In this document: piece after piece, positions 1 to 64,000 of the stretch
How the letters are laid out: each line of letters opens with the position of its first letter
How positions within the stretch are numbered: the first letter of the stretch is position 1
Source of the DNA: Armatimonadota bacterium
Lineage (GTDB): Bacteria; Armatimonadota; Fimbriimonadia; Fimbriimonadales; ATM1
Length of the DNA: 64,000 nucleotides
Assembly: GCA_003577165.1 (NCBI GenBank)
Contig: QEUM01000004.1
Location: forward strand, 310,001 to 374,000
Direction of reading: 5' to 3'
The notes under the pieces: generated by a model
Told to the model about the DNA's origin: nothing
The model's input: the letters and a program-made list of their open reading frames with translations, nothing else
Database searches by the model: none
Made by a program: the position numbers and the translations under genes

Positions 1-1850
1 GGATAGACCTTGCCATGGCAGTCGGTGACATGACCCACGGGCCACCGATTTTCGCCAGGATGATAGGGTCCGCCGGGACCGAAGAACCCGGCGTTTACCG
101 CAATACAGTTCTCGCGCGGCCGCCTAAATAGTCGAATTGCCTCGCCGCCACGAATAATTGTTCCTCCCGGGCCGACGACTATGCCAAGTCGGTCTCCCTT
201 TTCTGGAGTGATTACAGTTGCCTCGCAGTGCCCAGACTTTTTGACCCACAGACCCGTGGGATCAGTGTACGTGGTAGGACTATTCAACGCATATCCGTAC
301 GGGTGCTCGCCCGCCAGCCTTTCGGCTAGTCTGGCCTCAGTCAAAAACCTGCCCAATCCGGCCATGTATGGTCTTCTGCCCGGGATGTGCGTTGGGAATG
401 GCAACCCATGACTCGGAACACGCGGCGTCGCGGGGGAATTCGGTGTGGCTTGCCTCGTCGTCGCATCGATTGTCGCTTGCCGTCGCTCTTCATTCTCTCT
501 ATTTCGGTTTATCGCATCCTGAATCAGATTCGAATGCCGATTGCTCGCTTCTCTGTTCATCTTGTCCAGCTCCTTCATTTGGTGAAGGTTCCATGCGTTG
601 TAGGGTGTCGATACGTGCCACGGGCCAAGTATCGAGCCGTCACTCAGCTGAAAAGTCAACCGTGCCCCGCTGATTCGATCGCAGGACAGGGACCATGTGC
701 TGTCGTCGGGGATGTCGTGTAGCGCCATCACACGACCGATCTGGCACTTTGATCGTACGTTTGCGCCCGGTATCCAGTCTGGCCATTTGTCGAAGTTTGG
801 CTCTTCGTTAGGTGGGACTACCAAGTCCGTCTCAAGGTCCAGGGGATCGCCCGTGAATTCAAAAGCAAGGGTAAGGCATTTGTCGATTGCATTGCGAATG
901 GCTGCTTTGCTTTCCATGCCGAATTCGAAAACCGCCTCAGCCATCTTAGTGGCGAGTTTATAAATCTCGGGCTCGAACCTCGTCAACTTCGCAAGGGCAT
1001 CGTCGAACCGAATGAGGTCCGGTCGGTTCCCCCGCTCATGCTCGACGATCTGCTCGGCAAACTGAAGGGCTCCAAGAACTGCTTCACGCTTACTATGCGG
1101 AGAAAATCCTGAGTCCAGAAGTAATGACAGATTGTTCATCGCGATGGCCTGGTCGCCATCAATCGGCTCCATATCGAATCCTTTTCTCCGTAGCAACTCA
1201 TTTACTTTGAGATCGAGGACGTACGATTGGATGAAGTTGACCTGGTTCGACCTCGCAGGGTCGGAAATATCCGCCAGCGTTCGTTCATCCTCGCATTCGT
1301 AAACGTATTGCAACCATGCATGGCCCACCTCGTGCGCAAAGATCGTTTCGTGCAGGGTTGCCGCATCAAGGAACAGGAGCAGCCCGTGCGGGTCGGCACT
1401 GTTCAAGAAGTTGTGTCTTGGAACAGGATCCCTCCGGTAGCCCGGCATTGTGTCAACCGGGACGAAGACCTTCGTCGTACAGCGGTCCACTTTGCCGATG
1501 AAATCCATGAATCGCTGGGACATGTTTAACGGCTCGATGACCGGATACAGGTCCTCCGGTAGCCCCTTCTCGCCTGAGGTCCACCGATGAGCCGTGTTCA
1601 CGTTGGGCAAGTAGACGTGGGACTGCACCCTGAAGTGCAAGCCGTGCCGGTTCTCTAGCTCCTGCCCGATCGTCGGCAACCCGATCCTTGCGGCGAATAG
1701 GTTGTTTCGCTCCGTTCGACAAGAAATCTCGATCTCGAGTTCTGGATCGTCGATCCTGTTGTACACCCGCGACAGGATCTGCGTGTGCCACAAGACTGGC
1801 TTGCCTAAAGCCCCGATACTGTCTCCTCTCTCAAGGGGAGGGACCGACAT
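1..1850 (-). CDS. Partial HExGH / RHS-core-like / NAGPA-like protein
   Basis: The frame is open for 616 codons and continues past the left edge, so the C-terminus is missing. Three parts are visible. Residues 1-240 contain HEVGH at 173-177, the zinc-peptidase HExxH pattern, in a region that otherwise looks like no family I know. Residues 425-470 are charged and helical. Around 497-535 lies GYALNSPTTYTDPTGLW, which matches the end of the RHS-repeat core. After it, residues 580-615 (AVNAGFFG, then VGHV) resemble the start of a phosphodiester glycosidase (NAGPA) domain. RHS-like cores are usually followed by a variable effector domain, so NAGPA may be the effector here. The ATG is supported by an in-frame stop four codons upstream and by TAGAAT 6 nt before it; there is no signal peptide. 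Function is inferred. Confidence 0.7.
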   Translation of the reverse strand, partial: MSVPPLERGDSIGALGKPVLWHTQILSRVYNRIDDPELEIEISCRTERNNLFAARIGLPTIGQELENRHGLHFRVQSHVYLPNVNTAHRWTSGEKGLPEDLYPVIEPLNMSQRFMDFIGKVDRCTTKVFVPVDTMPGYRRDPVPRHNFLNSADPHGLLLFLDAATLHETIFAHEVGHAWLQYVYECEDERTLADISDPARSNQVNFIQSYVLDLKVNELLRRKGFDMEPIDGDQAIAMNNLSLLLDSGFSPHSKREAVLGALQFAEQIVEHERGNRPDLIRFDDALAKLTRFEPEIYKLATKMAEAVFEFGMESKAAIRNAIDKCLTLAFEFTGDPLDLETDLVVPPNEEPNFDKWPDWIPGANVRSKCQIGRVMALHDIPDDSTWSLSCDRISGARLTFQLSDGSILGPWHVSTPYNAWNLHQMKELDKMNREASNRHSNLIQDAINRNRENEERRQATIDATTRQATPNSPATPRVPSHGLPFPTHIPGRRPYMAGLGRFLTEARLAERLAGEHPYGYALNSPTTYTDPTGLWVKKSGHCEATVITPEKGDRLGIVVGPGGTIIRGGEAIRLFRRPRENCIAVNAGFFGPGGPYHPGENRWPVGHVTDCHGKVY

Positions 1851-1856
1851 GATGAG

Positions 1857-1862
1857 ATTCTA
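1857..1862 (-). promoter_or_regulatory. -10 box TAGAAT, leaderless start
   Basis: TAGAAT ends 6 nt before the ATG at 1850 and no Shine-Dalgarno sequence lies between. Transcription would start at or beside the ATG. It is one of a recurring set in this window. Confidence 0.5.
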
Positions 1863-1939
1863 CTAGGAATCTGTTGCCTAGTGTGCCGGAGTCGTCACAT
1901 CTTGCGTAACGGGCAAAGGCCGCTTAGAAACCAGATGGG

Positions 1940-1965
1940 GGAACCAATTTAGGTTCAATTGAACC
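1940..1965. other. GAACC-rich palindrome beside the tRNA-fragment repeat
   Basis: GGAACCAATTT (1940-1950) is followed by the perfect 14-bp palindrome GGTTCAATTGAACC (1952-1965), which abuts the tRNA-derived repeat at 1966. GGAACCAATTT recurs at 11570-11580, on the 3' side of the intact tRNA-Ala. This may be a recombinase-binding site at the island junctions. The gap 1851-2155 contains no gene; it holds these repeats, the tRNA fragment and a hairpin. Confidence 0.45.
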
Positions 1966-2010
1966 TGGTGGAGATGATGGGATTCGAACCCACGACCTCC
2001 GCAGTGCGAT
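1966..2010 (-). repeat. 45-bp copy of tRNA-Ala 3' half (putative att site)
   Basis: This matches 11619-11663, the 3' half of tRNA-Ala including the encoded CCA, in the same orientation at 44 of 45 positions (one C/T difference at 2000). The match begins exactly at the tRNA 3' end and stops in the anticodon loop; the 5' half of a tRNA is absent, so this is not a functional tRNA gene. A partial 3' duplication facing an intact tRNA is the usual mark of tRNA-targeted integration. Confidence 0.85.
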
Positions 2011-2062
2011 GTCCCGCTTGACGGACTGATTACCGAAAATCTTCCGTTTTTTGAACCTAGGC

Positions 2063-2101
2063 GACCTCTGCAGATGCAGTCTGCAGAGGTCAACCGTTTT
2101 T
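2063..2101 (+). other. Perfect 12-bp inverted repeat followed by T5
   Basis: The arms GACCTCTGCAGA (2063-2074) and TCTGCAGAGGTC (2080-2091) flank a 5-nt loop, with TTTTT at 2097-2101 on the + strand. It could be a terminator for + strand transcription, but no + strand gene lies to its left. The arm CTGCAGAGGTC equals the anticodon-arm/variable region of the tRNA-Ala at 11619-11694, so it may belong to the integration site. Confidence 0.5.
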
Positions 2102-2155
2102 GCGCCGGAGGCGAGGCTTGAGAAGCTCGCGAATTGGCTGCTTATCCGTCACGAA

Positions 2156-4255
2156 TCAGCGCAATCGCAACAAACGCAGCCCATTTCCAACGACGACTAG
2201 GCTCGCACCCATGTCGGCAAAGACGGCCATCCAGAGCGTGGCAAGGCCCGACAGCGCCAGGCCGAAAAAGACGGCTTTGATCCCGAGCGCGATGACGATG
2301 TTCTGAGTGAGAACCGCGGCGGTCTTGCGGCTCAGGCGCAGGAACTCCGGCACTTTGCGAAGGTCGTCTTCCATCAGCGCCACGTCGGCGGTCTCGAGCG
2401 CGGTGTCGGTTCCCGCCGCGCCCATCGCGAAGCCGATTTCCGCTTTGGCGAGCGCCGGAGCGTCGTTCACCCCATCCCCGACCATGCCGACGTGGCCGCG
2501 CTGCTCTTGAAGCTCCTCCACAGAACGAAGCTTGTCTTCGGGTGAAAGCTCGGCACGGACTTCGTCGATGCCCGCTTCGTGAGCGATCTTTCGAGCGGTG
2601 GCCTCATTATCCCCGGTCAGCATGAGAGTCGTCAGGCCCAGCGAGTGCAGATCGCGAAGAGCTTGAACGCTGGATTCCCGCAAGGTGTCGGCCACGCCAA
2701 AGACCGCCAGCGCCTCCTTTTCGTCCGTGAGGACGATCGCCGTCTTTCCCTGATCTTGGAGGGCATAAAGCACGTCGTGAACATGGTCGCAGCAAACGCT
2801 TTTTCCCTCGGCGAGCTTGTGGTTGCCGACGAAGTAGGTCTTTCCCTCGATCTTGCCCTGCACACCCTTGCCGAAGAGTGAACGGAAGGCTTCGACCGGA
2901 AGCCGCTCGCCTTGCCAGTATTGGGATATGGCGCGCGCGACGGGGTGGTCGGTGTGCGCATCGAGGCTGGCGGCGATTTGCTTCGAGCGCTCCTCTTCGC
3001 GATCGTGCAAAGCATGGAAGTCTGTAACCTTCGGCTTGCCTTCAGTGAGAGTGCCCGTCTTGTCGAGCGCGATAACCCGGAGCTTTCGGCCGTTTTCCAG
3101 GTGAACGCCTCCCTTGATGAGGATTCCCCGGCGAGCCGCCGAGGCAAGACCGCTGACCACGGTCACTGGGGTCGAAATCACCAGCGCGCAGGGGCAGGCG
3201 ATCACGAGCAGCACGAGCGCTTTGTAGAGCCACGGCAGGAACGGCTGCGCCAAGATCAACGGGAGGGCGACCGCAACAAGCAGGGCCAGCACCACCACGA
3301 TGGGCGTGTAGACCTTGGCAAAGGAATCGACAAACCTCTGGGTCGGCGCTCGGGAAGCCTGCGCCTCCTGGACCGTTCGGATGATCCGGTCAAGGGTCGT
3401 GTTTCCCCGGTTTCCCGTCACGGTGAATTCCAGCACCCCCTCGTGGTTGATCGTCCCCGCGAACACCTTGTCTCCGGGCTTCTTCTCGACCGGCACGCTC
3501 TCGCCGGTTATCGGCGCCTGATCCACCGTGCTCTGGCCACTCGTCACTTCGCCATCGAAGGGCAAACGGTCTCCGGGCCGAACGCGAACGATTGCGCCAA
3601 CCTGGACCGAAGCGGCATCAGTCTCCACCCAGTTCCCCGAGGCGTTGCGAACGAAAGCACGGTCCGGCGCCATCGCCATCAGACCCCGGATCGCGTTGCG
3701 GGCGCGGTCCAGCGAGAATCCCTCGATCAGCTCCGCGGTCTCGAAGAGCACGATCACGACCGCCGCTTCGGGCCACTCTCCGATCGCCATCGCGCCGACC
3801 ACCGCGATTGTCATCAGGAAGTTGATGTTGAGGGTGAGCGTTCGAAGGGCGACGATCCCCTTGCGAAACGCCTTGAGCCCGCCCAGCAGCACCGCCGAGA
3901 CCGCGAGCGCGATCACGTACCACGCGCCTTCGTTTCCCCCCGCAAAGGCGGCGATCTCGCTGGAGAGGGCAAGGGCCAGCGCGATGCCGACCCGCCAGCG
4001 CTCCCTTCGCCCCAGGCCCTGGGCCATCTCCTCGCTCGGCGTCTCGGGCAGGGCCTCGCTCGGGGCCATCCCGATCTGCTTGAGAGCCGCGATGAGGGGC
4101 GCGTTGTCCGGGAAGCGGTGGGAGACGGTGAGGCGGCGGTTCATCAGGTCGAAGCCCAGGCTCTCGACCTCCTTCACGCCCTTGAAGCGGTTGCGGATGA
4201 TCTGCTCCTCGGTGGGGCAGTCCATGGCCTCGATGGTGAAGGTGCTTTTCGTCAA
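2156..4255 (-). CDS. cadA: P1B-type Cd/Zn/Pb-exporting ATPase
   Basis: The 699-residue protein would pump divalent soft metals out of the cytoplasm using ATP. It has an N-terminal HMA domain (residues 4-64) with MDCPTEE (Cys13) instead of the two-Cys GxxCxxC motif, then membrane helices, TGES in the actuator domain (251-254), CPC at 354-356 in the transport helix, the phosphorylated Asp398 in DKTGT, HP at 437-438 and GDGVND near 600. CPC plus this HMA type points to the ZntA/CadA group rather than the copper group. The start is TTG: an in-frame TAG lies three codons upstream and AGGAAG precedes it by 9 nt. It is the last gene of the island cluster, 120 bp after the ABM gene; TTGACC with a TATCGC-like box 20 bp later in that gap could be a separate promoter. 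Zn versus Cd versus Pb cannot be resolved. Confidence 0.92.
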   Translation of the reverse strand: MTKSTFTIEAMDCPTEEQIIRNRFKGVKEVESLGFDLMNRRLTVSHRFPDNAPLIAALKQIGMAPSEALPETPSEEMAQGLGRRERWRVGIALALALSSEIAAFAGGNEGAWYVIALAVSAVLLGGLKAFRKGIVALRTLTLNINFLMTIAVVGAMAIGEWPEAAVVIVLFETAELIEGFSLDRARNAIRGLMAMAPDRAFVRNASGNWVETDAASVQVGAIVRVRPGDRLPFDGEVTSGQSTVDQAPITGESVPVEKKPGDKVFAGTINHEGVLEFTVTGNRGNTTLDRIIRTVQEAQASRAPTQRFVDSFAKVYTPIVVVLALLVAVALPLILAQPFLPWLYKALVLLVIACPCALVISTPVTVVSGLASAARRGILIKGGVHLENGRKLRVIALDKTGTLTEGKPKVTDFHALHDREEERSKQIAASLDAHTDHPVARAISQYWQGERLPVEAFRSLFGKGVQGKIEGKTYFVGNHKLAEGKSVCCDHVHDVLYALQDQGKTAIVLTDEKEALAVFGVADTLRESSVQALRDLHSLGLTTLMLTGDNEATARKIAHEAGIDEVRAELSPEDKLRSVEELQEQRGHVGMVGDGVNDAPALAKAEIGFAMGAAGTDTALETADVALMEDDLRKVPEFLRLSRKTAAVLTQNIVIALGIKAVFFGLALSGLATLWMAVFADMGASLVVVGNGLRLLRLR

Positions 4256-4375
4256 CGCTCGCTACTTCCTACGGTATTTCCGAGTTCAGCGAGGTTACGC
4301 GTATGCGAGCCTTCCACTGGCATATGAATTGCGATAAGCGACGCTGGTGTTCGCAGGGTCAAGGGCCTTTCTCAT

Positions 4376-4795
4376 TCATTTTGCGACCACTTCATAGACT
4401 CGGAAACTCGAAGTCATCGGCGGCTCCTTGCCCTCCGCCTTCGCCTTCCGGACATCCTCGAAGCCGCGCTGGTGGCCCTCCAGGAACTCGGGGGAGCCGG
4501 TCCAGGCGTCAAAGTCCTTCTTTCGCCGCCAGTAGCTGACGATGAGGTAGGCGCCTTCGACATCCCCTGCTTGGACGGCTCCCTTGGGCGCTCGCTTGGG
4601 GCGCCTGGGCTTGCCCTCCGGCCTCAGGACCTGCATCCCGCAGAAGCCGGGCATGCGGTCGATGGCGTGGGCGCGCGTGGCGAAGAGCTCCTCAAACCGC
4701 TCCCGATACTCGGGTTTGCAGGTGATATAGTTCACCGCCACGAACGCCGCATCCAGCGGGCAGCCCGTTTCGGCAATCCCATGTTGTTCGGTCAT
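4376..4795 (-). CDS. ABM-fold (HmoA/IsdG-like) monooxygenase-family protein
   Basis: The 139-residue protein fits the antibiotic-biosynthesis-monooxygenase fold (dimeric alpha+beta barrel). The core runs from FVAVNYITCKPEYRERFEE (about 18-36) through MPGFCGMQVL (48-57) to YLIVSYWRRKKDFDAW (84-99). Relatives include heme-degrading HmoA/IsdG enzymes and many proteins of unknown reaction. There is no signal peptide, so it is cytoplasmic. Its ATG overlaps the TGA of the PII-like gene (ATGA), implying coupled translation within the metal-efflux operon. A heme or metal-stress role is suggested by context only. Confidence 0.75.
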   Translation of the reverse strand: MTEQHGIAETGCPLDAAFVAVNYITCKPEYRERFEELFATRAHAIDRMPGFCGMQVLRPEGKPRRPKRAPKGAVQAGDVEGAYLIVSYWRRKKDFDAWTGSPEFLEGHQRGFEDVRKAKAEGKEPPMTSSFRVYEVVAK

Positions 4796-5103
4796 CGTGC
4801 TTCTTCTCCCCTTTCCCCTGTCCGGATCACGACGCTGTCTTCGATCGGGATGATGAAGATCCGTCCATCGCCGGGCTGGCCCGTTTGCGCGCCGCTCTGA
4901 ATTGCCTGCACAACCGCCTCCACCAAGGCGTCGGGGACCATCAGCTCGAGCTTTGCCATCGTCGCGGTTTCATAGAATCCCGGAACGACGTTTGTGACCT
5001 TCGCTTCTGCAGTCACGACGGACGGCAAGTTTCCGATATCGTGCAGGTTGTGGAAAACCTGGTCCAGCTTGTGAGGCTGTACTACCGCTTTGACCTCTTT
5101 CAT
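4792..5103 (-). CDS. PII-like signalling protein of the PII-NG group
   Basis: The 103-residue protein has the PII ferredoxin-like layout: a first strand MKEVKAVVQPHKLDQV, a central loop region at about 36-55, and a C-terminal GDGRIFIIPIEDSVVIRTGE. The T-loop lacks the Tyr51 uridylylation context of classic GlnB. PII-NG proteins are known to be encoded beside CusA/CzcA pumps, exactly as here. It probably senses a nucleotide or metal and modulates the transporter, but its ligand is unknown. ATGA overlaps join it to czcA upstream and to the ABM gene downstream. Confidence 0.85.
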   Translation of the reverse strand: MKEVKAVVQPHKLDQVFHNLHDIGNLPSVVTAEAKVTNVVPGFYETATMAKLELMVPDALVEAVVQAIQSGAQTGQPGDGRIFIIPIEDSVVIRTGERGEEAR

Positions 5104-8100
5104 ACATTCGCTCCTTCAGTAGCCTCCGCCACAGCTTCGGGACCCGGCCGCTCTCGCTCGAACCACGTGTACAGCACGGGCACGATGACCAGCGTCAGCA
5201 GCGTGGCGGAGGCGATTCCACCGATGACAACCGTCGCCAGCGGACGCTGGACCTCCGCGCCGATGTCCGTGTTCAGCGCCATGGGCACGAAGCCGAGCGC
5301 CGCCACAAGCGCGGTCATCAGAACGGGCCGCAGCTTCTCCATCGCACCTTGTCGAACTGCATCTCTGACGGACAGCCCAAAGTCCTCGCGCAGACGATTG
5401 ATTGCCGAAACCATCACAACGCCATGGAGCACTGCCACGCCCGACAGCGCGATGAATCCCACGCCTGCGGAGATAGAAAAGGGCAAGCCCCGAAGAGCCA
5501 GAGCGAAGACGCCTCCCGTGATCGCCAGGGGCACCCCCGTGTAGATCAGCAACGTCTGCTTCATCGAGCCGAAGTTCATGAACAGGATGAGGAAGATCAG
5601 CCCGAGCGCCGCTGGGACCACGATCATCAGCCGCTGGCTCGCCTTCTGGAGGTTTTCGAACTGCCCGCCCCAGGTGAGGTAGTACCCTTCGGGAAGCTTG
5701 ACCTGCTTCTGGATGGCAGCCTGCGCCTTGGCGACGAAGGTGCCCATGTCCGTGCCGCGAACATTGAGCTGCACGACGACGCGGCGCTTGCCCGACTCCC
5801 GGCTGATCTGCGCGGGGGCAGGCTTGTTGTCGATATGTGCCAGGGCGAAGAGCGGGACGCTTTCGCCGTTGCTCGCCTTGATCGGAAGGCTGGCGATCGC
5901 CTCGGGATCATTGCGAAGCTCCTCGGGAAGGCGCACAACGAGGGCGAACCGCTTGTCACCCTCGATGATCTGCCCGATCTCCTCGCCTCCCAAAGCCGAG
6001 CTGACGAGCTCTTGGACTTCGCTGATGCTCACCCCGTAGCGCGCGATGGCTTCGCGGTCAATATCGAACTGGAGGACCGGGATCGGCTCGACCTGCTCGA
6101 CCTCCACATCCCTTGCGCCAGGCAGCGCGCGAACGACCGCTGCAATTTCGTCCGCTTTCTGCTTGAGCACGTCCAAGTCCTCGCCGAAGACTTTGATGCC
6201 GATGTCGGCCTTGACGCCGGACACGAGCTCAGAGAATCGCATTTCGATAGGCTGGGAGAAGTTGTAGCCCTGGCCGGGAACTTCGGAGAGCTTCCCCTCG
6301 ATTTCCTCTTGGATTTTGTCTTTCGTGATCCCTGGCCGCCATTGGCCCCGCTCTTTGAGCATGATGAAGGAGTCGGTCAGACTGATAGGCATCGGGTCGG
6401 TAGCGACCTCGGGCGTGCCGCTTCGCGAAAACATGGTGATCACCTCGGGGACTTCTTTCACCTTCTTCTCGGCTGCCGTTACGAGCCGTACGGTTTCCTC
6501 GGCGTTCACCGTGCGAGCACGGATGGGCTGAACGACAAGGTCGCCTTCATCGAGAGTGGGAATGAACTCCGACCCGAGCCGAGTAAACACAAGACCTGCC
6601 ACCGCCAGAACCAGAAGAGACCCAGCCACGACCGGACCTCGATACCGCAGGACAAAGTCGAGCGTCGGCCGATATAGCTTGGAGAAGAATCCCATGACCG
6701 GGTTGTTCTTTTCCTTCGTATCGCCGGACAGCACCAGGCTCGCGAGCGTAGGCACGAGCGTCAAGGTGAGCAGCAGCGCTCCAATGAGGCAGAAGGCCAC
6801 CGTCCAGGCCATCGGCTTGAACATCTTGCCTTCGGTCCCTTCGAGCGCGAGAATCGGCAGATAGACGACCGTGATGATCGTCAGCGCGGTCAGAGTCGGC
6901 TTGGCGACTTCTCGCGAAGCCTCCAGGGTGGTTTGCCGCACCTCTTCTCGGCTCAGCCTCCGGCCCTCATGCTCCCGGCGCTCAGCCAGGCGGCGCACAG
7001 CGTTTTCGATCATGAACACCGCGCCGTCCACGATCAGCCCGAAGTCGATTGCACCCAGGCTCATGAGGTTGCCCGAAATGCCGTAGGTGGTCATCAAGGA
7101 GAACCCGAACAGCATGGAGAGGGGAATGACCAGCGCCGCCAGGAGCGCCCCGCGCAGGTTGCCGAGCAGCACCAGGAGCACGAAAATGACCAGCGCTCCA
7201 CCCTCAAGCAAGTTCTTCTGAACCGTGCTGACCGTTTTGTTCACAAGGATGGAGCGGTTGTAGACCGTCGTCAGCTTCACATCCTCCGGGAGCTGCGCCT
7301 TGATCTCTCCGATTCGCTTGTCGACCGCCTCCGAGACCGTCCGCCCGTTCGCGCCCTTGAGCATCATGGCGATCGCGACCATCGCCTGCTGCCCGTCCTT
7401 CGTGCTGAGGCCGGTGAGCACCGGCGTGCCCGTCGTCACGTCCGCCACATCGCGAACGAGCACCGGTGTGCCTTCCTCGGTCGTGATGGGGATCAGCTCG
7501 ATGTCGGCGGCCTTCGTGGCCATGCCGACCGAGCGGATCAAGACCCTTTCGCCGCCGCTGTCGACCACCCCGCCGCCCGCGTTCTGGTTGTTGTTCTGAA
7601 GGGCCTCGATCAGGTCGTGCACCCCGAGGCCCCGCGCCTGGAGCCGCATCGGGTCGGCAACCACCTGATACTGCTTCACGTTTCCATCCGCGACGTTGAC
7701 TTCCGCCACGCCGGGAACGGTCCTCACCTGGGGCGCGATCTGCCAGTCCATGATCGCGCGAAGCTCAGTGATTTCTCGCTTGTCGCTCTCGATGGAGAAC
7801 ATGTAGATGTCGCCCAGACCCGTGGAGACTGGCCCCATCTGCGGCGCCTCGACGCTGGAGGGCAGGACCTCGCGCACGTTGCCAAGCCGCTCGTTCACAA
7901 GCTGCCGCGCAAAGAAGATGTCCACGTGGTCCCCGAATGTCACGGTCACCTGGGAGAGGCCGTACTGGCTGAGCGAGCGCACGCCCTCGACGCCCGGGAG
8001 GCCGCCCATCGCGGTCTCAATGGGGAAGGTGACGAGCCGCTCGACTTCCTCCGGCCCCATGCCGCCGGTCTCGGTGTTGATCTGCACCTGGTTGGTCGTG

Positions 8101-8225
8101 ATGTCGGGCACGGCGTCGAGGTTGAGCCGGGTCCACGACACGGCCCCCCAGATCGCCAGCGCGATCGCGCCGAGGATGACGAGGAGCCTCTGTGTGAGGC
8201 TGAAGTGAAGCACTTTGTCCAGCAT
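5100..8225 (-). CDS. czcA: CzcA-type RND heavy-metal efflux pump
   Basis: The 1041-residue inner-membrane proton/metal antiporter is full length for the HME-RND family. It has an N-terminal helix, two large periplasmic loops and twelve expected membrane spans. The fourth span carries DFGLIVDGAVFMIEN (near residue 400); its Asp residues are the proton-relay and class signature of the Co/Zn/Cd (CzcA) group, distinct from the Ala-rich CusA motif. It would work with CzcB and CzcC to expel divalent cations across both membranes. Its ATG overlaps the czcB stop (TGATG), and its own stop overlaps the PII-NG start. Confidence 0.96.
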   Translation of the reverse strand: MLDKVLHFSLTQRLLVILGAIALAIWGAVSWTRLNLDAVPDITTNQVQINTETGGMGPEEVERLVTFPIETAMGGLPGVEGVRSLSQYGLSQVTVTFGDHVDIFFARQLVNERLGNVREVLPSSVEAPQMGPVSTGLGDIYMFSIESDKREITELRAIMDWQIAPQVRTVPGVAEVNVADGNVKQYQVVADPMRLQARGLGVHDLIEALQNNNQNAGGGVVDSGGERVLIRSVGMATKAADIELIPITTEEGTPVLVRDVADVTTGTPVLTGLSTKDGQQAMVAIAMMLKGANGRTVSEAVDKRIGEIKAQLPEDVKLTTVYNRSILVNKTVSTVQKNLLEGGALVIFVLLVLLGNLRGALLAALVIPLSMLFGFSLMTTYGISGNLMSLGAIDFGLIVDGAVFMIENAVRRLAERREHEGRRLSREEVRQTTLEASREVAKPTLTALTIITVVYLPILALEGTEGKMFKPMAWTVAFCLIGALLLTLTLVPTLASLVLSGDTKEKNNPVMGFFSKLYRPTLDFVLRYRGPVVAGSLLVLAVAGLVFTRLGSEFIPTLDEGDLVVQPIRARTVNAEETVRLVTAAEKKVKEVPEVITMFSRSGTPEVATDPMPISLTDSFIMLKERGQWRPGITKDKIQEEIEGKLSEVPGQGYNFSQPIEMRFSELVSGVKADIGIKVFGEDLDVLKQKADEIAAVVRALPGARDVEVEQVEPIPVLQFDIDREAIARYGVSISEVQELVSSALGGEEIGQIIEGDKRFALVVRLPEELRNDPEAIASLPIKASNGESVPLFALAHIDNKPAPAQISRESGKRRVVVQLNVRGTDMGTFVAKAQAAIQKQVKLPEGYYLTWGGQFENLQKASQRLMIVVPAALGLIFLILFMNFGSMKQTLLIYTGVPLAITGGVFALALRGLPFSISAGVGFIALSGVAVLHGVVMVSAINRLREDFGLSVRDAVRQGAMEKLRPVLMTALVAALGFVPMALNTDIGAEVQRPLATVVIGGIASATLLTLVIVPVLYTWFERERPGPEAVAEATEGANV

Positions 8226-9784
8226 CAGTCTTCATGCCCCTTGAGCTCGCTCTTGATCTTCTCGCTCTTGAGAACGAACGCGCCTTTGACGACCACCTTC
8301 GCGCCCTCCTCCAAGCCGGAGAGGACCTCGACATAGTCGCCTTGGGTCCGCCCAAGCTCGACGAGCTTCTCCTCATACTTGCCTCCGTCTTCCGCGACGA
8401 AAAGCAGCCTGCGGTCGCCGTCCTCGACGATGGCGCTGCGGCGAACGGCGAGCACGGTGTCGCTGCGGCCGACGCCCAGCGAGACGGTGGCGAACATGTC
8501 CGCCCGGAGCGAGCCGTCCGCGTTGTCCACGAGTACCTGCACGGGCATGGTCCGGGTCTTGGGGTCGAGCCGGCTGCCGACCACTTGCACCACGCCGGCG
8601 AAGACGCGGCCGGGAAAGGCCTTGACGGCGATCTGCGCGGGGGCGCCCTTTCTCGCCTTGCCGATTTCCTTCTCCGGCACGCTTGCGGTGACCCAAACAG
8701 AGCGCAGGTTCTCGATGTGGCAGATCTCGGACGTCCGCTCGAGCGCTTGACCGAGCGTGGCGTCCACGTCCGTCACCACCCCGCCGATGGGAGCGGCCAC
8801 GGTCACGGCCCCACCTGAAGCCCGGCTGCCGCCGGAGAGAGCCGCGTAGCCGGCCCTGGCGGCTTGAAGTCCCTTCCGGGCGCCCTTTTCGGAAGCCAGA
8901 GCCGATTGGTGCTTGATCCTCGACTGCACAACGGCAATCTCGGCGGAGCGGACATCGGCCTCGGCGGTCTGGATCTCCTTGGAGTTCATCAGGTTGCGCT
9001 CGGCAATGGCCTTCTCGCGGTCGAATGCAGCCTTGGCGATTTCGATCTGGCGCTTGGCCTTGTCCTGGCGGAGCTTGTCCTTTTGAACTTCGAGCCGGGC
9101 TTCTTCCAGCTCGCTTCGGGAGATGAGCTCTTGCTTGAAGAGGCGCTCGGCCCGTTCCAGCTGGGCCTGGTGCACGACATGCTCTTGAATCGCCTCCTCC
9201 AGCTCTGTCTCCGCTTCGTTGAGGTCTTTCTGAGCTTGCTGGAGCGACGGCTGGCTAAAGGCGCCCGTGCTGGCGAACTGCTTCTGTCGCTCCAATGAAG
9301 CTTGAGCTGTCTTCTGCGCGGATTTTGAGAGCTCAAGTTCGGCGAGCGCTTCGCGCACGGATGCCTGAGCGCTCGACAAGTCCCGCTCGGCCTCGATGAT
9401 GTCCGCCCAGGCTCCGGCAAGCTCGGACGACTGGAGCGTGGCGATCGGCTGGCCGGCAGCCACCCGGTCTCCTGCTTGAACGAAGAGGCGGACGACCTTG
9501 CCAGCTACGGGCGGAGTTACGACCGCCTTGCCCCGGGCGGTGTTGGTCACCACTCCCGGCACTTTCAGCTCGCCCTGCATCGTCATGCGCCGGGACTCTT
9601 CTATTTCGATCCCGGCGATCTTGGCGGCCTCGGCAGTAAGGATGATGTCTTGGGCGTGGCCCTCGCCTGCATGTGCCGCTTCGCCGGCGTGGCCCTCCTC
9701 TGACTGCGGGGCGTCTTGCTTGCCGCAACCGGACAAGAGGAGCATCGAGGCCCCGATGAGAAACGAGAATTGGCTCCGCTTCAC
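8225..9784 (-). CDS. czcB: CzcB-type periplasmic adaptor lipoprotein
   Basis: The 519-residue membrane-fusion protein links CzcA to CzcC. A lipobox LLSGC puts the lipidated Cys at residue 20. A His/Glu-rich stretch follows (about 28-45, four repeats of the type GHA), a likely metal-binding segment. A biotinyl-lipoyl half (VTPPVAGKVVRL) is interrupted by a very long coiled-coil hairpin (about 130-300), then the second half (VAAPIGGVVTDVDATLG) and a beta-barrel domain. The start is GTG, sharing GTGA with the czcC stop. The hairpin is longer than in typical CzcB, which may reflect a thick periplasm. Confidence 0.93.
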   Translation of the reverse strand: MKRSQFSFLIGASMLLLSGCGKQDAPQSEEGHAGEAAHAGEGHAQDIILTAEAAKIAGIEIEESRRMTMQGELKVPGVVTNTARGKAVVTPPVAGKVVRLFVQAGDRVAAGQPIATLQSSELAGAWADIIEAERDLSSAQASVREALAELELSKSAQKTAQASLERQKQFASTGAFSQPSLQQAQKDLNEAETELEEAIQEHVVHQAQLERAERLFKQELISRSELEEARLEVQKDKLRQDKAKRQIEIAKAAFDREKAIAERNLMNSKEIQTAEADVRSAEIAVVQSRIKHQSALASEKGARKGLQAARAGYAALSGGSRASGGAVTVAAPIGGVVTDVDATLGQALERTSEICHIENLRSVWVTASVPEKEIGKARKGAPAQIAVKAFPGRVFAGVVQVVGSRLDPKTRTMPVQVLVDNADGSLRADMFATVSLGVGRSDTVLAVRRSAIVEDGDRRLLFVAEDGGKYEEKLVELGRTQGDYVEVLSGLEEGAKVVVKGAFVLKSEKIKSELKGHED

Positions 9785-10989
9785 TTGCCCACCTCCAAGA
9801 TGGTCCCGCTAGCTTTGAGGTATGCGGCTTGTGCTGAAGCCAGGTGAAGCCGCGCTTCGACATAGCCTTCCTCGAGCTCCCGCAAAGCACGGGTTGCCTC
9901 TAACAGCTCGATGAGCGTGACCGCCCGATCGACGAAGCCTTGGCGCGACTTGTCGACCAGCGACCGAGCATCGGTAACGACTTGTCCATACCGCGCGACC
10001 TGTTCTTGCGCAGATTCGAGCTCTATCTGTGCGGCCAGAAGCTCCGACTCGGCGATCCGTGTTGCATCGGCTAACGCTCTCTCTGCAGCCTCGGCACGCA
10101 TGCGAGCCGCTGCCGTCTCCGATCTTGACTTTCCGAAGTCGTAGAGCGGGATGGCGAGTTGGACCCGAATCCCGTACTGACGGTGGGAATCGTGCCAGGA
10201 GGTCTGCCTTCCGTGCACCTCCAGCTCGGGCTTGCTTCCGAGGTTCGCAACCCTGGATTCGGCTTGCGCGAGCTGAATGTCGGCCGCGAGAAGGCGAAGG
10301 TCGGCGCGCCGGGTTTTCAAAACGGCAGGATCTACCATCCCGACGTTCAGCGTTGCGAAATCGCTGATGGCGATTTGCTCGGGAGAAAGGCCAAGGATGC
10401 CGGCCAGACGTCGAACACTCGACTGAAACTCGGCGGTCCGCCGCTGGAACGTGAGCTTTGCGCGCTCCAATTCGATGGCGACGCGAGATAGTTGGACCCC
10501 GGGCAGCTTTCCCTCGGCAACCAGCACTTTGACCGCATCGTGAAGCCTCTGTGCAAGCTCCATGAGCTGTCCTGCGTTGTCGGCGAGCGCTTTGGCCGAC
10601 GCCGCTTCGCTGTAGCCGGCGATGACCTCGTACTGGATCTCGGCAAGGACCTGCGCCAGTTCCGACTCGGCTCTCAGGATCTCTGCGCTCCCAACCGCTC
10701 TGGCGGCGGCAGCGCGTCCGAAGATGTCGATGGGCTGAACCAGGACCAAGTCATCGTCGATGCCGCCGACCTCCTCTCTGTCCGTGTGGCCGACGAAGAG
10801 CTTAGTTGTGGGATAGGCGCCGAGGCCCCGCCGTGAAAGGCGAGCGCTGCTCACGCGCATCTGGGCCGCCACGATGGCGGGCCGGTTCTCCCGCGCGCTT
10901 CGCAACGCTTGTTCCAATGTGATGGGCTGTTGGGCTTGCGCCGTTGCCGCCAAAGGCGACAGGCAAAGGATCGTCAAGATTGATTTCAA
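9781..10989 (-). CDS. czcC: CzcC-type outer-membrane efflux protein (TolC family)
   Basis: The 402-residue protein has a signal peptide ending near AQAQQ (residues 1-20) and two OEP repeats rich in long amphipathic helices (for example ITLEQALRSARENRPAIVAAQ, and AIPLYDFGKSRSETAAARMR in the second half). It would form the outer-membrane duct for the CzcA-CzcB pump. The start is TTG; GGAG lies 5 nt before it and no better start is present. It follows the Cys-rich exported protein gene by 48 bp. Confidence 0.9.
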   Translation of the reverse strand: MKSILTILCLSPLAATAQAQQPITLEQALRSARENRPAIVAAQMRVSSARLSRRGLGAYPTTKLFVGHTDREEVGGIDDDLVLVQPIDIFGRAAAARAVGSAEILRAESELAQVLAEIQYEVIAGYSEAASAKALADNAGQLMELAQRLHDAVKVLVAEGKLPGVQLSRVAIELERAKLTFQRRTAEFQSSVRRLAGILGLSPEQIAISDFATLNVGMVDPAVLKTRRADLRLLAADIQLAQAESRVANLGSKPELEVHGRQTSWHDSHRQYGIRVQLAIPLYDFGKSRSETAAARMRAEAAERALADATRIAESELLAAQIELESAQEQVARYGQVVTDARSLVDKSRQGFVDRAVTLIELLEATRALRELEEGYVEARLHLASAQAAYLKASGTILEVGK

Positions 10990-11037
10990 AGAAACTCCAG
11001 CTGAATAAGGGTCGGGGCGGCCTGCGGCCGCAAATGC

Positions 11038-11457
11038 CTAATTCAACTGGAAAGGAGGCGCGCGGGAGGGGACGGGAAGCGGGGGCGCGTTTGGGAGCGA
11101 TCGCTGAACGTGAACAGAAAACGGCTCCGGCTCGAATGACGAAGTCGCTTCCACATGCGCGACGTCGCCAGGCAAGCAAAGATCGATCTGAACGACCCCT
11201 GCGACCCTGAGCGCCGCTTGCGGATGCTTGTCCTCGCAGGAACTGAGGCTGCAGCACGCTCTGCAGTCCTGCGCGGCTTTCGCGCTGACCTCCACCGTGG
11301 CCTTGACTTTTGAAGTCACAGTCATCTCTGGAGGGCAGGGCAGAGTTGGGCAGGTGCCGCACGCCTTGCCATTCGGCAAAAACCATACCGTCCAGCAGGC
11401 ATGTGCCTGCCCGGCCAGGATCGCCGCGATGAGAAGCGCCGCGCGCAAGTGCCTCAC
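11038..11457 (-). CDS. Cys-rich exported protein, first gene of the metal operon
   Basis: I do not recognise this 139-residue protein. It has a clear Sec signal peptide (MRHLRAALLIAAILAGQAHA, cut after residue 20). The mature part holds about eight cysteines, including ACGTCPTLPCPP (33-44) and RACCSLSSC (about 65-74), then a Pro-rich tail. As the first gene before czcCBA it is a candidate periplasmic metal-binding or metal-sensing protein. The GTG start lies 8 nt after a TATAAT box, so the operon mRNA appears leaderless. Metal binding is inferred from Cys content and context. Confidence 0.8.
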   Translation of the reverse strand: MRHLRAALLIAAILAGQAHACWTVWFLPNGKACGTCPTLPCPPEMTVTSKVKATVEVSAKAAQDCRACCSLSSCEDKHPQAALRVAGVVQIDLCLPGDVAHVEATSSFEPEPFSVHVQRSLPNAPPLPVPSRAPPFQLN

Positions 11458-11465
11458 GAGGAGCG

Positions 11466-11471
11466 ATTATA
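11466..11471 (-). promoter_or_regulatory. -10 box TATAAT, island operon promoter
   Basis: TATAAT ends 8 nt before the GTG at 11457, giving an mRNA that starts at or next to the start codon. A TTGCAA sits 20 bp upstream; that spacer is long, as in MerR-regulated promoters, but I see no convincing dyad. The box lies between the tRNA-Ala 3' end and the first island gene. Confidence 0.55.
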
Positions 11472-11618
11472 CAAGTCCGTGCGGAATGGTGTTGCAACAT
11501 TGGTGCGGATGTGCCGGCGTTTCACCCGAAACCAGCCTCCGCAGGCTCGACCCGCACTCCTCGCGTTTAGGAACCAATTTTAGGAACCTTGGGCGATGTC
11601 CGTGAGCTCGGCTGATCT

Positions 11619-11694
11619 TGGTGGAGATGATGGGATTCGAACCCACGACCTCTGCAGTGCGATTGCAGCGCTCTCCCAGCTGAGCTACATCCCC
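11619..11694 (-). tRNA. tRNA-Ala (CGC)
   Basis: The 76-nt tRNA folds completely: acceptor GGGGATG/CATCTCC with the alanine identity pair G3-U70, D stem GCTC/GAGC, anticodon stem CTGCA/TGCAG with loop ATCGCAC (anticodon CGC), T arm GTGGG-TTCGAAT-CCCAT, discriminator A and encoded CCA. TACAAT lies upstream as its -10. Its 3' half is duplicated at 1966-2010, marking it as the integration target of the metal island. Confidence 0.97.
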
Positions 11695-11756
11695 ACGAGG
11701 GGCGGAATTGTACCTGCCGGCAGGACAGACCCTCCTCGCCGACGAACCGACTGCCG

Positions 11757-12707
11757 GTGGAGACGACCCTCGCCCTCGCCTGCCTCGTGCTCGCCATCGC
11801 GGCTGGAAACCGAGACGGATCGCAGCCCGCGCCAAGCGAGCAAGGCAACGAACCTGAGGCGACTTCGCTCTTCGGCAAGCCGCTCTTCGCCCCTGTCCTC
11901 TCCGACGATGCGAAGCGCCGCCTGGAAGCCGATCTGGAGGCCGCGCGCAAGGGGGCCGCGGCGAATCCGACGAGCGTGGACGCATGGATATGGGTCGGGC
12001 GTCGCCTGGCCTACCTCGGGCGGTACCGCGAAGCGATCGCGTCGTTCACAGAGGGCCTCGAGCGTTTCGGACGCAACGCGAAACTGCTTCGGCATAGGGG
12101 TCACAGGTACATCACAGTGCGCAGGTTCGATCTCGCGGTGAAAGACCTCGCGGAAGCGGCGAAACTAATCGGAGGAACCGCCGACGAGGTCGAGCCCGAT
12201 GGAGTGCCGAACCGACTCAATACGCCCATCAGTTCTCTCCATTCGAACGTTTGGTACCATCTCGCGCTCGCTCACTACTTGACCGGCGATTTCGATCGAG
12301 CACTGGAGGCCTGTCAGCGGGGGGTTTCCGTCTCGAACAACGCTGACAAACTCGTCAGCCAATCCTATTGGCTCGTCCTCACGCTTCGAAGACTGGGAAA
12401 GATCGAGGAGTCGAACGAAGTGCTCGCCAATTTCGACGATTCCCTGTCACTAATCGAAAACGAAATCTACTTGAAACTGCTGCTCCACCTGAAGGGTAGT
12501 CACGATTCCGCCCTGTCTGCTCTCGAAGATGCCAAAGGCGTGGACCTCGCAACCCTTTGTTACGGCATCGGGATGAGCGAACTGCTGTCCGGCAATCGGC
12601 CGAGCGCGGTCGAGCGATTCAAGCGCGCGATGACCAGCGAGTCGTGGGCTGCGTTCGGCTACATAGCAGCCGAGGCGGAGTTGAAACGTCTGGGCGAAAC
12701 GCCCTAA
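11757..12707 (+). CDS. Exported TPR-repeat protein
   Basis: The 316-residue protein begins with a hydrophobic leader (TLALACLVLAIAAG) that looks like a signal peptide or anchor. It is followed by helical TPR-type repeats: AWIWVGRRLAYLGRYREAIASF (about 77-98), an adjacent LAVKDLAEA unit, YHLALAHYLTGDFDRALEACQ (about 166-186) and GIGMSELLSGNRPSAVERFKRA near the end. TPRs scaffold protein-protein contacts; the partner is unknown. The start GTG has no clear Shine-Dalgarno sequence. The gene lies outside the island, divergent from tRNA-Ala, and its TAA overlaps the TAG of the convergent DUF1080 gene. Confidence 0.82.
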   Translation: METTLALACLVLAIAAGNRDGSQPAPSEQGNEPEATSLFGKPLFAPVLSDDAKRRLEADLEAARKGAAANPTSVDAWIWVGRRLAYLGRYREAIASFTEGLERFGRNAKLLRHRGHRYITVRRFDLAVKDLAEAAKLIGGTADEVEPDGVPNRLNTPISSLHSNVWYHLALAHYLTGDFDRALEACQRGVSVSNNADKLVSQSYWLVLTLRRLGKIEESNEVLANFDDSLSLIENEIYLKLLLHLKGSHDSALSALEDAKGVDLATLCYGIGMSELLSGNRPSAVERFKRAMTSESWAAFGYIAAEAELKRLGETP

Positions 12708-13474
12708 CGTGAGACGCCATTCTTCAGTTTCGTGATGGTGATGTTTCTGAACTCGACGGGATGGCTCTCGGACTGTAGGGCGATGTAGCCGCCCGTGAGC
12801 AACTTCTCGCCGTTCTTGATCAGAGGGTTCGCGTCCGGGTCGTTTGGATCGAGTTGCGGCTGCTCAAACTCGATGACGGTCGCACCGCTGATCTTGCAAA
12901 TCGTGTTCTTGCCTCCGTGGACTTCGACCTCGACCCGCACCCACTGATCTCCGTGATACGTCCGCGAGGTCGAGTTGATGCAGTGCTGCGTTACGAGCGC
13001 ACCGTTCATCACGACGTGGGTGCCCGGTGTGCAAACGTTGCCCGTCGCCCTTTCCTCTTTGCCGTCGCCGCCCAGGAACTGGATCTCGATGGAAACAGGG
13101 AAGGATTGATCCTTACCCATCGTCTGCGGGGGCTGGCAATGCAGCATTACGCCGCTGTTCCGAACCGCCCATCCCGGGCCCCCCGGCACCTGCTTGCCGG
13201 TGAACCGATACTCGAGCTTGAGGATGTAGTACGAAAACGGCGTCTTGTAGAAAAGGTGTCCGAAACGATTGTCGAAATTCTCGTAACCGTCGTACGACAC
13301 CTTGATCGCGCCGTTCTCGACACGGAAGGTGTTCTTGTAGTTCTCGCCTAAGGGGAAGCCGGCGATCTTGGGCGTCCATCCTTCGAGCGTCTTGCCGTCG
13401 AACAATGAGATCGTCTCGTTGGACTGTTGCGACAACAATGCTGCGAGTAGAACGGGGACTGCTGTATGCGCCAT
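12704..13474 (-). CDS. Secreted DUF1080 (3-keto-disaccharide hydrolase-like) protein
   Basis: The 256-residue protein has a short signal peptide (MAHTAVPVLLAALLS) and one DUF1080 concanavalin-like domain: SLFDGKTLEGW at its start, WAVRNSGVMLHCQPPQ in the middle and GYIALQSESHPVEFRNI at the end. DUF1080 members include 3-keto-disaccharide hydrolases and sugar-binding modules of outer-surface enzymes. I chose the ATG at 13474 because GGGAG lies 5 nt upstream and a TAGAAT box further up; a longer reading from 13528 would bury the signal peptide. Confidence 0.88.
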   Translation of the reverse strand: MAHTAVPVLLAALLSQQSNETISLFDGKTLEGWTPKIAGFPLGENYKNTFRVENGAIKVSYDGYENFDNRFGHLFYKTPFSYYILKLEYRFTGKQVPGGPGWAVRNSGVMLHCQPPQTMGKDQSFPVSIEIQFLGGDGKEERATGNVCTPGTHVVMNGALVTQHCINSTSRTYHGDQWVRVEVEVHGGKNTICKISGATVIEFEQPQLDPNDPDANPLIKNGEKLLTGGYIALQSESHPVEFRNITITKLKNGVSR

Positions 13475-13550
13475 GGTTGCTCCCAAAAGGGCCGAATGCC
13501 CGCCTCGGATTCTATCCCAGGCGGGCACTACGAACTCTCAGTATCGGAGG

Positions 13551-14258
13551 TTATCTGCCGCCGCCTCCCGGCCCTCGCCGGGCTGTGGCTTCGAACTTCT
13601 TGCCGCCGAGTTGCTTCAGTTTAGTCTTTTGAGCGGCGGTGAGCACGGCCGCAAGTCCGTCGGTGAACTTCTTCTGGGCCGCCTGCATCTTCTCGCGCAT
13701 CTGCTCACGGTTCTGCTGATTCTGGCCCTGTCCGTTCTGCCCTGAGCGCCCGCCTCCCTGCTGGAAGAGTTTCTGCATCGCCTGTTGGTGCGAAGTCTGC
13801 AGGTTCTTTACTTTCGTGATTTGGGCTGCAGTCATGCCGAGTTTCTTTTGCACTTCCGGGTCGAGAATCGCCGCATTGCCTGCGAGTTGGATCGCGATCT
13901 CGTTCAGGCGCGTTTTCTGCGTCGCGGTGAGAAGCGCCATCACCTTCGTGTCTGCGCCCTTCAGTATGCCCTCGACCTTCTTCTGCGCCTTGTCGCGTTC
14001 GGCCTGATTTGCATCGCGCATGTTCTGCATCGCGGACTCCATCTGCTTGCGGACATCGCTTTGGATCGCCTGGAGTTTCGACTTTTGCGCTGCGGTGATT
14101 TTGAGATCCTTCTGTACGTCCTCCCGCATGAGCAGGAACGACTTGGAATTCGCGCCTGGCCTGCCGAAGCCGCCGCCGCGCGGACCCCCTCCCTGAGCGA
14201 GCACGGATAGGGCCAAGGCTGCAATCGCCGTTATGGCCACGAACTTCGAAAAACGCAC
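13551..14258 (-). CDS. Exported Spy/LTxxQ-like repeat protein
   Basis: The 235-residue protein has a signal peptide (about 1-22) and a Gly-rich linker, then helical repeats each opening with a T-A-(A/T)-Q motif: ITAAQKSKLQAI, LTATQKTRLNEI, MTAAQITKVKNL and LTAAQKTKLKQL. The pattern resembles LTxxQ-motif periplasmic chaperones (Spy/CpxP). A Gln/Asn/Gly-rich stretch lies in the second half and a Gly/Arg tail at the end. The GTG start has GGAGG 7 nt upstream. A chaperone role is inferred from the motif only. Confidence 0.75.
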   Translation of the reverse strand: MRFSKFVAITAIAALALSVLAQGGGPRGGGFGRPGANSKSFLLMREDVQKDLKITAAQKSKLQAIQSDVRKQMESAMQNMRDANQAERDKAQKKVEGILKGADTKVMALLTATQKTRLNEIAIQLAGNAAILDPEVQKKLGMTAAQITKVKNLQTSHQQAMQKLFQQGGGRSGQNGQGQNQQNREQMREKMQAAQKKFTDGLAAVLTAAQKTKLKQLGGKKFEATARRGPGGGGR

Positions 14259-14350
14259 TTCAATACCTCCAGTAGTCTGGACCTGCCGCGATCTGCAGCG
14301 GCCCAAGCACTACTTACGTCCGGGGAGCCTTTCGGCGTTCCTTGGCCCGC

Positions 14351-15892
14351 CTATGGAATGACCCCATCCCGAATGTCGGCCAGAACCTCGTTGGCGGCTC
14401 GAATCCCCGAGAGGCACGCCCCCTCCATGAAGCCCTGCCAGGAGTAGAACGAGTCCGCGTGCTCTCCGGCGAACTTCAGCCGCCCCGCGGGCTCGCCCTC
14501 GAGCCCTGCGATGGTCGTGAACTGCCCGGGCTTGTAGCAGGTGTAACTGCCGAGACTGAAGGGGTGGCTCGGCCAGTGCTTCCGTTGGGCGAGTCCGGAG
14601 TATCGCGCCGAGATGCCCGGATATACGGATTCCAAATCGCCGAGGAACTCGGCGATCCGTGTTGCCAGGGACTGGTTGGCCAGGTCCCGTCCTCGGTTGC
14701 CGCCAGAGTAGTCCGTGAGGATCGACCTCACACCTGCGTCCGCTGGATTGGTCTCCCAGGTGTTTTGAACGTGGGTTAGGTCGGCGAGAGTCTCGCCGTT
14801 GCCGTCGTGCAGATCGAGCCAGGGTCTGCCCGTGAAGCCCAGCATCGTTTTCGCGTTGTTCCCATATCCGAGTTCGTTGATTGCGCGCAGCTTGTCCGCC
14901 GAAAGCCCGAGGCTGGGCTCCATTATCACCCCTCGCAGTACCGTGAAGGGGATGGCGAGGACGACGGCGTCGGACGTCCGCACTTCGCCATTGTCGAACC
15001 TCATCTCGTATTCGCCGAAACCGTTGATGCCCAAACGCACCAGGTTCATGTCGAGTTCGATCGATCCGGGAAGACGGTCAGCGATGTGCTCCGCGATCCC
15101 GTCGTTGCCATCGCGAATGTGGTAGCGCTCGTCGCTGAATACGCCAAACGGCGTGAACTTCGATCGCCTATCAGCGTGAATGAAGAGAAGGAAATTCAGA
15201 CAGCTCTGCTCGCTTGTCTCGAGGCCGTACTCCGCCACGTAGGCGATGTCGAGTACGTCTCGGATGACGGGCAAATCCGCCGCGCGAGTGCTCAGATACG
15301 TCGCCAAGTCCGTGTAATCGAGGACTTCGTCTGCCGGAGTGTGTTCGTAGAACGTTGGCGATCCAGAAAGGGTCTGCAAGTCGGCCCTCATCCGAGGAAC
15401 GAGTTCTCGATACTCTGCAACGACCTCCGCCTCAGAGTAGTGTTGCCCGTTTACGTAAAAGGCCGTTTCGCCCGGTCCACGTGTGACGTCTTCGCGCAAC
15501 AGTCCAAACTCCCGCGCGTAGTTCAGCATCGTCTTGTGCCCAGTATCAATGAACTCGCCTCCTAACTCCGCGATTTGTCCAGGGAAGTACCCGCGAAGGG
15601 AGAAACACCTTCCTCCGACTCGATTCGATGCCTCGTAGATGGTTGCCGCAAATCCCTTCGCGCGCAGCCGATCCGCGCAGGTGAGCCCGGCGAGCCCTCC
15701 CCCGATGATGGCGATGCGTGGGGCCGGCCTATTGCGCGCGCCCGATGCGCCGGCAGCGGTAAGCGCGCCGAGGGCCAGCGCTGAATCTCGGAGAAACCTA
15801 CGCCTCGAACGTCTTGCCAGTCCGTTCCCCTCAGTCGGTTCGGCGCCTGCAATCAACCGACCCAGCTTTTCGAATTCACTACTCCTCGACAT
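14351..15892 (-). CDS. Tat-exported FAD-dependent amine oxidase
   Basis: The 513-residue flavoprotein carries a twin-arginine signal with SRRRFL at 29-34 and a hydrophobic segment to about 52. The FAD-binding Rossmann motif IIGGGLAGL lies at 62-70, Glu88 would bind the ribose and RVGGR is at 91-95. The C-terminal GRLKFAGEHADSFYSWQGFMEG is the usual second FAD motif of flavin monoamine oxidases. It would oxidise an amine in the periplasm after folding in the cytoplasm; the substrate is unknown. The ATG lies 8 nt after TATAAT, indicating a leaderless mRNA. Confidence 0.9.
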   Translation of the reverse strand: MSRSSEFEKLGRLIAGAEPTEGNGLARRSRRRFLRDSALALGALTAAGASGARNRPAPRIAIIGGGLAGLTCADRLRAKGFAATIYEASNRVGGRCFSLRGYFPGQIAELGGEFIDTGHKTMLNYAREFGLLREDVTRGPGETAFYVNGQHYSEAEVVAEYRELVPRMRADLQTLSGSPTFYEHTPADEVLDYTDLATYLSTRAADLPVIRDVLDIAYVAEYGLETSEQSCLNFLLFIHADRRSKFTPFGVFSDERYHIRDGNDGIAEHIADRLPGSIELDMNLVRLGINGFGEYEMRFDNGEVRTSDAVVLAIPFTVLRGVIMEPSLGLSADKLRAINELGYGNNAKTMLGFTGRPWLDLHDGNGETLADLTHVQNTWETNPADAGVRSILTDYSGGNRGRDLANQSLATRIAEFLGDLESVYPGISARYSGLAQRKHWPSHPFSLGSYTCYKPGQFTTIAGLEGEPAGRLKFAGEHADSFYSWQGFMEGACLSGIRAANEVLADIRDGVIP

Positions 15893-15900
15893 GGGGAGTG

Positions 15901-15906
15901 ATTATA
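15901..15906 (-). promoter_or_regulatory. -10 box TATAAT, leaderless start
   Basis: A perfect TATAAT ends 8 nt before the ATG at 15892, with no Shine-Dalgarno between. The hexamer at -35 spacing (TCACTG) is poor. Confidence 0.55.
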
Positions 15907-15967
15907 AATTCGAAGAGCCTCGCAGTGAGTCCAGACAGGGCCAACCCGGCACTAATACCGGCGAAGT

Positions 15968-18814
15968 CTATGGCCTCGCGCATCTCAGGATGAACTTTCC
16001 GGAGCCCACGTTTACCGCCTTTCGGCCGAAGGGGCCGGCGCTCGGCGACGTAACCGGCTTGCCGTTGAGGGTGGTCAAGCGCAGGGCGCCGCTCGGCGCG
16101 ACCAGCGAAGCGCGGATCCCTTGCGGCACGGTCGCCTCCAGGACGAACTCGTGTGGAGAACTTCTCCACGAAACCGAGATCGCCCCGCGGGGCGATTCGA
16201 ATTTTCCTCGCGCGTGTTCGAGAGGCCCCGGCTCCGGAGCGATCCAGACGTCGTTCCACCCGACCGTTCCCTCCTTCTGCCGGATGCCCAGAACCCAACC
16301 GTAGAACCACTCGATCACGTGACCGAGCATGCAGTGATTGAGGGAGTTGCTGCCGACGGTAATCGCATCCCACGTTTCGGGCATGGTCGTCAGGCCCTTT
16401 TCGAGAATTCCGCCGTAACTGCCGGTTCCAGTTCTCGAATACACTTTGTGCAGAACGTCGCTTCGCCCCGCGTTGGCCAAGGCGCGGATGAAATACACAT
16501 GACCGACGTCTCCTGCCGTCTGTTGATAGTCTCTGTTCGACAGATCGTCGAGGACTGCGTTCAGCACGTCATCCCGATCTTGCCGCGGCACTAAATCCGC
16601 AACAAGCGCCATGGAGTGCCCTGCTTGCGGGCTGCCGTGATGAGCGAACTTCTTCGCGACAGGATCATAGAACTTCGAAAGGAAGGCGGATTCGATATTC
16701 CGTCGAAGAGCAGCGAATCGCTTTTCATCCTCCGTTTTCAATAGGATGCGTGCGGCCTTCGAAACGGCATCCGCGCACATCGCCCATGTCGCGGTCGCGC
16801 TCAAATCCTGAGGAGTAAACCGGCTCGGGCCGGGGGGTTGGCCATGGCCGTAGTCGTACCAATCCCCGAGAACTCCGGGGGCGATGTGGTCCTTTGCGAT
16901 CGCGCCCACGTGTTCCGTAAACGCCTTCATGCTGGCGTAACTTTCCTCGAGGATGCGACGATCTCCGTACCATTCGTACATGTGCCATGGCAGCAGCACT
17001 CCCGCCGCTCCCCATTCGACGGTAAAGGACCAGTAGTCATCGGGAGGACGGGTCAGGAACCTCGGAGCGACAGTGCAAATCCTTCCGTCCGGCTGCTGAG
17101 AGTCGCGAATGTCCATGCAAATCTTCTGGAACCAGGCGTCCGTTCGAAAACGATACGAAAAGGTTGGAGCGAGCAGATAAGAACATTCCAGCCAGCCCAA
17201 CTTTTCTCTGTGCGGACAGTCCGTAAGCACGTGGCTCATGTTCGATCGCATGGCCCAGTCCACGAGGGAGTGAGTCCGGTTGTACAGTTCGCTCGAGCAC
17301 TCGAATGTTCCGACTTCCGGCAGCGCGGCCCGCGTATGCAGAAGACGTAACGCGTGAATCGTCGGCAACCCGTCTGGGTTCGGCTCGCCCTTCGGCACTG
17401 CGCCCGCGACTTCGACGAATTGGAATCCGTGATAGTGGAACTTCCACTGCCACTTCTCAACGCCCCGTCCTGCGAGCGTGTAACGGAAGACCGTTTGTCT
17501 TCCCCAGAGGTTCAGCTGTTGGACCTCACCTTCTGCTGAGATCACCTCCGAAGGCTTGAGTGTCACGACGGCTCCCCGTGGGCCGCTCACTTGCAGTTCC
17601 ACGACGCCCGAGCAGTTTTGAGCGAAGCAAGCGGACCACTTGTCTGCAGCGAGTCGAATCCACTTTGTGGGTTCGAATACTTCGTGAACCTTGATCCCCG
17701 GCCAAGACTGCCGCACGAGACGGCTCGATGGTGGCGACGCGATCTGCGCGGGAGTCCAACCCGAATCGTCAAAGCCGACGCTCGACCAGCCCGCCTGTTC
17801 CAACCTCGCGTCGAAGTCTTCACCCCCGAAGATGTGCGAGTAGGTTGTGGGTGAGTTCGCAAACCGCCAACTTCGATCGGTTCCTGCGACCTTCGACTCC
17901 CTCCCGGGAGCTTCTGTCCGGACTTCTAACCGCAGCAGGAAAGGCCGTTCCTTTCCAAAATCCGGCATTGCATCGCCCTTGGTGTAACGGAGGTCTCCTG
18001 GCGAACAGACGTTCCAGAACGAGTTGCCAAGCATGACTCCCACGGCGTTGGATCCGGGCCTTACAACCGCCGTTACGTCGAACTCTCTCCAAAACAAGGT
18101 CTTGTCGTACTGCGACCACGGTTGGTTGAACTTCGTATCGCCTATCAACTGTCCGTTGACGTACAATTCGTAATCGCCAAGGCCGACGATGCGAACGGTG
18201 GTTCGATTTGTCTTCGCAGGCAGCGAGAACTCCTTGCGGAACATCGGGGGATGAGGTGTCTCAGTGCGGAGATTCCACGGGGGGGAAGAGAACGGGCCGA
18301 TGACCACCGTCTGCGCTCGATTTCGAAACTGTTCATCGAGCGATGCCTCCCATGTTGAGTCGCTGACCAACTTTCCAACGCGACCGTCGGCCGACTCCCA
18401 CTCGAGAAAGATCAACACGCCAGCGGGGTTTCCGAGGGCGACTCCGGGATCGTTCGTCGCTTCGATCCGTATCTCATTCCTGCCGGCGACGAGCGCCTTC
18501 GCAACGTCCGCGCGGTCGATTGTCGACCAATCAGAGCAGGTATGCACTTGGAGGCCGTTGAGAAACACCTTTGCGCTGTTGTCGGCCGCAACGGACAAAG
18601 TGGCCCGCTTCACGACTCCCGACACCTCGAAACCGTGCCGCAGGAAGATCTTGCCTTCGGGCGCCGTCGTTCTCGTCGGCAAAGGTGATCCTTCCTCGTG
18701 CGCCCAAATCCAACTCGCGGTCTCCACCGCAGTTGACGGACGTCGTATCGTTATCCAGTCTGCCGTCCAGGAATCGCCGGACAGGGCGAGCGCTGTGAGG
18801 ACGGGAATGAGCAT
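15968..18814 (-). CDS. GH78 alpha-L-rhamnosidase-family protein
   Basis: The 948-residue protein has a short N-terminal signal-like segment and two beta-sandwich regions, including PMFRKEFSLPAK and LYVNGQLIGD (about 190-240). The (alpha/alpha)6 catalytic domain carries DCPHREKLGWLE near 530 and WDYGHG further on, and the protein ends in a C-terminal beta-sandwich. GH78 enzymes cleave terminal L-rhamnose from plant or microbial glycans. A second GH78 gene lies at 45667-48939. TATCCT lies 6 nt before the ATG. Confidence 0.9.
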   Translation of the reverse strand: MLIPVLTALALSGDSWTADWITIRRPSTAVETASWIWAHEEGSPLPTRTTAPEGKIFLRHGFEVSGVVKRATLSVAADNSAKVFLNGLQVHTCSDWSTIDRADVAKALVAGRNEIRIEATNDPGVALGNPAGVLIFLEWESADGRVGKLVSDSTWEASLDEQFRNRAQTVVIGPFSSPPWNLRTETPHPPMFRKEFSLPAKTNRTTVRIVGLGDYELYVNGQLIGDTKFNQPWSQYDKTLFWREFDVTAVVRPGSNAVGVMLGNSFWNVCSPGDLRYTKGDAMPDFGKERPFLLRLEVRTEAPGRESKVAGTDRSWRFANSPTTYSHIFGGEDFDARLEQAGWSSVGFDDSGWTPAQIASPPSSRLVRQSWPGIKVHEVFEPTKWIRLAADKWSACFAQNCSGVVELQVSGPRGAVVTLKPSEVISAEGEVQQLNLWGRQTVFRYTLAGRGVEKWQWKFHYHGFQFVEVAGAVPKGEPNPDGLPTIHALRLLHTRAALPEVGTFECSSELYNRTHSLVDWAMRSNMSHVLTDCPHREKLGWLECSYLLAPTFSYRFRTDAWFQKICMDIRDSQQPDGRICTVAPRFLTRPPDDYWSFTVEWGAAGVLLPWHMYEWYGDRRILEESYASMKAFTEHVGAIAKDHIAPGVLGDWYDYGHGQPPGPSRFTPQDLSATATWAMCADAVSKAARILLKTEDEKRFAALRRNIESAFLSKFYDPVAKKFAHHGSPQAGHSMALVADLVPRQDRDDVLNAVLDDLSNRDYQQTAGDVGHVYFIRALANAGRSDVLHKVYSRTGTGSYGGILEKGLTTMPETWDAITVGSNSLNHCMLGHVIEWFYGWVLGIRQKEGTVGWNDVWIAPEPGPLEHARGKFESPRGAISVSWRSSPHEFVLEATVPQGIRASLVAPSGALRLTTLNGKPVTSPSAGPFGRKAVNVGSGKFILRCARP

Positions 18815-18820
18815 TGCGCA

Positions 18821-18826
18821 AGGATA
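18821..18826 (-). promoter_or_regulatory. -10-like box TATCCT
   Basis: TATCCT ends 6 nt before the ATG at 18814 and fits the TANNNT pattern of the other leaderless starts here, but it matches TATAAT at only four of six positions. Confidence 0.35.
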
Positions 18827-18868
18827 CTCACGCGTGACCCGTCGCTGGCCGGCGCCCGCTGAACCGAA

Positions 18869-19219
18869 CTACGATTCGGTATAGGTTGAGTCGGCGAGGT
18901 GCGCAGGAAGATCAGCCCAACTGCAGAAGACTGCCGCAGGAAACTTCGACTGAGTTGCCTCAATCTTGGCCGGCTCACCGCCGACGAAGAAGACCGGAAT
19001 CGAGCGGCGGTACTTCGCCTCCCAGAACCATTCGGCCACTTGTCGCCCGTGCGACGGCAAACGATCGAGTGAAACGACTACCGCATCGGGCAGATACTCG
19101 CCCCACTTCTCGAACGACTCCGTCGAGAAGTGCCCACGCACGCGATGTCCCTCCCACTCGAGGGCCGAAGCGTGCTCCGCGAGTTCCTGCTCGTTCCAAT
19201 GCACGAGAAACACGTTCAT
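18869..19219 (-). CDS. Receiver-like small protein
   Basis: The 116-residue protein has the alternating strand-helix pattern of a response-regulator receiver: VFLVHWN, AVVVSLDRLPSHGRQVAEWF and VFFVGGEPAK. The acidic pocket at the first strand is missing (HWNEQE), and Asp is followed by Arg in the position of the phosphorylation site (SLDRL). It is more likely a degenerate receiver (pseudo-receiver) than an active phosphoacceptor. I chose the ATG at 19219 because AGGAA lies 7 nt upstream; the frame stays open further up. No kinase is nearby. Confidence 0.65.
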   Translation of the reverse strand: MNVFLVHWNEQELAEHASALEWEGHRVRGHFSTESFEKWGEYLPDAVVVSLDRLPSHGRQVAEWFWEAKYRRSIPVFFVGGEPAKIEATQSKFPAAVFCSWADLPAHLADSTYTES

Positions 19220-19298
19220 CGAGAGATTCCTGCGAGTCTCCAAAAGCAAGACCGGGCCGGGGTACATGCGCTCCCGGCCCGATACGTTCTGCGCCGGC

Positions 19299-21065
19299 CT
19301 ACTGGTAGGTCAGCGTCCAGAGGGTCTGGTCGAAGGCCGCCTGGAACGTCGCGCCAGGGATGGGGCCGACAGGCTTATAGGAGACCTTCGCCCGCATTAG
19401 GTTCGATCCGGCTTGAACGAACCGATCCGCGCTTGAGTTGATCACAACCTCGACGACGGAATCGGTAGTGGTTGCCGCTCGCTGATCGACGGTCTCGTAC
19501 ATATTCGTGTTGAAGTTGTACAGTTCGATCGTCTGCTGGAGCACCGTGAACGAGGCGCGCGCCTCCAGTTTGAACTTCAGCACGCTCACCGTGTTCGTTC
19601 TTGCCGTGCTTTCGACGATCAACTGGATCGGGGCTTCCGCCGGATTCAGCGTGAGGCCCTTCTGAATGACCATCGAATTGTCGTCTGAGTTTGCAAGGCT
19701 CGCAATGTCGCCGCCGACGAGCACGCCTCGGAACACCTGGAACGCTCCGGGCACGTACGCCTCGGTTAGTGCTGCCAGGTTGAGGATCAGCCGATACCTC
19801 TGGATGTCGTTGGCTGCGTCCGAGCAGTCGACGTTGAGGTGTACGAGGTTGTCGAGCGGCGGGACGAGATTCGCCATAACCTCGCTCACGCCTGCGGCCG
19901 TCGCGTCCGATGTTGCAAGCAGCGTGACGCCGTCTGTGCGGTACGCGCGGATCCTAAGGTTGTGGATGGCAAGCGAGTTCCGGTTCGCCGTGCCTCCGCC
20001 CTGCGGTCCCTGTAGATAGGTGCTTCCGATCGGCTGGGCCGTGATCGTCACCACCTTTCCTGGAGGAACGAAGATCCTGCTCCAGTCATCGTCGGCGTCG
20101 TCGTCGATGGACAGGAACTCGATGGTTTGACCGTTCGTGACGGTTCCCAGGTCTCTGCGGGTCGCGTTCGTGTCGTTGTTCTCTTGAACGTCGCCGTAAT
20201 GCCTCTGACAACCCTGGATGTCGTCGTCCTGCGGACCGTCAAAGTTGGTGTTGAGGAATGCCTCCATCAACTTCGTTCCGTTGGTGGGGTCGACGTGGTT
20301 CATTCCGAAGCCGTGGCCGTGCTCGTGCATGACCGTGTTTCGAAGGAACCGATGGTTGTTGGTTGCGTTGTTCCAGCCCCAGGAAGTGTTGATGACCATG
20401 TCCCCGTTATTCGGGAAGTAGTTGTAAGCCAACACTCCGCTGCCGGTTCCCATGTCGAAACCGGAAAGCCGCACGTCGCCCCTGACGTTCAGCACGCCTG
20501 CGCTGCCGTGCAGCGCTGCTCCGTCATCGACCGTTTCGACCAGCGTAAGCCCCGAGACCTGATCCCAACGGTTGAAGGATTCCCTCAGTTTGTCCTTCCA
20601 CAGCGTCCCGCTTCCGAACTGGGCGGTCAGTCGAGCATTAAGGACGTTGCTGCCACTTCCGAGTCCGCCGTTCGGAATGAACACGCCGTCCGGCACGATG
20701 CTCCACGTCAGGGTCACCGGATTCCCTTGGGCACCCGTTCCGCCGTTGGCAGTGGAGGACCACCTCGCATTCAATTGGTAATAGAGCGAGACGTCACCGC
20801 TGACGTTCCGCATCACGCGATCCTTGACTTCCTTCGGAGTTCCCGGAGCGAACATCACCGCCATAGTCGGCGACATCCGGCATTCAGCCGGGCCTTCCAG
20901 GCTGACGTTTCGTCCAACCTGAGCGAGCTTCTCCCGGACTGCGGAGTCGACCCAGTTTCTAAGGTCGTCGTAAGGGTTTCGGTGCTGCGAGATCGCGGGG
21001 TAAGCGATGGCCCCCGAGATCAGCACCACGCAGGCCCTTGCGGCCTGCCTGAACCATGAGTGCAT
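19299..21065 (-). CDS. Secreted metzincin (matrixin-like) metalloprotease
   Basis: The 588-residue protein has a signal peptide (about 1-26, ending AIS) and a propeptide-like region. The catalytic domain contains HEHGHGFGMNH near residue 245, the full HExxHxxGxxH zinc motif, followed by the Met-turn in KLMEA. Two or more beta-rich C-terminal domains follow (TVTNGQTIEFLSIDDDADDDW, then VLVGGDIASLANSDD), of the pre-peptidase or cell-surface type. It would be an extracellular protease; substrate unknown. GGAGG lies 5 nt before the ATG. Confidence 0.88.
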   Translation of the reverse strand: MHSWFRQAARACVVLISGAIAYPAISQHRNPYDDLRNWVDSAVREKLAQVGRNVSLEGPAECRMSPTMAVMFAPGTPKEVKDRVMRNVSGDVSLYYQLNARWSSTANGGTGAQGNPVTLTWSIVPDGVFIPNGGLGSGSNVLNARLTAQFGSGTLWKDKLRESFNRWDQVSGLTLVETVDDGAALHGSAGVLNVRGDVRLSGFDMGTGSGVLAYNYFPNNGDMVINTSWGWNNATNNHRFLRNTVMHEHGHGFGMNHVDPTNGTKLMEAFLNTNFDGPQDDDIQGCQRHYGDVQENNDTNATRRDLGTVTNGQTIEFLSIDDDADDDWSRIFVPPGKVVTITAQPIGSTYLQGPQGGGTANRNSLAIHNLRIRAYRTDGVTLLATSDATAAGVSEVMANLVPPLDNLVHLNVDCSDAANDIQRYRLILNLAALTEAYVPGAFQVFRGVLVGGDIASLANSDDNSMVIQKGLTLNPAEAPIQLIVESTARTNTVSVLKFKLEARASFTVLQQTIELYNFNTNMYETVDQRAATTTDSVVEVVINSSADRFVQAGSNLMRAKVSYKPVGPIPGATFQAAFDQTLWTLTYQ

Positions 21066-21156
21066 GTAAACCTCCTCTCAAACGAACGTGGGGCGCGGCC
21101 GATTCGTTCGCCGCGAGTCCAAACAGTGTAACCGAAGTTTAAGGCCATTGGGCCCT

Positions 21157-21182
21157 ACCTGGCATCATTAGAAGTGCCAGGT
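21157..21182 (-). terminator. Hairpin after RNase P RNA
   Basis: The arms TGCCAGGT and ACCTGGCA (8 bp) lie 4 nt beyond the rnpB 3' end. No U-tract follows, so it may be a processing or termination structure. Confidence 0.35.
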
Positions 21183-21185
21183 TCT

Positions 21186-21524
21186 GGGAGTCGGCCTATA
21201 AGCCGGGTTCTGTCTTTGTGCGACGATCTGTCTGCGCTCGCTGTCGCCGGCGAGCTGGTGCGGCCAACCCGAGGGGTCCGCGGGCAGCATCATCCCCCTC
21301 CTATTAGGCCTTGCTCCGGGCGGGGTTTGCACCCGGCCGCCTTACGACGGACCGAGGTGGGCTCTTACCCCACCATTTCACCCTTACCCCGACCAAGTCG
21401 AGGCGGTATGTTTCTGTTGCACTTTCCGTCGGATCGCTCCGCCCAGGTGTTACCTGGCGCCCTGCCCTTTGGAGCCCGGACTTTCCTCCCCGCAATTAAG
21501 CGAGGCCGTCGCCCGGCCGACTCC
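21186..21524 (-). ncRNA. rnpB: RNase P RNA, bacterial type A
   Basis: The 339-nt RNA pairs at its ends through a 10-bp P1 helix (GGAGTCGGCC with GGCCGACTCC). It contains the conserved GAGGAAAGTCCGGGCTCC near the 5' end, ACAGAAACATACCGCC, GGTAAGGGTGAAATGGTG and, near the 3' end, AGAACCCGGCTTATAGGCC. It is the catalytic subunit that trims tRNA 5' leaders. TAAAAT lies 8 nt upstream as a probable -10. Confidence 0.96.
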
Positions 21525-21547
21525 GCAGACCATTTTACATTGACCCC

Positions 21548-21588
21548 AAAAAAGAATTGAGCGCGAGTCCAAATGGACCCGCGCTCAA
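21548..21588 (-). terminator. Rho-independent terminator of the prepilin-like gene
   Basis: On the minus strand, stem TTGAGCGCG-G-GTCC / GGAC-T-CGCGCTCAA (one mismatch, 4-nt loop) is followed by TTCTTTTTT. It lies about 25 bp after the stop of the 21613-22533 gene and just before the rnpB promoter. Confidence 0.9.
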
Positions 21589-21612
21589 TCGGTTACCTAT
21601 GCTACGCCGTGA

Positions 21613-22533
21613 TTAGTCGGCGAAGTCATACGGCGGGCGGAACAGCCACGCGTGGAAACCATCGTACCAGTAGCACTGAGCGTAGCCCGTGCCGAGGTAG
21701 GAGGTGAAGAAGTCCACGCGCCAGTCCGTGTGAGGACCGGAGCACGGACCACCCGTGGTGATCTGCGCGCCTGCTCGGCGCCACTTGGCGTGCGTGTCGG
21801 AAAAGCCGACGTGCATGCCCTTGTTGTGGATCCACTGCTCGCCGCCCGGCCAGGTTCCAGTCGAACCCGTACCGAACATGCCGCCAGCCGGGTTGCTGAG
21901 GTAGCGATAAATGCACGGGGCTGCCGTGGTGGTGCACCTCAGGAACGGGTTGGCAAGGGCGAAACCAGTGATCTTCGCTTTACCGTGGCCTTCCCAGATG
22001 ACGGGGAGGTTCGACGGATCGACGATGCCCGAGTCGTTGAACGTGTGCAGCAGACCGTTGAAGGTGTAGCTGTCGTTCTGCGGTCGGACGTTCGGCGTCT
22101 GGTAGTCAGAGCCAGGAGCGCCTTCCGCAATGCGGTCGCGCTCAGGGCCGCTCGGACATGCATAGATGCCCCAGCTGTTGACGTACGGGAAGATCGAGTT
22201 GGCCCAGTGGGTTTGGTTGTTACCGTGCTGAGCGGCGGTCTGGCTCGGACGCCAGTTGTAGGGCGTCGCACCCAGGTCGCTGATGTTCCGCGGAGTACCG
22301 ATCATCCACCGGTTGGTACCGGGCTCGATCATGTAAGCCATCGGGAACTTCTGGTCATGGTCTGACAGATAAAGCTGGAAGGCGGTTGCCAACTGCTTGC
22401 TGTTGTTCAGACAGGTGGTCTGCTTGGCCTTTTCACGGGCCGCGGCGAAGACCGGGAACAGGATGGCCGCAAGAATCGCGATAATCGCGATCACGACCAG
22501 GAGCTCGATAAGCGTAAACGCTTTTCGTCGCAT
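21613..22533 (-). CDS. Prepilin-type (DUF1559-like) protein
   Basis: The 306-residue protein has a classic prepilin leader: [19 protein letters not shown], with cleavage expected before Phe6 and Glu at mature position 5, then a hydrophobic helix to about 30. The rest is a secreted, aromatic-rich domain with Cys residues and, near the end, [13 protein letters not shown], similar to the H-X9-DG tail of DUF1559 proteins. It is probably a pseudopilin exported by a type II/IV-like system whose other parts are not in this window. AGGAGG lies 7 nt before the ATG, and a strong terminator follows. Confidence 0.88.
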
Positions 22534-22662
22534 CTATTTTCCTCCTAGGTAGTAGTGCAAGGCTATACAGCCAATGAACACAGGCACGCCGGACGGCTCT
22601 GACCGGACGCAACTGTAACGAATGAGTATATCACAGTTCGAGCCAAATCGGGCCTTCGCGGC

Positions 22663-22680
22663 AAAAAACCTGTTCGGTTT
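22663..22680 (-). terminator. Weak terminator after the superoxide dismutase gene
   Basis: On the minus strand AAACC-GAACA-GGTTT is followed by further T residues (T6 in total). The 5-bp stem is short. Confidence 0.35.
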
Positions 22681-22717
22681 GTAGACGGGATTTCTCGGCC
22701 GGGGGTTCCCAGTATTC

Positions 22718-23350
22718 CTACTTTGGGTGCCCGAGGACGCCCGAGGTGGCCGCCGCCAGGTGCCGGTTCACCGCCTCCCAGTCAACCACCTTGAGGAAGG
22801 CGTCTATGTAGGCGGCCCGCCCAGTCCCGAAGTCCAGGTAGTAGGCGTGCTCGTACACGTCCAGGGCAAGAACCGGCGTGCAGTTCCAAACAGGGTAGGT
22901 GTTCTGGGCGTCTCCGATGAAGTTGAAGAGGGAGCCGTCGTTGTGGTCAACGGCCAGCCAGACCCAACCTCGCCCGGCGATCCCACTGGATTTCAAGTCG
23001 GCTGCCCACGCCTCGACGGACCCGAACTCCTTCTCGATCATCTCTTTCGCGAGGCCCTTGCATTGCCCGTCTCCGCCCAAGATGTCGAAGAAGAGGGTGT
23101 GGTTCAGGTATCCCCCGTAAGCGAAGGTGTAGTCAACCTTGAGGGCCCGCGTCGAACTGTACACTTGGTTCGCCTTCGCCGGGTCGCGGTCCAGTTCGGC
23201 CATGAGGCGGCGAAGTTCGTTCGTCTTGTTCGCGTAGCCTTGGTAGAGCTTGAAATGCTCTTCATGCGTTCTGCGGCTGATTCCGACTTTCTCGGTCGTA
23301 AAGACCTTCTCAGCGAGCGGGACGGCTGTAACTTGCTTGATATCAGGCAT
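22718..23350 (-). CDS. sodA: Fe/Mn superoxide dismutase
   Basis: The 210-residue enzyme converts superoxide to peroxide and oxygen. The metal ligands fit: THEEHFKLYQGY (first His, near 28), NHTLFF (second His, near 83) and DVYEHAYYLDF (Asp and His, near 168-172). GGDGQ in the middle and DHNDGSLFNF are typical. Whether Fe or Mn is used cannot be told from sequence alone, so the symbol is provisional. There is no signal peptide. AAGGAGA lies 5 nt before the ATG. Confidence 0.93.
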   Translation of the reverse strand: MPDIKQVTAVPLAEKVFTTEKVGISRRTHEEHFKLYQGYANKTNELRRLMAELDRDPAKANQVYSSTRALKVDYTFAYGGYLNHTLFFDILGGDGQCKGLAKEMIEKEFGSVEAWAADLKSSGIAGRGWVWLAVDHNDGSLFNFIGDAQNTYPVWNCTPVLALDVYEHAYYLDFGTGRAAYIDAFLKVVDWEAVNRHLAAATSGVLGHPK

Positions 23351-23448
23351 TGCGTTCTCCTTGCTGGCTTACCCGGTGGTTAGCGTCAACAAGGATACCG
23401 CCGCCGCAGCGAGGTCGGCGATGGGCGAAAGATCGGGGCTTTGTCCGT

Positions 23449-24675
23449 TTAGGCCGGGCTGGAATCGATGGCCGCCACGGCCGCCTTGATGACTCCTGCG
23501 TCGTCGGCCATCTTCTCCGCCGCAAGAGCGACGTCAGGTGATACGCCCGCGCCTTCGAGCCGCTTGCCTCCGGGGGACACGTACTCCATCAGGGGGAGTT
23601 GAAGCGAGAAGCCGCTGCTCAGCCTCATGAACGTAGAAGCCAACACTGCGCCCGCGGTGCGGCTGCCGACGAGCTTCCCGCGCTTCGTGTCCTGCACGCC
23701 TGCGGCGAGAATCTCGGAGGCGCTGCCGCTCCCCGCATTGATCAGCACGGCCACCGCGCCCTCGAATCTCTTGCCAGAACGGCTCGGGAACGGTCTCAGC
23801 GGAATTCCATATTCCTTCGCGACTGCGACGGGATCCGAACCCGTGCCACCGAACTTCTCGATGTACATCTGCGCGTGTCCGCGCGTGATGAACTTGCCGA
23901 GTTCGGTCTGCGAATCCATGAACTTGCCGGCGAGATGAAAGAGGTTCGCCGTACTACCGCCTCCGTTTCCGCGGAGGTCGAGAATCAACTTCTTCGCTTT
24001 GGAAGCCTCTTCGAAGAACTGGTCGATCGCCTTCATGTCGTAGCCGGCGGCGAAAGAATGGACTTTCAGAACTGCAGTTGATTCATCGAGCCACGTGAGT
24101 TTGTCTTTCCGAACCAGGCTGAAAACTGCGCGTTCGATTTCGAACTCGGCGACCGTGCCATCGACTCGCTTGACCTCGATCTTGACTTTCGTCCCAGCCT
24201 CGCCCCTCAACTCTTCTGGAGTGGAGACCTTCTTGCCGTTCGCCTTCAGGATGACATCTCCGGGCTTCAGCCCTGCTTTGAATGCGTTTCCACCTTCCAA
24301 GACTTCGGCCACGCGGACTCCTTCGGGATCCGGCGCAGCCAGAATCCCGATTCCGACAGAGTTGCCCGTCCGCTGGGATTCGGCAGCTCGGGGACTGAGC
24401 AGCCGAAGATGGCTGAAACCGAATTCAAGGAATGCGGCGTTGACGGCGGCCGAGAATTGTTCCTCCGTCTCCGCGGCGTCGATCGCTTCCTTGTGCTTCG
24501 CAAGGAACTCGGGCCACTTGCTGAAGTCTGCTCCTCCGACGTAGGCGGACTTTGCAATGCGCTCGGCCACCTCGCCGAGGATCGTCGTCTTGCTCTCCGC
24601 AGTAATGGGCTGGGCGACGAGCGGCATGGCCGCAAGCGCGGCAAGGGCTGAAAGGAGCCAGTGCTTCATAGTCAT
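23449..24675 (-). CDS. S41-family C-terminal-processing protease, exported
   Basis: The 408-residue protein has a signal peptide (about 1-22). It contains a PDZ domain (about 110-180: GVRVAEVLEGGNAFKAGLKPGDVI) and an S41 catalytic domain with LRGNGGGS, the nucleophile Ser in NAGSGSASEILA (near 320) and the general-base Lys region DTKRGKLVGSRTAG. It would cleave periplasmic proteins after PDZ recognition of C-termini. Two candidate ATGs lie six bases apart (24675 and 24669). TAGTAT lies 12 nt upstream. Confidence 0.9.
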   Translation of the reverse strand: MTMKHWLLSALAALAAMPLVAQPITAESKTTILGEVAERIAKSAYVGGADFSKWPEFLAKHKEAIDAAETEEQFSAAVNAAFLEFGFSHLRLLSPRAAESQRTGNSVGIGILAAPDPEGVRVAEVLEGGNAFKAGLKPGDVILKANGKKVSTPEELRGEAGTKVKIEVKRVDGTVAEFEIERAVFSLVRKDKLTWLDESTAVLKVHSFAAGYDMKAIDQFFEEASKAKKLILDLRGNGGGSTANLFHLAGKFMDSQTELGKFITRGHAQMYIEKFGGTGSDPVAVAKEYGIPLRPFPSRSGKRFEGAVAVLINAGSGSASEILAAGVQDTKRGKLVGSRTAGAVLASTFMRLSSGFSLQLPLMEYVSPGGKRLEGAGVSPDVALAAEKMADDAGVIKAAVAAIDSSPA

Positions 24676-24775
24676 CGGTCTCTTTAGATACTATCGGGAC
24701 GCGCCACGAGGTGCCTGGTTTCTCAAGCCACTTTTTTGGCGATCCGGCTTCCGCGGCCCCGAGGCGGACCCGGCC

Positions 24776-25507
24776 TCAGGCGGGCGGTGACGAAGACTCT
24801 CTTGTCGCGAACACGAACCGGTAGAGGAGAGCGGCAGCCAGGCCTCCGAGCAGAGGCCCAACAATGTACGTCGCCATCTGGGAGACATGTCCGCTTACGA
24901 CCGCTGGCCCGAAGTAGCGAGCCGGGTTCAAGGCAGCGCCAGTATAGGGTCCACCGATGAGAATCGCCATGGCGACCGCACCGCCTATGCAAAGGCCGAA
25001 CAGCTGCTTCGCTGCCCGGGCTGCGTCCACGGCGGTCATCAGAACGGTCATCACCAGCAGGAAGGTAAGGATTGCCTCTATTCCGATCGCCTTCGGCATG
25101 CTGATCGCCCCCTCCGTCAGGGGGTTGTCCGGATAAGAAGGAGTCCCCAGCCAGGGCAAGCCTTCCCGCATCTTCGTGAACATGCCGAACACGAAGAGGG
25201 CGGCTATGACCGCTCCCACGATCTGCATGACGATGTAGGTGAGGGCTCGCGACCCGCTGATCTTGCCGTTCACGAGCAAGGCGACCGTGACGGCAGGATT
25301 CAGGTGGGCGCCTGAGATGCCCGCGGTCGCGTAGACACCGATCGCGAGGGCGAGACCGTGTGCGAGCGCGATGCCGAGCAGCCCGAACCCGACCCTGTCG
25401 GGCCCTGCCATGTGCATATCCATGCAGATGGCTGAACTTCCAACGAACACCAAGAAGAAGACCCCGAGGGCTTCCGCCATGCCGGCTTTGAACGAATTCG
25501 ACTCCAT
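24776..25507 (-). CDS. Aquaporin / MIP-family channel
   Basis: The 243-residue channel has six hydrophobic spans and both half-helix motifs, SGAHLNPAVT and TGAALNPARYFGPA. Arg follows the second NPA, as in aquaporins. It would conduct water or small uncharged solutes across the inner membrane; AqpZ-like versus glycerol type is not certain. I chose the ATG at 25507; an in-frame TTG at 25561 would add 18 residues unlike the family. A 7-bp inverted repeat sits 7 nt upstream of the ATG. Confidence 0.9.
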   Translation of the reverse strand: MESNSFKAGMAEALGVFFLVFVGSSAICMDMHMAGPDRVGFGLLGIALAHGLALAIGVYATAGISGAHLNPAVTVALLVNGKISGSRALTYIVMQIVGAVIAALFVFGMFTKMREGLPWLGTPSYPDNPLTEGAISMPKAIGIEAILTFLLVMTVLMTAVDAARAAKQLFGLCIGGAVAMAILIGGPYTGAALNPARYFGPAVVSGHVSQMATYIVGPLLGGLAAALLYRFVFATRESSSPPA

Positions 25508-25514
25508 GACCTTG

Positions 25515-25530
25515 ACCGTCCCTGGACGGT
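25515..25530. promoter_or_regulatory. Inverted repeat ACCGTCC-N2-GGACGGT before the aquaporin
   Basis: A perfect 7-bp inverted repeat with a 2-nt spacer lies just upstream of the aquaporin ATG, in the position of an operator or a ribosome-blocking hairpin. Confidence 0.35.
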
Positions 25531-25654
25531 GTTTTGCCTCCGTCCTTGCGAAAGGACGCAACAGACGGACAAAATGAACGTCACCTAGTTGGGTGGGCCT
25601 TTTTTACGATCGGGGGTGGCCGCTCACAGCAGGTCAAATTAGCCTGGGGGCATC

Positions 25655-26554
25655 GTGGGGTTTCAACCGAATCGGCTCGTTCTAGAGTCCGGCCAGAGGC
25701 TGGTCATGGACTGCTTCGGCAGGAGCCATGGCCTCCGTCTCGCGCTGCGACCGGCCCGCCGCTGCCTGTTCGTGAAGGACCCCGAGGTCCCATCGCTCCA
25801 GGTGGAGCTGAGCAAACCGGCCTTCGCGGCCCTCGTTCGCGACGACGACACAGGATCTCGGCCGGTACTGGTGCTCGAGACGGACACGATCAGCCCCGGA
25901 ATCCGGGAGTTGTACCGATTGCACGACATACCGTTTGTCGATGCCGAGCAGTCCCCGAAGGGCGCCATCCTTCGATTTGACCGGAGTGGACTCGCCGCGA
26001 AGTTTCAAGCCGACGCTGAACAGGTCGGACGGTGCGCCCAGACCATCGTTGACTGGGCGCTGGACAATACGACCACGGGCACGGGTCGGCTCCTCCGCTC
26101 TCCCGCCGAGGCTCTGGTCTACCGAGCACTCAGTTCTGCGACAGAGGACCTTGGCCTCGACCTGCACCACCACGTCCCGTTCGGCTACGCGGCTGGCTAT
26201 CGGCCCGACCTGCCTCGCAGCATCGCCCGCCACGCGGTCGAACTTCTGGCTGTGCGTTCGGCCTCCTCGGACCCTCAGTGTTCGGTCGTGCTCCCGGTTC
26301 GAGTTACGGACACGGCTGGGGGAGGCCATCACAGGGAGCCCGAGAGGGAGCAGGAGGTCGCCGAATTTGTCTGCTTTGTCTCGATGCCGATGGCAGCCTA
26401 TGAGTTCGGTGAGGAGGGCTGTTCGATTACATACAGCCTGGATGGGTTCGAAGAGCGGACCGTCTCTCCGCAGGACGAGTGCGAGATGGTGACGGCCAGC
26501 CGGAGCCTGATCGAGGCGGCCTGTGCGCACATCGGAATCGCTCCGGCGCGCTAA
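25655..26554 (+). CDS. Hypothetical protein, unrecognised
   Basis: I do not recognise this 299-residue protein. It looks cytoplasmic, with no signal or membrane segment. Visible pieces are a beta-rich N-terminal half (LALRPARRCLFVKDPEVPSL, RPVLVLETD), a helix-rich middle (AEALVYRALSSATEDLGLDLHHHV) and a strand CSVVLPVRV, an order loosely like restriction-endonuclease-fold proteins, although no PD-ExK motif is evident. GTG is the first start, with TAGCCT 9 nt before it. The codon choice (many CGG, GCC, CTC) seems to differ from neighbouring genes. Confidence 0.65.
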   Translation: MGFQPNRLVLESGQRLVMDCFGRSHGLRLALRPARRCLFVKDPEVPSLQVELSKPAFAALVRDDDTGSRPVLVLETDTISPGIRELYRLHDIPFVDAEQSPKGAILRFDRSGLAAKFQADAEQVGRCAQTIVDWALDNTTTGTGRLLRSPAEALVYRALSSATEDLGLDLHHHVPFGYAAGYRPDLPRSIARHAVELLAVRSASSDPQCSVVLPVRVTDTAGGGHHREPEREQEVAEFVCFVSMPMAAYEFGEEGCSITYSLDGFEERTVSPQDECEMVTASRSLIEAACAHIGIAPAR

Positions 26555-26615
26555 AATGCCCCACAGACTCTCCGCAACGATTTCCACGGACGGAAATCTA
26601 ACGCGATAGGTGACG

Positions 26616-28211
26616 ATGCGAACGATTCGCCTTGCAGGAGCGGCGCTACTGCCATGGATGGCGACAGCGACGGCGTTCGGGACGGTGGATGTCCCCGTAC
26701 CGGTGCGCCTCGCGATGTTCGGGCTTCCCGAGAATCTGTCACCCCCGGCGGTCCGGCTGGGTGATGAGTGTTTCCTACCGCTGGAGCACGCGAGGAAAGC
26801 GGGCTGGAAGGTGGAGCTTTCCGGTGAGAAGGCGACCGTCACTGTTGGTGGCACTCGAGTCGCGGCCTTTTGCCGCAAGATCAGTCAGCAGAACTGTCTT
26901 CCCGTCCGGTCCATCGCGGAGTCGGCAGGCGGATTGACGGAGTGGACTGGAGACACCTCCCTGGTTGTGTGTTCGCGGATCAAGCGAATCGAGGTTGAAA
27001 ACGCATCGATCCTGGTGGAGGGAACTCTCCCGGTGCGTGCGCAGTTCCTGTTGCTCGAATCGCCACGCCGATTGGTGCTCGACGTGTCTCCTGCAAAACT
27101 CGACAGGGCGAAGCCGCCGACAACTTCTGGAAGTTTCCGTTACTCGCAATTCGATTCATCCACCGTACGCGTTGTTGCAGAACTCGACGATGAGCCTTCG
27201 CTTGTCAAGCCGGTAACCGGCGAGAGAACCGCGAAAGTGTTTTGGCGCGGAGCGAAGTCCGTCAAGGTGTCGAAGATCGATTTCGCATCCCAGCCGCCGC
27301 CAGAGCCGTTCAAAATCGGTGGCCTGCTTCTAACCGTGGACACGCCTGAACTTGCAATCGTGCAGATTCCCGTGTCAGGCGCGGCGAACTGGAGGTTCTC
27401 CGCAAAGAGAGACGGCAACGGCGTGTACTGGATTGACTTTCCGAGCGCTGAGTCTCTCGAAGACTCGAATCCCCGTGAGATTGTTGGATCGGCCGTCCGA
27501 TCTGCGCGGGTCCTCCCTCGACAAGGGGGGGGCTACACGCTGAGAGTAGAGACGGCAGGACCAATGGGAGTAAGGGTCGGAGTTGTCGGCCCGAACCTTG
27601 AAGTGAGGTTCACCAAGCCGCGAGGCGCGGGCGGCACGCTCGCCGGCAAGACGATTGTGCTGGACGCAGGTCATGGTGGGCGTGACGCCGGGGCAGTGGG
27701 CCGTTTCGGTGAACAGGAGATTCGGGAGAAAGACCTCACTTTGGCGATTACGAAGCGGATTGCCTCCATACTGGAAGCGGAAGGCACGACGGTCGTGATG
27801 ACGCGCGAGGAGGACACTTATGTCGAACTCTACAGCCGACCAGAACTCGCGAACTCGTGTAACGCCGACTTCTTCATCAGCATTCACATTAACTCGAACA
27901 CAGTCGTCAACAGCAAGTCCGGAACGTTTACGTATTTCCATATGGACGTCCCGGACTCCAGACTCCTCGCGGATTGCATCCAGGCTGAGATCGCAAGGGT
28001 GTCCGGCCTCCCAGACAACGGATCGAGAAGTGACAGAACTCTTTACGACACAGGCCTGGCGGTGCTGAGAGCTTCAGTCATGCCAGCGGTTCTGGTCGAA
28101 ATCGCGTACATCAATCACGAAGGCGATGTGCGAAGGCTTTTAGACGAGGCATTTCAGCAAGCGGTCGCAGAAGCCGTCGTGAAAGGCCTTAGAGAGTACA
28201 TCGGTGGGTAA
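26616..28211 (+). CDS. amiC: N-acetylmuramoyl-L-alanine amidase with AMIN domain
   Basis: The 531-residue protein has a signal peptide (about 1-22) and a copper-amine-oxidase-N-like domain (about 30-110, FLPLEHARKAGWKVEL and LPVRSIAESAGG). AMIN-type beta-sandwich regions follow (about 120-330), then a zinc amidase domain (about 345-530) with DAGHGGRDAGA, a Glu in the EKDLTLAI region, SIHINSN and VLVEIAYINH. It cleaves the bond between MurNAc and the stem peptide, probably at the septum. GTG at 26610 is an alternative start. It overlaps the GerMN gene. Confidence 0.92.
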   Translation: MRTIRLAGAALLPWMATATAFGTVDVPVPVRLAMFGLPENLSPPAVRLGDECFLPLEHARKAGWKVELSGEKATVTVGGTRVAAFCRKISQQNCLPVRSIAESAGGLTEWTGDTSLVVCSRIKRIEVENASILVEGTLPVRAQFLLLESPRRLVLDVSPAKLDRAKPPTTSGSFRYSQFDSSTVRVVAELDDEPSLVKPVTGERTAKVFWRGAKSVKVSKIDFASQPPPEPFKIGGLLLTVDTPELAIVQIPVSGAANWRFSAKRDGNGVYWIDFPSAESLEDSNPREIVGSAVRSARVLPRQGGGYTLRVETAGPMGVRVGVVGPNLEVRFTKPRGAGGTLAGKTIVLDAGHGGRDAGAVGRFGEQEIREKDLTLAITKRIASILEAEGTTVVMTREEDTYVELYSRPELANSCNADFFISIHINSNTVVNSKSGTFTYFHMDVPDSRLLADCIQAEIARVSGLPDNGSRSDRTLYDTGLAVLRASVMPAVLVEIAYINHEGDVRRLLDEAFQQAVAEAVVKGLREYIGG

Positions 28212-28740
28212 GAAGAAGTCGCGAGCCGGCTGGGTGGTTCCGATCCTTGCGATCGCCGGGTTCCTTGCGCTCGCCTACTACGCAAAGTACGGCCCTCCTG
28301 CTGACGTGCCTCGAAAGGACGTGGACAAGCCTTCCGGGCCTGAAAACCGGTCGAAACCAATTCAACAGAACGCGAAGACCGTCCTCGTTCCTCGGGCGAT
28401 CGAAAAAGGCGGAGAAGTCGAGTGGGTGACGGAGCCGAAAGAAGTTGCCGGAGATCGCGACCCGGTGATAGTTGCTGTCGACTCGTTCCTGCAATCCTCG
28501 GGAATCGCTAAGGACGCGCACCTCGCTTCTACGCGTCTCGACGGTGACACGCTTTCGCTTCACTTCGAGGGACTCACGGCGAAAGGCTACGGGTCCGACG
28601 ATGAAGCGACCCTGATCAAGGGGATCCTCAAAGCAGTTCAGCAGAATTCGAGCGCGAAGCGCGCCGTTTTCTTCGAAGGCGAAGAGCGTTTGCTATCTCT
28701 CGGGATGATCGACCTTTCGGAGCCTCAGCCAGTTCGCTGA
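28204..28740 (+). CDS. GerMN-domain membrane-anchored protein
   Basis: The 178-residue protein has one N-terminal membrane helix (about 10-27, GWVVPILAIAGFLALAYY), a Pro-rich linker and a GerMN-like domain (about 85-170, DTLSLHFEGL and GSDDEATLIKGILKAVQQ). Such domains commonly accompany N-acetylmuramoyl amidases, as here: the GTG start lies inside the amidase 3' end, 8 bp before its last base. It probably acts with the amidase in cell-wall remodelling. The 3' end overlaps the convergent PAP2 gene by 16 bp. Confidence 0.85.
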   Translation: MGKKKSRAGWVVPILAIAGFLALAYYAKYGPPADVPRKDVDKPSGPENRSKPIQQNAKTVLVPRAIEKGGEVEWVTEPKEVAGDRDPVIVAVDSFLQSSGIAKDAHLASTRLDGDTLSLHFEGLTAKGYGSDDEATLIKGILKAVQQNSSAKRAVFFEGEERLLSLGMIDLSEPQPVR

Positions 28741-29279
28741 AGACTGCGACGAGTTCGAATCAGATCCCAAACCTTGCAAATGACGAATCCGCACAAGGCC
28801 CCCCCTGCCCAGCCCAGAATCACCTGAGAAGGATAGTGCGCGCCGACATAGATGCGCGAGACGCCGGTCAGAAACGCGACCAGCGTCCAAGCTCCCCCCC
28901 ACCCCTTTCCGCACCGGAGCCAGAAGACGGTCGCCACTGCAGCCATGTTCGCAGCATGTGCGCTCATCGTGCCCGCGCTCGTGAGCAGAGGTCCCATAAC
29001 ATGGGCGTCGGCGAGTTCTGCCGGAGGGCGAGGGAACGGCAGCCCGCGCTTAAAGGCATCGGACAGAAGGTTCGCCAACGGAAAGGCGAGCAGCGCCTGG
29101 ACGACCGCAGGGCGGCGGCGCGAATCGAAGAGCAAAAGCATGGCCAGGGCAGCGAGAGAGAGCCTCAACCACGTTTCCTTGACTCCCAAACTGAAGAACC
29201 AAAAGACGGGATCGAGCAGGCCGCTCTGCAAGTCATGGTTGATCCAGTGGAAAACCGCGCGGTCCCATGGACCCAACAT
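28725..29279 (-). CDS. PAP2-family membrane phosphatase
   Basis: The 184-residue protein has about five hydrophobic spans and the three PAP2 motifs: KRGLPFPRP, SAGTMSAHAAN (the usual PSGH, altered to MSAH) and SRIYVGAHYPSQVILGW. It would dephosphorylate a lipid phosphate such as undecaprenyl pyrophosphate or phosphatidate. The ATG lies 6 nt after TATAAT. Confidence 0.88.
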   Translation of the reverse strand: MLGPWDRAVFHWINHDLQSGLLDPVFWFFSLGVKETWLRLSLAALAMLLLFDSRRRPAVVQALLAFPLANLLSDAFKRGLPFPRPPAELADAHVMGPLLTSAGTMSAHAANMAAVATVFWLRCGKGWGGAWTLVAFLTGVSRIYVGAHYPSQVILGWAGGALCGFVICKVWDLIRTRRSLQRTG

Positions 29280-29285
29280 GGGCTG

Positions 29286-29291
29286 ATTATA
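29286..29291 (-). promoter_or_regulatory. -10 box TATAAT inside a divergent promoter region
   Basis: TATAAT ends 6 nt before the PAP2 ATG at 29279. On the opposite strand CATAAT (29317-29322) ends 6 nt before a GTG (29329), so two leaderless genes may diverge from a 49-bp region. Confidence 0.55.
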
Positions 29292-29328
29292 CGGTCCGAA
29301 GGTGAGTGGGCCGTTTCATAATGGCAGC

Positions 29329-31308
29329 GTGGTCTCCCTTGGCTTCGATAGAGATGAGACGACGAGGAAGGTCCGAGCCGGAGTCGTTGGCTGGATCGCG
29401 GGACAGACTCTTGGGGCGCCGCTTCAGGGACGGCGCGACTGGGCGAACGTCAACTTCTACTCTCCGGTGCCGTCCAGCATGGCTCCCACCTTTGGCGTCG
29501 ACTCTACTGTCGCTTACTTGGCAGGTGTCGAGAGCGATTCACGCCCCGAGTCTCTCGAGTCGATTTGGCGCGCTCGGTTGTCGTACGGGCCCGAGGCTGC
29601 GCGCTTCGCGCTGCGCAACCTGCGCCGTGGACTCCGCCCGCCGATGTCTGGTTCGTTCGACAATCCTTTCTTCGATGATGCGAGCGCGATGCAGCGCGCG
29701 CCGTTTTGGGGATTCCTCTTTTGCGGCAGGCCCGGAGAAGCTGCGAAGTGGGCCTATTGGGACGCCTCACTCGATCACGCTGGCGACGCCGTGTGGGCGT
29801 GTGCGTATTGGGCGGCAGCGATCGCGCTTGCACCCTTCATCTCCGACGTCGCGGACTGCCTCCAAGCCGCGGAGGCCGCTCTCCCGCCGAACACGGGCCT
29901 CCGCGAGGTCAGTTCTGGAGTGAGGTCGATGCATGCTTCTGGAAGCGATTGGCAAGACAGCCGATCGAGAGTGCTGGAACTTTGGGGGGGGGTCATACCT
30001 GAAGAGGCTCTCGCCGCTCACGGCTTCGCATCCGTGGCATCCGTCTACGGTGGCGGCGACTTTCGGACGACTGCGAGAATCGCGGCGGGTTGCGGAGGAT
30101 CGGCCATCGAAGCATGCGGATGCGCGTGCGCCCTCGTCGCGGCTTGTTCTGGAGACGTGCCTGCAGACTGGCTGGCGCCACTGGGTGAAGCCCTGATCGT
30201 TTCCGCGGCCGTGACAGAAACCAAATTGCCGGCAACCATCGACGCGTTCTGCACGAGCGTGATCGAGAAACTGGAACTCCTTGCCGGAGGGGGGGAAGCG
30301 CTCTGGGCGCAAGAGCCTTCGCCCGTTGAGGAGCCCTCAGCGGATCAGGAAGTTCCCACGGTTGAAACGACCTCTGTGACCGAGGCAACTCCGACCGTGG
30401 CCGCTCCTACAGTGGCCGCACTCAAGCCACAGCCTATTGTAGACTTCTCAGAAGTGCAGGCGCTGCACAGCCGCTCGCGGGATATGTCCTGCATCGTGAA
30501 CGAAGCCTTTCGGATTTGTGTTCAATATCCCGATGGACCGACGGTCGGCCGAGCCAACACATGCGTCGCCGCCATCTCCGTGGAGAATCGGTCGGCAACG
30601 GATCGGGTGGTGGATCTTCAAGTCGCGGCTCCTAAGGAATGGACGATCGCGCATCGGGGGCAAAAGACGAAAATCGAACCGGGCGGCGCCCACTCGTTCG
30701 GAGTTGTTGCCAAGCCTCCTGCGAATCAGGAAGAGATTCCTGTCACGCTTTCGATTCTCGTTGGAGGCATCGAGCACTCGGCGCCCTTCTTCTCGCCACA
30801 AGTCTGGTGGGTAACGGGGCCATTCGCTAATGAAGAGCGACAAGGCTATGCGAAAGAGTATTCGCCCGAATTAGTCACCGACCCGGACGCTGTTTTTGGC
30901 GGCCGTTCTGATCTCGTCTGCAAGTGGGAGCGGCGAAGGTTTCAGGGATGCAGGCTCGACCTCGAACCCTTTTTCATGGATGCGCCGGGAGTCCTCTACT
31001 TGACCACGCGTGCAAAGTTTGAGCCGGGCAGATACAGACTGGTTTTGGCGTCGCCTGTCGGACACGTCGTGTGGATAGACGGCGCGAAGGTCGCTTGGTA
31101 TCAGGACACCCATCGTCCCTATCCCGTTTCGAAGCCCCCGTACTCGATTGAGTTCTCATCCGAAGGGGAGACGACGTTCCTGATCAAGTCTCTGAGAAAC
31201 AAGCCCAAAGTTCTGCCAACTTGGCTCTACTTCCTCGATGCGTCCGGCAACATCGTGGAGCCGATCGAGTTTTCCCAGCCAGGTCGGCCCGCTTCGGTCG
31301 TTGGGTAG
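29329..31308 (+). CDS. ADP-ribosylglycohydrolase-like protein with C-terminal beta domains
   Basis: The N-terminal half (about 1-330) resembles the all-helical ADP-ribosylglycohydrolase (DraG) fold: KVRAGVVGWIAGQTLGAPL at the start, FGVDSTVAYLAGVES in the place of the first metal motif, ASLDHAGDAVWACAYWAAAIAL and GGDFRTTARIAAGCGG later. Several metal Asp residues look altered, so activity is uncertain. A Pro/Thr/Glu-rich linker (about 335-385) leads to a NEW3-like beta domain (VDLQVAAPKEWTIAHRGQK) and a C-terminal sandwich. There is no signal peptide. I prefer the GTG at 29329, 6 nt after CATAAT; GTG at 29302 would add nine residues. Confidence 0.7.
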   Translation: MVSLGFDRDETTRKVRAGVVGWIAGQTLGAPLQGRRDWANVNFYSPVPSSMAPTFGVDSTVAYLAGVESDSRPESLESIWRARLSYGPEAARFALRNLRRGLRPPMSGSFDNPFFDDASAMQRAPFWGFLFCGRPGEAAKWAYWDASLDHAGDAVWACAYWAAAIALAPFISDVADCLQAAEAALPPNTGLREVSSGVRSMHASGSDWQDSRSRVLELWGGVIPEEALAAHGFASVASVYGGGDFRTTARIAAGCGGSAIEACGCACALVAACSGDVPADWLAPLGEALIVSAAVTETKLPATIDAFCTSVIEKLELLAGGGEALWAQEPSPVEEPSADQEVPTVETTSVTEATPTVAAPTVAALKPQPIVDFSEVQALHSRSRDMSCIVNEAFRICVQYPDGPTVGRANTCVAAISVENRSATDRVVDLQVAAPKEWTIAHRGQKTKIEPGGAHSFGVVAKPPANQEEIPVTLSILVGGIEHSAPFFSPQVWWVTGPFANEERQGYAKEYSPELVTDPDAVFGGRSDLVCKWERRRFQGCRLDLEPFFMDAPGVLYLTTRAKFEPGRYRLVLASPVGHVVWIDGAKVAWYQDTHRPYPVSKPPYSIEFSSEGETTFLIKSLRNKPKVLPTWLYFLDASGNIVEPIEFSQPGRPASVVG

Positions 31309-31320
31309 AGTTTCGAGCGC

Positions 31321-31395
31321 GGGCGATTAGCTCAGTGGTAGAGCGCCTCCCTTACAAGGAGGATGTCGGGGGTTCAAGTCCCTCATCGCCCACCA
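31321..31395 (+). tRNA. tRNA-Val (UAC)
   Basis: The 75-nt tRNA folds fully: acceptor GGGCGAT/ATCGCCC, anticodon stem CCTCC/GGAGG with loop CTTACAA (anticodon TAC), T arm GGGGG-TTCAAGT-CCCTC, discriminator A and encoded CCA. TAGAGT lies 9 nt upstream as a possible -10. Confidence 0.97.
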
Positions 31396-31420
31396 CTCCC
31401 AACCTAAGTGTGATCGGCGG

Positions 31421-31801
31421 CTAAGCGACGGCGATCGCTTCGATCTCGATCAGAACGTCCCTCGGAAGTCCAACCACGGAATATGTTGCCCGCGCTGGTG
31501 GGTTCTCTCCGACGAATTCCCCGTAGATCTCGTTCACGGCGGCGAAGTCCTTCATGTCCTTGAGAAGGATCGTCGTTTTGACGAGGTTGGCGGGACTCAG
31601 TCCGGCGGCAGCCAAAATGGCCTTGAGGTTGTCGCACGCTTGCTTCGCTTGTGCCTCGATCCCGCCCTCGACGAGAACTCCGTCGGACGTGAGTGGAATC
31701 TGCCCGCTGAGGAATAGGAATCGGCCTTCTGCGAGGATGGCCTGACTATAGGGCCCAATCGCGGCGGGCGCGTCGGATGTGGAGATGGCTTGCCGAACCA
31801 T
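31421..31801 (-). CDS. ridA: RidA-family imine/enamine deaminase
   Basis: The 126-residue protein matches the family length. It contains IGPYSQAI (about 15-22), FLFLSGQIPL, the helix QAKQACDNLKAILAAAG, FAAVNEIYGEFVGENPPARATY with the substrate-contacting Arg near 104, and LIEIEAIAVA at the end. RidA hydrolyses reactive enamines made by PLP enzymes. I chose the ATG at 31801 because TAGAAT ends 7 nt before it and the next upstream ATG lies inside that box. Confidence 0.93.
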   Translation of the reverse strand: MVRQAISTSDAPAAIGPYSQAILAEGRFLFLSGQIPLTSDGVLVEGGIEAQAKQACDNLKAILAAAGLSPANLVKTTILLKDMKDFAAVNEIYGEFVGENPPARATYSVVGLPRDVLIEIEAIAVA

Positions 31802-31808
31802 GTGTGCC

Positions 31809-31814
31809 ATTCTA
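31809..31814 (-). promoter_or_regulatory. -10 box TAGAAT, leaderless ridA
   Basis: TAGAAT ends 7 nt before the ridA ATG with no Shine-Dalgarno between. It also rules out the ATG at 31810, which lies within the box. Confidence 0.5.
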
Positions 31815-31857
31815 CATGGAGCGCGTCGTCGTAGTACGGCGTCTGCAGAGGCAGAGA

Positions 31858-32436
31858 ATGGACGATCACGGTACGAACCCTGAGGCAAGTCAGAACATCC
31901 GAGCAGTTGAAGACTCGTTCGTTCGCGAGTGGGGCGTTATGAGTTCCCGCTGGGGAATTGCGCCCACGGTCGCTCGAATCCACGCTTTGATGTTCTTGGC
32001 CGGACAACCCTTCACTCCAGAAGAGTTGATGGAGAGGATTCGCGCACCCAAAGATGAAGTGCTTCAAAGCCTCAGTGTTCTGGTGGATTGGGGCGTTGTT
32101 AAGAAGAAAGGCGAAGAGCCCGAACCAGTGGCCTACTTCACGGACATGGACGCAATTCAGACAATCGCGCAAGTGGTGAGACAAAGAAAGCACCGCGAAC
32201 TCGATCCCACCGTCTCAGCCATCGAGGGCTGCTTAGGACAACTTGGTGAAGCCGACGCTGACCCGAAGGCGCAGGCCGTGAAAAGAAGGCTGACGGAACT
32301 ACTGGACGTGTTCGATTTCCTCGACATGGCGTACCAATTCGCGTTTGCCTCCGACTCGACGTTTCGAAAACTCGTGACCAAGCGGCGAGAAATCCGTGCC
32401 ATGCTTCAGTCTGCGATGCCGGGTGAAGGCGCATGA
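31858..32436 (+). CDS. GbsR/MarR-type transcriptional regulator
   Basis: The 192-residue protein has the GbsR layout: AVEDSFVREWGVMSSRWGI, a winged helix-turn-helix (TVARIHALMFLAGQPFTPEELMERI, then KDEVLQSLSVLVDWGVVKK) and a helical dimer region to the C-terminus. Members bind choline-type ligands or regulate osmolyte, metal or membrane-transport genes. GAGG lies 6 nt before the ATG. It is divergent from ridA across 56 bp, so it may control ridA or its own promoter. Confidence 0.85.
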   Translation: MDDHGTNPEASQNIRAVEDSFVREWGVMSSRWGIAPTVARIHALMFLAGQPFTPEELMERIRAPKDEVLQSLSVLVDWGVVKKKGEEPEPVAYFTDMDAIQTIAQVVRQRKHRELDPTVSAIEGCLGQLGEADADPKAQAVKRRLTELLDVFDFLDMAYQFAFASDSTFRKLVTKRREIRAMLQSAMPGEGA

Positions 32437-32467
32437 CGGAGTCGGTGCGATGAGGCGGTAGGAGGTC

Positions 32468-32788
32468 GTGAAGAACTTCGTGAGATCAGGAGCGGCGGCC
32501 AGCTTCGCGCTGAGCATGCTCCTGCTTTTCGCTCTGCGCTTTGCTCTGCGATCGCCTCTGTTCCTGGTGCTTTGCGCCGGCGGGAGCCTGTTCTTCCTCT
32601 TGCGTGGTTTCCTATTATTGAGGCGTGATCCTTACGATCTCGGACTTCTGCGAGAAGTTCATGAACGAGACCAGTTGCCGGCATCCGAAGCGGAGGAAGC
32701 GCCAGACGACGCGGTGTACTGCCGTCACTGTCATGAGGCCTATCCTGCGAGTTGCCTTCAGTGTCCTCGCTGCGGGCGGACTTCATGA
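32468..32788 (+). CDS. Small membrane protein with C-terminal zinc ribbon
   Basis: The 106-residue protein has two hydrophobic segments (about 9-30 and 32-50) and a soluble tail ending YCRHCHEAYPASCLQCPRCG, five Cys plus one His, enough for a zinc ribbon. The function is unknown. AGGAGG lies only 2 nt before the GTG, an unusually short spacing, so the start is uncertain. It follows the regulator by 31 bp and may be cotranscribed. Confidence 0.65.
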   Translation: MKNFVRSGAAASFALSMLLLFALRFALRSPLFLVLCAGGSLFFLLRGFLLLRRDPYDLGLLREVHERDQLPASEAEEAPDDAVYCRHCHEAYPASCLQCPRCGRTS

Positions 32789-32796
32789 TGGAGTGA

Positions 32797-33342
32797 CTAC
32801 TTACCGCCGATCCACTCCAACGCCACGACCCTGCGGCGATCGATTCTGTGCTCCTGTCGAATCACTCCGAGCCCCAGTTGATACCAAGTCTTTAACTCGT
32901 GCTTCTTGCCGTCGAAAGTGAATTCGTGAGTGACGAGGATCGAACTCCGGTCCTGCCCCCCTGCACGCAATTTGTCCGGCGCCTGTCGCGCGGTCATCGT
33001 GATTTTGGCCGTTGTCATGCCCCATTGGCACTCCCCGGAATACTCCCACCTTGCGGTCTGCGACGACGCATCCAGCAACCTTAGGGGGGGGTCATAAGAC
33101 GTGCCGAGAAGTTCTGACGCAAGTAGGTCGGAGCCGCTCCAGGCCAACTTGCTGACGCCAGCATCGCTTGTGATTTTCCACCCCCTCGTCGCCCCGACCC
33201 GCACGGGTTCTTCGCATCGAAGTGTCTCGACTCGGTTGATCGCTGGCGTCTGGACGTAGTAAGTCCACGACCTTCCTTCCTCAAGCGGCATCCAATCTGT
33301 GTCGGATCCGCAGCCTGCGAAAAGGAGCATCGCAAAGAACAT
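32797..33342 (-). CDS. Predicted lipoprotein
   Basis: The 181-residue protein begins MFFAMLLFAGC with a lipobox (LFAGC) at Cys11, followed by beta-rich sequence (WMPLEEGRSWTYYVQT; ELKTWYQLGLGVIRQEHRID) of the type seen in DUF3108-like or LolA-like periplasmic proteins; I cannot assign it. ATG at 33405 is an alternative start and would put 21 residues before the hydrophobic segment. It is the last gene of the leftward operon, after rpsR. Confidence 0.7.
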   Translation of the reverse strand: MFFAMLLFAGCGSDTDWMPLEEGRSWTYYVQTPAINRVETLRCEEPVRVGATRGWKITSDAGVSKLAWSGSDLLASELLGTSYDPPLRLLDASSQTARWEYSGECQWGMTTAKITMTARQAPDKLRAGGQDRSSILVTHEFTFDGKKHELKTWYQLGLGVIRQEHRIDRRRVVALEWIGGK

Positions 33343-33417
33343 CGCCCCGCTTGTCCTGGCTGATGACCAGCCTAAGCAACGCGCGGGGCGAGCACGAAAG
33401 CCCATGGAGGGCAAAGA

Positions 33418-33855
33418 CTAATCTCGAGGCGACGAATCCGGCCTGGGGCGGCGTCCTCTGCCGCCGGGCGAGTACTCGCCTCCCCACGACTCAAGCGCCG
33501 TGAATGGAAGCAGAGCCATCTCCCTTGCTCGTCGGATTGCAAGCGAAACCATCCTCTGCTGCTTGGCCGTGTTTCCGGTCTGCCTGGCCGACAGGATCTT
33601 GCCCTGGTCGTTGATGAACCTCCTAAGGATGTCCACGTCGCGGTGCGTCACCACGTCGATCTTGTTGACCGTCAGGAAACTGACTTTTCGCCGCCGCTTG
33701 CCGCGGGGCCGAGGCTCCTTCGGGCCGCCCATTCTGCGGCTGCCCCGGTCCTCTTCCTCTTCGTCCTTGGCAACGTAACTGCGAACGGTCCGGGCTGCCT
33801 TTTCTGCGGCGGACTCCGGCTCGCTGGTCTCCAAGTTGGTTTGTTCGTCGCTCAT
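33418..33855 (-). CDS. rpsR: Ribosomal protein bS18 with N- and C-terminal extensions
   Basis: The conserved S18 core (about 57-117) is clear: RRKVSFLTVNKIDVVTHRD, LRRFINDQGKILSARQTG, KQQRMVSLAIRRAREMALLPF. bS18 binds S6 and the central domain of 16S rRNA. At 145 residues it is about twice the usual size, owing to an acidic N-terminal extension (DEEEED) and a Gly/Arg tail (GGRGRRPRPDS). It lies apart from rpsF, ssb and rplI, 32 bp after the amidohydrolase gene. The frame is open further upstream, but the Met at 33855 opens the recognisable extension. Confidence 0.92.
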   Translation of the reverse strand: MSDEQTNLETSEPESAAEKAARTVRSYVAKDEEEEDRGSRRMGGPKEPRPRGKRRRKVSFLTVNKIDVVTHRDVDILRRFINDQGKILSARQTGNTAKQQRMVSLAIRRAREMALLPFTALESWGGEYSPGGRGRRPRPDSSPRD

Positions 33856-33887
33856 GTCTGTGAATCGCCAGGCTCGGCGGACGCGGA

Positions 33888-36800
33888 TTATGGCACAGTC
33901 GCCCCCGCCCGGCTTCCAACCCCTTTCGGCCGGGTTCGGTACTTCTCGTACAGCCTCGTCTGCCTCGTTTCGAGGGAGATTTCGCGGCCGAGGATCCAGG
34001 CCCGGGTCACTTGCGTGCGAACCTCGAGGATGTCTCCGGTCGCCAGGAACAGGGTCGCTTCCATGCCTGGTCGGATCGAGCCGAGCCGGTGGGCAACGCC
34101 GAGGATTTCGGCGGGCCAAAGGGTGATCGCCTTCAGAGCGTCCTCCTTGGCGAGGCCGTGCCGGGCCGCCATGCCCGCGATGTCCCTGAGTTGCCGAACG
34201 TTGTGGGCGTCGCCCGTCGTGAGGCAGAACTTAAGGCCGCCTGCCCTCATCCGAGCGGGAGCGGAGTAGAAGTCGTCGTACGGCCGCTCGGCGGGCGGCA
34301 CCCCGTAAACGCTCCCAAAGATGACAGCCTCCCCCCGCGCAGACAACTGCGCCGCGATCTCGGGCGCGCCACCGCAGCCAACGAGGCGAGCCTCGATGCC
34401 CTTCTCGTCAGCCCACTTTAGCGTCTCCGAGATCGCAGCACCGGACTGCGCGACGAAGAACACGGGAAGCTCGCCCCGCGCCACCTTGGCGAGGGTCTCG
34501 AACTTTTCATTCGCCTCGACGATAACGCCCGCTGCGCCCGCGCCCGATCTGAGGCGAGCGTACTCCCGGGCCTCGTCGAGGAGTTTGCCGAGCCTCTCAA
34601 GTTGCGACTTGAGTTGCTGAGACGCTTGAGGTTCGACTCGTGGCCCCCCCCCAACGTCGCAAACTACGCCGAGACTTCCCTGAATGCGAAAGTCCTCCCA
34701 GGTGTACCCATCCAAAGTGATAAGTGCAGCCTGCCCCGGCAGGAACTGGCCCGTAGGGCGGATTAGAGCCGTCAGCACTCCTTGATTGCGGGCGACGAAC
34801 AGCGTCTCACTGTCAGGGTTGAGAGCGCGCTCGGGCCGAAGGTCCGGGTTGAAGTCTCCTCGTTCCGACGTGTCGACGCTGACGGGCACCTGACCGATCT
34901 CGGTGAGCCCCAGTGTTGTCCACGCATCAATCAGACCGGGATAGAGGTGCAGCCCTTTCGCGTCGACTCGCGTGACGTTTTTCGGCGGCGTCACTTTCCC
35001 GACTTGCTCGATCTTTCCGTTCGCTCCGATCAGCACGTCTCCAACAAAAGGCTCCGACACAACCGGATGAACGACCGCTCCAACGATGAGCACCGGAGTA
35101 TTCGGATACTTGGCTACGCCGGCTTGACCTTCGATGGTCGCCTTCCGGACGGTAGCCTTCGCGCCGATCGTCGGCTCTGCTGTTTTCGTCTCGCCAAGGA
35201 TATTTCGGGCTTCCTCCAGTTCCTGCGCCCTCTCTTTCCTCTGCTCCATGTCGTTCTTGATGTCGAAGCGCTTCACGCCATCCACGTAGGTTGCCAAGCA
35301 AACCGTGTAAGTGCTGAGAGGATCCCCAGACCAGATCGCGACGTCCGCGTCCTTGCCGACCTCAAGCGATCCAGTTCTGTTGAAAATGCGCAATTGCTTC
35401 GCAGGTTCCGTGGTCACGAACGAGAGGGCGACTTGGGGATCGACTCCGCCGTAGCGCATGGCCTTCGCCGCTTCGAGGTTCAGCCTTCGCGCGTGGTCAT
35501 CGCTGTCCGAATTCACGCTGACACTCACTCCTCGGGCGTACATCAGCGCCATGTTGTGGGGGATTGCATCGTACGCTTCGAGTTTGTATCCCCACCAGTC
35601 GGAAAACGTGGAGCCGCCGATGCCCGCCGCTGCCATTTCGTCCGCGATTTTGTAGCCTTCCAAGACGTGTTGGAAGGTCGCGATCTTCACTCCGTATTCC
35701 TGGCAAGTACGAATCAGTGTGAGAAATTCGTCCTGCCTGTATCCGTGTGAATGCACGAGTCTCGTTCCTTCGAGCAGCTCGACGAGAGCGTCCATTTGCA
35801 GAATGCGTCGCGGTTCGTCGCGCGTCGCACCAGATTTGAAAGCATCCCACTCCTGCTTGTAGCGCTTCGCTTTGTCGAACGTTTCTCTCACCCATCGGTC
35901 GATTCCCATCCGCGTCCGCGGCCGCTCGGAGGGGGGCTGGTTTGATGGCTGCCTGAATCCGCCTTCATCTTCCTCGATCGGGTTTTCTCCGAGCGCGAAT
36001 TTCACCCCCTCTGGCGCACCCGCGACCGGATAGTCGCTCGGGCTCATGCCCCAGCGCCACTTGCTGGTCGAGGTCTGACCGCCGATTACGTTTGCCGAGC
36101 CGTGGAGTTGCTGCGCGCCGACCGTCCCGCCTGCCAACTGATGGTAGACGTTGACGTCCCGGTGATCGATCACGTCCTTGATTCGGCACTCGATTGTCAC
36201 CATGTTCGTGAACTCATTGACGTTGCCGTCAATGGCCGTGTGGGAATGGCAATCCCATATCCCTGGGGTGATGTGCTTGCCGGTCGCGTCGATGACTTCG
36301 CATCCAGAGGGGGGGCTTACGTTTCTTCCGACGGCTGCGATCTTGCCGTCCCGGATCAAAACGTCGGCGTTCGTCAGCATGCCCTGGGACCCCATGGTCC
36401 ATACCGTAGCGTTCTTGTAGAGCCGAAAGGCCGGCGCGGTCTCTGCAGGACGCGGGAAGAAGTCGAAGTTGGGCTTCATCAACTTTTCTGGCGCGTCATC
36501 CACTAACTCTTCGGGCTTCTTTCGCTGCGGCTCCGGCATGTCGACTTTTCGGCCGTCTACGAACGTCGCGATGATCTGGGACGAAGAAGCGAAAATATCG
36601 CCCTGCACGACTACGACGTTTGCGAGTTTGCCTTTCTCGAGCGTTCCGGTTTTTCGCGAGATTCCGAGGAGTTCGGCGGGTCTCGTCGTCATCGCCTCGA
36701 GTGCGGCCGTCTTCGACAGCCCGGAGCGGACATATGCGCGAATTCCTGCAAGCGGATCCGATGCGCTCGGCGAATAGGAGAACTTAAGGCCGGCGCCCTC

Positions 36801-37796
36801 GACGGCCTTCCCGCTCTGCAGTTCATTGAAGTAGTTGCGAACGGAACTCAGCAGATTGAACTCGTTCTTGTCCCAGAGGGACGGCTTTGGAGGAACCTCG
36901 CCAGAGAGGAGCACAGTATGGTTGCCCTTCGCGAGCAGATCGAGCAGCGCTCCCGCGCCGCTGCGAAAGCGGAGCGCAGGCAGCAGTTTGAATTCGTCGC
37001 AGATCGCAAGTGCTTGCAGGGCGGAGAGATCGGATAAGTTGTCGAACAGCGCAGGGCGATCGCGGCGCAGGACCGAATCCAGTTGCGCGAGGCTCTCGTC
37101 CTGTGCCGGCCGCGGGAGTCCCGTCGGATTCGCCTCATATCGTCTCGTCAGCCTGCTCTGCCATTGCGCATCGTAAAAGGCTTGCCGAATGAAGGCGATG
37201 GCGCCCATGATGCTTGAGGGATACAGGCCGCGAGCGTTTGCGTTCTGGATTGCTACCGGAACGCCGAAACTCGACTCATAGACCAACCCGGACTTGCGAT
37301 CGGACGCGCAGCTGAGCACCGCGCTCTGCGGCCCCACGAGCCCCGCCGGGGTGTACACGTGCGCGACGCAATATCCGCTCTTCGATAGGTTCATCAACAG
37401 GGCGGGAGTCGTGAATTCGAAGTCGACCGTCCGAAGGCGCGTCGCGAGGTTCCCGGCCGCATTCATCGGGTCGGCGAGCCTTCGCGCTGGGTCGGCCGGT
37501 AACTGCTTCTCGATGTCCGCGCTGGGGGCGGCCAGCATCGGGTGGATGAACCCGGGATAGAGCGTGAGACCCTTGCAGTCCACGACCTGGGCGTTTTCGG
37601 GCGCGGTGATCTGCTGCGCGACTTCGGCGATGACTCCGTTTCGAATCAGCAGATCGCCCGATTCCATCACCTCGCCCGGCCGGACGACGATCTTCGCGTT
37701 GTCGAGCAGGATGAGGTTCGGCTTCTCGAACGACTGCGCAATCAGAAGAGAGGAACCAGAGATAAGGAGCAGGCAAGCCCCAAGGACTCGAAGCAT
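33888..37796 (-). CDS. Exported giant protein with three amidohydrolase-like modules
   Basis: The 1302-residue protein starts with a signal peptide (MLRVLGACLLLISGSSLLIAQ) and then holds three urease-like amidohydrolase modules. In module A, LTLYPGFIHP (near 78) lacks the first HxH. Module B is intact: HITPGIWDCHSHTA near 510, LVHSH, FQHV and NSDSDD supply the usual metal ligands. Module C, LHLYPGLIDAWTTLG near 945, again lacks HxH. Module B probably hydrolyses a cyclic amide, peptide or nitrile in the periplasm; the flanking copies may be structural. The start at 37796 is set by the signal peptide. It lies 23 bp after aroE. Confidence 0.88.
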   Translation of the reverse strand: MLRVLGACLLLISGSSLLIAQSFEKPNLILLDNAKIVVRPGEVMESGDLLIRNGVIAEVAQQITAPENAQVVDCKGLTLYPGFIHPMLAAPSADIEKQLPADPARRLADPMNAAGNLATRLRTVDFEFTTPALLMNLSKSGYCVAHVYTPAGLVGPQSAVLSCASDRKSGLVYESSFGVPVAIQNANARGLYPSSIMGAIAFIRQAFYDAQWQSRLTRRYEANPTGLPRPAQDESLAQLDSVLRRDRPALFDNLSDLSALQALAICDEFKLLPALRFRSGAGALLDLLAKGNHTVLLSGEVPPKPSLWDKNEFNLLSSVRNYFNELQSGKAVEGAGLKFSYSPSASDPLAGIRAYVRSGLSKTAALEAMTTRPAELLGISRKTGTLEKGKLANVVVVQGDIFASSSQIIATFVDGRKVDMPEPQRKKPEELVDDAPEKLMKPNFDFFPRPAETAPAFRLYKNATVWTMGSQGMLTNADVLIRDGKIAAVGRNVSPPSGCEVIDATGKHITPGIWDCHSHTAIDGNVNEFTNMVTIECRIKDVIDHRDVNVYHQLAGGTVGAQQLHGSANVIGGQTSTSKWRWGMSPSDYPVAGAPEGVKFALGENPIEEDEGGFRQPSNQPPSERPRTRMGIDRWVRETFDKAKRYKQEWDAFKSGATRDEPRRILQMDALVELLEGTRLVHSHGYRQDEFLTLIRTCQEYGVKIATFQHVLEGYKIADEMAAAGIGGSTFSDWWGYKLEAYDAIPHNMALMYARGVSVSVNSDSDDHARRLNLEAAKAMRYGGVDPQVALSFVTTEPAKQLRIFNRTGSLEVGKDADVAIWSGDPLSTYTVCLATYVDGVKRFDIKNDMEQRKERAQELEEARNILGETKTAEPTIGAKATVRKATIEGQAGVAKYPNTPVLIVGAVVHPVVSEPFVGDVLIGANGKIEQVGKVTPPKNVTRVDAKGLHLYPGLIDAWTTLGLTEIGQVPVSVDTSERGDFNPDLRPERALNPDSETLFVARNQGVLTALIRPTGQFLPGQAALITLDGYTWEDFRIQGSLGVVCDVGGGPRVEPQASQQLKSQLERLGKLLDEAREYARLRSGAGAAGVIVEANEKFETLAKVARGELPVFFVAQSGAAISETLKWADEKGIEARLVGCGGAPEIAAQLSARGEAVIFGSVYGVPPAERPYDDFYSAPARMRAGGLKFCLTTGDAHNVRQLRDIAGMAARHGLAKEDALKAITLWPAEILGVAHRLGSIRPGMEATLFLATGDILEVRTQVTRAWILGREISLETRQTRLYEKYRTRPKGVGSRAGATVP

Positions 37797-37819
37797 CCGG
37801 CTGATTTCGCTTCCCGCGT

Positions 37820-38650
37820 CTAAATTTCCTGCGGGGGTAGGCCGATCGCCGCTCGCATGACGGGCCGAGGCGCGGTTAGCCCGGTCCACCACTCAAGCGC
37901 CAGCGCGCCCTGCTCGACCAGCATCTCCCGGCCATCCACCACCCTCCGGCCGGCCTCGATCGCCCATCGCGTAAGTCGAGTGCCTCCCTCGGCATATGCG
38001 AGATCGTAGATCGCTGCGCTTCGAGACAGTGTCTCAAATCGAACTGGAAACACGTTCTCTTCGCCGGGCGCGGGAATTGCGCTCACGACCAAGTCCGCGC
38101 TTGCCTCCGCTGGCGTGACCAGGGCTTGGATGCTGCCAAACCGCGAAAACCGGCGCGCCAACTCCTCGGCCCTTTCCGCAGTTCGATTCCACAACGAAAC
38201 ACTCCAGCCACTCGTCAGGAGCGCATAAGCCGCCGCTTCGGCGGCCCCCCCCGCACCGATGAGGAGCGCTTCGCCGGGAGGCCAAGTTCGAATCGGGTGA
38301 AGAAACCCCGCGACGTCCGTGTTGCTGCCGACCCACTTCTCTCCAAACCGTACGGTGTTGACGCATCCCGTTTCGATCGCCTCCGATCCCTCGAGTTCAC
38401 AGAGAGCAGCGACGGGAGATTTGTAGGGAATCGTCACGTTCACTCCACGAAAGCCACAATCAGCGAGGTGCGAAAGGCAGTCGCGAAGTTCTTCGGGCTC
38501 GACTTCGAAGGCCTCGTACGAACCGGCGACTCCTAACTCCCGAAGCGCAGCGGACTGCATCTTCGGAGAGAGAGATTGGGCGACGGGCTTTCCGATCACG
38601 GCGAGCCGAAGTCCTGACTCCTCGCGAGTCGCATCGCGCCAGGCTCTCAT
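37820..38650 (-). CDS. aroE: Shikimate dehydrogenase
   Basis: The 276-residue enzyme reduces 3-dehydroshikimate with NADPH in aromatic amino acid synthesis. It shows IGKPVAQSLSPKMQ (about 17-30), NVTIPYK with the catalytic Lys, GSNTDVAGF, the nucleotide loop LLIGAGGAAEAAAYAL and MLVEQGALALEWWTG near the end. The ATG overlaps the gtrA stop (ATGA); the open frame upstream is a shadow of gtrA. Confidence 0.96.
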   Translation of the reverse strand: MRAWRDATREESGLRLAVIGKPVAQSLSPKMQSAALRELGVAGSYEAFEVEPEELRDCLSHLADCGFRGVNVTIPYKSPVAALCELEGSEAIETGCVNTVRFGEKWVGSNTDVAGFLHPIRTWPPGEALLIGAGGAAEAAAYALLTSGWSVSLWNRTAERAEELARRFSRFGSIQALVTPAEASADLVVSAIPAPGEENVFPVRFETLSRSAAIYDLAYAEGGTRLTRWAIEAGRRVVDGREMLVEQGALALEWWTGLTAPRPVMRAAIGLPPQEI

Positions 38651-39153
38651 GCTTCTTTTTTGACTCGAAAGGTCCAGAACTTGTGGCCCATGAAATTCCA
38701 GATCATCACCGCCGCCGTCGCCGCCGCGAGCGAGAAGTAGTAGTTCCATTCTCCGGCGTCCGGTTTGTGGATGCGGCTGCCGATGAGCGCGTTGATGATC
38801 ATGCCGGTCCCTGTGACAATGTAGAACTTGCCCAACTGTCGGAACCTCTCCGCTTCTCCGCGAATTCTGAAGGTCCACAGGCGGTTCCACAGAAATCCGT
38901 TGAGTGCGGCGAACAGGAAGCTCACCACCTTGAACACCGTGTATGCGCCGTCGAAGTCCGGGTGTTGGAGGCTTGGAAAAGTGGCGAGCACCCATCGGTT
39001 GACGGTGTCTGCAAGTTCTCCGCCGAAGCCCTTATACAGGAGTCTGTGTATTCCCCAGTCGATTGCGGTCGAAGCCGCGCCAACGACGCAAAACTTCAAG
39101 AATTGGCGGATCGTGCGGCTCGACAGCACGCGAGATACGAGAGCGTTGGCCAC
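38647..39153 (-). CDS. GtrA-family membrane protein
   Basis: The 168-residue protein has four hydrophobic spans with typical GtrA pieces: QFLKFCVVGAASTAIDWGIH, SFLFAALNGFLWNRLWTFR and FMGHKFWTFR. GtrA proteins move lipid-linked sugars across the membrane or assist glycosyltransferases. The start GTG directly follows the TAA of the UbiA gene, and its stop overlaps aroE. Confidence 0.88.
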   Translation of the reverse strand: MANALVSRVLSSRTIRQFLKFCVVGAASTAIDWGIHRLLYKGFGGELADTVNRWVLATFPSLQHPDFDGAYTVFKVVSFLFAALNGFLWNRLWTFRIRGEAERFRQLGKFYIVTGTGMIINALIGSRIHKPDAGEWNYYFSLAAATAAVMIWNFMGHKFWTFRVKKEA

Positions 39154-40023
39154 TTACGTGCTCACCACGTCGGTTCCCTGTGACATGGCAAACACGCTGA
39201 GCGCCATCCAAAGAATCAGCGTGCCCCATATCCACGGATCACGCACCAGTTCCGCGTCCGGACTCCCGCCGCCGTTGTTGCGAAACACGATCTGAAGGTA
39301 TCGAAACACGCCGAACATGGGGAGGGGGATCGTGTAAGCGAGCAGAGGATGCGCGACCCCCGTCTCGGATTGAATGGCGTACAGGCTGTAGGCGATCACT
39401 GCAGCGGACGCAGAAATCCCGATCAGTTGGTCAAGCAGAGGCAACGTGTATCCGCGCAGCGCGCCACGAGACTCGCCCGCCGTTCGAAACTCATGCCGCC
39501 GCTTCGAGAAGCCGAGAAAGAGAGCGAGTAGGAGCGTGCACAGGAGCAGCCACACGCTGATCCTCTCCTCGAGAACCGCGGCGCCAGCCACCGCGCGAAT
39601 GAGAAAGCCGAATGAGATTACGAAAACGTCGAGGATGGCTACGCTCCTCGCGACGAGCATGTAAAGAAGTTGGTTCGCCGAGTACGCCGCGACCGAATAG
39701 AGAGCATAGGTGTGCGACATCCACGCGAAAGCGACGGCGAAGGCAGCAAGCAGAATCGCCGCGGACGCAGCCGCCGTCGGCTTAAGCGTGCCGGCCGCGA
39801 CGGGTCGGTGCCGCTTCTCGGGGTGCAGAGCATCCGACCCTCGGTCCAGGATGTCGTTGAACAAGTAACCCGCTGAGGAGAGAAAGCAGAACGAAAGGAT
39901 CGCGAAGCCAACTGTTCGCCACGCCTCCGCCTCGCCGAATCGCGCGGTGAACACAATTCCCGCGAGCAGCAGGAGGTTCTTCGTCCACTGTCGTGGACGC
40001 ATCGAAATCAGAATCCCGGTCAA
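39154..40023 (-). CDS. UbiA-family decaprenyl-phosphate phosphoribosyltransferase-like
   Basis: The 289-residue membrane protein has RPRQWTKN at the N-terminus and the first Asp-rich motif NDILDRGSDALHPEKRHRP, both typical of DPPR synthases, followed by about eight membrane spans. Such enzymes transfer phosphoribose to polyprenyl phosphate. Together with GtrA next door it may feed a lipid-linked pentose into the cell envelope. I chose TTG at 40023, which overlaps the yqeG TGA (TTGA); ATG at 40002 is the alternative. Confidence 0.85.
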   Translation of the reverse strand: MTGILISMRPRQWTKNLLLLAGIVFTARFGEAEAWRTVGFAILSFCFLSSAGYLFNDILDRGSDALHPEKRHRPVAAGTLKPTAAASAAILLAAFAVAFAWMSHTYALYSVAAYSANQLLYMLVARSVAILDVFVISFGFLIRAVAGAAVLEERISVWLLLCTLLLALFLGFSKRRHEFRTAGESRGALRGYTLPLLDQLIGISASAAVIAYSLYAIQSETGVAHPLLAYTIPLPMFGVFRYLQIVFRNNGGGSPDAELVRDPWIWGTLILWMALSVFAMSQGTDVVST

Positions 40024-40577
40024 GCGTCGCCCGCCTTCGCGCGACTGATCATGCGTTTGACCAAACTTTCCGCCACTCGGCTGAAACGCGTCCCGATGAA
40101 CTCGCGCTTGTGCATCTGCTTGACCCAGATCGTCGTTATCCCCATTCGGTTGCCGCCCCAAACATCCGTGAACATCTGATCTCCGACCATGACCGTCTGT
40201 TCAGGAGACGTTGCCATGAGCGAAAGCGCCTTCTCGAATCCGTCCCTCGCCGGCTTCATCCGAGACTTCACGAACGGAATTCCGAGTTTGTCGGCGATTG
40301 CCTTGAGCCGGGGCAGATTACGCGTGTTGCTCACCAAGCAGAGTTTCAACCCGGCTTCGCGACAACGCTCCACCCATGCGATCGAGTCAGCAGGAACGAC
40401 GGAACTCTTCCAGGGCAGCAACGTATTGTCAAGGTCGAGGAGCACGGCGCGAACCCCCGCATCATACAGTTCCTCGGGGTCGATTTGACTCAGCGCTTCC
40501 GCTCGCACGTGCGGACAGAAGCGTCGCAGCGCCGACGGAGCGCGATGGCGGGCGTAACGCGTCAGCTGGTCACTCAT
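40020..40577 (-). CDS. YqeG-family HAD phosphatase
   Basis: The 185-residue protein has a HAD core: AVLLDLDNTLLPW (nucleophile Asp near 48), LCLVSNTRN, the Lys in FVKSRMKPAR and VMVGDQMFTDVWGGNRMG. The family (IIIA type) dephosphorylates phosphatidylglycerophosphate in some bacteria and is otherwise of unknown substrate. ATGA overlaps link it to mltG upstream, and TTGA to the UbiA gene downstream. Confidence 0.93.
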   Translation of the reverse strand: MSDQLTRYARHRAPSALRRFCPHVRAEALSQIDPEELYDAGVRAVLLDLDNTLLPWKSSVVPADSIAWVERCREAGLKLCLVSNTRNLPRLKAIADKLGIPFVKSRMKPARDGFEKALSLMATSPEQTVMVGDQMFTDVWGGNRMGITTIWVKQMHKREFIGTRFSRVAESLVKRMISRAKAGDA

Positions 40578-41590
40578 CGCGCGCCCGCCTCCGAGAACGC
40601 CTTTCTGCTTTTCGAGATGTTGCGAAGGTGCTCGTCATACGTGCGGCTGAACAAGTGAGTCTTGTCCGGCATTGCGACGTAATAGAGGAACTGATGCTCT
40701 TCCGGATTCGCGGCGGCCTTGATGGAATCAAGTCCCGGCGAGCAGATCGGGCCGGGGGGGAGTCCACGAATTCGATACGTGTTATATGGGTGATCGAGCC
40801 GGTAGTCTCGCACCGTAACAGGCGCCCACACCCCCTTCGCGTAAGCCACCGTTGCGTCAATCTGCAGCGGCATGCCGATCCGCAATCGATTGTAAATGAC
40901 GCCGGCGATGCGACGGCGGTCCTGTGGCACCGCCGCCTCCAACTCCACCATGGATCCGATGATCACCCACTTATGCAGTACGTCCCCTCTTGGTCTTCCC
41001 AATGGTTCGAAGACTTTGCGATTGAAGGCCTCGAGCATCTTTCCGATCGTCTCTTTCGCGCCGAGCAGCGGCGGAAAGTCGTAAGTGTCGGGGAACAGAT
41101 AGCCCTCTAACGTCCGGGCGGGCGAGTCCTGGACATATGCGAGAAGGGGTTCCGCCTTCGACGCCTCTCGTATGACGTTCTCCGCTTTGTCAATGCCCTT
41201 CGAGTCGAGAAGTTTCGCAAGTCTGGTGATCCATAGGCCCTCGCGAACCAACACGCGCTGGCCGACCAGTCGTCCGCTCAGGAGCTTCTGCAGAAACTCG
41301 TTTCCGCTCATGGACGCGCTTACCGAAAAGGTGCCCTTCGACAAGGTTCCGGACTGTCCAGTGAGCCTGCTCCACAGTCGAACCGCCGTTGCGCTTCGAA
41401 TGAGGCCTTGCTTCTCGGCGCGAATAAGAACCGTCATCAATGTGTCGCCGTCCTCAACTCGAAAGTACGTTTCCTTCGCATTCGGGTCTACGGGAGCAAG
41501 CGCCCTCTGCAGTTGCCACCAGCCGCCGCCGAGCAGCGCACCGAGCGCGACGACGATCGTGAGGACGGCGCGAAACGACTTACGGCGCAT
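40574..41590 (-). CDS. mltG: Endolytic peptidoglycan transglycosylase MltG
   Basis: The 338-residue protein has one N-terminal membrane helix (about 8-26), a LysM-like region and the YceG catalytic domain with LEGYLFPDTY, IIGSMVELEA (catalytic Glu near 217), LQIDATVAYA, LDHPYNTYRIRGLPPGPICSPG. It cuts nascent glycan strands and sets their length. It overlaps ruvX upstream by 11 bp. Confidence 0.95.
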   Translation of the reverse strand: MRRKSFRAVLTIVVALGALLGGGWWQLQRALAPVDPNAKETYFRVEDGDTLMTVLIRAEKQGLIRSATAVRLWSRLTGQSGTLSKGTFSVSASMSGNEFLQKLLSGRLVGQRVLVREGLWITRLAKLLDSKGIDKAENVIREASKAEPLLAYVQDSPARTLEGYLFPDTYDFPPLLGAKETIGKMLEAFNRKVFEPLGRPRGDVLHKWVIIGSMVELEAAVPQDRRRIAGVIYNRLRIGMPLQIDATVAYAKGVWAPVTVRDYRLDHPYNTYRIRGLPPGPICSPGLDSIKAAANPEEHQFLYYVAMPDKTHLFSRTYDEHLRNISKSRKAFSEAGAR

Positions 41591-41990
41591 CGGATTGGGA
41601 AAGGTATTCGGAAAGCAGGATGCGCGCGGCTTCGCTGTCGGCGACCTGTCTGCGCTTGCGTCCTGGCAGATGAGCCAGCGCAGCCTCCGCGGCTGCGGAT
41701 GTGTATCGTTCGTCCACGAACTTCACGGATCGTCCGAGTTTCATGAGTTCGTCGCCGAATTCACGACAGATGGATGCTTGGGTTCCTTCTTCACCGCTTT
41801 CCAGCAGCGGCAGTCCGACGATGATCTGATCGATCTCCTCCTCTTCTGCAAGTTGCGCGATCGCGCGCGCATCGGAAACGACCTCGCCGCTTCCGGCCAT
41901 CGGCTCTCGCGCAAACGCGATCGCCAAGTCCGTGTCCGCGAAGGCGATTCCGATTCGGCGAGATCCGTAGTCGACTGCCAGAATCTTCAC
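41580..41990 (-). CDS. ruvX: RuvX/YqgF pre-16S rRNA nuclease
   Basis: The 136-residue RNase H-fold protein has VDYGSRRIGIAFAD (metal Asp7), IIVGLPLLESGEEGTQA, VKFVDERYTSAAAE and the last metal Asp in VADSEAARILL. It matures the 16S rRNA 5' end or resolves Holliday-like junctions. The GTG start shares GTGA with the stop of the upstream phosphatase; a longer reading of the frame is a shadow of that gene. A divergent paralogue lies at 50208-50615. Confidence 0.94.
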   Translation of the reverse strand: MKILAVDYGSRRIGIAFADTDLAIAFAREPMAGSGEVVSDARAIAQLAEEEEIDQIIVGLPLLESGEEGTQASICREFGDELMKLGRSVKFVDERYTSAAAEAALAHLPGRKRRQVADSEAARILLSEYLSQSDAP

Positions 41991-42745
41991 GCTCTGAAGG
42001 CCTCCACCGCAGCCTCCAATAGTTGGGGGCTCGACGAAATCGCCTCCGGCTGTCCGCTCCAGGGTCGCCCAGAAAAGTCCGTCACCACGCCGCCCGCCTC
42101 TTCGACGATCGGAATCAACGGCAAGATGTCCCACTCGTTCACGACTGGGTCCAACATGCAGCCCGCCCGGCCCGATGCGACCATGAGATGTCCATACGCG
42201 TCGCCCCACGTCCTCGTCGCATAGGCACGCTCGGCGACACGCGCCATCCCTTCTTCCCGACCGACCCTCTGGAACCCGCCGTGGCTTCCGCACACCACGA
42301 GGGCCCTTCCGAATTCGACTTCGGGACTCACCCGAATCTGGCGCCCGTCGCGGTAGGCGCCGCCGCCCGCCTCCGCCCAATACGTGGAGTCGAGCGCGGG
42401 GAGGTATGCCACACCGAGCGCCGCCCGCCCGGCCCGTCTCAGGCCGATGAGCACGGCGAACAAAGGCACTCCGTACACAAAGGACTTGGTGCCGTCGATC
42501 GGGTCCACGACCCAAACGGACTCCGCTTCCGACCTCTCGCTGCCGGACTCTTCGCCGAGGAATCCGTACGACGGGAACTTCGAGAGCAGGCTCTCCCGAA
42601 TCGCTGCCTCCGCCTCGCGATCGGCGGCCGTCACTGGCGAGTCGTCCGCCTTGAATTCGGGCTCGAACTCGGTCCCGAAGTAGCGAAGGCAGATCGCCCC
42701 CGCCGCGGCTGCTGCATCGAGGGCGGCTCGCAGTTCCGGACTCAT
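41987..42745 (-). CDS. Inositol-monophosphatase-family / HisN-like phosphatase
   Basis: The 252-residue Mg-dependent phosphatase shows FLGEESG (metal Glu near 64), WVVDPIDGTKSFVYGVPLF, and WGDAYGHLMVASGRAG with EWDILPL. The TKSFVYGVP segment resembles histidinol-phosphatase HisN more than suhB, so histidine synthesis is possible but not proven. It is the first gene of the long leftward operon. Confidence 0.88.
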   Translation of the reverse strand: MSPELRAALDAAAAAGAICLRYFGTEFEPEFKADDSPVTAADREAEAAIRESLLSKFPSYGFLGEESGSERSEAESVWVVDPIDGTKSFVYGVPLFAVLIGLRRAGRAALGVAYLPALDSTYWAEAGGGAYRDGRQIRVSPEVEFGRALVVCGSHGGFQRVGREEGMARVAERAYATRTWGDAYGHLMVASGRAGCMLDPVVNEWDILPLIPIVEEAGGVVTDFSGRPWSGQPEAISSSPQLLEAAVEAFRA

Positions 42746-42790
42746 TCCCTGAGAAGTTACCGCCCTCGCCGGGCTTTAATCTGAGCCACA

Positions 42791-43507
42791 GTGAGCAAGC
42801 CGAAGGCAATCGTGCTCCTCAGCGGCGGGCTGGACTCCGCGACTTGCCTCGCAATCGCGAAGGCCGAGGGCCTCGATATCCACGCCCTGACGTTTCAGTA
42901 CGGCCAGCGGCATGCACGCGAGGTGTCCGCCGCCAAGTGCGTCGCGGAGAACTTCTCCGTCCTTTCGCATCACATCATCTCCATTGATCACCTCGCGCTT
43001 GCGGCGTCATCGCTCACGGGGGAGGGCGAGGTGCCGAAGAACCGAACGAAGATCGCGGACTTCAACGACATTCCGTCCACCTACGTTCCTGCGCGAAACA
43101 CGCTCTTCTTGTCCTATGCGCTCGGGATGGCGGAAGTCTCAGGGACTGGAGAGATCTACATTGGAGCAAACGCGGTGGACTACTCTGGTTACCCCGACTG
43201 TCGGCGCGAGTTCATGGACGCATTCGAGCGAATGGCCAACCTTGCGATTCGCGACGCAGTTCTGGGCAAGCTGATCGTACGGATTCGAACGCCGCTAATG
43301 AACTTGTCGAAAGCGGAGATCATAAGGCTGGGCAATTCGCTCGGCGTTCCTCACGAACTCACCTGGAGTTGCTACGACCCGCAAGGTGATCTCGCCTGCG
43401 GCGAATGTGATTCCTGTCTGATTCGGCTGAGGGGATTTGAAGAAGCCGGCTTGACCGACCCGATCCGATACAGAGCGAAGAGCGACGCGGCGCTCGGATC
43501 GGAATGA
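42791..43507 (+). CDS. queC: 7-cyano-7-deazaguanine synthase
   Basis: The 238-residue enzyme makes preQ0 from CDG, ATP and ammonia. The PP-loop LSGGLDSA lies at 10-17, YVPARNTLFLSYAL in the middle and the zinc site CYDPQGDLACGECDSC near the C-terminus. The start is GTG; TTTAAT ends 10 nt before it. Its stop overlaps queE by ATGA. Confidence 0.97.
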   Translation: MSKPKAIVLLSGGLDSATCLAIAKAEGLDIHALTFQYGQRHAREVSAAKCVAENFSVLSHHIISIDHLALAASSLTGEGEVPKNRTKIADFNDIPSTYVPARNTLFLSYALGMAEVSGTGEIYIGANAVDYSGYPDCRREFMDAFERMANLAIRDAVLGKLIVRIRTPLMNLSKAEIIRLGNSLGVPHELTWSCYDPQGDLACGECDSCLIRLRGFEEAGLTDPIRYRAKSDAALGSE

Positions 43508-44142
43508 AAATCTACTCAGTCAAGGAAGCGTTCTATTCGATCCAAGGGGAGGGCGCGAATGTCGGCAGGCCCGCGGTCTTCTGCCGCTTCGCCGGGTGCA
43601 ACCTCTGGACAGGAAGGGAAGAAGATCGAGCGTCCGCCGTCTGTGCGTTCTGTGACACCGACTTCGTCGGCGTAGATGGGATCGGGGGGGGCCAGTTTCG
43701 GTCCCCCGAGAGCCTCGGCGCGCACTTGGCGTCGCTATGGCCACCGGGCGACTCGGGGGAGAAGTTCGTTGTGCTCACCGGCGGGGAGCCATGCCTTCAA
43801 GTCGATCCGGATTTGACAAATGCGCTCCATGCGGCCGGCTTCTCGATCGCCATCGAGACAAACGGCACGCTGCCCGTGCCGAGCGGGGTGGATTGGATTT
43901 GCGTGAGTCCGAAGGCCGGCACCGACTTGAAGCAGTTGTCAGGAGACGAGTTGAAGTTGGTGTTTCCGCAGGAGAACTGCACACCGGAAGATTTCGAGGG
44001 CCTGGACTTTCGGCACTTCTTTCTACAGCCGATGGACGGCCCGCGCCTCGCGGAGAACACGAAACTTGCGCTCGAATACTGCCTTCGGCGCCCTAAGTGG
44101 AGGCTCAGCCTGCAGGTTCACAAGTTCTTGGGCGTTCGCTGA
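43504..44142 (+). CDS. queE: 7-carboxy-7-deazaguanine synthase
   Basis: The 212-residue radical SAM enzyme converts CPH4 to CDG. The cluster Cys residues are in CRFAGCNLW and CAFCDTDF, with an insert between the first and second cysteines as in the E. coli type; LTGGEPCLQ contacts SAM. It is cotranscribed with queC. queD and queF are not in this window. Confidence 0.96.
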   Translation: MKIYSVKEAFYSIQGEGANVGRPAVFCRFAGCNLWTGREEDRASAVCAFCDTDFVGVDGIGGGQFRSPESLGAHLASLWPPGDSGEKFVVLTGGEPCLQVDPDLTNALHAAGFSIAIETNGTLPVPSGVDWICVSPKAGTDLKQLSGDELKLVFPQENCTPEDFEGLDFRHFFLQPMDGPRLAENTKLALEYCLRRPKWRLSLQVHKFLGVR

Positions 44143-44143
44143 T

Positions 44144-45046
44144 CTACTCGTGGCCGCGATCGCGCGTCTTGCCGCGGAGCGCGTTCTCTTCCAAGAACTC
44201 GACGATCTTGCCTGCCACGTCCACTCCTGAGGCCGCCTCAATTCCCTCCAAGCCTGGCGAGGAGTTCACTTCGATTACCACAGGGCCGTGATTCGATCTC
44301 AGCATGTCGACGCCCGCAACGTTGAGGCCCATGATCTTGGCGGCCCTTCTGGCGATGCTTCGCTCCTCGGGTGTCAATCTTGCGCGCGCTGCGGTGCCCC
44401 CCCGGTGGAGATTCGCACGGAAGTCCCCAGGCGCTGCAGACCTTTGCATCGCAGCGACGACTCTGCCACCAACGACGAGCGCTCGAATGTCGGTGCCTCC
44501 GGCCTCCTTGATGTACTCCTGCACCAATAGGTTCGCGTCCAACTCCCGGAACGCAGCGATGACGGACTGAGCAGCCTTCTTCGTCTCGGCGAGAACGACT
44601 CCTATGCCTTGAGTGCCTTCGAGGAGTTTCACCACGAGCGGCGCGCCGCCGACCATGTTGATGATATCGTCGATGTCCTTCGTGTAGTGGGCAAATCCCG
44701 AAACGGGCAAGCCAACGCCAGCCCTCGCCAGCAACTGCAAGCATCTAAGTTTGTCCCGGGACCTCGCGATCGCTTGCGACTCGTTCGCTGGGAAGATCCC
44801 CATCATTTCGAATTGCCGGACGACTGCAGTTCCGTAGAAAGTCCGAGATGCGCCGATCCTCGGGATGATCGTGTCAAAACGAAGCGGCTCGCCCCGGAAG
44901 AACACCTCCGGCTTGTGTGCCGTGATGTTCATGTAACAACGAAGATAGTCCACCACGCGAACGTCGTGTCCGCGCTTCTCAGCGGCCTCTTTGAGCCGAC
45001 GAGTCGAGTACAAGTACGGCCTTCTGGACAGAATCCCAATTCTCAT
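44144..45046 (-). CDS. rimK: RimK-type ATP-grasp ligase
   Basis: The 300-residue enzyme adds glutamate to a protein C-terminus, classically S6, or makes related peptides. It shows [59 protein letters not shown] (ATP-grasp loop), [21 protein letters not shown] and the Mg site [15 protein letters not shown]. The ATG overlaps the stop of the RimB-type protease gene (ATGA). Confidence 0.95.
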
Positions 45047-45543
45047 TCGTTTGCCTTCGAAGAATTTTTTGTGCGCTTTCCTAACAGATAGGAGCGTGCA
45101 GGATCGACTGTAAACCGATTTCGAAGCGCTTGCCTCCCGAGCAGCATGCGGAAGCCCATGACGTCTCTGCGCGCCAGCGTGACCTCGATCGTCCACTCTT
45201 CCGGCCCGAGCCGAACGGACGTTTCAATCACGGGCCTCAGTTGTGCCCGGCCTCCCGAATCCTTCACCCAGCGGTGTTCGAGAAGAGGCGCCTCGACGAC
45301 GACCGCCTGGTGGCTGTCGCGCTGCTTCGGATGGATCGTGAAGCGTACCCACGGACAGCCGTCCTTCGAGAACTCTCGCACGAAAAACGCGTGGAGCGAA
45401 GAGGAGCGCGCCCCGGTGTCGATCTTCGCTTTTACGCGGCACCCTCCGAGGCTGGGCAGGGTGACCCACTCCCTCCAACCGATGGTCTGGAGGACCTTGG
45501 CTTCTGGATGCCCTGCATTGGCATGCGACGTCCTGCGCTCCAT
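45043..45543 (-). CDS. RimB-type retropepsin-like zinc protease partner of RimK
   Basis: The 166-residue protein has the single-lobe aspartic-protease motif [15 protein letters not shown] (about 38-52) and a matching second part, [14 protein letters not shown]. It belongs to the putative ATP-dependent zinc proteases found next to rimK; in Pseudomonas the equivalent RimB trims poly-glutamate made by RimK. AAGGTGA lies 6 nt before the ATG. Confidence 0.9.
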
Positions 45544-45666
45544 CGAAATTCACCTTCTCCCGGTCGCGGAGCGGGAGTATGGCATCCCTTCGCCGTTCAG
45601 ACGACCGCCACGCGGCGGGCGGGTCGGCTGCTCGGCAGAATAGAATGGTCGCGGTCGGTCGCTCAA

Positions 45667-48600
45667 ATGTTCTTCGTCTCGCTGCTCGCATTGGGCACGA
45701 CAATCGGTGTTCCCATGTCCTCTTCGATCCAGGTCGTCAACCTTCGTTGCGAATTTCTCGAGAACCCGCTGTCGGTAGAAGATCCAAGTCCCCGTCTCTC
45801 GTGGAACGTGGAGTCTTCTACGCGCGGTGCGAGACAGAGCGCATACCGAATCATCGTATCGTCCTCCCGTGAACGCGCCGAGTCCGGAGCGGGAGACCTC
45901 TGGGATTCGGGCAAAGTCTCGTCCGACAACACGATCTCAATCCGTTATGCAGGTAATCCGCTCCCGCGCCTTTCGTCTGCCTTCTGGCGGGTGAAGGCGT
46001 GGGACCAGAAGGGACAGGAATCCGATTGGAGTTCCGTCGCGCAGTTTCGCACCGGCTTCCGGCACGAAAGCGACTGGCGCGGCGAGTGGATTCGCGACGA
46101 GCAGATCGCCCCGAGCGGTCAGCCTCCGCACAACGGGTTTCACACGGAGTTGGCTTCGTCGCCGGGAGCGGAGAAGTGGGTGACGTTGGATCTGGGAAAG
46201 CCGCAGCGGATTTCCGAAATCAGACTACATCCAGCGCGGCCGTTCGATTGGATTCGGGACGAGCCTGGATTTCTCTTTCCGGTGCGGTTCGTCTTGGAAG
46301 CGGCTGACGCGAGCGATTTCTCTAAGCGAACGCTGCTGCATGACGCGACCGCTGAGGACTTTGAAGCGCCGAACTCGGCGCGCCGGTTCACGTTCTCTCC
46401 TGTGACCGCAAGATTCGTTCGCCTGCGTGTCACGAAACTTCGAGAACGAGATCCCGGCAACTTCGGGTTCGCCCTTGCAGAGATGCAGGCGCTCGATCCC
46501 GAAGGAGCCGTTGTATCGAAGTCGTGTGAAGTCACGGCATCCGACAGCATCGAGTCGAACTCTTGGTCTAAACAGAGACTCGTGGACGGTGACCTCACGT
46601 CGCATCGCGCGAAGGATCGCGGCCCCCTCCCCGCCACTTACTTTCGTCGCGGCTTCGAGTTGAACGGCAAGGTGAAAGAGGCATACCTGCACTCCACCGC
46701 GCTGGGAGTCTATGAGCCGAGGCTCAACGGAAGCCGAATCGGAAACTCGCTGCTTGCGCCCGAATGGACCGACTACAGCACAAGGGTCCAAGTCCAGACA
46801 TGGGATGTGACACCTCTCGTTCGAGAAGGCAACAACGTTCTCGGCTTCGAGGTGGGTGACGGGTGGTATTGCGGACGCATCGGGATGGCGCAATCACTTG
46901 GCACGACAGGATTGCCGCGGGAAGTGTACGGCCGCCAACATGCGGTGCGCGCGATGCTCGAAGTCCGGTTTGCGGACGGGAGGGAAGCGTGGATCGGAAC
47001 CGACGGTAGTTGGCGCACGACGACTCAGGGCCCGATCCGCGCATCGGATATCTTGGATGGGGAAGTCTACGACGCAAATTTCGAAATGCCGGGATGGGAT
47101 GCACCCGGATTCGACGACAGAAGTTGGGGAAGCGCACACATTGCAGAGAGAATCTCCGCGAATACGGTGCCCCAAGTCAACGAGCCGATCTCCGTAGTTG
47201 AGAGGATTCCAGCAGTTTCGGTTCAGAGATTGGACGACGGCGCTGTGCTGGTGGACTTCGGACAGAACATCGCGGGTGTCCTCGAGGCTCGGCTTCGGGG
47301 TTCGAAGGGGGTACGAGTTACGATCCGCCACGGTGAGGCAATCGCAGACGACGGTTCACTCTACACCGCGAACCTTCGAGGAGCGGCGCAGATGGACACG
47401 GTCATCTTCGGCGACTCGAAGGAACTGACGTTTCGTCCGAAGTTCACATACCATGGCTTTCGATACGCTTCGATCGAAGGACTCGATTACACACCGTCGG
47501 CGTCCGACTTCGTCGCTCTGGTGCAGGCATCGAGCAGTCCCGAAACGGCGGACTTCGAGTGCTCGAATCCGCTGCTCAACAAACTGTGGGACAACATCCT
47601 CCGCACGCAGCGCGCCAATCTGCAAAGCGTTCCGACGGATTGCCCGCAGAGAGACGAGCGCCTGGGCTGGATGGGAGACATCCTCGCGTATGGGCAGACT
47701 GCCGTCTTTCGCATGGACCTGGCCGCGTTCTTCGACAAGTGGTTTCAAGACGTGCGAGATGCGCAGGCCGACGACGGTCGTTATCCGGACTTCGCGCCCC
47801 ATCCCTTCGGCAAAAACAGAAGTTTCACGGGTGCGCCCGCGTGGGGAGACGCGGGAGTTTTCGTCCCTTGGATCGCATATCAAAACTACGGCGACGTCGG
47901 TTTTCTTGCGGACCACTTCGAATCGGCGCGCAGGTGGGTGGACTGGATCCGATCCAAGAACTCAGACTTCGTCTGGCGTAATGGAAGGCACAACGATTAC
48001 AACGACTGGCTCAACGGGGACACTCTCATCGCGCCAGGCTGGCCGCGGACGGGCGCAACGATTCCGAACGAAGTCTTCGCGACGGCGTTCTTCGCGGAGT
48101 CCTGCCGCCTCGTCGCAGAGATGGCTCGCGCTCTCGGACGCGAAAAAGAAGCCTCTGACTATGCCGGGCTGTACCAGCAGATTCGTTCGAAATTCGCGCA
48201 GGAGTTTATCAACGAGGACGGAGTCGTGAAGGGGGATACTCAAGCCGGCTACGCCATTGCCCTCGACTTCGACCTTGTTCCGCCCGAATTGCGAGACAAG
48301 GCTGTCGAGAACCTGAGACGAAGCGTGGCCGCGTACGGCGATCACCTTTCGACCGGATTTCACTCCACGCATCGCATGATGATCCAACTCTCGAAGTTGG
48401 GGATGCATGAACTCGCGTGCAAACTCGCCACACAGACGACCTTTCCAGGGTGGGGGTATTCGCTTGAGAACGGGGCGACTTCGATCTGGGAGCGCTGGGA
48501 CGGCTACGTGAAGGGAAGGGGCTTCCAGGATCCCGGAATGAACTCCCTTAACCACTGGGCCTTCGGCGCGATCGGCGAGTGGATGATGCGATGCCTCGTA

Positions 48601-48939
48601 GGAATCAACCCGGTGGACGACTCGCCGGGATGGAAGAGGTTCGTTATCCGCCCCATGCCGGGTGGGGGGATTTCGTCCTGTCGCGGCAGTTACCAATCCG
48701 TCCGCGGCAAGATCGAATGCAGTTGGGTCGTTTCGCCCGAGGGACTGGCCGTCTCCGTAACGGTGCCTGCTAACACCACGGCCGAGTTGGCGCTGCCCGC
48801 GACCTTTGGCGATGTAGTTCTCGAATCAGGTAGGGACCCGGCGTCCGCCCTTGGAGTGAAGCCGCTCGGCAAGAGGGCGGACGAGCATCGGTTCGAGTTG
48901 GAGTCGGGAACGTACTCGTTTACCGTGCGTGAGCGATAG
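45667..48939 (+). CDS. GH78 alpha-L-rhamnosidase with discoidin-like insert
   Basis: The 1090-residue protein has a signal peptide (MFFVSLLALGTTIGVPM), an N-terminal fibronectin-like domain (VVNLRCEFLENPLSVEDPSPRLSWNV) and a discoidin (F5/8C)-like domain (about 155-290: WVTLDLGKPQRISEIRLHP, FVRLRVTKLRE). Two beta-sandwiches, the (alpha/alpha)6 catalytic domain with DCPQRDERLGWMGD near 660 and GIGEWMMR-type end motifs, and a C-terminal sandwich follow. It would release rhamnose outside the cell. A reading from 45130 is a shadow of the RimB-type gene. TAGAAT lies 20 nt upstream; no Shine-Dalgarno is seen. Confidence 0.9.
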   Translation: MFFVSLLALGTTIGVPMSSSIQVVNLRCEFLENPLSVEDPSPRLSWNVESSTRGARQSAYRIIVSSSRERAESGAGDLWDSGKVSSDNTISIRYAGNPLPRLSSAFWRVKAWDQKGQESDWSSVAQFRTGFRHESDWRGEWIRDEQIAPSGQPPHNGFHTELASSPGAEKWVTLDLGKPQRISEIRLHPARPFDWIRDEPGFLFPVRFVLEAADASDFSKRTLLHDATAEDFEAPNSARRFTFSPVTARFVRLRVTKLRERDPGNFGFALAEMQALDPEGAVVSKSCEVTASDSIESNSWSKQRLVDGDLTSHRAKDRGPLPATYFRRGFELNGKVKEAYLHSTALGVYEPRLNGSRIGNSLLAPEWTDYSTRVQVQTWDVTPLVREGNNVLGFEVGDGWYCGRIGMAQSLGTTGLPREVYGRQHAVRAMLEVRFADGREAWIGTDGSWRTTTQGPIRASDILDGEVYDANFEMPGWDAPGFDDRSWGSAHIAERISANTVPQVNEPISVVERIPAVSVQRLDDGAVLVDFGQNIAGVLEARLRGSKGVRVTIRHGEAIADDGSLYTANLRGAAQMDTVIFGDSKELTFRPKFTYHGFRYASIEGLDYTPSASDFVALVQASSSPETADFECSNPLLNKLWDNILRTQRANLQSVPTDCPQRDERLGWMGDILAYGQTAVFRMDLAAFFDKWFQDVRDAQADDGRYPDFAPHPFGKNRSFTGAPAWGDAGVFVPWIAYQNYGDVGFLADHFESARRWVDWIRSKNSDFVWRNGRHNDYNDWLNGDTLIAPGWPRTGATIPNEVFATAFFAESCRLVAEMARALGREKEASDYAGLYQQIRSKFAQEFINEDGVVKGDTQAGYAIALDFDLVPPELRDKAVENLRRSVAAYGDHLSTGFHSTHRMMIQLSKLGMHELACKLATQTTFPGWGYSLENGATSIWERWDGYVKGRGFQDPGMNSLNHWAFGAIGEWMMRCLVGINPVDDSPGWKRFVIRPMPGGGISSCRGSYQSVRGKIECSWVVSPEGLAVSVTVPANTTAELALPATFGDVVLESGRDPASALGVKPLGKRADEHRFELESGTYSFTVRER

Positions 48940-48942
48940 ACA

Positions 48943-49137
48943 TCACCGACCGGCGAGTAGTTCCAACGCACCCCGCACGACGCCGCCTGCGAGACGCTCG
49001 GAATAGTCGCCGTCGAAATTCGCCGTCTGTTGCCGACAGCCCATCGTGACTGCGAGCGCGAAACCCGCCAGCGTCAAGCAGGCCACGCGCCGCAGAGCAT
49101 TCGCGTGTCGGTTGAGAAATCTTTGTAAGTCCTTCAT
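48943..49137 (-). CDS. Small predicted exported/lipoprotein
   Basis: The 64-residue protein has an RR-containing N-region, one hydrophobic stretch (VACLTLAGFALAVTMGC) and then a polar tail (QQTANFDGDYSERLAGG). Cys34 could be lipidated, although the box (TMGC) is poor. An inverted repeat TTCCGGG-N10-CCCGGAA (49139-49162) lies just before the ATG. Unknown function. The region 49163-49377 contains no gene. Confidence 0.5.
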   Translation of the reverse strand: MKDLQRFLNRHANALRRVACLTLAGFALAVTMGCRQQTANFDGDYSERLAGGVVRGALELLAGR

Positions 49138-49377
49138 GTTCCGGGTAGTTGGAGTCCCGGAACTGAAGCGCCTTACCATGCGCGCGCTCAGTTAATTTCT
49201 TTTCGAGTCCTTTTACTTCCGCGTCACGCGACCAGCGGAAGTGCAAGTTCGGGAGACTCACGCGCGTGGCGGCGACTGAGCCGCGCTCATGGCAAGCAGG
49301 GGAAACGGATTCGAGGCCCTAGCCCGGAGTGGCAGAGGGCGCTAGTGGAAGCGGGAAGGGATGGAAGCGCTGGAGGT

Positions 49378-49452
49378 TGGTGGGCGGTACTGGACTTGAA
49401 CCAGTGACCCCTTCGGTGTGAACGAAGTGCTCTACCACTGAGCTAACCGCCC
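49378..49452 (-). tRNA. tRNA-Val (CAC)
   Basis: The 75-nt tRNA folds fully: acceptor GGGCGGT/ACCGCCC, anticodon stem CTTCG/CGAAG with loop TTCACAC (anticodon CAC), T arm ACTGG-TTCAAGT-CCAGT, discriminator A and encoded CCA. No duplicate fragment was seen. Confidence 0.97.
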
Positions 49453-49516
49453 TCGACACTCATTCTGCAGTGGTTAGGGGGAACCGAATATACCTCGGCC
49501 CCCTCGTGAGTCCGAG

Positions 49517-49522
49517 TAGACT
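49517..49522 (+). promoter_or_regulatory. -10-like box TAGACT
   Basis: TAGACT ends 5 nt before the GTG at 49528; no Shine-Dalgarno lies between. Confidence 0.35.
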
Positions 49523-49527
49523 CAGCC

Positions 49528-50253
49528 GTGCCCTCTCCCCGGATCGGGATATCGTGCGACGTCGGCATGCGGGAAGCGGACGGTGAGGCGCTTCTCCAGT
49601 TGGACTTTCGGTACGCCGAGGCGATCTTTGCGGCGGGAGGCGATCCGGTCCTCCTGATGCCAGGCGTCACGAACGATGCCGTCCTCGAAACTCTGGACGG
49701 CTGGCTCATTCCGGGCGGCAACGACCTTTCCCCCTCCAGCTATGGCGAACAGCCCCATCCCGAGGTCTGTGTCCTTCATCCCCGTCGCGAGTCCTTCGAG
49801 TGGCAAGTGCTTCGGAAGTTTCAAGACTCGAACCTGCCGATTCTCGGAATCTGCTTCGGCAGTCAGTTCCTGAACGTCGCACACGGCGGGACGCTTCACA
49901 CGCATCTTCCGGACGTGATCGGGCACAACGAGCACCGCTCCGGATTCGAGGAGATCGACTTGATCGAATCGAGCCGACTATTCGGCCTCGGGCTTCCGAT
50001 TCGATTCACTGGCTCGACCTCACACCACCAAGCGGTGAAGGATGTCGCGCCCGGGTGGAAGATCGCTGCAATCGCGAAGGACGGAGTGATCGAAGCGGTG
50101 GAAGAGGACTCGAACCGCTTCCGATTCGGAGTGCAATGGCATCCAGAGCGAACACCTGATTCGGAGGCGACCCGCGCACTCTTCGCGGCGTTCGTCGAGG
50201 CGTGTCGTCAGTGGGCGCTGATCGCGCGCTCCGCGAGGATGACTGCGACGTAG
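49528..50253 (+). CDS. Class I glutamine amidotransferase-like (peptidase C26) hydrolase
   Basis: The 241-residue protein resembles gamma-glutamyl-GABA hydrolase PuuD: DGWLIPGGNDLSPSSYGE, the nucleophile Cys in ILGICFGSQFLN (near 111), and FGVQWHPERT carrying the catalytic His and Glu. It would cleave gamma-glutamyl amides. The 3' end overlaps the convergent RuvX-like gene by 46 bp. Confidence 0.9.
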   Translation: MPSPRIGISCDVGMREADGEALLQLDFRYAEAIFAAGGDPVLLMPGVTNDAVLETLDGWLIPGGNDLSPSSYGEQPHPEVCVLHPRRESFEWQVLRKFQDSNLPILGICFGSQFLNVAHGGTLHTHLPDVIGHNEHRSGFEEIDLIESSRLFGLGLPIRFTGSTSHHQAVKDVAPGWKIAAIAKDGVIEAVEEDSNRFRFGVQWHPERTPDSEATRALFAAFVEACRQWALIARSARMTAT

Positions 50254-50615
50254 TCGTCAATGGGAACGGGCGGAACCTGAAGGCTGCTCGGCAGAAGGCG
50301 ACGCCAGCCGCGACGCGGAGTGCATTCCCAGTACCTTTCTCTTGCTCGAATGGACGAATCCCTCTCATCCACGATGAGAAGCGACAGTCCAGGGCTGGAT
50401 TCGCGCAACGCGACTTGAACCGCTTTGGAGTTCGTCCCATTGCCCACGACTGCGAGTTGCACGTTGTGCGCTTGCACCAACTCATGCGCGCGGAGTCCGA
50501 CGCCGGATACGTCGCAGATGTCGCGCGCGAGAATCTCGGTTTTCTCGCCGTCGGTGCGCACCACGGCCAGGCCGCACTTTCCTGTGCCGGGGTCCACGCC
50601 GAGCACGGTCTTCAT
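50208..50615 (-). CDS. Divergent RuvX/RuvC-like RNase H-fold protein
   Basis: The 135-residue protein repeats the RNase H-fold order of RuvX: VLGVDPGTGKCGLAVV (metal Asp8), LAVVGNGTNSKAVQVAL, LLIVDERDSS and DDYVAVILAERAI. It is distinct from the canonical ruvX at 41580-41990. It is the last gene of the rlmN-lpt operon, overlapping the DUF3084 gene by ATGA. A nuclease role is inferred from the conserved acidic residues. Confidence 0.82.
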   Translation of the reverse strand: MKTVLGVDPGTGKCGLAVVRTDGEKTEILARDICDVSGVGLRAHELVQAHNVQLAVVGNGTNSKAVQVALRESSPGLSLLIVDERDSSIRARERYWECTPRRGWRRLLPSSLQVPPVPIDDYVAVILAERAISAH

Positions 50616-52072
50616 CGGTCGTTGCGGATGACCAGGCTCAGGAGCAAAATGTCGGCAGAGCGCGTCCTCGCTTGCGCCTTCGCGTCCACGCGCACGTTTC
50701 CACCTTGCGCGTGGATCGCCTCGGCGACGTCTATCACTTGCCGCACGTTCACCGAGCCAAGCGTGTTCTCTCCGCCTGCGACGGGAATCATTCCGGCCGT
50801 CAACGCAGCCTCGCGAACGTCGCGGTTAATGAAGGACGCCAACGTCGAAATAGTCTCGTCCAGCGTTCTGCTGCCGTCTATGACCGTGGACGCGACGACT
50901 GCGTCCTGTTCGAAAACGACCCGATTGCGAAAGACGCCGATTTCGAGGGGCACCGGCAGGTCCTCTTCCTGGAAGTAATTGTAATAGGACCGCGCGATGA
51001 GAACCAAGTCGTCGGTCGTGCTGGCGATGGCTTCGATGATGCTCCGCACCTGAGCCTCCACGCTGATCGTGATCGTGCCCTCGGATGTGATTCTCTGCCG
51101 CTCGACGATGCCTGCCGCGATACCGTGCTCATCCGGTTCGACGCCCCTCTCGAGCGCGCGGACGTTCGCAGACTTCACGAGCGTGGAAAGCTGCTGCAGG
51201 ATTTCGTTCGGCGTCTTTCCTCCCTGCATGACCAGACGGGAGAGTTCCTCATCTTTGCGGAACAGAAGGGTGCTGGTTCGAATGGACTCGATGCCCTGCA
51301 GAAGCCGTCCAATGCCTGCCTGCAATCGAGCGCTCTCGTCGGTTAGCGCCGCCACTCGATTGCGCAGACTGGATTCGGTCATCTCGAGCGTGTCCACTTC
51401 TCTCTGCAGTCTCTCTTTGTCTTGCTGCAGTTGTGTCAGCTCCTGCTGGGCCTGCTCTAGGTTGTTCTCTGCGACTTCGACTTCATGGGCGAGTTGGAGC
51501 GAGAAGCGGTTTGCGGCCTCCTGTTCCTGACGGAGCCTGGAGACTTCGCGCGAAAGGCCGTCCGCTTCGGTCTTCAGTTGCGTCACCTGCGCTTGCGCGG
51601 CCGCGCGCTCCGACTCCGCGCGTCGGTGAGCCGCTTCGGCTTGGTTCTTTGAGGCGACGGCATCCGAAACTTCTCCTTCGAGTTTCGCGAGTTGGGCCTG
51701 CTGTTCGCGCACGCGCGCTTCATTTCTCCCCACTTCCGTTCTTAGATCCGTAACTTGCGACTGCGCTTCCTCGGCCTGTTGATTGAGCATCGCATTGCGG
51801 CCTTCTAACTCCTTGTATTCGCGCACTATCTGCGGGCCTTTCGCCATCCACTCGCGGACTGGCGCGGAGATCGTGAGAATCGCGTAGGTCGTCGCAACGG
51901 GAATCAGCATTCCGGAGATGACGGTAAACACCACCGCCGTGTGGCGTGGCCGAAGACCAGCGAGGCGAAGGCGCTTCTTGCCGAGCTTTCTGCCAAGCCA
52001 GTCGCCGACGTAGGCGATCAGTCCGCCCATCAGGACGAATAGCGCGAGGATGGCTGGTGACGAGACTTCCAT
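50612..52072 (-). CDS. DUF3084 membrane coiled-coil protein
   Basis: The 486-residue protein has two N-terminal membrane helices (about 8-26 and 45-70), a long coiled coil (about 85-260: repeated Glu/Gln/Leu heptads) and a C-terminal DUF3084 domain with LEIGVFRNRVVFEQDAVVAST and LLSLVIRND. It belongs to a family known from cyanobacteria and relatives without a defined job. Its place after lptB-lptF suggests an envelope-transport scaffold. AGGA lies 5 nt before the ATG. Confidence 0.87.
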   Translation of the reverse strand: MEVSSPAILALFVLMGGLIAYVGDWLGRKLGKKRLRLAGLRPRHTAVVFTVISGMLIPVATTYAILTISAPVREWMAKGPQIVREYKELEGRNAMLNQQAEEAQSQVTDLRTEVGRNEARVREQQAQLAKLEGEVSDAVASKNQAEAAHRRAESERAAAQAQVTQLKTEADGLSREVSRLRQEQEAANRFSLQLAHEVEVAENNLEQAQQELTQLQQDKERLQREVDTLEMTESSLRNRVAALTDESARLQAGIGRLLQGIESIRTSTLLFRKDEELSRLVMQGGKTPNEILQQLSTLVKSANVRALERGVEPDEHGIAAGIVERQRITSEGTITISVEAQVRSIIEAIASTTDDLVLIARSYYNYFQEEDLPVPLEIGVFRNRVVFEQDAVVASTVIDGSRTLDETISTLASFINRDVREAALTAGMIPVAGGENTLGSVNVRQVIDVAEAIHAQGGNVRVDAKAQARTRSADILLLSLVIRNDR

Positions 52073-52079
52073 GACTGTC

Positions 52080-53195
52080 CTACCGATTCTTATTCCAAAA
52101 GAGCACGAATGCTGCAGCAAGCCCCAATACAACGGGCGCGAAGGCCGCAATTGCCGGATCGATAACCGCCCGCTTGGCCATGATCATCATGTATTGCTGG
52201 GCAGTGTAGTAGAGGAAAATGATGAGGATGCTCATCGAAAAGCCGACGCCCATGCTCTGGCGGCTGTTGCGAATGGCGACCGGCGCGCCGACCAGCCCGA
52301 ACACAAGCGCGGTGAGAGGTATAGCGATCTTCAGCCAGTAGCCGACTTCCCACTCCCGGATCTTGTCCTGATTCATTCGCGGGTTCTTCTTGAGGCGCTC
52401 GAGTTGATCCGCGAGATCGGTCATCGAGAGCGCATCTGGAGAGTCGAGGTTTCGAGTGAGGAAGTCCTTCGGAGTGAAGTCAAAAGTCGTACCGGGCAGG
52501 GGGCGCGTGTCGCCGATGAACGTCGTGACCGTGTCCCCTTCGGGAGTGGTTCTCCAGACGCGGACGTTCTGCATCCTCCACTCCTTGCCGGGCGAATAGT
52601 AGAGTTTCTCCGCGTGAAACCACATCTCCGGCTGGTTCTTCTCATCGAACCAGACGCCTGTCACGTCGTACATCTCGCTCGTGCCGAAGTTCGTTTCTCT
52701 CGCCATAAGGCTGCCACGGAATTCGTCTTTTACGTACAGCGGCTGGTAGATGCTGCCGGCCTTCGCCTGCTTTAGAGATTGAGACACTTCCAGCTGAAGT
52801 TCGGTGGCGCGATAGGTTGCTGGCGGCACGACGTATTCGCCGAAGACGAAGGTGATCCCGCTGACGACCAACCCGAAGAAGGCCACGGGCCGCATGATCG
52901 TGAAGAGGCTTGCGCCTGCGGCGACAGCGGCCACCACCTCCGAGTCGTTCGACAGCCTCATGAACGCCAGGAGGCTTGCCAACAGCACAGCCATCGGCAG
53001 CGTCTTGACGATGAGGGCGGGCATATACATCGCGCTCAGTTCTAAGACGGTTTGGATGTCGATTCCGCTTACGAATAGGTTCGTGAGTCGAAAGAGATAG
53101 GTACCTGCGAGCAGCAGAACCGTGAATAGGACCACGCCGAAGAGCCAGGGACCGATTAGCTCGCGAATGATGAGGCGAGTCAAGATCCAGGGCAT
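52080..53195 (-). CDS. LptF/LptG-family LPS export permease
   Basis: The 371-residue protein has two blocks of three membrane spans (about 10-125 and 290-368) flanking a beta-jellyroll periplasmic domain (FGEYVVPPATYRATELQ; WRMQNVRVWRTT). It pairs with LptB to extract LPS from the inner membrane. Only one LptF/G gene is present here; a partner may lie elsewhere, or the protein may form a homodimer. TAATG overlaps it with lptB. Confidence 0.92.
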   Translation of the reverse strand: MPWILTRLIIRELIGPWLFGVVLFTVLLLAGTYLFRLTNLFVSGIDIQTVLELSAMYMPALIVKTLPMAVLLASLLAFMRLSNDSEVVAAVAAGASLFTIMRPVAFFGLVVSGITFVFGEYVVPPATYRATELQLEVSQSLKQAKAGSIYQPLYVKDEFRGSLMARETNFGTSEMYDVTGVWFDEKNQPEMWFHAEKLYYSPGKEWRMQNVRVWRTTPEGDTVTTFIGDTRPLPGTTFDFTPKDFLTRNLDSPDALSMTDLADQLERLKKNPRMNQDKIREWEVGYWLKIAIPLTALVFGLVGAPVAIRNSRQSMGVGFSMSILIIFLYYTAQQYMMIMAKRAVIDPAIAAFAPVVLGLAAAFVLFWNKNR

Positions 53196-53920
53196 TACTG
53201 GAACTGCTCTCCGAGGTAGTGCTTCTTCACGTCGGGGTCGCTGACGATCGCCTCACGGTCTCCTTCTTTGGAGATGCGACCGTCTATTAGGATGTAATTC
53301 CAGTCCGTGATGCCCAATGTCGCGCCGACGTTGTGGTCTGTGATCAGGATGCCGATTCCGCGCTCTTTGAGTTGGAGCAGAATTGACTGCAACTCTTCGA
53401 TGGTTCGCGGGTCAATTCCCGTGAAAGGTTCATCCAACAAGATGAACTTCGGATCCGAAGCGAGCGCCCTTGCGATCTCAACCCTTCGCCTCTCGCCTCC
53501 GGAGAGCACTCGCCCCTTGCTCGACCGGAAGTCGAGCATCCCCAGTTCTCCGAGGAGTTCCTTGATCTTCTTGTTCTGCTCGGTCTTGGAAACGCCCCGT
53601 AGTTCGAGCACCAACCTCAAGTTCTCCTCAACCGTCAGGTTGCGGAAGACAGAGGCTTCCTGCGGGAGATAGCCGATTCCCGCGCGGGCGCGCTTGTACA
53701 TGGGCCACTTCGTCAGTTCGGTGGACTCCGTGGACTCGAGGAAAACGTGGCCAGAATTCGGTCGGACCAGCCCGACGATCATGTAAAACGTTGTGGTCTT
53801 GCCGGCTCCGTTGGGACCGAGCAGCGCAGTGATCTTGCCAGTTTCGAATTCGAGCGAAACGTGATCGACGACTCGCCGCCCGCGATACGCCTTTACGAGG
53901 TCCTTCGCTCGGACTTTCAC
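53195..53920 (-). CDS. lptB: LPS export ABC transporter ATPase
   Basis: The 241-residue ATPase shows GPNGAGKTTTFYMIVG (Walker A near 35), YLPQEASVFRNLTVEEN, LSGGERRRVEIARAL (signature) and FILLDEPFTGIDP (Walker B), all in the LptB version. It powers LPS transport. The GTG start shares GTGA with the upstream stop. Confidence 0.96.
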   Translation of the reverse strand: MKVRAKDLVKAYRGRRVVDHVSLEFETGKITALLGPNGAGKTTTFYMIVGLVRPNSGHVFLESTESTELTKWPMYKRARAGIGYLPQEASVFRNLTVEENLRLVLELRGVSKTEQNKKIKELLGELGMLDFRSSKGRVLSGGERRRVEIARALASDPKFILLDEPFTGIDPRTIEELQSILLQLKERGIGILITDHNVGATLGITDWNYILIDGRISKEGDREAIVSDPDVKKHYLGEQFQ

Positions 53921-55539
53921 CTTCTTTGGGCGCCCCCTGAGAACTCGACCGAGCGGAGTTCATAGGTGTCCGGGCTGAAGCCGAGCGTGACCTGCGGCGC
54001 AAAGGCCTTCGCTCCGCCGGGTCCGAGTACAGGGTGCGAGCCGGAGATGGTCACCCCCCCCTTGAGTTTCAACTCCGACATGCTTTCGTTGAAACTCGCG
54101 GTTGGGCAGTCGATGTTCAAAGTCCAAGGTTTCGGTTGGCCCTTCTCGTCCTCCGCTTCGCCCTCAACCGTAATGCGAACCCCGCCCGACATCTGCCAAG
54201 AGGAGAGAACGTACACCTTTTTTCCATCCTGGACGGTGCGTTTGCCGTCTGCCGCGAAATTCGGGCAGGCAACGACGAATTTCGATTTCTCCTTTGGATT
54301 TCTGCTGGTGAATCGCATCGGCGCGCCTCTCGCAGTCAGTCGGTCGTAAGCCGTCGAAACGTAAGTCATCTCCACGTGAGTCGCGTTCGTTAAGGAGTAC
54401 TCGTGATCACCCTCGGAGTACTCGTAAGTGACGTTCTTCCCATCGGCGCTCATGGTCTGTGGGGAGTAATCCGTTCGGCCCCCACTCTCGGCTTTCATAA
54501 ACTCGATGGTCGCGGTGTCGGATGAGAATTTCCCCGGCGCAGAAGGGTGCGAGCTGTCCACCGAAACACCGCCGCTTGCGACGAGCCTCTGCGTTTGAGC
54601 GGAGAACTCGGCCTCTCGGCTAGCAAGAACCATCTTCCAATTGGCCGGTTGGTTCGCTGTCCTTTCGCTTCCCGTCATCTCGACGCGAATCCCGCCGGTG
54701 AACTTCCCCTCAAGCAGCCCATACTGTTCCGATCCGTCGGTCGATCCAAGAACCGTGTCCAATTTCTTGCCCTGGACGGTTACTCCGCGCTGCTTCCAAG
54801 TGGCGATCACGGGACTGCCTTCGACGACGAGCAGCCGATTCTTCCCCCCCTCCTGCATCTTCAGCGAGCCCTTGGTGACTCCGACGACTTTGATTTCGTC
54901 GGTTTCGAACCAGATGTCTTGGCCGGTTACCAGCAGGGAGGCGAGCACAAGGGCGGTGGACGAAGCCTTCATATTCGATTCACTCGCGAAGAGCGCAACT
55001 CCCTTTTTCGACGGGCCTATCCGCATCCCGTTGACGTTGGCTTCGCGTATGTCCTCCGCGACGAGTTCACCCTTCTTCTGCGAACCGCTGATTCTGTCAC
55101 ACCTGAGGCTCACGCGCCCGTCGGAGGACACGGCCCGCACGTTGCCCCGAAGCCGGAAGACGCGGTTCGTTTCCTCCGCATCACCGCTGTCTGCGGTGAC
55201 AGTGACGAGAGGCTGGTCCTCGTCGAAGAGGACCACTTCGACGTCCGAAAGCTGACCGTAGCCCCCCGAGTCGCCCACCGAGCCCGTGGCGGAGGAGGCC
55301 GACAGAGACCAGAGTTTCTCCCCGTCCGAGCTGGTGGCATGCAGGGAGAGCGTTTTCATCCTGCCGCCGATCTCCAACTCGTCCGACTCCGGTTCAAAGA
55401 GGTCGCGCGCCGCGCGATTCCCGGAGGAGGTGCAGGCGGCAATCCCGACGCAAAGGCAGATTAGGAGAGGACCGACAAGTCTGATGGCGACCTCCTGCGG
55501 GCGAACCTGCCGCCGTGAACTCCTGCCAGTTGGCCGCAT
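53917..55539 (-). CDS. LptC/LptA-like fusion lipoprotein
   Basis: The 540-residue protein has an N-terminal hydrophobic segment with lipobox GIAAC (Cys near 36) and then an LptC-like domain (about 50-180: VFRLRGNVRAVSSDGRVSLRCDRI). A hydrophobic stretch MKASSTALVLASLLVTGQD (about 193-211) follows and looks like a second signal peptide, then an LptA/OstA-like beta domain to the end (GFSPDTYELRSVEFSGG). The bridge would carry LPS across the periplasm. ATG at 55539 is the only ordinary start; AGGAGG lies 5 nt before an ATC codon at 55485, just before the hydrophobic segment. Its 5' part overlaps the rlmN 3' end. Confidence 0.72.
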   Translation of the reverse strand: MRPTGRSSRRQVRPQEVAIRLVGPLLICLCVGIAACTSSGNRAARDLFEPESDELEIGGRMKTLSLHATSSDGEKLWSLSASSATGSVGDSGGYGQLSDVEVVLFDEDQPLVTVTADSGDAEETNRVFRLRGNVRAVSSDGRVSLRCDRISGSQKKGELVAEDIREANVNGMRIGPSKKGVALFASESNMKASSTALVLASLLVTGQDIWFETDEIKVVGVTKGSLKMQEGGKNRLLVVEGSPVIATWKQRGVTVQGKKLDTVLGSTDGSEQYGLLEGKFTGGIRVEMTGSERTANQPANWKMVLASREAEFSAQTQRLVASGGVSVDSSHPSAPGKFSSDTATIEFMKAESGGRTDYSPQTMSADGKNVTYEYSEGDHEYSLTNATHVEMTYVSTAYDRLTARGAPMRFTSRNPKEKSKFVVACPNFAADGKRTVQDGKKVYVLSSWQMSGGVRITVEGEAEDEKGQPKPWTLNIDCPTASFNESMSELKLKGGVTISGSHPVLGPGGAKAFAPQVTLGFSPDTYELRSVEFSGGAQRR

Positions 55540-56531
55540 GCTGCGGCGATTCGGTGACCACGCTCTCTCCGCTGAGTAACGTTCACTCCCAAGGATTCGA
55601 GCGTGCGGCGAAACTGAGTGATCCGGCTTGGAGCGGGCCGCTTGAATCCTTGTCCTGTAGACACATAGTTGAAGGGAATCAGGTTGACAAGGCTCGGAAA
55701 CCCGCGAACCATCGTCGCGAGGTCTTCCGCCTGATCGATCGTGTCGGTTACGCCCTCGATCAACAGGTACTCGAATGTGACCTTGCGACCGGTCGCGTTC
55801 ACGTACTCCTTCGCTGCCGACAGCACTTCGCTGATCGGCCACTTCTGGTTCACGGGCATGAGGCTGTTCCGGATCTCGTCTTTCGTGGAGTGGAGCGAAA
55901 TGGCGAGGTGAATGGGCAGGTTCTCTTGGGCCAGTTCTCGGATTCGCGGCACGATGCCGACGGTGGACACGGTGATATGGCGCGGGCTTAGGCCGACCTC
56001 CTGCTTGAAGAGCCGAATCGACTTCACGACCTCCGGATAGTTGAGCAGCGGTTCGCCCATTCCCATGTATACGACGTGCGAAATTCGCCTGGGCGAGATG
56101 CTCTGAAGCAGAAAGTACTGGCCGAGGATCTCTCCTGCCGACAGGTTCCGGTCGAAGCCCCCGAGGCCGGTGGCGCAAAAAGCGCACCCCATCGGGCAGC
56201 CGACTTGGGTGCTGAGGCAGCAGCTGACCCGGTCGGCGTAGGGGAGCAGCACACACTCGAAGGACTCCTCGTCGCCCCCGTGAGCGAGCACTTTCACGAC
56301 CCCATCCTCGGATTCCACCCGCCGGGTTTCGACGAGTCCGGAGGCGACGTATCGCTCGCCGAGGGCCTCTCGGACATCGGCCGGGAGGTCGCTCATCTTT
56401 TCGAAGTCGGTCTCTCCCGCGTACAGCCAACGGGCAAGTTGGCGGGCGCGGAGGGCCGGCCTGTCGGCTGAGGAGAGGGCTTCCGCAAGTTCGGCTCGGT
56501 CCAGACCCAAGAGGGCAGGGGTGGGCGGCAC
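55461..56531 (-). CDS. rlmN: 23S rRNA/tRNA A2503-A37 methyltransferase
   Basis: The 356-residue radical SAM enzyme shows RQLARWLYAG near the N-terminus, the cluster motif CLSTQVGCPMGCAFCATG with CxxxCxxC, YMGMGEPLLNY, ISLHS and, near the end, HRIAAACGQLA carrying the second catalytic Cys. It methylates 23S rRNA A2503. The GTG at 56531 lies 6 nt after TACAAT, giving the normal family length; an open reading further upstream is not coding. The 20-residue tail beyond CGQLA overlaps the next gene. Confidence 0.95.
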   Translation of the reverse strand: MPPTPALLGLDRAELAEALSSADRPALRARQLARWLYAGETDFEKMSDLPADVREALGERYVASGLVETRRVESEDGVVKVLAHGGDEESFECVLLPYADRVSCCLSTQVGCPMGCAFCATGLGGFDRNLSAGEILGQYFLLQSISPRRISHVVYMGMGEPLLNYPEVVKSIRLFKQEVGLSPRHITVSTVGIVPRIRELAQENLPIHLAISLHSTKDEIRNSLMPVNQKWPISEVLSAAKEYVNATGRKVTFEYLLIEGVTDTIDQAEDLATMVRGFPSLVNLIPFNYVSTGQGFKRPAPSRITQFRRTLESLGVNVTQRRERGHRIAAACGQLAGVHGGRFARRRSPSDLSVLS

Positions 56532-56537
56532 GGCGGA

Positions 56538-56543
56538 ATTGTA
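56538..56543 (-). promoter_or_regulatory. -10 box TACAAT, leaderless rlmN-lpt operon
   Basis: TACAAT ends 6 nt before the rlmN GTG at 56531 with no Shine-Dalgarno, so the operon message appears leaderless. Confidence 0.5.
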
Positions 56544-56757
56544 CTCAGGCGGGACTTCAGTCCCCGAAAATCCCTCACCTGGGCCCCCTACCCCGTGCTT
56601 TTTCCTGCACCATGAGCCAAAATGGAGCAAGGTGCGCCTTAGAGCGCATGAGTCTGCGGTGGGTCGGACCGTAGCCCGAGCCCGAAGGAAACTACGGAAA
56701 CTGGGTAAGGGACGAGGAAAGACTCCGCCGCCATCACAACTCAAGGAGGAGTCAAGG

Positions 56758-58689
56758 ATGAATCGAACGCTGAAACTTGCTTTCGGCGCCGTTCTTGGTG
56801 CTGCGCTGGTAGCCCCAGTCGCTGCCCAGAACTTCCCAGACACCCAGGAATGGGACTGGGCGTTCAACGCCATCCTCAACCTGAAGAACGAGGGAATCCT
56901 CGTCGGGTACCCGGATGGTCTCTTTCGACCTGGCCGCCCCGCATCACGGCGTGAACTCGCCGGTGCGCTGAACGCGGCCTACGAAAAGCTGAAGGGCATG
57001 ATCGGCGGTCTGCAAAACCAGATCGACGCGATCAACCAGAAGCTTGACAACATGGACAACTTCGCCACGAAGGCGGAGCTCGCCGCACTTCGTGACCAAC
57101 TGGCTCAGATCCAGCGCGACATCCAAATGATGAAGGGCTGGGGCGATGACATCGCCAACATGAAGAAGTTGGTCGACATGCTGTCCAACGAGTTGAAGGA
57201 ACTGGGCGTCGACGTTGACGCGATGAAGCGCGATCTTTCGGATCTCGCTGACCGCGTTGCCAAACTCGAAGCCCGGAAGCCCGCGATTGACATTCACGGA
57301 GATCTCAACTTCGTGATGCACGCAGGCCACTCGACGGACGACATGTTCGGCATGACCGTGGACCGCCGCCTGACCGGATTCGGTCGCGGCGACTACGAAG
57401 GCGATCCGGTTGGAATGACTCGCGACCTCACCATGGGCCATGAGGCAGGTTTCACCTTCTCTGGCACCAACGACGACGGTCCAAAGTGGCACGCAACGAT
57501 CGTTGTGGGCAACCTCATGGGCTTCGGCGACTTCGAGGGAAGCGGGTTCTTCTATGGCAACCAGGGTCACGTACCTTTCTCGTTCGCTCCGTTTAACGAA
57601 GTGAATGAAACGGTGTACGTCCAGAGCTTCGGTGTCAACTTCGACACCTCGGTCTGGGGCCAGAACTTCACGGCGGAGTTGGGTCGCGTCGGCTATCAAG
57701 CCGGCAACTACTTCTTCAGGAGGTACGACAACACTCCGTACTTCGACAACCCGCGCTGGGATGATGGCAACTGGTACTTCGACGGCGGCATTCTCAAGTT
57801 CAACTGGGGAAGCACCGGCCTCGATGTATACGGCGGCCGAGTCAATCAGGGCAACACGACCGAGACGACTGGCTTCTTCTTCAACAACATCTGGAACCTG
57901 TCCGCAGGCTTCCAGGCTGAATCGGGAAGCCTGTTCTTCGGCTTCGGCGACCTGTTGATCGACCAGCTGCTCGGCTTCCACCTGAACTTCGGTCTCGGTG
58001 ACCGCGGCGACATCGCGATGAATTACATCTACCTGGATAGTAATAACTTCGGATCCGCCGGCCAGAACCGAATCGTCGTTTGGGGCGGCGAGTTGAACTA
58101 CGCGTTCAACGATGCCTTCAGCCTGAACGGTGGTTACAGCCAGACCAACTACCAAGAGAACGATGACGTAATCCTCGACGAGGACAACGCCGCTTACTGG
58201 GCTCAGATTCAGTACAACGGCAATCGTTGGGGAGGTGGTGTCGGCTATCGCCACATCGACCCGTGGTTCGGCGCTCCTGGTGACTGGGGCCGACAGGCCA
58301 TTTCGTGGAACCCAACGGACCACGAGGGCGTGTTCGCCAACGTCTGGTTCAACATGAGCGACCGCTGGAAGTTGAGCCTCGATGGCTACTCCTACCAGGG
58401 CCTCGATGGATTCATCCTCAGCCCTGAGTACGAAGCCACAGGCATCATTGCGATGCTCACGTATCGCATGAACGATGTCTGGAGCTGGCTGTTCGGGTTC
58501 GAGTACGACCGGTTCAACTGGGACGGCACCGAAGAGGAGTGGTACACCTGGTTCCGCCTCGGCATGACTCACAGCATGTCCGACGGTTCTTGGTTGAAGT
58601 TCCTGTACGAGAACAGCCACGGTGAGGACGACTTCGGCGAATTCGCCAAGGGCGGACTGCTCACCATCCAGTGGCACAAGAAGACCTAA
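56758..58689 (+). CDS. SLH-domain, coiled-coil, beta-barrel outer-membrane porin (OmpM/SlpA type)
   Basis: The 643-residue protein has a signal peptide (1-22, ending VAAQ) and one SLH domain (about 25-80: AFNAILNLKNEGILVGYPDGLFRP, ASRRELAGALNAAY). A coiled coil (about 80-175) and a porin-type barrel (about 180-643, aromatic-girdle strands such as NFTAELGRVGYQAGNYF) end in WHKKT. SLH plus coiled coil anchors the outer membrane to the cell wall in Deinococcota and Negativicutes. AAGGAGG lies 8 nt before the ATG. The 226-bp upstream region holds an untranslated leader with a CCGTAG/CTACGG pairing (56669-56697). Confidence 0.9.
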   Translation: MNRTLKLAFGAVLGAALVAPVAAQNFPDTQEWDWAFNAILNLKNEGILVGYPDGLFRPGRPASRRELAGALNAAYEKLKGMIGGLQNQIDAINQKLDNMDNFATKAELAALRDQLAQIQRDIQMMKGWGDDIANMKKLVDMLSNELKELGVDVDAMKRDLSDLADRVAKLEARKPAIDIHGDLNFVMHAGHSTDDMFGMTVDRRLTGFGRGDYEGDPVGMTRDLTMGHEAGFTFSGTNDDGPKWHATIVVGNLMGFGDFEGSGFFYGNQGHVPFSFAPFNEVNETVYVQSFGVNFDTSVWGQNFTAELGRVGYQAGNYFFRRYDNTPYFDNPRWDDGNWYFDGGILKFNWGSTGLDVYGGRVNQGNTTETTGFFFNNIWNLSAGFQAESGSLFFGFGDLLIDQLLGFHLNFGLGDRGDIAMNYIYLDSNNFGSAGQNRIVVWGGELNYAFNDAFSLNGGYSQTNYQENDDVILDEDNAAYWAQIQYNGNRWGGGVGYRHIDPWFGAPGDWGRQAISWNPTDHEGVFANVWFNMSDRWKLSLDGYSYQGLDGFILSPEYEATGIIAMLTYRMNDVWSWLFGFEYDRFNWDGTEEEWYTWFRLGMTHSMSDGSWLKFLYENSHGEDDFGEFAKGGLLTIQWHKKT

Positions 58690-58712
58690 TCTGATTTCAG
58701 ACTAGGCCGAAG

Positions 58713-58750
58713 CGTAGGGCCGGACTTGTCCGGCCCTACGTATTTCTTTG
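58713..58750 (+). terminator. Terminator of the porin gene
   Basis: A 13-bp perfect stem CGTAGGGCCGGAC / GTCCGGCCCTACG with a 2-nt loop is followed by TATTTCTTT, 25 bp after the stop. Confidence 0.85.
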
Positions 58751-58822
58751 CCGCAAGCAGTGCTGGCCCGAAGTTTTGGACGTCTAAAGTAGGGTATCCA
58801 TCCACGAAAGTAGGAGGTCAAT

Positions 58823-59236
58823 ATGAAGAAGAGATTCCTCTCCATCGCCATTTCAATCGGCATCGTGACGCTTGCGTTCGGACAACTGGGCGACTTGATC
58901 AAAGTGCTGGGCATCGGCGCAGCCGTGGATCGCTTCGGCCCCGACATCAATAAGGCCATCAACAAACTTCAGGGCTTCTCCGACAGTGAAGCAGCGATGA
59001 CGAAGACCGTGCCGATTCTCTCGGTCGGCAAGGGCGGCTACATCGGCGCAGCGCAGGTGATGGGACCCAAGAACCTCGTGCAGAAGGTGAAGGCCGTCGC
59101 ACAAATCGAAGGCGATTTCGCGGGCCGTGTGGTTCGCCTGAAAGCGCTCATCCCGATCGAGTCCAAAGATGTCGTTAAGGACATCCGCCGGGTTGAAGGC
59201 GTGGGCGTCAGCGCGATCGTAGACATCAAGATCTGA
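58823..59236 (+). CDS. Small exported protein, unrecognised
   Basis: The 137-residue protein has a signal peptide (1-20, ending AFG) and a mature part rich in Gly, Val and Lys: IKVLGIGAAVDRFGPDINKAI, VGKGGYIGAAQVMGPKN, VVRLKALIPIESKD, ending AIVDIKI. I cannot name it. AGGAGG lies 5 nt before the ATG. It sits between the porin and metK. Confidence 0.75.
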   Translation: MKKRFLSIAISIGIVTLAFGQLGDLIKVLGIGAAVDRFGPDINKAINKLQGFSDSEAAMTKTVPILSVGKGGYIGAAQVMGPKNLVQKVKAVAQIEGDFAGRVVRLKALIPIESKDVVKDIRRVEGVGVSAIVDIKI

Positions 59237-59276
59237 TCGTCGGCTCGCCCGGAAGGTGGACCACTCGACTGACCGG

Positions 59277-59282
59277 TATAAT
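59277..59282 (+). promoter_or_regulatory. -10 box TATAAT, leaderless metK
   Basis: A perfect TATAAT ends 9 nt before the metK ATG at 59292 and excludes the upstream GTG at 59256 as start. Confidence 0.6.
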
Positions 59283-59291
59283 TCGCCCGCA

Positions 59292-60434
59292 ATGTCCACC
59301 TTCCGGGCTCCGACGTTTACTTCAGAAAGCGTAAGCGAGGGCCATCCCGACAAACTCGCCGACCAGATTTCCGACGCCATCTTGGACGCCTGTCTTGAGC
59401 AGGATCCTACAAGCCGATGCGCGATCGAAACCCTCTTAGGCATGGGCTTCGCCGTCATTACCGGCGAAGTGCGAACGAAGGGCTACGTCGACATGCCCAA
59501 AGTCGTGCGCGAGGTCATCTGCTCCGTAGGATACGACCACATTGACAAGGGCATGGATGGTCGGACGTGTGGCGTTCTCGTTTCCGTGCACGAGCAGTCG
59601 GAAGAGATCGCCATGGGGGTTGATACAGGAGGCGCAGGCGACCAAGGCATGATGTTCGGTATGGCATGCCGAGAAACACCGGAACTCATGCCGCTGCCGA
59701 TCTCCATGGCTCACGCGCTCATGCGACAGCAAGCAAAAGTGAAACGGGAGAAGCCGGAACTCGGACTGAGGCCGGATGCCAAAAGCCAGGTGACGGTCGC
59801 ATACGAGGACGGCAAACCGACTCGTGTGGAGACGATCGTTTGCTCTTGCCAGCATGAACCGATGCGCCACGAAGAAGTTCATATTCGGGTGATCGAACAC
59901 GTCGTGAAGCCCGTCCTGCAGCAGTACGCGGGATTGGTGGACATCACAGACGACATCTGCTTCCACGTGAATCCGACCGGTTCGTTCGAAAAGGGCGGGC
60001 CGGAGGCAGACTCTGGTCTCACTGGGAGGAAGATCATCGTGGACACCTACGGAGCGTTTTGTCCCCACGGCGGTGGCGCGTTTAGCGGGAAGGACCCGAC
60101 GAAGGTGGACCGTTCAGCCGCCTACATGGCGCGGCACATCGCTAAGTGCGTTGTCGCGGCAGGTTTGGCGGAGAGGGCCCAGGTCAGCCTGGCGTACGTG
60201 ATCGGCATCCGCGAGCCCGTCCAAGTGTCGGTTGAAACCTTCGGCACGGAGACCGTAGACCCGAAGACGATTCGAAGCCGAATTCGTGAGAGGTTCGATC
60301 TCACGCCCGGCGGGATCACCGAGCACCTCGGACTCAGAAACGGATTCAGGTACCTTCCAACAGCGAAAAACGGCCACTTCGGCAATGAGGCGTTTCCGTG
60401 GGAGGATACGTCTCCGGCCAAAGACCTCGCCTGA
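59292..60434 (+). CDS. metK: S-adenosylmethionine synthetase
   Basis: The 380-residue enzyme forms SAM from methionine and ATP. It shows TSESVSEGHPDKLADQISDA at the start, GAGDQGMMFGMA (the family G-A-G-D-Q-G loop), GGPEADSGLTGRKIIVDTYG and GGGAFSGKDPTKVDRSAAY. It meets the normal length only with the ATG at 59292; an upstream GTG would add residues unlike the family. It converges with rmlA. Confidence 0.97.
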   Translation: MSTFRAPTFTSESVSEGHPDKLADQISDAILDACLEQDPTSRCAIETLLGMGFAVITGEVRTKGYVDMPKVVREVICSVGYDHIDKGMDGRTCGVLVSVHEQSEEIAMGVDTGGAGDQGMMFGMACRETPELMPLPISMAHALMRQQAKVKREKPELGLRPDAKSQVTVAYEDGKPTRVETIVCSCQHEPMRHEEVHIRVIEHVVKPVLQQYAGLVDITDDICFHVNPTGSFEKGGPEADSGLTGRKIIVDTYGAFCPHGGGAFSGKDPTKVDRSAAYMARHIAKCVVAAGLAERAQVSLAYVIGIREPVQVSVETFGTETVDPKTIRSRIRERFDLTPGGITEHLGLRNGFRYLPTAKNGHFGNEAFPWEDTSPAKDLA

Positions 60435-60435
60435 C

Positions 60436-61356
60436 CTACTGCCAAAGAATCTGACCGACGAGGTCGCCTTCATGGCGAATCGTGCCGCCTAAGATGCAGT
60501 GTTCGATGCGTCCGGATACCTCGACACGCGCGGAGGGCAGTATCGTCACGTCTTCCAGTGACTCACATCGCACCTCTGCTTCCTCTCCGACTGCTACACA
60601 GTTTCGCATCTGAGCGTCCACCGTCGCGCCCGCTCCGATCGAGACTCCGTTTCCAAGAAGGAATCTCGAGCAGTCGAGGAACGAGTCGAGCGTGCCTGTG
60701 TCGAACCAGCGACCACGATAAATGCCCGCACGAACATCGTGCCCCCGCTCGACCAACAACTGAATGGCGTCCGTAATCTCGTACTCCCCACGTGCGCTCG
60801 GCGTGAGATCTCGGATCGCATCCCAAATCGCCGACCGGAAAAAATAGACACCGGCCATCGCGAAGTTCGACATCGGTGTCTTCGGCTTTTCGACCAGTTT
60901 GAGGATGCGATCTCCCTCCAGAACCGCGACTCCAAATCTGGACGGATCGTCCACATGCTGCACCATATTCAGGTTCTCGCAGCCCGATTCCTCAAATTGG
61001 GCTCGCAGCGCATTTAGCGAATCGGAGTAGACGGCATCTCCGAGATAGAGCACGAATGGATCACCGCCAACGAATTCCTCGGCAAATGAAACCGCATGAG
61101 CGAGCCCTTTTGGCTCGGTCTGGGTCGCATACGCAATTCGCATCCCGACCTCCCCCCCGTCACCAAATGCCGACTCGATGGAGGTTCGATTGTCACCGAC
61201 GATGATGCAAACTTCCGAGACGCCGATCTCCCTCAGCCTCTCGAGACCGTAGCAGAGCGTGGGAGTGTTGGCGATGGGGAGCAAGGGCTTCGGGATGTGC
61301 AGGGTGACGGGAAACAGCCGGGATCCTTTGCCGGCGGCCAGGATCACGCCCCTCAT
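60436..61356 (-). CDS. rmlA: Glucose-1-phosphate thymidylyltransferase-like nucleotidyltransferase
   Basis: The 306-residue protein has the NTP-transferase motif MRGVILAAGKGSRLFPVT with KPLLPIAN, LYLGDAVYS (metal Asp), VEKPKTP and a short C-terminal left-handed beta-helix part (VSIGAGATVDAQMRNC). It resembles the long RmlA type that makes dTDP-glucose, the first step to dTDP-rhamnose. Other rhamnose genes are not in the window, so another NDP-sugar remains possible. Confidence 0.85.
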   Translation of the reverse strand: MRGVILAAGKGSRLFPVTLHIPKPLLPIANTPTLCYGLERLREIGVSEVCIIVGDNRTSIESAFGDGGEVGMRIAYATQTEPKGLAHAVSFAEEFVGGDPFVLYLGDAVYSDSLNALRAQFEESGCENLNMVQHVDDPSRFGVAVLEGDRILKLVEKPKTPMSNFAMAGVYFFRSAIWDAIRDLTPSARGEYEITDAIQLLVERGHDVRAGIYRGRWFDTGTLDSFLDCSRFLLGNGVSIGAGATVDAQMRNCVAVGEEAEVRCESLEDVTILPSARVEVSGRIEHCILGGTIRHEGDLVGQILWQ

Positions 61357-61392
61357 CGGGCTGCCTCTCGCGATACAATGATCATTCTGAAG

Positions 61393-62619
61393 ATGATTGT
61401 GGTCCGGAACGCCGTCGGATGCCTACTCTCTGCGGCCGTCACAGCGGCGGTTTGTTTCGGTACCAACGGGTGTGGGCGACAAGAAGAACGTCGATTCCCC
61501 GATCACCTCGCAGAATACCTCAGCGAGCCGACCAATTCCGGCTTCGAAATCTATCGCCAACTCTCGTCCGAAGTGCAGAATGCATTTGCAGACATCATCT
61601 CAAGGGCGGAGTTGTCAACTGCGCGTAAGCAGGAAGCGGTGCGTCGCGCGGCGGCATTCATCTGGCGCTTGAAGTCCGCACAAGAGAACCGAATCGCCTT
61701 CGTGTTCCTTCCCACCAGCCCCCTTGCCCCCCCGCCAGACCGCAAAGGCTGGCGCTTTCTGGGCCGCATCCTCGCCTGGAAGGTCGAATTCGAACTGGAA
61801 TCCGAGCGCTACGATCAGGCGGTGGAGACATTCGCGATCGCACTGCGCTTTGGGCTCGACCTAACGGGTGGCGATGCGATGGATGCGGACCTGGGCTACT
61901 CGCTTGTTCGCGATTGCGCGAAGCCGCTTTGGAAATCGTTCGACTCTTTATCGCCCAACGAACTTCGCAAAACCTACGCGAAGATTCTGTCCGGACTCGA
62001 CGGCGCGCCTACACTCGAGCAGACATTGAGGCATGAACTGTATACGATGAAGGCGGCCATTCAAGCGATCCAAGATGAGTTCTTGGAGGGTGACGTCGCC
62101 CTGTTCGAAAAGGCGCTCGGGGATCGAGTCTCACCGGCTGTCAAGTATCTCCGCGAACTTCGCAGCAAAGACAAGAGCGAGCAGATCGAGTACTTCCGCG
62201 GCTTCGCGCGAGAGGCGGACCTCGAGTACGAGCGGCTTGTCAAGATCGCAGGGCAGCCGACTGAGACATGGACTCCTCCACCCGACCCGAGCGGAACGCG
62301 CCCCTGGAAGCGCTTCGCCGCGCACTACTTCCGAAGCGGAAGGTATCTCATGGACGCCTGGCTCGCGAACGAAGCGCTCCTGCGTCTGATGGCGGTGGAC
62401 GCAGCGCTGCTCGCCAGGCTGAAGGAGGGGCGCGGATTGCCGAGCGATCTTTCGGGCCTCCCCGCTTGGCTCAGGACGGACCCCTATTCCGGTCAAGACT
62501 TCGCCTACACTCCGAAGGGAATCGACTACTCGCTCTACAGTTTCGGACCGGATCGAAGGGATGACGGAGGGCCCTCAGGCGTCGAGGGTCGTGAGGCCGA
62601 CTTCCTGCCTCCACGGTGA
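61393..62619 (+). CDS. Predicted lipoprotein, all-helical with pseudopilin-like tail motif
   Basis: The 408-residue protein has a signal peptide with Cys in GTNGC (about residue 27) as a possible lipid site, then a long helical region, and ends GLPAWLRTDPYSGQDF-type sequence followed by DYSLYSFGPDRRDDGG, a tail pattern seen in pseudopilin-like proteins of related bacteria. TACAAT (61374-61379) overlaps the ATG at 61378, so I chose the next ATG, 13 nt after the box. It diverges from rmlA. Confidence 0.7.
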   Translation: MIVVRNAVGCLLSAAVTAAVCFGTNGCGRQEERRFPDHLAEYLSEPTNSGFEIYRQLSSEVQNAFADIISRAELSTARKQEAVRRAAAFIWRLKSAQENRIAFVFLPTSPLAPPPDRKGWRFLGRILAWKVEFELESERYDQAVETFAIALRFGLDLTGGDAMDADLGYSLVRDCAKPLWKSFDSLSPNELRKTYAKILSGLDGAPTLEQTLRHELYTMKAAIQAIQDEFLEGDVALFEKALGDRVSPAVKYLRELRSKDKSEQIEYFRGFAREADLEYERLVKIAGQPTETWTPPPDPSGTRPWKRFAAHYFRSGRYLMDAWLANEALLRLMAVDAALLARLKEGRGLPSDLSGLPAWLRTDPYSGQDFAYTPKGIDYSLYSFGPDRRDDGGPSGVEGREADFLPPR

Positions 62620-62630
62620 ATTCGGGTGGG

Positions 62631-62636
62631 TAGACT
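62631..62636 (+). promoter_or_regulatory. -10-like box TAGACT
   Basis: TAGACT ends 8 nt before the MOSC gene ATG at 62645, matching the spacing of the other leaderless starts. Confidence 0.35.
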
Positions 62637-62644
62637 GCCAGGCG

Positions 62645-63082
62645 ATGGAGGGGCGAGTCGTTTCGGTCCGTCGCAAAATCCGGCGTCAGGAAATGGAAGA
62701 GGCCACCTGCCTCGAGTTGTCTCCGTCCGGTATCGAGGGTGACTATCACTACGGTCATCCGACGAGGCAAGTGCTTCTGTTAGATCAGAGAACGCTGAGC
62801 GAATTCGGATATCAGCCCGGCGAACTCCGTGAGCAGATTCTCTTGGATTTCGAGAATCTGCAGACGCTCAAGCCGGGAACTCAACTGCAGGTCGGCACTT
62901 CGACTCTGCAAATCACCTTCGACTGCGCGCCGTGCAAGACCATGGCAGGCTACGTGGGCGAGGAAGCGGATTCGTTTATTTCCAAGATGACGGGCCGACG
63001 CGGAATGCTCGCCCGCGTTGTTGGGCCCGGTACCGTCAAGCCGGGAGACGTAGCAAGGGTGACTTGGAATGGAGGAGAGTAG
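62645..63082 (+). CDS. MOSC-domain protein
   Basis: The 145-residue protein has a MOSC-like fold with GIEGDYHYGHPTRQVLLLDQ and the conserved Cys in FDCAPCKTM (about 97-105), like the sulfur-carrying C-terminal domain of molybdenum-cofactor sulfurases. It would transfer sulfur from or to a metal cofactor, but the target is unknown. It overlaps the next gene by 14 bp. Confidence 0.88.
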   Translation: MEGRVVSVRRKIRRQEMEEATCLELSPSGIEGDYHYGHPTRQVLLLDQRTLSEFGYQPGELREQILLDFENLQTLKPGTQLQVGTSTLQITFDCAPCKTMAGYVGEEADSFISKMTGRRGMLARVVGPGTVKPGDVARVTWNGGE

Positions 63083-63377
63083 ACCGAAGGACCGCTTCGG
63101 TCTCATCCTGGGCGCGATCGTCTTCTTGGGTGGAATCTCGTTGCTCGGTTTGACCTTTTACAAGGCGTGGGATCTGTTTTCTCAGCCCCCCTCCACGCTC
63201 ATTGAGAGCAGCAATCCGGACGTCGCGAAGATCGGCGCCTCGATCGGCGATGTTCTCCTTCGCATCGCCTTCCTGCTCGTGATGTGCGTCGCAGGCTCGA
63301 TTATCTCGAGCCGAGGCATTCAGATGTACTTCGCCGCGTCGGGGCAAACCTCGACGAAGCAGAAGAAACTGCCTTAG
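63069..63377 (+). CDS. Small two-helix membrane protein
   Basis: The 102-residue protein has two hydrophobic helices (about 10-32 and 62-80) and charged ends. The function is unknown. Its ATG lies inside the MOSC 3' end, so the two genes are probably cotranscribed. The 3' end overlaps the convergent peptidase gene. Confidence 0.75.
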   Translation: MEESRPKDRFGLILGAIVFLGGISLLGLTFYKAWDLFSQPPSTLIESSNPDVAKIGASIGDVLLRIAFLLVMCVAGSIISSRGIQMYFAASGQTSTKQKKLP

Positions 63378-64000
63378 CCCCCGCCCTTAATCTCCAATCC
63401 GAGGGACTTGCCCTTGGCCGTTGCCGGGACTCCTTCCAGTAACCAGGCGGGCGCAGGCGCGCCCATGAGATAGTGGTCGAAGAACTGCTGCATGCGGATC
63501 GCCCAGTCTTTCTGGTTCACCCTCTTTCCGATTCCATGGTCTTCGCCGTTGTAGTTCACGAGCCAACTCGGCTTTCCGAGGCGGCGCAAGGCGGTAAACA
63601 ACTCGATGCCTTGCGTCCACGGCACGGCGCCGTCGTTGTCGTTGTGCAGGATGAGTAACGGAGTCGAGACCTTGTCCACCCAAAAGATCGGCGAGTTCTC
63701 AATGAAACGCAGCGGATAATCCCAAATCGTGCCGCCGATTCTGCTTTGCGTCTTTTCGTATTGGAACATCCGGCTCATTCCGGTGCCATACCGGATGCCA
63801 CCATAGGCGCTGATCATGTTCGAAACTGGCGCGCCGGCCTCTGCGCAGGCGAACAAGTTGGTCTGCGTCACCATATACGCGATCTGATATCCGCCCCAAC
63901 TGTGGCCCTGAATGCCGATCCGCTTGGGGTCGATGTAGCCGCGTCCCGCCACCTCTTGGATTCCGGACAGGACAGCCTTCATGCAACTGTCTCCCGGATA
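63374..64000 (-). CDS. Partial S9 prolyl-oligopeptidase-family peptidase, C-terminal part
   Basis: About 208 residues of the alpha/beta-hydrolase C-terminal domain are visible; the frame continues beyond the right edge (YPGDSCMKAVLSG). The catalytic triad is present: Ser in IQGHSWGGYQ, Asp in HNDNDGAVPW and His in NGEDHGIGKR. S9 enzymes of this type cleave short peptides, often after secretion; the N-terminal beta-propeller is outside the window. Confidence 0.93.
   Translation of the reverse strand, partial: YPGDSCMKAVLSGIQEVAGRGYIDPKRIGIQGHSWGGYQIAYMVTQTNLFACAEAGAPVSNMISAYGGIRYGTGMSRMFQYEKTQSRIGGTIWDYPLRFIENSPIFWVDKVSTPLLILHNDNDGAVPWTQGIELFTALRRLGKPSWLVNYNGEDHGIGKRVNQKDWAIRMQQFFDHYLMGAPAPAWLLEGVPATAKGKSLGLEIKGGG

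Follow-up and report, generated by a model that had tools for sequence, protein, structure and literature searches.

The metal-export operon in the window, by which we mean the whole 64,000-nucleotide stretch of an Armatimonadota genome that was analysed here, is best explained as an islet of about 9.7 kb anchored at a tRNA-Ala(CGC) gene, in which a PII-NG-like protein would be the known partner of the CzcA pump and an ABM-fold protein would be an accessory heme enzyme carried as cargo (probability roughly 0.6). An earlier note on this DNA had proposed that the PII-NG and ABM proteins form a signalling or heme/metal-stress pair serving both a CzcA pump and a P1B ATPase. The tRNA-derived repeats around the operon are a feature that it missed, and the link of ABM seems to run to the pump islet rather than to PII.

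The operon lies on the minus strand and starts with a small Cys-rich, secreted-looking ORF with no convincing Pfam match (11038-11457), which is followed by czcC, encoding an outer-membrane efflux protein (9781-10989, PF02321), czcB, encoding a membrane fusion protein (8225-9784, PF16576/PF13437), and czcA, encoding an RND pump of the CusA/CzcA family (5100-8225, PF00873, ACR_tran, TIGR00914). Next come the genes for a PII-NG-like protein of 103 aa with a shortened T-loop (4792-5103, P-II, PF00543, E 2.5e-15) and for an IsdG/HmoA-like protein of the ABM fold (4376-4795, PF03992, E 1.5e-16, above the cut-off), and finally a cadA/zntA-like P1B ATPase gene with an HMA domain and a TTG start (2156-4255, PF00122 or E1-E2_ATPase, PF00403, TIGR01525, TIGR01512). 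The genes from czcC to ABM form one overlapping chain, with overlaps of 4 nt between czcC and czcB, 1 nt between czcB and czcA, and 4 nt (ATGA) at both the czcA/PII and the PII/ABM junctions; the ORFs and the sequence thus bear out the ATGA overlaps described earlier. The ATPase gene, which had been read as coupled to the same chain, is indeed present downstream, but it lies outside the translational chain because its start is 120 nt past the ABM stop. Among the NCBIfam models, the window CzcA scores above the CusA/CzcA cut-off, while the ATPase passes the general heavy-metal and the cadmium-family P-type models and falls under the ZntA equivalog cut-offs. Since czcCBA operons are found repeatedly in the class and cadA-type genes closely follow czc in 19 of 46 loci examined (and likewise in genome G046), this layout is not due to chance. 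The window operon resembles known operons of czcCBA with cadA/zntA in gene content, in gene order and in having a P1B ATPase beside the RND pump, but differs from them in the Cys-rich lead gene, in the PII-NG and ABM genes, and in being bounded by tRNA repeats. Scans for sigma-70 promoters (2 against 0.9 expected) and for terminators (5 against 8.3 expected) stayed near chance level. No Fur box was found within the islet when up to 4 mismatches were allowed, while one match occurred in a 20-kb control stretch; the missing Fur box counts against the main reading.

PII-NG proteins differ from GlnB and GlnK in the T-loop, and the group was reportedly named by Sant'Anna et al. in 2009. Aligned with one longer PII of a relative, the window protein has an 8-residue gap in the T-loop. 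With a three-row profile at E 1e-20, a threshold at which weaker PII proteins would be missed, short-T-loop PII proteins were found in 6 of 291 Armatimonadota genomes (G000, which is the window genome, G102, G082, G136, G151 and G120), and in all six the gene is the next one after czcA, so that the known association of PII-NG with a CzcA-type pump held throughout. The proposed pairing with ABM did not: the search for recurrence of the PII-NG/ABM adjacency in the 291 genomes returned the window only (1/6). By Pfam, the gene after PII encodes a cation-efflux (CDF) protein in G082 and G136 and an MFS protein in G151; in G120 it is cadA, directly overlapping, and in G102 the ORFs called next lie on the opposite strand, with cadA about 5 kb further on. 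A scan of genome contigs with the three-row PII-NG alignment gave three loci, of which one is a real PII-NG, that of G082. In 398 genomes from the phylum of a Sodalis-like endosymbiont (L102), the matches listed were longer PII of canonical length, which gives no firm indication about PII-NG there, and in a scan of plasmids the matches listed (30 of 87 records) were longer PII forms alone.

A study on Geobacter sulfurreducens describes PII-NG as clustering with czcABC in an operon that is upregulated under cobalt and controlled by Fur (PMC7726332). The operon GSU2134-2137 is like that of the window in joining a PF00543 protein and a CzcA-type pump, but there PII-NG is the first gene, whereas in the window, which is from another phylum, PII-NG comes after czcA and is followed by ABM and the P1B ATPase. 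The window PII-NG, which is translationally coupled to czcA, is likely to be the known czcA partner and a regulator of the pump. A longer PII directly follows a CzcA-type gene in G119 (L109), with a cadA-type gene further on, and may be an intermediate linking canonical PII to PII-NG.

ABM is a widespread gene, with orthologs in 58 of the 113 class genomes (E 1e-10) and in 71 of the 291 genomes of the phylum (profile, E 1e-15), and it lies inside a czc operon in five genomes: that of the window and G025, G027, G058 and G063. In the latter four, it is placed between czcB and czcA, and no PII was found in these czc-ABM operons. G058 and G063 carry a second ABM copy elsewhere, while the window ABM is the sole copy of the ortholog in its genome. 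The large distance of most ABM orthologs from czc genes weighs against the main reading. The 54 class copies outside czc with surroundings read include none in a czc operon, and have a same-strand neighbour within 30 nt in 6 cases and within 60 nt in 20. The closest to such a placement is G046, whose ABM lies outside the repeat-bounded islet, on the opposite strand and some 9 kb away from czcA; the gene of G020, counted as an ortholog but not one of these 54, lies by coordinates about 53 kb from the CzcA match of that genome. The Pfam scan of 92 neighbours of ABM gave 86 families, the commonest among the matches listed (25 of the 86 families) being PF01497 binding proteins (8) and PilM (6); 24 of 116 neighbours were left out, namely 8 czc proteins, 2 of G219 and 14 more, which were chiefly short ORFs and two additional PilM. 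A link to cobalamin was considered and left as a weak hint, as the eight PF01497 neighbours all belong to family f2 and to one cluster, and one of them resembles BtuF below the cut-off.

In the czcA tree, the window groups with G102, whose czcA is 88% identical and whose ABM is on another contig, while G025, G027, G058 and G063 belong to a separate, supported clade that also holds G009 and G050, which lack ABM in the operon. The window ABM stood apart from the other czc ABMs in a first ABM tree; in a second, from which four long rows were removed (two of Thermus, G219 and G010), the five czc ABMs grouped together with a support of 33/80 and long branches. Neither ABM tree is taken as evidence; ABM may have entered czc islets either once or twice, a point that counts against the main reading.

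The whole operon is enclosed by two direct repeats of 51 nt, 94% identical and 9653 nt apart (E 3.5e-17). The att-like copy 1 (11613-11663) overlaps the 3′ part of the anchoring tRNA-Ala(CGC) gene (11619-11694, minus strand, ARAGORN), and the att-like copy 2 (1960-2010) is a displaced tRNA-Ala 3′ end just beyond the end of cadA. A 39-base pattern of the tRNA-Ala 3′ end has two copies in the window genome with up to 2 mismatches. We assembled 47 czc loci, consisting of 45 of the class with an untruncated czcA that is at least 63% identical, and those of G120 and G136 from other classes; the set excludes weaker CzcA relatives and contig-edge fragments (e.g., G062, G081, G083, G093 and G100), and G046, missing from the counts on 46 loci, was added in the final ones. 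tRNA repeats flank 12 of these loci, with 44 testable on both sides; three of 46 loci could be tested on one side only, and certain flanks were short, at 74 to 1200 bases. Seven of the islets are at tRNA-Ala(CGC) (window, G003, G009, G025, G027, G058 and G063) and five at tRNA-Arg(CCT) (G013, G046, G047, G056 and G086), the repeats of the six sister tRNA-Ala loci being spaced by 6.7-9.2 kb.

The ABM gene is present in 5 of the 7 tRNA-Ala islets and in none of the 40 other czc loci (Fisher 1.4e-5). When the near-identical islets of G027, G058 and G063 (97.5-99.8% identical) are counted once, the difference is 3/5 against 0/40 (Fisher 7.0e-4), and when both tRNAs are pooled, it is 5/12 repeat-bounded loci against 0/32 (Fisher 7.3e-4); deeper kinship is uncorrected in all three. 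The near identity of three of the five ABM islets to one another counts against the main reading, as do the tRNA-Ala islets without ABM (G009 and G003) and the lack of ABM in all five tRNA-Arg islets.

A tyrosine integrase gene lies just beyond a repeat in five of the six sister tRNA-Ala loci (G058, G027, G063, G009 and G003), each with a PF00589 match, and elsewhere in the genome in G025. The integrases of G058, G009 and G003, which represent three families of the order, share about 99% identity. In the window genome, no member of this integrase family was found (E 1e-40), and hence the window copy is called an islet and not an active element. In three other genomes, relatives of the gene beside the window tRNA lie on different contigs or a long way from the tRNA-Ala pattern, and no empty site in synteny was found; with neither such an integrase nor an empty site found, which are points against the main reading, integration in the window is read from the repeats only, and the islet may have been mobile in the past.

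A palindrome, AGGTTCAATTGAACCT, at the islet border (1951-1966) contains the word AGGTTCAA, which is common to the borders of sister islets, and is a possible integrase arm site. The AGGTTCAA/TTGAACCT word, chosen after some borders had been seen and counted over borders of which several are near copies, has 26 occurrences no more than 150 bases from one of 23 repeat copies, where the background of other sequence predicts 0.37; it is absent at 4 of the 23, including both G003 copies and the tRNA-side copy of the window. The count lends support to a shared integrase site but is no proof of one. The same AGGTTCAA border word was also seen in czc operons bounded by tRNA-Arg(CCT) (L202, L226, L231, L232 and G046).

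The tRNA-Ala 3′ pattern occurs, with up to 2 mismatches, in 50 of the 113 class genomes, once in 37 of them, and a control pattern in none. In G063, six copies stand in tandem within 90 kb, and G058 and G027 each have four within 50 kb. These arrays (G063 C1:2256134-2342461, G058 C1:575372-623573 and G027 C1:859826-908213) hold the czc islet, a module with another P1B ATPase (with YHS and HMBD domains, read in G058) and a 28-29 kb integrase module. Integrase-less, tRNA-anchored islets stacked at one att site are a known concept. The islets described here are like these in their tRNA 3′-end repeats, their tandem modules and the integrase in a neighbouring module of the sister arrays, and differ in occurring in Armatimonadota, in being very small and in having one metal operon as cargo.

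The best PDB match of the window ABM is TT1380 of T. thermophilus (1iuj, E 1.2e-15). In an alignment of 62 sequences (the window, 58 other class copies, one copy from another class and two of Thermus), Asn22, Trp98 and His108 are invariant (62/62). An Asn-Trp-His triad defines the IsdG-family heme oxygenases, and consists of N41, W100 and H110 in LFO1 (PMC5557675). The window ABM has a basic insertion of about 17 aa, rich in Arg, Lys and Pro (residues ~62-79, nt ~4558-4610), between two conserved halves; the 61 aligned relatives are without it, one having about five extra residues. With the insertion subtracted, the distances from Asn to Trp (59) and from Trp to His (10) equal those of LFO1 as given there. 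Hence, the protein is like IsdG, HmoB, MhuD and LFO1 in its ABM domain, its triad and the spacing of the triad, but differs from them in the basic insertion and in being encoded in a metal-export operon rather than in one for iron or heme uptake. Against the HmuQ model of NCBIfam it scores 36.7 bits, with a cut-off of 130, and the other heme-oxygenase models score lower, all under their cut-offs. This weighs against the main reading, and the protein is therefore not filed as HmuQ or IsdG itself; from the triad and its spacing, we infer an IsdG-type heme-degrading enzyme. ABM relatives were found in 34 plasmid records of Thermus, Deinococcus and Streptomyces. On pTB1 of Thermus brockianus, the relative is the first gene of a series that includes a hemin ABC transporter, the surroundings in T. 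thermophilus HB27 and Deinococcus ficus were uninformative, and no annotated czc gene was found near the ABM relatives at the three plasmid loci examined. The ABMs of two czcB-ABM-czcA islets (L068:8587-8958 and L073:4723-5097) have a Cys-rich N-terminal extension (CGC...C), which is absent from the other eight ABMs in the same alignment.

These observations bear on how ABM and its operon are to be understood. Were PII-NG and ABM a dedicated signalling pair controlling both pumps, as first suggested, the ATGA coupling of their genes would fit, and the insertion found in the window ABM but in none of its 61 relatives could be a docking loop. However, none of the five other PII-NG genes is followed by ABM, and in the four other czc-ABM operons, where ABM occupies another slot, no PII was detected, so that such a pair is very improbable. 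The part of this proposal that gave ABM a role in heme or metal stress has fared better, being in keeping with the Asn-Trp-His triad and with the link to the pump in five genomes, while its tie to PII has not stood. ABM might instead be a housekeeping gene that landed in the islet by chance, as a passenger that takes no part in metal defence. Its wide distribution, its varied neighbours and the single copy in the window genome would agree with this, but it sits in two different slots in different czcA lineages with tight operon joins, and G058 and G063 keep a second copy elsewhere; we regard a passenger role as unlikely.

It is unlikely, too, that ABM is something other than a heme enzyme, binding metal or oxidising another small molecule released in metal stress. 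The breadth of the family, the scores under the heme equivalog cut-offs and the Cys-rich N-terminus of the sister islet ABM speak for such a function; the invariance of the triad in all 62 sequences and the Thermus relative beside hemin uptake genes speak against it. The least probable alternative concerns the islet itself, which would be ordinary, vertically inherited chromosome with a chance tRNA fragment as the repeat. The window genome has no integrase of the family, and 32 of the 44 testable czc loci are without such repeats in the stretches read, but against it stand the E-value of a repeat that immediately flanks the operon, the like arrangement of 11 further czc loci at two tRNAs, and the sister genomes in which several copies follow one another.

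Under the preferred reading of a tRNA-anchored metal-export islet with ABM as cargo, the islet would have inserted at the 3′ end of tRNA-Ala(CGC). The CadA and CzcCBA families provide a two-step export path for divalent metals. CadA would lift the divalent metal from the cytoplasm to the periplasm, from where CzcCBA would carry it out of the cell, while PII-NG, coupled to czcA, would most likely sense the nucleotide or metal state of the cytoplasm and act on CzcA. Metals such as cobalt disturb the iron supply and enter porphyrins; the entry of cobalt into heme and iron shortage under cobalt stress are discussed for Geobacter in PMC7726332. ABM, made together with the pump, would then probably release heme iron, or clear away heme that is damaged or metal-substituted, during metal export, and may do so without the need for contact with PII. 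A broader proposal, which we put forward tentatively and hold to be somewhat less probable than its opposite, is that Armatimonadota have a tRNA-Ala(CGC) platform where small integrase-less metal islets move in tandem with an integrase module, and where an IsdG-type enzyme was recruited, perhaps twice, as recurrent cargo, the result being a single mobile unit for both expelling metal and repairing heme and iron damage, with PII-NG as an added regulator in the window copy.

If this is true, metal-resistance islets carry an enzyme for heme or iron salvage besides their pumps, and genetics could then test directly how strongly heme damage restricts growth in the presence of cobalt, zinc or cadmium. 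The earlier reading would be corrected in that the partner of ABM is the pump islet and not PII, and the tRNA-Ala arrays point to a platform for mobile elements in a little-studied phylum. Titles and abstract openings on genomic islands of Armatimonadota contained no description of such islets, which is not proof of absence. In the parts of the literature available, no link between ABM or heme-degrading enzymes and CzcA was found, one paper naming both in unrelated table rows and text, and reports of islands with a tRNA gene, an integrase, czcA and direct repeats concern other bacteria.

Two further observations concern the czc loci as a group. ORFs matching the Cys-rich lead gene of the window head 42 of 46 czc loci, and their product is possibly a periplasmic metal sensor or chaperone. 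The CzcA matches of L074, L075, L076, L082 and L098 each contain one internal stop; this is probably the stop codon of czcA, read through close to where the match ends.
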